The notes under the pieces were generated by a model. That model did not search any database. It was not told the origin of the DNA and saw only the letters and a list, made by a program, of their open reading frames with translations. A stretch of DNA of 14,179 nt from Candidatus Fermentibacterales bacterium (GTDB taxonomy: Bacteria; Fermentibacterota; Fermentibacteria; Fermentibacterales; JAFGKQ01): the NCBI GenBank assembly GCA_016928495.1, contig JAFGKQ010000337.1, positions 1-14,179 of the forward strand, in the 5' to 3' direction. Of this stretch, positions 1-14,179 are shown piece after piece; position 1 is the first letter of the stretch; each line of letters starts with the position of its first letter. The position numbers and the translations under genes are program-made.

Positions 1-712
1 CGAACTCGATCGGAACGGCCAGCGCGAACAGAGCCAGGTTCCGGGATGTCGCGACGATCCTGGCTGGAACCGTGCGCTCCCGCGTCTCGAGGTCGGCGAT
101 CGAGCTCCTCCCCACGGTCACGGTGCCCTCCAGCCCCACTACCCCCTCCGGCGTCAGGCCGAGCAGGTCGTTGGCCTCGGCGAACCCGGCATTGTAGAGG
201 ATGAGGAGATTCTCGCTGAGGACGATGGGCAGGGGTCTGGCCGAGCTGTCCGCGAAGGTGTAGGACCAGTCGTCGGACATGGTGGAGACCAGGGAGTCGC
301 CCAGGAACTCCTCCGTGACTCCCTCGAGGGTGATGTCGGTGTAGTAGCTCTGACCTCCGAGCATGCCCCTGAGGTAGGCCGGAACGTGAGCGTAGACCTG
401 GGGATCTATCCTGGAGACCTGTGGCAGCGCGGCTATGGAGTCCTTCAGAGCCTCCGTTATCTCCAGACCGCCCGTCTCCGTCTGGAAGAAGCCGGCCTGG
501 ATGCCGGGAGGGGTGACCCTCACCTGCTCTGCGGGCAGATCGGAGGCGAGGAAGCGATCCAGGAGCTTCTGAAGCCCGAGGCCCATCGAGAGGAAGAAGA
601 CCAGAAGCAGCGCTGCCGCCAGCAGCATCGCCTGGCTGAAGAGGTAGTCCCGCCAGTGGCCTCTGTTCCAGAGCCGGAGAGCCCGGCGCAGGGAGGAGTA
701 CGGGGACCCCAT
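1..712 (-). CDS. MacB/LolC-type ABC transporter permease (N-terminal part, runs off left edge)
   Basis: About 237 codons of a protein read from an ATG at 712-710 leave the window at base 1 with no in-frame stop. The N-terminus is basic and amphipathic, then one hydrophobic membrane segment covers about residues 26-46 (core AMLLAAALLLVFFLSMGLG). A long soluble stretch follows, containing VRVTPPG, LPQVSRIDPQVY and YTDITLEGV. This matches the MacB-type architecture: one helix, a large extracytoplasmic (MacB_PCD-like) domain, and later three helices, which would lie outside the window. Such permeases pair with a LolD/MacB-type ATPase and act on lipoproteins, peptides or drugs by mechanotransmission rather than as a simple channel. 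The ATG shares one base with the TGA of the upstream ATPase gene (TGATG), so the two are probably translationally coupled. Substrate unknown. The family call is good; a specific gene name would be a guess. Confidence 0.82.
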   Translation of the reverse strand, partial: MGSPYSSLRRALRLWNRGHWRDYLFSQAMLLAAALLLVFFLSMGLGLQKLLDRFLASDLPAEQVRVTPPGIQAGFFQTETGGLEITEALKDSIAALPQVSRIDPQVYAHVPAYLRGMLGGQSYYTDITLEGVTEEFLGDSLVSTMSDDWSYTFADSSARPLPIVLSENLLILYNAGFAEANDLLGLTPEGVVGLEGTVTVGRSSIADLETRERTVPARIVATSRNLALFALAVPIEF

Positions 713-1440
713 CAGTGCGACTCCCTGAGCTTTCCGCCCTGCAGCTCCAGGACCCTGTCCGCCCTGTCGAGCACTCTGGTCGAGTGGACCACGGAGAGCA
801 GAGCGAAGCCCTGCTCTCTTCTGAGGCTGTCCAGCATGTCGAAGAGCATGGTCTCGGTCTGCTCGTCGAGGCTTGCGGTCGGCTCGTCCGCGAGAAGGAC
901 CCTGGGGCGGCCCTGCAGGCCCCTCGCGACCGCGACGCGCTGCCTCTCCCCCCTGGACAGAAGGCTCGAGGGCTGGTCCTGGACGCGTATGCCCATGTAG
1001 AGCAGGGACTGCCTTGCCGATTCGATCCTGGGCTGGTCGTCCAGGCCCGAGAAGACCGCAGGCAGGAGCACGTTCTCGAGGGGAGAGAGGTTCGGCAGCA
1101 GATGGAAGTCCTGGAAAACGAAGCCGATGACCTCGCGACGGATCCTCGAGAGCTCCGGTCGGGAGGCGGCGGCCACATCCACGCCGTCCACGGCGAGACT
1201 GCCGGTGAAGCCCAGGTCGTGGGTGCCGAGTATGCTCAACAGGGTGCTCTTGCCGCAGCCGCTCTTGCCGACTATCGCGACGAACTCGCCCGGGTTGAGA
1301 GCGAAGTCCAGGTCCTTCAGTACGACCAGGTCACCGAAGCTCCTGCCGACACCCTCCGCGATGACGATCGGGACAGGGCCCCGGGCGTCACCCGCAATGT
1401 CATGGCCCCCCGGGGCGCTAGAGCCCGCCACGAAGGGCAA
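712..1440 (-). CDS. ABC transporter ATP-binding protein, LolD/MacB family
   Basis: This is a complete nucleotide-binding domain of up to 242 residues. Visible motifs in order are Walker A GKSGCGKST (58-66), Q-loop FVFQD with Q110, signature LSRGE (161-165), Walker B RVLLADEP (180-187, catalytic E186), D-loop SLD (190-192) and the switch histidine H219. It energises the MacB-type permease encoded directly downstream at the inner face of the membrane. The signature carries Arg in the third position, where most LolD/MacB proteins have LSGGE or LSGGQ. The start is uncertain. The first possible codon is TTG at 1440, immediately after an in-frame TGA, and GTG at 1431 is the next candidate; neither has a good Shine-Dalgarno sequence. 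The reading frame overlaps the end of the lipoprotein gene by about 23 bases, so translation probably depends on ribosomes finishing that gene. The conserved domain begins near residue 25. Confidence 0.9.
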   Translation of the reverse strand: MPFVAGSSAPGGHDIAGDARGPVPIVIAEGVGRSFGDLVVLKDLDFALNPGEFVAIVGKSGCGKSTLLSILGTHDLGFTGSLAVDGVDVAAASRPELSRIRREVIGFVFQDFHLLPNLSPLENVLLPAVFSGLDDQPRIESARQSLLYMGIRVQDQPSSLLSRGERQRVAVARGLQGRPRVLLADEPTASLDEQTETMLFDMLDSLRREQGFALLSVVHSTRVLDRADRVLELQGGKLRESH

Positions 1441-2332
1441 TCATCCGGACGAGGCCCGGCAGGGCCGACTGCAGGGCGTCGTCTTCCAGTTCGATACGGA
1501 GCCTGGTCGTCGTGGCGTCCCCCGCCCTGGCCACGAACACCTCCAGGGCCGGGAACGGTTCGAGGTCGAGCCCGATGACCGCCGCGGCGGGATCCAGCGC
1601 CGCGATCGCGGAGGAGATGCGTCTCCAGGCCGGAACCCACCTGCCGATGGGAGCCACCCTGAGGAAGTCCAGGAGGTTCCGGGGGAGCAGGACGGTCGCC
1701 ATGGGGCGTCGGTCCGGCACGAGCTGTGAGAGCAGCGTGTCGGACGCCAGCGATGCTGATGGATCGAGCTCCAGCCAGCTTCTGAGGGCTACCTCGGGAG
1801 CCCTTCCGATGTAGAGGGCAGTCCAGCCGTCCCTGTCGGCCACGGAGGCCCAGGGGTAGCCATCGAGCAGAAGGTCCGTCCTGTCCCCGGCCTCCCTGAT
1901 TTCCGAGCCGGAGCTGCCGGCCAGAGCCCGCGCCAGTGCCGCCCGGTCGGCTCGTCTTGACAGCACGAGGAACTGAGGGCGGAGCTCGGATATGTCTATC
2001 GCAAGCAGCGTCACTCCGAAAGGTGCGTCACCCAGCTCCTGCACGAGGGCATCCGTGTAGGCGAGAGGCAAGCCCGAGGCCCCGGCCAGATCGACCAGGT
2101 AGTCCGGAGGCATCATCTCGAAGTGCACGTGGAGGAGCGCCGTGGCCGGCACGAGCGCCAGCTCGGGGACGCCACGCCCTCCACAGCCCGTCGCGGCCAG
2201 TGCCAGCAGCAGCGCGAGAGAGACCAGCCCGGGGACGAGAAGCGTGGCGAGTCTGCGACTGGCCCGGCAACGCGAGGAACGGTGCGCCGGATGAGCCGGT
2301 GGGAGCGGTTGTGGCTTGCGGGTCTCGATCAT
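1418..2332 (-). CDS. Predicted lipoprotein of unknown function, first gene of the exporter operon
   Basis: A 304-residue protein with a basic N-region of about 30 residues, a hydrophobic stretch (about 29-48) and a lipobox ending ATGC with the acylated cysteine at residue 50, so it should be a secreted lipoprotein. The mature part opens with PELALVPATALLHVHFE. It later has WTALYIGRAPEVALRSWLE and LASDTLLSQLVPDRRP, a pattern reminiscent of DUF3352-type proteins, but I cannot assign a family firmly. The start is well supported: AGAGGA lies 8 bases before ATG 2332. The N-region before the hydrophobic core is unusually long for a lipoprotein signal. It is first in a minus-strand operon with the ATPase (23-base overlap) and the permease. 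It could be a partner or cargo of that exporter, which is inference from position only. Composition matches its neighbours. Confidence 0.8.
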   Translation of the reverse strand: MIETRKPQPLPPAHPAHRSSRCRASRRLATLLVPGLVSLALLLALAATGCGGRGVPELALVPATALLHVHFEMMPPDYLVDLAGASGLPLAYTDALVQELGDAPFGVTLLAIDISELRPQFLVLSRRADRAALARALAGSSGSEIREAGDRTDLLLDGYPWASVADRDGWTALYIGRAPEVALRSWLELDPSASLASDTLLSQLVPDRRPMATVLLPRNLLDFLRVAPIGRWVPAWRRISSAIAALDPAAAVIGLDLEPFPALEVFVARAGDATTTRLRIELEDDALQSALPGLVRMIALRGGL

Positions 2333-2356
2333 GGTAGTTATCCTCTTTGGCAGAGA

Positions 2357-2385
2357 AGGTTACACAGGGCGCTGGCGCCCGTCAA
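2357..2385 (-). promoter_or_regulatory. Probable promoter of the lipoprotein/ABC exporter operon
   Basis: Read on the minus strand, TTGACG (2385-2380) is followed after 17 bases by TAACCT (2362-2357). The -35 matches 5 of 6 consensus bases and the -10 only 3 of 6. Transcription would start near 2350 and give a leader of about 18 bases carrying AGAGGA before ATG 2332. An inverted repeat fills the spacer. Predicted by eye only. Confidence 0.45.
2367..2380. repeat. Operator-like palindrome inside the promoter spacer
   Basis: GGGCGC-TG-GCGCCC is a perfect 6+2+6 inverted repeat lying between the -35 and -10 of the proposed minus-strand promoter. As DNA it could be a dimeric repressor site. As RNA it could fold only in a transcript starting further upstream, because the predicted start lies downstream of it. 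GC-rich palindromes arise by chance fairly often in such DNA. Confidence 0.4.
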
Positions 2386-2420
2386 TGCGGATGGCCCCTT
2401 GCTCCTTTTCATACCCGCCG

Positions 2421-2442
2421 AGGGCCTTCGCGGGAAGGCCCT
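2421..2442. repeat. 8-bp inverted repeat between the divergent promoters
   Basis: AGGGCCTT and AAGGCCCT are perfect complements separated by CGCGGG. The repeat sits just upstream of the tRNA -35 (2450) and 36 bases upstream of the exporter -35, a position suited to a regulator of one or both promoters. No T-run follows on either strand, so a terminator is unlikely. Confidence 0.4.
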
Positions 2443-2449
2443 TCTCCGC

Positions 2450-2479
2450 TTGACGCCTGCCATGGGCGGGCTGTATTTA
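2450..2479 (+). promoter_or_regulatory. Probable sigma70-type promoter of the tRNA-tuf operon
   Basis: TTGACG (2450-2455) is followed after 18 bases by TATTTA (2474-2479). The next bases, TGCGATTC, give a GC-leaning discriminator such as stringently controlled stable-RNA promoters often have. Transcription would start near 2486, about 15 bases before tRNA-Thr. The -35 is strong (5 of 6) and the -10 weak (3 of 6). Predicted by eye. Confidence 0.55.
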
Positions 2480-2500
2480 TGCGATTCGCATTTGCTATTT

Positions 2501-2576
2501 GCTGGCGTAGCTCAACTGGCAGAGCAGCGGATTTGTAATCCGCAGGTTATGGGTTCAACTCCCTTCGCCAGCTCCA
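2501..2576 (+). tRNA. tRNA-Thr (anticodon UGU)
   Basis: The acceptor arms GCTGGCG and CGCCAGC pair fully. The anticodon stem GCGGA/TCCGC encloses loop TTTGTAA, giving anticodon TGT for ACA codons. The T-loop is TTCAACT, the discriminator is T, and CCA is encoded. The T-stem ATGGG/CCCTT has one T-T mismatch at its second pair (U50-U64). It is first of four tRNAs upstream of tuf and corresponds in position and anticodon to thrU of E. coli. Confidence 0.97.
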
Positions 2577-2603
2577 GGCTACCGTGTGCTGCGTTTGATC
2601 GAC

Positions 2604-2689
2604 GGCGAGGTTCCCGAGCGGTCAAAGGGGGCAGACTGTAAATCTGTTGGTGTACGCCTTCGGTGGTTCGAATCCACCCCTCGCCACCA
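2604..2689 (+). tRNA. tRNA-Tyr (anticodon GUA)
   Basis: The acceptor GGCGAGG pairs with CCTCGCC. The anticodon loop CTGTAAA gives GTA for Tyr codons. The anticodon stem GCAGA/TCTGT ends in a G-U pair. A long variable arm of about 14 bases marks a class II tRNA, as expected for bacterial tRNA-Tyr. The T-arm is GGTGG/TTCGAAT/CCACC, the discriminator is A, and CCA is encoded. Same position as tyrU of E. coli. Confidence 0.97.
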
Positions 2690-2705
2690 GGTGCAGCGCC
2701 GCGGG

Positions 2706-2782
2706 GCGGGAATAGCTCAGCTGGTTAGAGCATCAGCCTTCCAAGCTGAGGGTCGCGGGTTCGAGTCCCGTTTCCCGCTCCA
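2706..2782 (+). tRNA. tRNA-Gly (anticodon UCC)
   Basis: The acceptor GCGGGAA pairs with TTCCCGC. The anticodon stem TCAGC/GCTGA holds loop CTTCCAA, giving TCC for GGA and GGG. The T-arm GCGGG/TTCGAGT/CCCGT, discriminator T and encoded CCA are all present. It lies 16 bases after tRNA-Tyr, in the position of glyT of E. coli. Confidence 0.97.
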
Positions 2783-2823
2783 GGCCGTGTGGGGCCCGAA
2801 AGCGTTGGTCATGGTCTGGCTCT

Positions 2824-2899
2824 GCCCACGTAGCTCAGTTGGTAGAGCACGTCCTTGGTAAGGACGGGGTCACCGGTTCAATCCCGGTCGTGGGCTCCA
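2824..2899 (+). tRNA. tRNA-Thr (anticodon GGU)
   Basis: The acceptor GCCCACG pairs with CGTGGGC. The anticodon stem CGTCC/GGACG encloses TTGGTAA, giving GGT for ACC and ACU. The T-arm ACCGG/TTCAATC/CCGGT, discriminator T and encoded CCA are present. It is the last tRNA before tuf, like thrT of E. coli, and presumably comes from the same precursor. Confidence 0.97.
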
Positions 2900-2987
2900 G
2901 CCAGGGCGGGCACGGATGGCGGGTCCGGATTAGCGGCAACAGGGAAGCAGTGGAAGAAGAAGAGGGATAACAGGAGAAGGAGCAGGG

Positions 2988-4181
<1,194 letters not shown>

Positions 4182-4184
4182 ACC

Positions 4185-4188
4185 GGAG
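4185..4188 (+). promoter_or_regulatory. Shine-Dalgarno supporting the TTG start of rpmG
   Basis: GGAG lies 8 bases before TTG 4197. No ATG or GTG fits the L33 N-terminus, so this site together with the conserved sequence RVIITLAC fixes the start. Confidence 0.7.
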
Positions 4189-4196
4189 AACGAGCA

Positions 4197-4346
4197 TTGC
4201 GAGTCATAATAACGCTTGCCTGTCAGGACTGTAAGCGCCGCAACTACAGCACTACCAAGAACAAGCGTACGCACCCGGACAGGCTGGAGTTCAAGAAGTA
4301 CTGCAGGTTCTGCAGGAAGCATACGCTCCACAAGGAGACCAGGTAG
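4197..4346 (+). CDS. rpmG: 50S ribosomal protein L33
   Basis: A short 49-residue protein reading (M)[16 protein letters not shown] and ending [17 protein letters not shown], the full length and typical ends of bacterial L33. L33 is a small zinc-ribbon protein near the E site of the large subunit. Both CxxC knuckles are present (C9/C12 and C36/C39), so this is the zinc-binding C+ form, whose genes are often replaced or duplicated under zinc limitation. The start codon is TTG with GGAG 8 bases upstream, so simple ORF finders with a length limit miss it. It sits between tuf (15 bases) and tRNA-Trp, the tuf-rpmG-trnW-secE-nusG arrangement common to many bacteria. No sign of truncation. Confidence 0.96.
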
Positions 4347-4397
4347 ACGATCACTCGTCGTCTTCCTGAGCCCCTCGGGGTCTTCACGGGAAGCGGT

Positions 4398-4473
4398 AGG
4401 GCAGTAGCACAACTGGTAGTGCACCGGACTCCAAATCCGGCGGTTGCGGGTTCGAGTCCTGCCTGCCCTGCCA
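4398..4473 (+). tRNA. tRNA-Trp (anticodon CCA)
   Basis: The acceptor AGGGCAG pairs with CTGCCCT. The anticodon stem CCGGA/TCCGG holds CTCCAAA, giving CCA for UGG. The T-arm is GCGGG/TTCGAGT/CCTGC, the discriminator is G as expected for tRNA-Trp, and CCA is encoded. It lies between rpmG and secE, a placement conserved in many bacteria. No extra anticodon change hints at stop-codon reassignment. Confidence 0.97.
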
Positions 4474-4527
4474 GCGTTTCCGCCGGGGCGGGCCCGGGGT
4501 TCTCTCGAGAGGATACGTGCTGGTAGT

Positions 4528-4761
4528 ATGGGCAGTGATTCTGGTAGCAACGGGAACTTCCTGGTCCGCTTCTACAGGACCGCCGTGCAGTTCCTGGGTG
4601 AGGTCAAGGCGGAGCTGCTCAAGGTCGCATGGCCGACGAAGCAGGAGACGGTGGCTTCCACCTGGGTCGTGATAACAGCCGTGGCCATCGTGGCCGTGTG
4701 GATCTTCGCGGCCGACAAGGCTTCCGCGTTGCTGATGTCGCTGCTGCAGAGAGCTTTCTGA
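4528..4761 (+). CDS. secE: Preprotein translocase subunit SecE (short form)
   Basis: SecE is the small essential clamp of the SecYEG protein-export channel. This 77-residue protein is the short form: a Gly/Ser-rich start, an amphipathic surface helix with the family signature EVKAELLKVAWPTKQE (25-40) and a single membrane helix at about 44-62 (VVITAVAIVAVWIF). E. coli SecE has three helices; most other bacteria have one. ATG 4528 is the only reasonable in-frame start, since upstream codons in this frame run through tRNA-Trp. The best Shine-Dalgarno, GAGAGG, is about 15 bases upstream, rather far, and lies within the 10-base palindrome CTCTCGAGAG (4502-4511), so initiation may be weak or structure-sensitive. 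It precedes nusG, as in most bacteria. Confidence 0.95.
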   Translation: MGSDSGSNGNFLVRFYRTAVQFLGEVKAELLKVAWPTKQETVASTWVVITAVAIVAVWIFAADKASALLMSLLQRAF

Positions 4762-4763
4762 GG

Positions 4764-4792
4764 GGCAGGGCAGCAACCCTACGTGCCCTGTC
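4764..4792 (+). promoter_or_regulatory. Stem-loop just after secE
   Basis: GGCAGGGCA (4764-4772) can pair with TGCCCTGTC (4784-4792), giving 9 pairs with one G-U and an 11-base loop. It starts two bases after the secE stop and has no T-run, so an RNA processing, stability or attenuation element is more likely than a terminator. Confidence 0.4.
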
Positions 4793-4811
4793 GCAGGGCT
4801 CCTGCCTTCAG

Positions 4812-4826
4812 GCCCCGGCCCGGGGC
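4812..4826 (+). promoter_or_regulatory. Short GC hairpin in the nusG leader
   Basis: GCCCC (4812-4816) pairs with GGGGC (4822-4826) around a 5-base loop. It is the second stem in the 139-base secE-nusG gap. Short GC stems are common by chance here, so support is weak. Confidence 0.25.
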
Positions 4827-4900
4827 GACAGTGCCGGTCTGTCCCGTCGGCGCAGCCCTCGGGAGAACCTGCCGGAGAGAGCCGGAAAGAAGAAGATCGT

Positions 4901-5755
4901 ATGACCCTGTTGGACGAGCCAGCCAGAACCAGCCCCGAGAAGGACCCGGCAGAGGAGACCTCTCCGGGAGAGACCCCGGAGAAGAAGCCGACCCGCCGTA
5001 AGGCCGTAGCCCGGAAGTCCGGGGCGGCGGTGAAGAAGGTCCGGAAGCCCGCTGCCTCCGGGACCGGAACCGGGAAGACCTCGTCGGCGAAGATGCCCAA
5101 GAAGAAGGCCCAACGGGCAAAGCCGGCGGGGGAAAAGAGCGCGCCTCCTCAGGCCGATGAGCCGAAGCCCGGAACGGGGGCCGACGAGGATGCACCCCCG
5201 GAGGAGGAAGGCCGCCCCGACGAGGGCAGGGGGAAATGGTACGTGGTGCACTCCTTCAGCGGCCACGAGCAGAAGGTCAAGCGATACCTGGAGGCGCAGG
5301 TGTCGGAGAGGTTTCCCGAGAGGGTCATCAAGGTGCTCATCCCCACGGAGCAGATAACGAGCAGCCGTGGTGGCAGGAAGACCGTAAGGGAGAAGAAGCT
5401 TTATCCGGGCTACGTGTTTGCCCGTCTCGACCTCTGCGAGGAGATGGTCATGGAGATCCGGGCGATGTCCAGCGTGAGCGGGTTTCCGCCCATGAACAAG
5501 GGGTTTCCGCAGCCGCTGACCAAGCAGGAGGTCGAGCGGATCCTCGGCCAGGCCGAAGGCCGCGAGGCTCCGAAATCGATCAGGGTGCCCTTCGGGGTCG
5601 GCCAGACCGTCAGAGTGATATCGGGCCCCTTCAACAACTTCTCGGGAGTCGTCGAGTCCATCAACCCCGAGAGGGGCAGGGTCCGAGTGATATTCACGAT
5701 CTTCGGGAGAAAGGCACCGGTCGAGCTGGACTTCTCCCAGGTGAGGATAAACTAG
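4901..5755 (+). CDS. nusG: Transcription elongation/antitermination factor NusG with a long charged N-terminal extension
   Basis: NusG binds RNA polymerase, modulates pausing and Rho termination, and can link polymerase to the ribosome through S10. The conserved part starts at [12 protein letters not shown] (112 on). The NGN domain (about 112-222) includes [21 protein letters not shown] and VSGFP. The KOW domain (about 231-284) includes [19 protein letters not shown]. The protein has 284 residues, against about 180 for E. coli NusG, because residues 1-111 form a low-complexity, presumably disordered tail: acidic (1-29), strongly basic (30-80, 17 Lys/Arg and one Glu), then acidic (81-110, 10 Asp/Glu). 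Codon use in the tail is as G/C-rich at third positions as in the core, so it looks truly coding. ATG 4901 has only a weak purine tract (AAGAAGA) upstream; an in-frame ATG at 5093 would still leave about 47 extra residues. Confidence 0.97.
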
Positions 5756-5756
5756 C

Positions 5757-5774
5757 CCCGGCTGCGATGCCGGG
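5757..5774 (+). promoter_or_regulatory. Hairpin directly after nusG
   Basis: CCCGGC and GCCGGG form a perfect 6-bp stem with loop TGCGAT, starting two bases after the nusG stop. It is followed by AAAGAAGG rather than T residues, so it is not a typical intrinsic terminator. It might serve in mRNA processing or protect a 3' end. Confidence 0.4.
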
Positions 5775-5810
5775 AAAGAAGGGATCGTCCCGAAGCGCCA
5801 TCATGGGGAG

Positions 5811-5825
5811 GCGTCTCCGGGACGC
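5811..5825 (+). promoter_or_regulatory. Hairpin in the rplK leader
   Basis: GCGTC (5811-5815) pairs with GACGC (5821-5825) around TCCGG, ending 10 bases before the GAGGAG ribosome site of rplK. L1 represses the L11 operon through an mRNA site near the rplK start in E. coli. This leader is where such a site would lie, but I could not match a specific L1 motif. Confidence 0.3.
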
Positions 5826-5846
5826 AGACCAAGAAGAGGAGCATCC

Positions 5847-6272
5847 ATGGCCAAGAAGATCTTGGGCGTGGTGAAGCTGCAGCTACCCGCTGGACAGGCT
5901 ACTCCCGCACCCCCCGTAGGGCCCGCTCTGGGCCAGTACGGCATCAACCTGCCCGGCTTCTGCAAGGACTTCAACGCCAGGACGCAGGGCAGGGAGGGCC
6001 TGATCATCCCGGCGGTGGTCACCGTCTATGGCGACCGCAGCTTCACTTTCGAGCTGAAGTCCCCGCCCGCGGCGGTCCTCCTGAAGCGAGCCGCGGGGCT
6101 TGCCAAGGCCTCGGCAGAGCCCAACCGGGAGACGGTGGGCACCGTCAGCGCCTCCCAGGTGAGGGAGATAGCCGAGCTGAAGATGGCCGATCTCAATGCC
6201 GACACTCTCGAGTCCGCCATGAGCATGGTCAGGGGCACGGCGAGGAGCATGGGCATAGAGGTGGTGGACTGA
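5847..6272 (+). CDS. rplK: 50S ribosomal protein L11
   Basis: L11 forms the base of the L7/L12 stalk on 23S rRNA with L10 and takes part in GTPase-factor binding and RelA activation. The protein has 141 residues, the family length. The N-terminal domain has the proline-rich [16 protein letters not shown] segment (P22/P23 are at the thiostrepton-contact region). The C-terminal rRNA-binding domain carries [16 protein letters not shown] and ends [13 protein letters not shown]. The start is firm: GAGGAG at 5836-5841, five bases before ATG. rplA starts after a 1-base gap (TGACATG), so L11 and L1 are almost certainly co-translated, as in most bacteria. No unusual residue seen. Confidence 0.99.
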
Positions 6273-6273
6273 C

Positions 6274-6978
6274 ATGGCAGGCCAGGGCAAGAGATACAGG
6301 GCTTCTCTCGATGCTTTCGACAGGCAGACGGAGTATCCCCTTGGCGAGAGCATGTCCATAGTGAAGGGCCTCGCAACGGCGAAGTTCGACGAGACCGTGG
6401 AAATGGCCGTCTACCTCAGCGTGGATCCCAAGCACTCAGATCAGGTCGTCCGGGGCACCTGCATGCTGCCCCACGGCACCGGCAAGAAAGTCAGGGTGCT
6501 GGTCTTCGCCAGGGGTGACCAGGCGGAGGCCGCGAGCGAAGCCGGTGCCGATTTCGTCGGCGACGAGGATCTGGCTGCGAAGATAGAGGGCGGCTGGCTG
6601 GATTTCGACGTTGTCATAGCCACTCCCGACATGATGAAGGTCGTCGGGAAGCTCGGAAGGGTGCTCGGCCCCAGAGGCCTGATGCCGAACCCCAAGACCG
6701 GCACTGTCACCGACGGCGTCGGCAAAGCCGTCGAGGACTCCAAGGGCGGCAAGATATCCTTCAGGACCGACAAGACGGGCAACCTCCACGTGCCGATCGG
6801 CAAGGCCAGCTTCGAGGCCACACAGCTGGAAGAGAACGCGATGGCCTTCCTGACCAGGGTGCAGCAGCTCAAGCCCAGCGGGGCGAAGGGCCGTTACATA
6901 GAAGCCGTGACGGTCTGCACGACCATGAGCCCGGGGGTCAGAGTGGATGCTGCCGATGTCAGGGCCAGGCTTCGATAG
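6274..6978 (+). CDS. rplA: 50S ribosomal protein L1
   Basis: L1 forms the mobile stalk beside the E site, helps release deacylated tRNA, and in many bacteria represses translation of its own operon. The protein has 234 residues, like E. coli L1. The L1 signature [19 protein letters not shown] runs from residue 128 to 146. Other family stretches are [21 protein letters not shown] near 38-57 and a C-terminal [21 protein letters not shown]. The start ATG follows the rplK stop by one base, with GAGGTGG upstream inside rplK. The stop TAG (6976-6978) overlaps the ribosome site of rplJ, leaving only 12 bases to the next gene. Confidence 0.99.
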
Positions 6979-6982
6979 GGAG
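6977..6982 (+). promoter_or_regulatory. Shine-Dalgarno of rplJ overlapping the rplA stop
   Basis: AGGGAG begins within the TAG of rplA and lies 8 bases before ATG 6991, or 5 before GTG 6988. It leaves no room for a separate rplJ leader, so L10 is probably translated by coupling to L1. Confidence 0.65.
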
Positions 6983-6990
6983 ATGGAGTG

Positions 6991-7530
6991 ATGAGCGAAG
7001 GCAGAATCCAGAAGCAGACCGCCGTCACGCGCCTGATCGAGCAGCTTGGCAACGTGAGGTGCATGGTCCTTGCCGACTTCACGGGGATAAGCGTCGAGGA
7101 GATGGGCGTCCTTCGCAGGTCGATGAGAGCGGCGGGCGTCACTTTCCGGGTCGTCAAGAACACCATCGCGAAGCGAGCGTTCGGGGATCTCGACATCTCC
7201 GACGGCGAGGCGGGACTGCTGAGCCTTCTGCAGGGCCCGACCGCCATCGCCTGGGCCGACGACGAGGTGACCCCGGTCAAGGTGATCCAGGGTTTCTCCA
7301 AGAGCCACGACGGCAAGCTGGTGATCAAGGGCGGGCTGGTGTCAGGCAGACACCTCGACGCCGATCAGACAGCGGCTCTCGGTAGTCTTCCCGGCCGCGA
7401 CGAGTTGCTGGCCAGGCTCGTGGGATCTCTCAACGCGCCTCTCTATGGATTCGTCTCGGTGGCGAGCAATCTGATCCGGGGATTCCAGAACGCCCTCAGG
7501 GCTCTTTCTGAGAAGCGCGACTCGGAGTGA
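6991..7530 (+). CDS. rplJ: 50S ribosomal protein L10
   Basis: L10 anchors the L7/L12 dimers to the ribosome and with them represses its own mRNA in E. coli and B. subtilis. The protein has 179 residues from ATG 6991; a GTG one codon earlier (6988) is possible, but the ATG has the better spacing. Family features are MVLADFTGISVEEM and LRRSMRAAGVTFRVVKNTIAKRA in the N-terminal rRNA-binding domain, LLQGPTAIAW, KGGLVSGRHLDADQTAALGSLPGRDELLARLVG, and the C-terminal helix SNLIRGFQNALRALSEKR that binds L12 dimers. Only 12 bases separate it from rplA, so the usual L10 leader with its kink-turn is not in the standard place. A strong composite stem-loop follows the gene. Confidence 0.98.
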   Translation: MSEGRIQKQTAVTRLIEQLGNVRCMVLADFTGISVEEMGVLRRSMRAAGVTFRVVKNTIAKRAFGDLDISDGEAGLLSLLQGPTAIAWADDEVTPVKVIQGFSKSHDGKLVIKGGLVSGRHLDADQTAALGSLPGRDELLARLVGSLNAPLYGFVSVASNLIRGFQNALRALSEKRDSE

Positions 7531-7531
7531 G

Positions 7532-7571
7532 CCCGGCTAGGACGGAGGGGGAACGCCTCCGCTGCGCCGGG
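7532..7571 (+). promoter_or_regulatory. Two-tier stem-loop between rplJ and rplL
   Basis: An outer stem CCCGGC (7532-7537) / GCCGGG (7566-7571) and an inner stem CGGAGG (7543-7548) / CCTCCG (7556-7561) are both perfect. They are separated by an internal loop of 5 and 4 bases, and the apical loop is GGGAACG. It begins one base after the rplJ stop. There is no T-run, so a processing, stability or protein-binding element between L10 and L12 is more likely than a terminator. Confidence 0.5.
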
Positions 7572-7647
7572 ATACTGGCGGACACTGACAGCGTATGGAT
7601 GAGGACCGACGATGACGAAAGGGACCGTCTCCGGATCCCCAGACGAT

Positions 7648-7653
7648 GGAGGA
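7648..7653 (+). promoter_or_regulatory. Shine-Dalgarno that selects the rplL start
   Basis: GGAGGA lies 7 bases before ATG 7661. An in-frame ATG at 7646 would put this site inside the gene, and it has no comparable site of its own, so 7661 is preferred. Confidence 0.7.
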
Positions 7654-7660
7654 CGCAGAG

Positions 7661-8044
7661 ATGAGTGAAGACAAGAAGGCCATGATCCTCGAGACCATCT
7701 CCGGCATGACAGTGCTCGAGCTCGCAGAGCTCGTAAAGGAGATGGAGGAGAAGTTCGGAGTCTCGGCTGCCGCTCCGGTCGCCGCCGTCAGCGCTGCTCC
7801 CGCGGCCGTGGAGAAGGCTGCCGCGGAGGAGAAGTCGGAGTTCGACGTCGTGCTCGAGAGCTTCGGCCAGAAGAAGATCCAGGTCATCAAGGTCGTGCGC
7901 GAGCTGACGAACCTGGGGCTCAAGGAAGCCAAGGAACTGGTCGATGGTGTGCCTTCCAAGGTCAAGGAGGGCGCCGAGAAGGAAGAGGCCGAGCAGATGA
8001 AGAAGCTGCTCGAGGAAGCCGGCGCCACGGTTAAGCTCCAGTAG
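7661..8044 (+). CDS. rplL: 50S ribosomal protein L7/L12
   Basis: L7/L12 is the multicopy stalk protein that recruits EF-Tu, EF-G and other GTPases. The protein has 127 residues from ATG 7661. The N-terminal dimerisation helix pair (about 1-33) includes [20 protein letters not shown]. An Ala-rich flexible hinge follows (about 36-57). The C-terminal factor-binding domain contains [20 protein letters not shown] and [20 protein letters not shown] and ends GATVKLQ. GGAGGA 7 bases upstream favours this start over the ATG at 7646. The 130-base gap after rplJ is longer than the other ribosomal-protein gaps here and holds a two-tier stem-loop, perhaps helping L12 to be made in excess over L10. Confidence 0.98.
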
Positions 8045-8059
8045 CGGTGCAGCGACGAG

Positions 8060-8076
8060 CCGTCCTGTTGCGACGG
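8060..8076 (+). promoter_or_regulatory. First stem-loop of the rplL-rpoB gap
   Basis: CCGTC (8060-8064) pairs with GACGG (8072-8076) around loop CTGTTGC, 15 bases after the rplL stop. E. coli has a partial terminator (attenuator) and an RNase III site in the same gap. This is a positional parallel, not a sequence match. Confidence 0.35.
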
Positions 8077-8083
8077 GGGAAGA

Positions 8084-8104
8084 GGCAGCCGTTCCGGGGT
8101 TGCC
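8084..8104 (+). promoter_or_regulatory. Second stem-loop of the rplL-rpoB gap (attenuator candidate)
   Basis: GGCAGCC (8084-8090) pairs with GGTTGCC (8098-8104), 7 pairs with one G-U, around a 7-base loop. The sequence TGTGTCC follows, too poor in T for a strong intrinsic terminator, but compatible with a leaky one that lowers rpoBC relative to rplL. Confidence 0.4.
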
Positions 8105-8128
8105 TGTGTCCTCGCGCACTAGCTGTGA

Positions 8129-8160
8129 CCGGCATCCGTGTCGGACCGTTCCGAGGCCGG
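8129..8160 (+). promoter_or_regulatory. Third stem-loop of the rplL-rpoB gap
   Basis: The inner hairpin TCGGA-CCGT-TCCGA (8141-8154) is perfect and is enclosed by CCGGC (8129-8133) / GCCGG (8156-8160). It ends 35 bases before the rpoB ribosome site. It could be part of an RNA processing or translational-control element. Confidence 0.4.
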
Positions 8161-8207
8161 AGACTGCCTATCCCCGCAGGATCCGATGAGGTATTAGGAG
8201 AGGCAAG

Positions 8208-11200
8208 GTGAAGTCGAAAAGGCCCGTTCGAGATTACTCGAGGTTCACCCCCGCGATAAATTTACCTCACCTGCTCCAGATCCAGAGAGAGTCCTTCGCG
8301 GAGTTCCTGCAGCTCGACGTCCCGGCTGACGAACGGCTTCCGCAGGGGCTCCACAAGATCTTCCTCGAGATCTTCCCGATCGAGAGCTCGAACAAGGAGT
8401 TCTCGCTCGAGTACGTCAAGTACGAGCTTGGAGAGCCCAAGCACACGACCGAGGAGGCGATCGACCGCAACGTTACCTACTCCGCGCCCCTGACCGCTAC
8501 TCTCAGGCTCGTGGTCCGAAGCGACTCCCAGGACAGGAAGCAGATATCCAGGATCGTGGAGCAGCACGTCTTCCTGGGCGAGCTTCCGCTGATGACCGAG
8601 ACCGGCTCCTTCATCATCAACGGTGCCGAGAGGGTCATAGTATCCCAGCTTCACAGGAGCCCCGGAGTCTTCTTCGAGGAAAAGACTCTTCAGCAGGGCC
8701 GTCGCGTATGCAGTGCCAGGGTGATCCCCGAGCGCGGCTCATGGCTGGACATAAAGCTCGACGCGAACGACATCATAACCGCGAACATAGACCGCAGGCC
8801 GAAGAGGATCCCGGTGACGATGATGCTGCGGGCTCTGGGCGTTGGGAGCGACTCCGAGATCCTCTCCCGTTTCTACAACAGGGTGGAGGAGGACCTCAAG
8901 GCAGCTCTGAGAAGCCGCAGGAAGTCGATAGACCTGTCCCTCAAGTCGTTCGCGGAGGACATAGTCGAGGAGGCGACAGGCGAGCTGCTGGCGAGGTGCG
9001 ACGAGCCTGTCGAGACCGTCGAGAAGATCGAGAAGCTCTTCGAGCGGGGCGTTGCGAAGGCCGCGTTCCTCGAGCCTCGTTCGAGCAGGAGTGACTTCGA
9101 CGGCATCAGGAAGACCCTCGCCAAGGAGGAGAGCGCGCTGGGTGCGGGCATCTCGAAGGGTGAGGATTCGGCGACGATGTGGATCTACGAGGCGCTGAGG
9201 GGAACGGAGGCGCCGTCGCTGGACCACGCGAGGAGCTACCTGAGGTCGATGTTCTTCGACGCGAAGAGGTACAGCCTCAGCGATGTGGGCCGCTACAAGC
9301 TCAACGAGCGGCTCGACGTCAGCACTGCCATGGACAAGCTCACCCTGACAGTCGAGGACATAGTTGCCATCGTCGACCAGCTCATCAAGCTGAGGGAGGG
9401 CGAGACCAGCGCCGACGACATAGACCATCTTGGCAACAGGCGCATCAAGACGGTCGGCGAGCTTCTCGGTGCCGAGTTCATGAAGGGCCTGAACCGCATG
9501 GTCCGGACCATCCGCGACCGCATGGGCCACCAGGACCGGGAGAAGATCACGCCTCACGAGCTTGTCAACTCGAGGACCCTCTCCAGCGTCATCATCTCCT
9601 TCTTCGGCTCGAGCCAGCTCTCCCAGTTCATGGAGCAGACCAATCCTCTGGCCGAGCTCACCCACAAGCGCAGGACGAGCGCCCTCGGCGAGGGCGGGCT
9701 GACAAGGGAGAGGGCGGGCTTCGATGTCAGGGACGTTCACCATACGCACTACGGGAGGGTGTGCCCCGTCGAGACCCCGGAGGGGCCGAACATCGGGCTC
9801 ATAACCACTCTGGCAACCTATGCCAGCATCAACAAGTACGGCTTCCTCGAGACCCCCTACAGGAGGATCGCGGACGGCAAGCCCACCGGGGACGTCGTCT
9901 TCCTCTCCGCGGACGCCGAGGACAGGACGACGATCTGTGAGTCGACGGTCGCCCTCGACAAGAAAGGCAGGATCAAGGGACCTCTGGTGACAGCCAGGAA
10001 GGCGGGTCGCTTCCCGCTCGTGAGGCCGCAGGACGTGAGGTTCATGGACGTCGCGCCTCAGCAGCTCGTCGGGGTCTCCGCCTCCCTGATCCCCTTCCTC
10101 GAGCACGACGATGCCAACCGTGCCCTCATGGGGTCCAACATGCAGCGCCAGTCAGTTCCTCTGATGTTCACCGAGCGCCCCATGGTGGGCACCGGCCTCG
10201 AGCGCAGGGCCGCGGCGGACTCCGGAGCGCTGATCATTGCCAGGCGGCCGGGGGTCGTCAGCGAAGCGGATGCCCTCCATGTGACGGTGTGGGCGGACGG
10301 GGACGAGGAGGACTTCGACCGGTACGACAACTACATCCTCAAGAAGTTCGTCAGGAGCAACCAGAATACCTGCATCAACCAGAAACCGCTGGTCTGCGCC
10401 GGGCAGCGCGTGGAGGCGGGGACGGCCCTTGCCGATGGAATGGCCACCCGCGACGGGGAGCTCGCGCTGGGCGTGAACGCGCTGGTCGCCTTCACCCCCT
10501 GGAACGGCTACAACTTCGAGGATGCCGTCGTAGTGAGCGAGAGGCTGATCAAGCAGGACACCTTCACCTCTCTCCACATAGAGGAGTTCGAGATCCAGTT
10601 CCGCGAGACCAAGCTGGGTCCGGAGGAGATGACAAGGGAGATCCCTCACGTGGGTGAGGACGCCCTCAGGAACCTCGACGAGGACGGCATCATCAAGATA
10701 GGCGCCTCGGTGAAGGCCGGGGACATTCTCGTCGGCAAGGTCACACCCAAGGGCGAGCAGGACCTGTCGCCCGAGGAGAGGTTGATAAGGGCGATCTTCG
10801 GCCAGAAGGCCGGTGACGTGAAGGACGCCTCCCTCAAGGCCCCGACAGGGATGGACGGGGTCGTGATAGACGTCAAGGTCTACGCCAGGCGGGACAAGTC
10901 GGAACGGGCCCGAAGGCAGAACGAGGAGAGGGTCCACCTGATGGCCCAGGACCTGGAGTCACGCAGGAAGCAGTTGGTTGACGAGCGTGACACGGCCTTG
11001 CGCAAGATGCTCATCGGCCAGAAGGCAGCGCGCTTCATAGACCTGGTCACTGGTGAGATGCTCATCCCGACGGGGAGGAAGATAACCGCGACCTTCCTCA
11101 AGAGGATCGATCTGATAGACGTCGACTACAACCAGCAGCTCGTCGAGAACCTCAAGGTCGACGACAGGGCCAGGGCCGTCCTGCGGCGCGCGAACAGGCA

Positions 11201-12020
11201 GCTCCGTCACCTTCAGGAGGAGTTCGAGAGCAAGGCAGACAAGCTCATGAAGGGCGACGACCTGCCGCCCGGGATCATCAAGCTGGTTAAGGCGTACGTG
11301 GCCCGGCGCAGGAAGCTGCGCATCGGGGACAAGATGGCCGGAAGGCACGGGAACAAGGGCGTGGTCAGCATAATCGTGCCCGAAGAGGACATGCCCTACC
11401 TGCCTGACGGCACTCCCGTCGACATCTGCTTGAACCCGCTGGGAGTGCCGTCCAGGATGAACGTAGGCCAGATCATGGAGACCAATCTCGGCTGGGCTGC
11501 CAGGGAGGCAGGGTTCGACGCGGTTACCCCGGTCTTCGATAGCGCGACCCCTGAGCAGATCAAGAGCGCGCTGGCCGAGGCAGGGCTTCCGGAGGACGGC
11601 AAGAGCGTGCTCTACGATGGACGGACCGGAGAGCCCCTGCACAACCGCGTGACGGTGGGATACATGTACATGATGAAGCTGGCCCACCAGGTCGAAGACA
11701 AGATCCATGCCAGGTCCACCGGGCCCTACGCGCTAGTGACGCAGCAGCCGCTGGGCGGCAAGGCCCAGAACGGCGGCCAGAGGCTGGGGGAGATGGAGGT
11801 CTGGGCGCTCGAGGCCTATGGTGCCGCCCACACTCTGAGGGAGATGCTCACCGTCAAGTCGGACGACATCGAGGGCCGCTCCAGGGCCTACAGCGCGATA
11901 GTCAACGGCGCGACCGTGCCCGAGCCATGCACGCCGGAGTCTTTCAACGTTCTCATGAACGAGATGAGGAGTCTTGCCCTGGATGTCGAAAGGGTAGCCG
12001 AAGAGGAGGAGGTGCTGTGA
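8208..12020 (+). CDS. rpoB: DNA-directed RNA polymerase subunit beta
   Basis: The beta subunit of RNA polymerase; 1270 residues against 1342 in E. coli, without the large E. coli insertions. It starts with GTG 8208, 7 bases after AGGAG (8196-8200). Landmarks are [20 protein letters not shown] in the N-terminal lobe, the rifampicin-pocket segment [17 protein letters not shown] (from 468) with [35 protein letters not shown], the active-site region [12 protein letters not shown] (K1042 and K1050 match E. coli K1065 and K1073), and a C-terminus with [16 protein letters not shown]. Two rifampicin-region positions differ from the usual sequence: E476 for E. coli D516 and E495 for P535. H486, R489 and S491 (E. 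coli H526, R529, S531) are conserved. The TGA stop overlaps the rpoC ATG by one base. Confidence 0.99.
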
Positions 12021-14179
12021 TGCTCGAGTCCAGCTTCCTCCGTGACGCCAAGTCCTTCCCCAGTGACTTCGCGGGCATAAAGATCAGCCTCGCCTCTCCG
12101 GAGACTATAGAGGGCTGGTCCTACGGCGAGGTGACCAAGCCCGAGACCATCAACTACAGGACCTTCAAGCCGGAGCCGGACGGCCTGTTCTGCGAGAGGA
12201 TATTCGGGCCCGTCAGGGACTGGGAGTGCAGCTGCGGCAAGTACAAGAGGATTCGCTACAGGGGCGTGAGGTGCGACAGGTGCGGGGTCGAGGTCACCCA
12301 CTCCAAGGTCCGCAGGGAGAGGATGGGGCACATCGAGCTCGCCGTGCCCGTGACCCACATCTGGTACTTCAAGTCCAGGAAGATATCGAAGCTCCTGGAC
12401 GTGAAGAACCTGGATCTCGAGCGAGTGATCTACTACGAGTCCTACATGGTAACCGAGTCGGAGCATCCATCCCTCCCGCCAGGGACCGTTCTCAGCGAGG
12501 ACGAGTACTCCGAGGCCCGGGCCACCTACGGCGGCGAGGATGTCTTCAAGGCGGTCATGGGTGCTCCGGCCGTGAGGGAGCTCCTTCAGAGGCTCGACCT
12601 GGACGAGCTTGCCGCCTCGCTTCGAACGAGCATAGCCAACGAGACCACTGCGACCCGCAGGCAGAAGAACATCAAGAGGCTGAAGGAGGTCGAGGCCTTC
12701 CGGCTCTCGAGGAGCGACAACAGGCCCGAGTGGATGATACTCGAGATCCTGCCGGTGCTCCCGCCGGATCTCAGGCCCCTCGTCCCACTGGAGGGCGGGC
12801 GCTTCGCGACCAGCGACCTGAACGACCTCTACAGGCGCGTCATCAACAGGAACAACAGGCTCAGGAGGCTCATGGACCTCCAGGCGCCCGAGGTGATCCT
12901 CCGCAACGAGATGAGGATGCTCCAGGAGTCCGTTGACGCCGTGCTCGACAACAGCTCGAGGCGCAAGCCCGTCAAGGGAGCCGGGATGAGGCCGCTCAAG
13001 AGCCTCTCCGACCTCCTCAAGGGCAAGCGCGGCCGATTCCGTCAGAACCTCCTGGGCAAGCGCGTCGACTACTCGGGCAGGAGCGTCATCGTTGTCGGCC
13101 CCGAGCTGAAGTTCTACCAGTGCGGCCTACCCAAGGTAATGGCCCTGGAGCTCTTCAAGCCTTTCGTGGTAGCCAGGCTGGTCGAGCTCACGGGCGAGGG
13201 GATCAAGGTCGCGACCAGGAGGGTCGAGGAGAAGCACGAATCGGTCTGGGGAGTGCTCGAGGAAGTCATCGAGAACCACCCCGTGCTGCTCAACAGGGCG
13301 CCGACTCTTCACAGGCTGGGAATCCAGGCCTTCGAGCCGGTTCTGGTCGAGGGTCTGGCCATCAGGCTGCACCCGCTTGCCTGCGCGGCCTTCAATGCCG
13401 ATTTCGACGGCGACCAGATGGCCGTGCATGTCCCGCTCTCGGCCGAGGCGCAGGTCGAGTCCAGGATGCTCATGCTCGCCACCAGGAACATCCTCAGGCC
13501 TGCCAGCGGTGAGCCCATCGCCACGCCGAGCCAGGACATGATCATCGGGGTCTACTACCTGACCAAGCCGAGGAGCGGCGACAGGGGCGAGGGTGGCATA
13601 TACCAGTCCCCCGAGGCCGTGATGGCGGCATACGACTCCGGCAAAGTGGGACTGCACGCGAGGATAAAGCTCAGATCCGTGACCGGCCTCGTCGAGAGGG
13701 ATGGCGAGGGCAACATACTGGGACCCAACCGGTGGAGAGACTTCACCACGGTCGGGCAGGTCATCTTCAACGAGATAGTCCCGGAGCAGCTTGGCTTCAT
13801 CAAGGCCAACGGCCTCGTGCCGCACGACGACGTCTTCGGCAAGAAGGGCCTCAGCACCCTTGTCGGGCGGTGCTACGACACCATAGGGCCCGTGAGGACC
13901 GCCCTGTTCCTGGACAACCTCAAGGAGATCGGCTTCCATTACGCCACTCAGTGCGGCCTCACCGTCGGCATCGAGGACATGATAGTCCCGGAGTCGAAGA
14001 AGGCGACGATCCTGAAGACCAAGGAGGCCCTCAGCGAGGTCGAGGACAGGGCGAGGAACGGCGAGCTCACCGAGGCCGAGCGCTACAACATGGTGGTCGA
14101 CCTCTGGACGGTGGCCAAGGACAGCGTGGCAGATGCCATGTTCGAGTCGCTGTCCAGCCACGATGGGGGGTTCAATCCC
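12020..14179 (+). CDS. rpoC: DNA-directed RNA polymerase subunit beta' (N-terminal 720 residues, runs off right edge)
   Basis: The beta' subunit is read from ATG 12020, which shares its A with the rpoB stop (TGATG), so the two large subunits should be made in coupled amounts. All 720 visible codons are open. Zinc site 1 is intact with C70, C72, C85 and C88, the same positions as in E. coli. [20 protein letters not shown] and [16 protein letters not shown] precede the catalytic loop [12 protein letters not shown] at 459-470, whose D461, D463 and D465 hold the active-site magnesium. [18 protein letters not shown] and [15 protein letters not shown] continue as expected. No frameshift or insertion was seen. 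The trigger loop and second zinc site lie beyond the window. AGG dominates the arginine codons here too. Confidence 0.98.

Follow-up and report, generated by a model that had tools for sequence, protein, structure and literature searches.

An enlarged N-terminal tail with a basic block between acidic stretches on an ordinary NusG of Candidatus Fermentibacterota

The nusG locus and its product

The window (the whole 14,179-nt stretch of DNA that was analysed) comes from a MAG that is placed in Candidatus Fermentibacterota via its named relatives. It carries four tRNA genes, tuf, tRNA-Trp, secE, nusG, rplK, rplA, rplJ, rplL, and rpoB, and it ends in the start of a probable rpoC; rplK, rplA, rplJ, and rpoC were named by operon order and translation. 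With secE upstream of nusG and an apparent rplK ORF downstream, the locus has the secE-nusG-rplK operon order. The nusG ORF spans 4901-5755 on the plus strand, from an ATG at 4901 to a stop codon at 5755, and encodes 284 aa; it is the single match in the genome, which is about 81% complete. Its product matches TIGR00922 over residues 113-281 with 158.7 bits (cut-off, 135.7), and both PF02357 and PF00467 score above their cut-offs. By profile match, single copy, and operon order, it is a housekeeping bacterial NusG. The family profiles begin to match only at residue 112 or 113, in front of which lies an N-terminal tail of 111 residues; the ORF and the profile matches agree with the tail length, coordinates, and core position given in an earlier note on this DNA. 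The features are as follows.

4762..4900, plus strand: secE-nusG spacer, 139 nt
4901..5755, plus strand: nusG, 284 aa, stop codon within the coordinates; TIGR00922 and Pfam NusG and KOW matches
4901..4987, plus strand: tail part 1, residues 1-29, acidic (8 D/E, 4 K/R)
4988..5140, plus strand: tail part 2, residues 30-80, basic block (17 K/R, 1 E)
5093..5095, plus strand: internal in-frame ATG (Met65), last start codon before the core and possible alternative start
5141..5233, plus strand: tail part 3, residues 81-111, acidic (10 D/E, 3 K/R), adjoining the core
5234..5752, plus strand: NusG core, NGN and KOW domains (Pfam; AlphaFold2 pLDDT mostly 87-97)

Charge layout and predicted structure of the tail

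A recount over the three segments returned the same charges as the earlier one, and the tail as a whole has 19 acidic against 24 basic residues. The central block is rich in Lys, Ala, Pro, Ser, Gly, and Thr, with a calculated pI of 12, and the most positive stretches of the tail reach +11 per 25 residues and +17 per 51 residues. In 20,000 shuffles of the same 111 residues, the acidic-basic-acidic statistic had a p of ~0.0001, the best 51-residue positive stretch a p of ~0.0001, and the best 25-residue stretch a p of ~0.007, values that serve only as a guide because we chose the segregation statistic with the pattern already in view.

In an AlphaFold2 model run on a 34-row alignment, the NGN and KOW domains are confident (block pLDDT mostly 87-97, with 66 in the linker), and residues 1-111 are without secondary structure at a pLDDT of 48-56; i.e., the tail is predicted to be disordered. 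The KOW domain retains its IFGR..PVELDF segment, and on its face for S10 or Rho, F268, G269, P273, and E275 do not vary in any of the 34 rows. Since both folds and this segment are kept, polymerase should still be bridged to S10 or Rho in the usual way. No Pfam domain matches residues 1-111 at E values up to 1. A histone H1-like or Hc1-type family for the tail was rejected, as it has no Pfam match and the likeness is one of composition only; an AT-hook tail was likewise rejected, the RGRP core motif being absent from residues 1-111.

Relatives within Candidatus Fermentibacterota and the origin of the tail

A tree of NusG cores places the window protein inside the Candidatus Fermentibacterota clade with a support of 100/100, its exact place within that clade being unsettled. 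Among the genomes compared, that of the window is the only one from its family, and the relatives from its order belong to two other families. Their NusG cores are 61-71% identical to that of the window, their tails finish with an acidic or Asn-rich stretch ahead of the core, and many begin with Met-Thr, as does the window tail. However, all those with an intact N-terminus have tails of just 16-36 residues, acidic save for a few that are weakly charged, and the basic block is absent from every one of them. The NusG of one relative (G041; L101, G041:C2:188889-190000) is split over two frames that match 1-62 and 28-172, which reflects either a frameshift or an assembly error. From these comparisons, part 3 of the window tail probably corresponds to the short tail of the relatives, and the simplest history would be an ancestral short tail with one enlargement in the lineage that led to the window.

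The secE-nusG spacer is also longer in the window, at 139 nt; in 17 relatives, it measures 21-40 nt. Its predicted folding is no better than that of shuffles (z of -0.4), with no sign of a structured RNA or leader in the spacer, and a scan with Rfam matched tRNAs alone.

We found no second copy or duplication source of the tail in the genome at the protein level. Matches to it at the DNA level were chance-sized, the best being antisense within an ordinary glycosyltransferase-like gene. A tandem-repeat origin was rejected, as only weak rows of 2 to 2.5 copies and no strong array were seen. Rho is present and ordinary, with no comparable basic insert. A value of +17 per 51 residues is reached by one other gene among the 219 predicted genes of a ~295-kb genome sample that includes the window, and a genome-wide habit of basic tails is not seen in that sample. 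The other gene is a long ORF (L172, G000:C12, 37-2511) with tandem repeats of the KTARRIAGG type.

NusG tails in other lineages

To our knowledge, no transcription factor family other than NusG is conserved throughout life, and we know of little study of the N-terminal tails of its bacterial members. We surveyed 385 genomes, reading out the longest open frames among the matches listed, and added 60 genomes from the phylum of the Streptomyces-like genome G285 together with small family sets; the tail lengths given below rest on guessed starts, and sequences were read for part of the survey. Some lineages commonly have long charged tails, which are almost always acidic. Actinobacterial-type NusG proteins (in G285, G149, and the phylum of G285, the type being assigned from sequence) resemble that of the window in having a charged tail of ~50-220 residues before a normal core. 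Unlike that of the window, their tails are mainly acidic and rich in Glu, Asp, Ala, and Pro, most of them being without a net positive stretch in the tail proper. The window tail has the length (111 residues, with >50 expected) and the disorder (pLDDT 48-56) of this long acidic type, but with +17 over 51 residues it is not net acidic throughout.

The closest parallel in layout is the NusG of G437 (family f255), which has an acidic tail, a Lys-Pro-rich block, KPKPKPKPKKKTATKAK, and then a mildly acidic segment ahead of the core. Its best 25 residues have a net charge of +9 versus +11 in the window, but the block is only ~17 residues long, its 51-residue charge is +4 versus +17, and the tail is acidic overall. 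This block arose independently of that in the window. Among the 11 members of f255 with an intact N-terminus, G437 alone has such a block (it is missing from the other 10), which suggests that blocks of this kind come and go easily. Shorter basic patches adjoin the core behind acidic tails in the f27 class (G065, G212, and G350; KKTRVARARA) and in f256 (G397 and G439; RRGRPRSLEDVRDKKEL), where the best 25 residues have a net charge of +2 to +4; in both groups, they are common to the few members compared. The tails in the f27 class (L088, L089, and L093 in G212, G065, and G350, respectively) are ~115-186 residues long. In f256 (L240 and L242 in G439 and G397, respectively), the long acidic tails end in RRGRPRSLEDVRDKKEL, with an AT-hook-like RGRP that is conserved in both. 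Of the basic blocks found in the survey, that of the window, seen in a single MAG contig, is both the longest and the most strongly basic, and similar acidic-basic layouts appear to have arisen independently in other lineages.

The earlier note had proposed that the acidic-basic-acidic tail is a separate design. It does differ in charge from the acidic tails of its relatives and of actinobacterial-type NusG; however, with smaller counterparts in unrelated genomes, it is unusual rather than unique. A literature search, which covered few subscription papers, turned up no bacterial NusG described as having such a tail. In the same protein superfamily, eukaryotic Spt5 has a disordered, charged extension before its NGN domain (PMC6391919). 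As described there, this N-terminus is acidic, and Spt5, unlike the window protein, has several KOW domains after it and is paired with Spt4; the literature looked at reports no basic block like that of the window on Spt5.

Possible roles of the tail

The tail is present in the sequence, predicted to be disordered, and segregated in charge, as the earlier note had observed, and the interpretation offered there is partly supported. The account that we favour, tentatively and at a little under an even chance, is of a housekeeping NusG whose ancestral acidic tail was enlarged in this lineage and now acts as a flexible basic arm that contacts nucleic acids. On sequence comparison, a short, mostly acidic disordered tail would have grown to 111 residues through the addition of a basic stretch rich in Lys/Arg, Ala, and Pro and flanked by acidic residues. 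The NGN and KOW core would still bridge polymerase to its partners, and the tail would most likely be a flexible arm at the NGN domain, making weak, nonspecific contacts near the elongating polymerase with upstream or non-template DNA or with nascent RNA. The acidic flanks may limit stray binding and prevent the arm from adhering to the complex it belongs to; the binding, its masking, and any benefit are inferred. We count for this arm the intact core, the disorder, the charge segregation, the lack of a start codon after Met65, the short tails without a basic block in the order relatives, the rarity of +17 per 51 residues in the genome sample, the independent parallels, and a Rho without an insert. 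Against it, we count the finding of the block in one MAG contig only, the occurrence of the f255 block in 1 of 11 members, and the weaker codon bias of the tail (0.21 versus 0.50 in the core).

The main rival, which we regard as only slightly less likely, is near-neutral growth: the N-terminus of NusG would tolerate disordered additions, and GC-rich codons (AAG, GCC, CCG, and GAG) would have expanded without a role, leaving the charge blocks as a by-product. This fits the sporadic distribution almost as well. Tail length and sequence differ widely among lineages, the block of G437 is missing from the rest of its family, codon bias is weaker in the tail than in the core, and the growth of the secE-nusG spacer from 21-40 to 139 nt suggests that the region expanded in general. 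On the other hand, the frame stays open and coding-like with a high third-position GC, a charge segregation this strong is unlikely from a random order of the same residues, and no recognisable repeat array or genomic source of the block was found. A more novel reading, in which the disordered acidic-basic-acidic arm is a self-masked tether or condensation element for nucleic acids at the polymerase that has evolved several times on bacterial NusG, appears unlikely.

Apart from the ATG at 4901, the frame offers a TTG at 4910, a GTG at 5030 (V44), and an ATG at 5093 (M65), and it has no ATG, GTG, or TTG between Met65 and the core; thus, at least residues 65-111 must be translated. A working protein that begins at Met65, with a 47-residue tail, KKKAQRAK as its sole basic patch, and the upstream part as an untranslated leader, is quite unlikely in our judgement; it would retain only part of the basic block. 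In its favour are the ATG itself, a modest ribosome-binding sequence before 4901 (GGAAAGAAGAAG), and a low synonymous codon bias around 4880-4970. Against it, the frame is open from 4901 with a coding-like third-position GC: 0.83 over residues 1-29, 0.86 over residues 30-80, and 0.83 for the frame, with neighbouring genes at 0.82-0.87. The nusG frame has a positive synonymous codon bias and the two other plus-strand frames a negative one; one minus-strand frame scores similarly but contains a stop. The Met-Thr start and the GGAAAGA preceding it resemble the GAAAGGCACA-ATG-ACT of the relatives, and the spacer with a start at 4901 is nearer to their length than with a start at 5093. The coding-like composition and these likenesses favour the ATG at 4901 as the probable start.

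Finally, the block could tether NusG to the ribosome or rRNA and boost transcription-translation coupling beyond the KOW-S10 contact, which is in keeping with the general property of basic disordered tails to bind RNA and with 6ztj, a structure matched in our search that we take to be a complex with NusG between polymerase and ribosome, but which we consider very improbable, as the tail is joined to the polymerase-binding NGN domain and not to the S10-reaching KOW domain.

The window NusG is thus ordinary but for an unusual variant of a charged, disordered tail, and it represents no new system; by sequence, the design of the tail appears rare and, in this genome, extreme, yet with parallels elsewhere. 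A single case from one MAG is modest on its own. The survey points to long charged NusG tails as widespread and to basic patches as arising repeatedly within acidic ones, and natural variants are now at hand for asking if a disordered NusG arm alters pausing, termination, or coupling.

A separate observation concerns family f102 (L113-L119), in which 7 of 7 NusG proteins have strongly acidic tails of roughly 75-105 residues; here, a long acidic tail is conserved in proteins that do not belong to the actinobacterial type.
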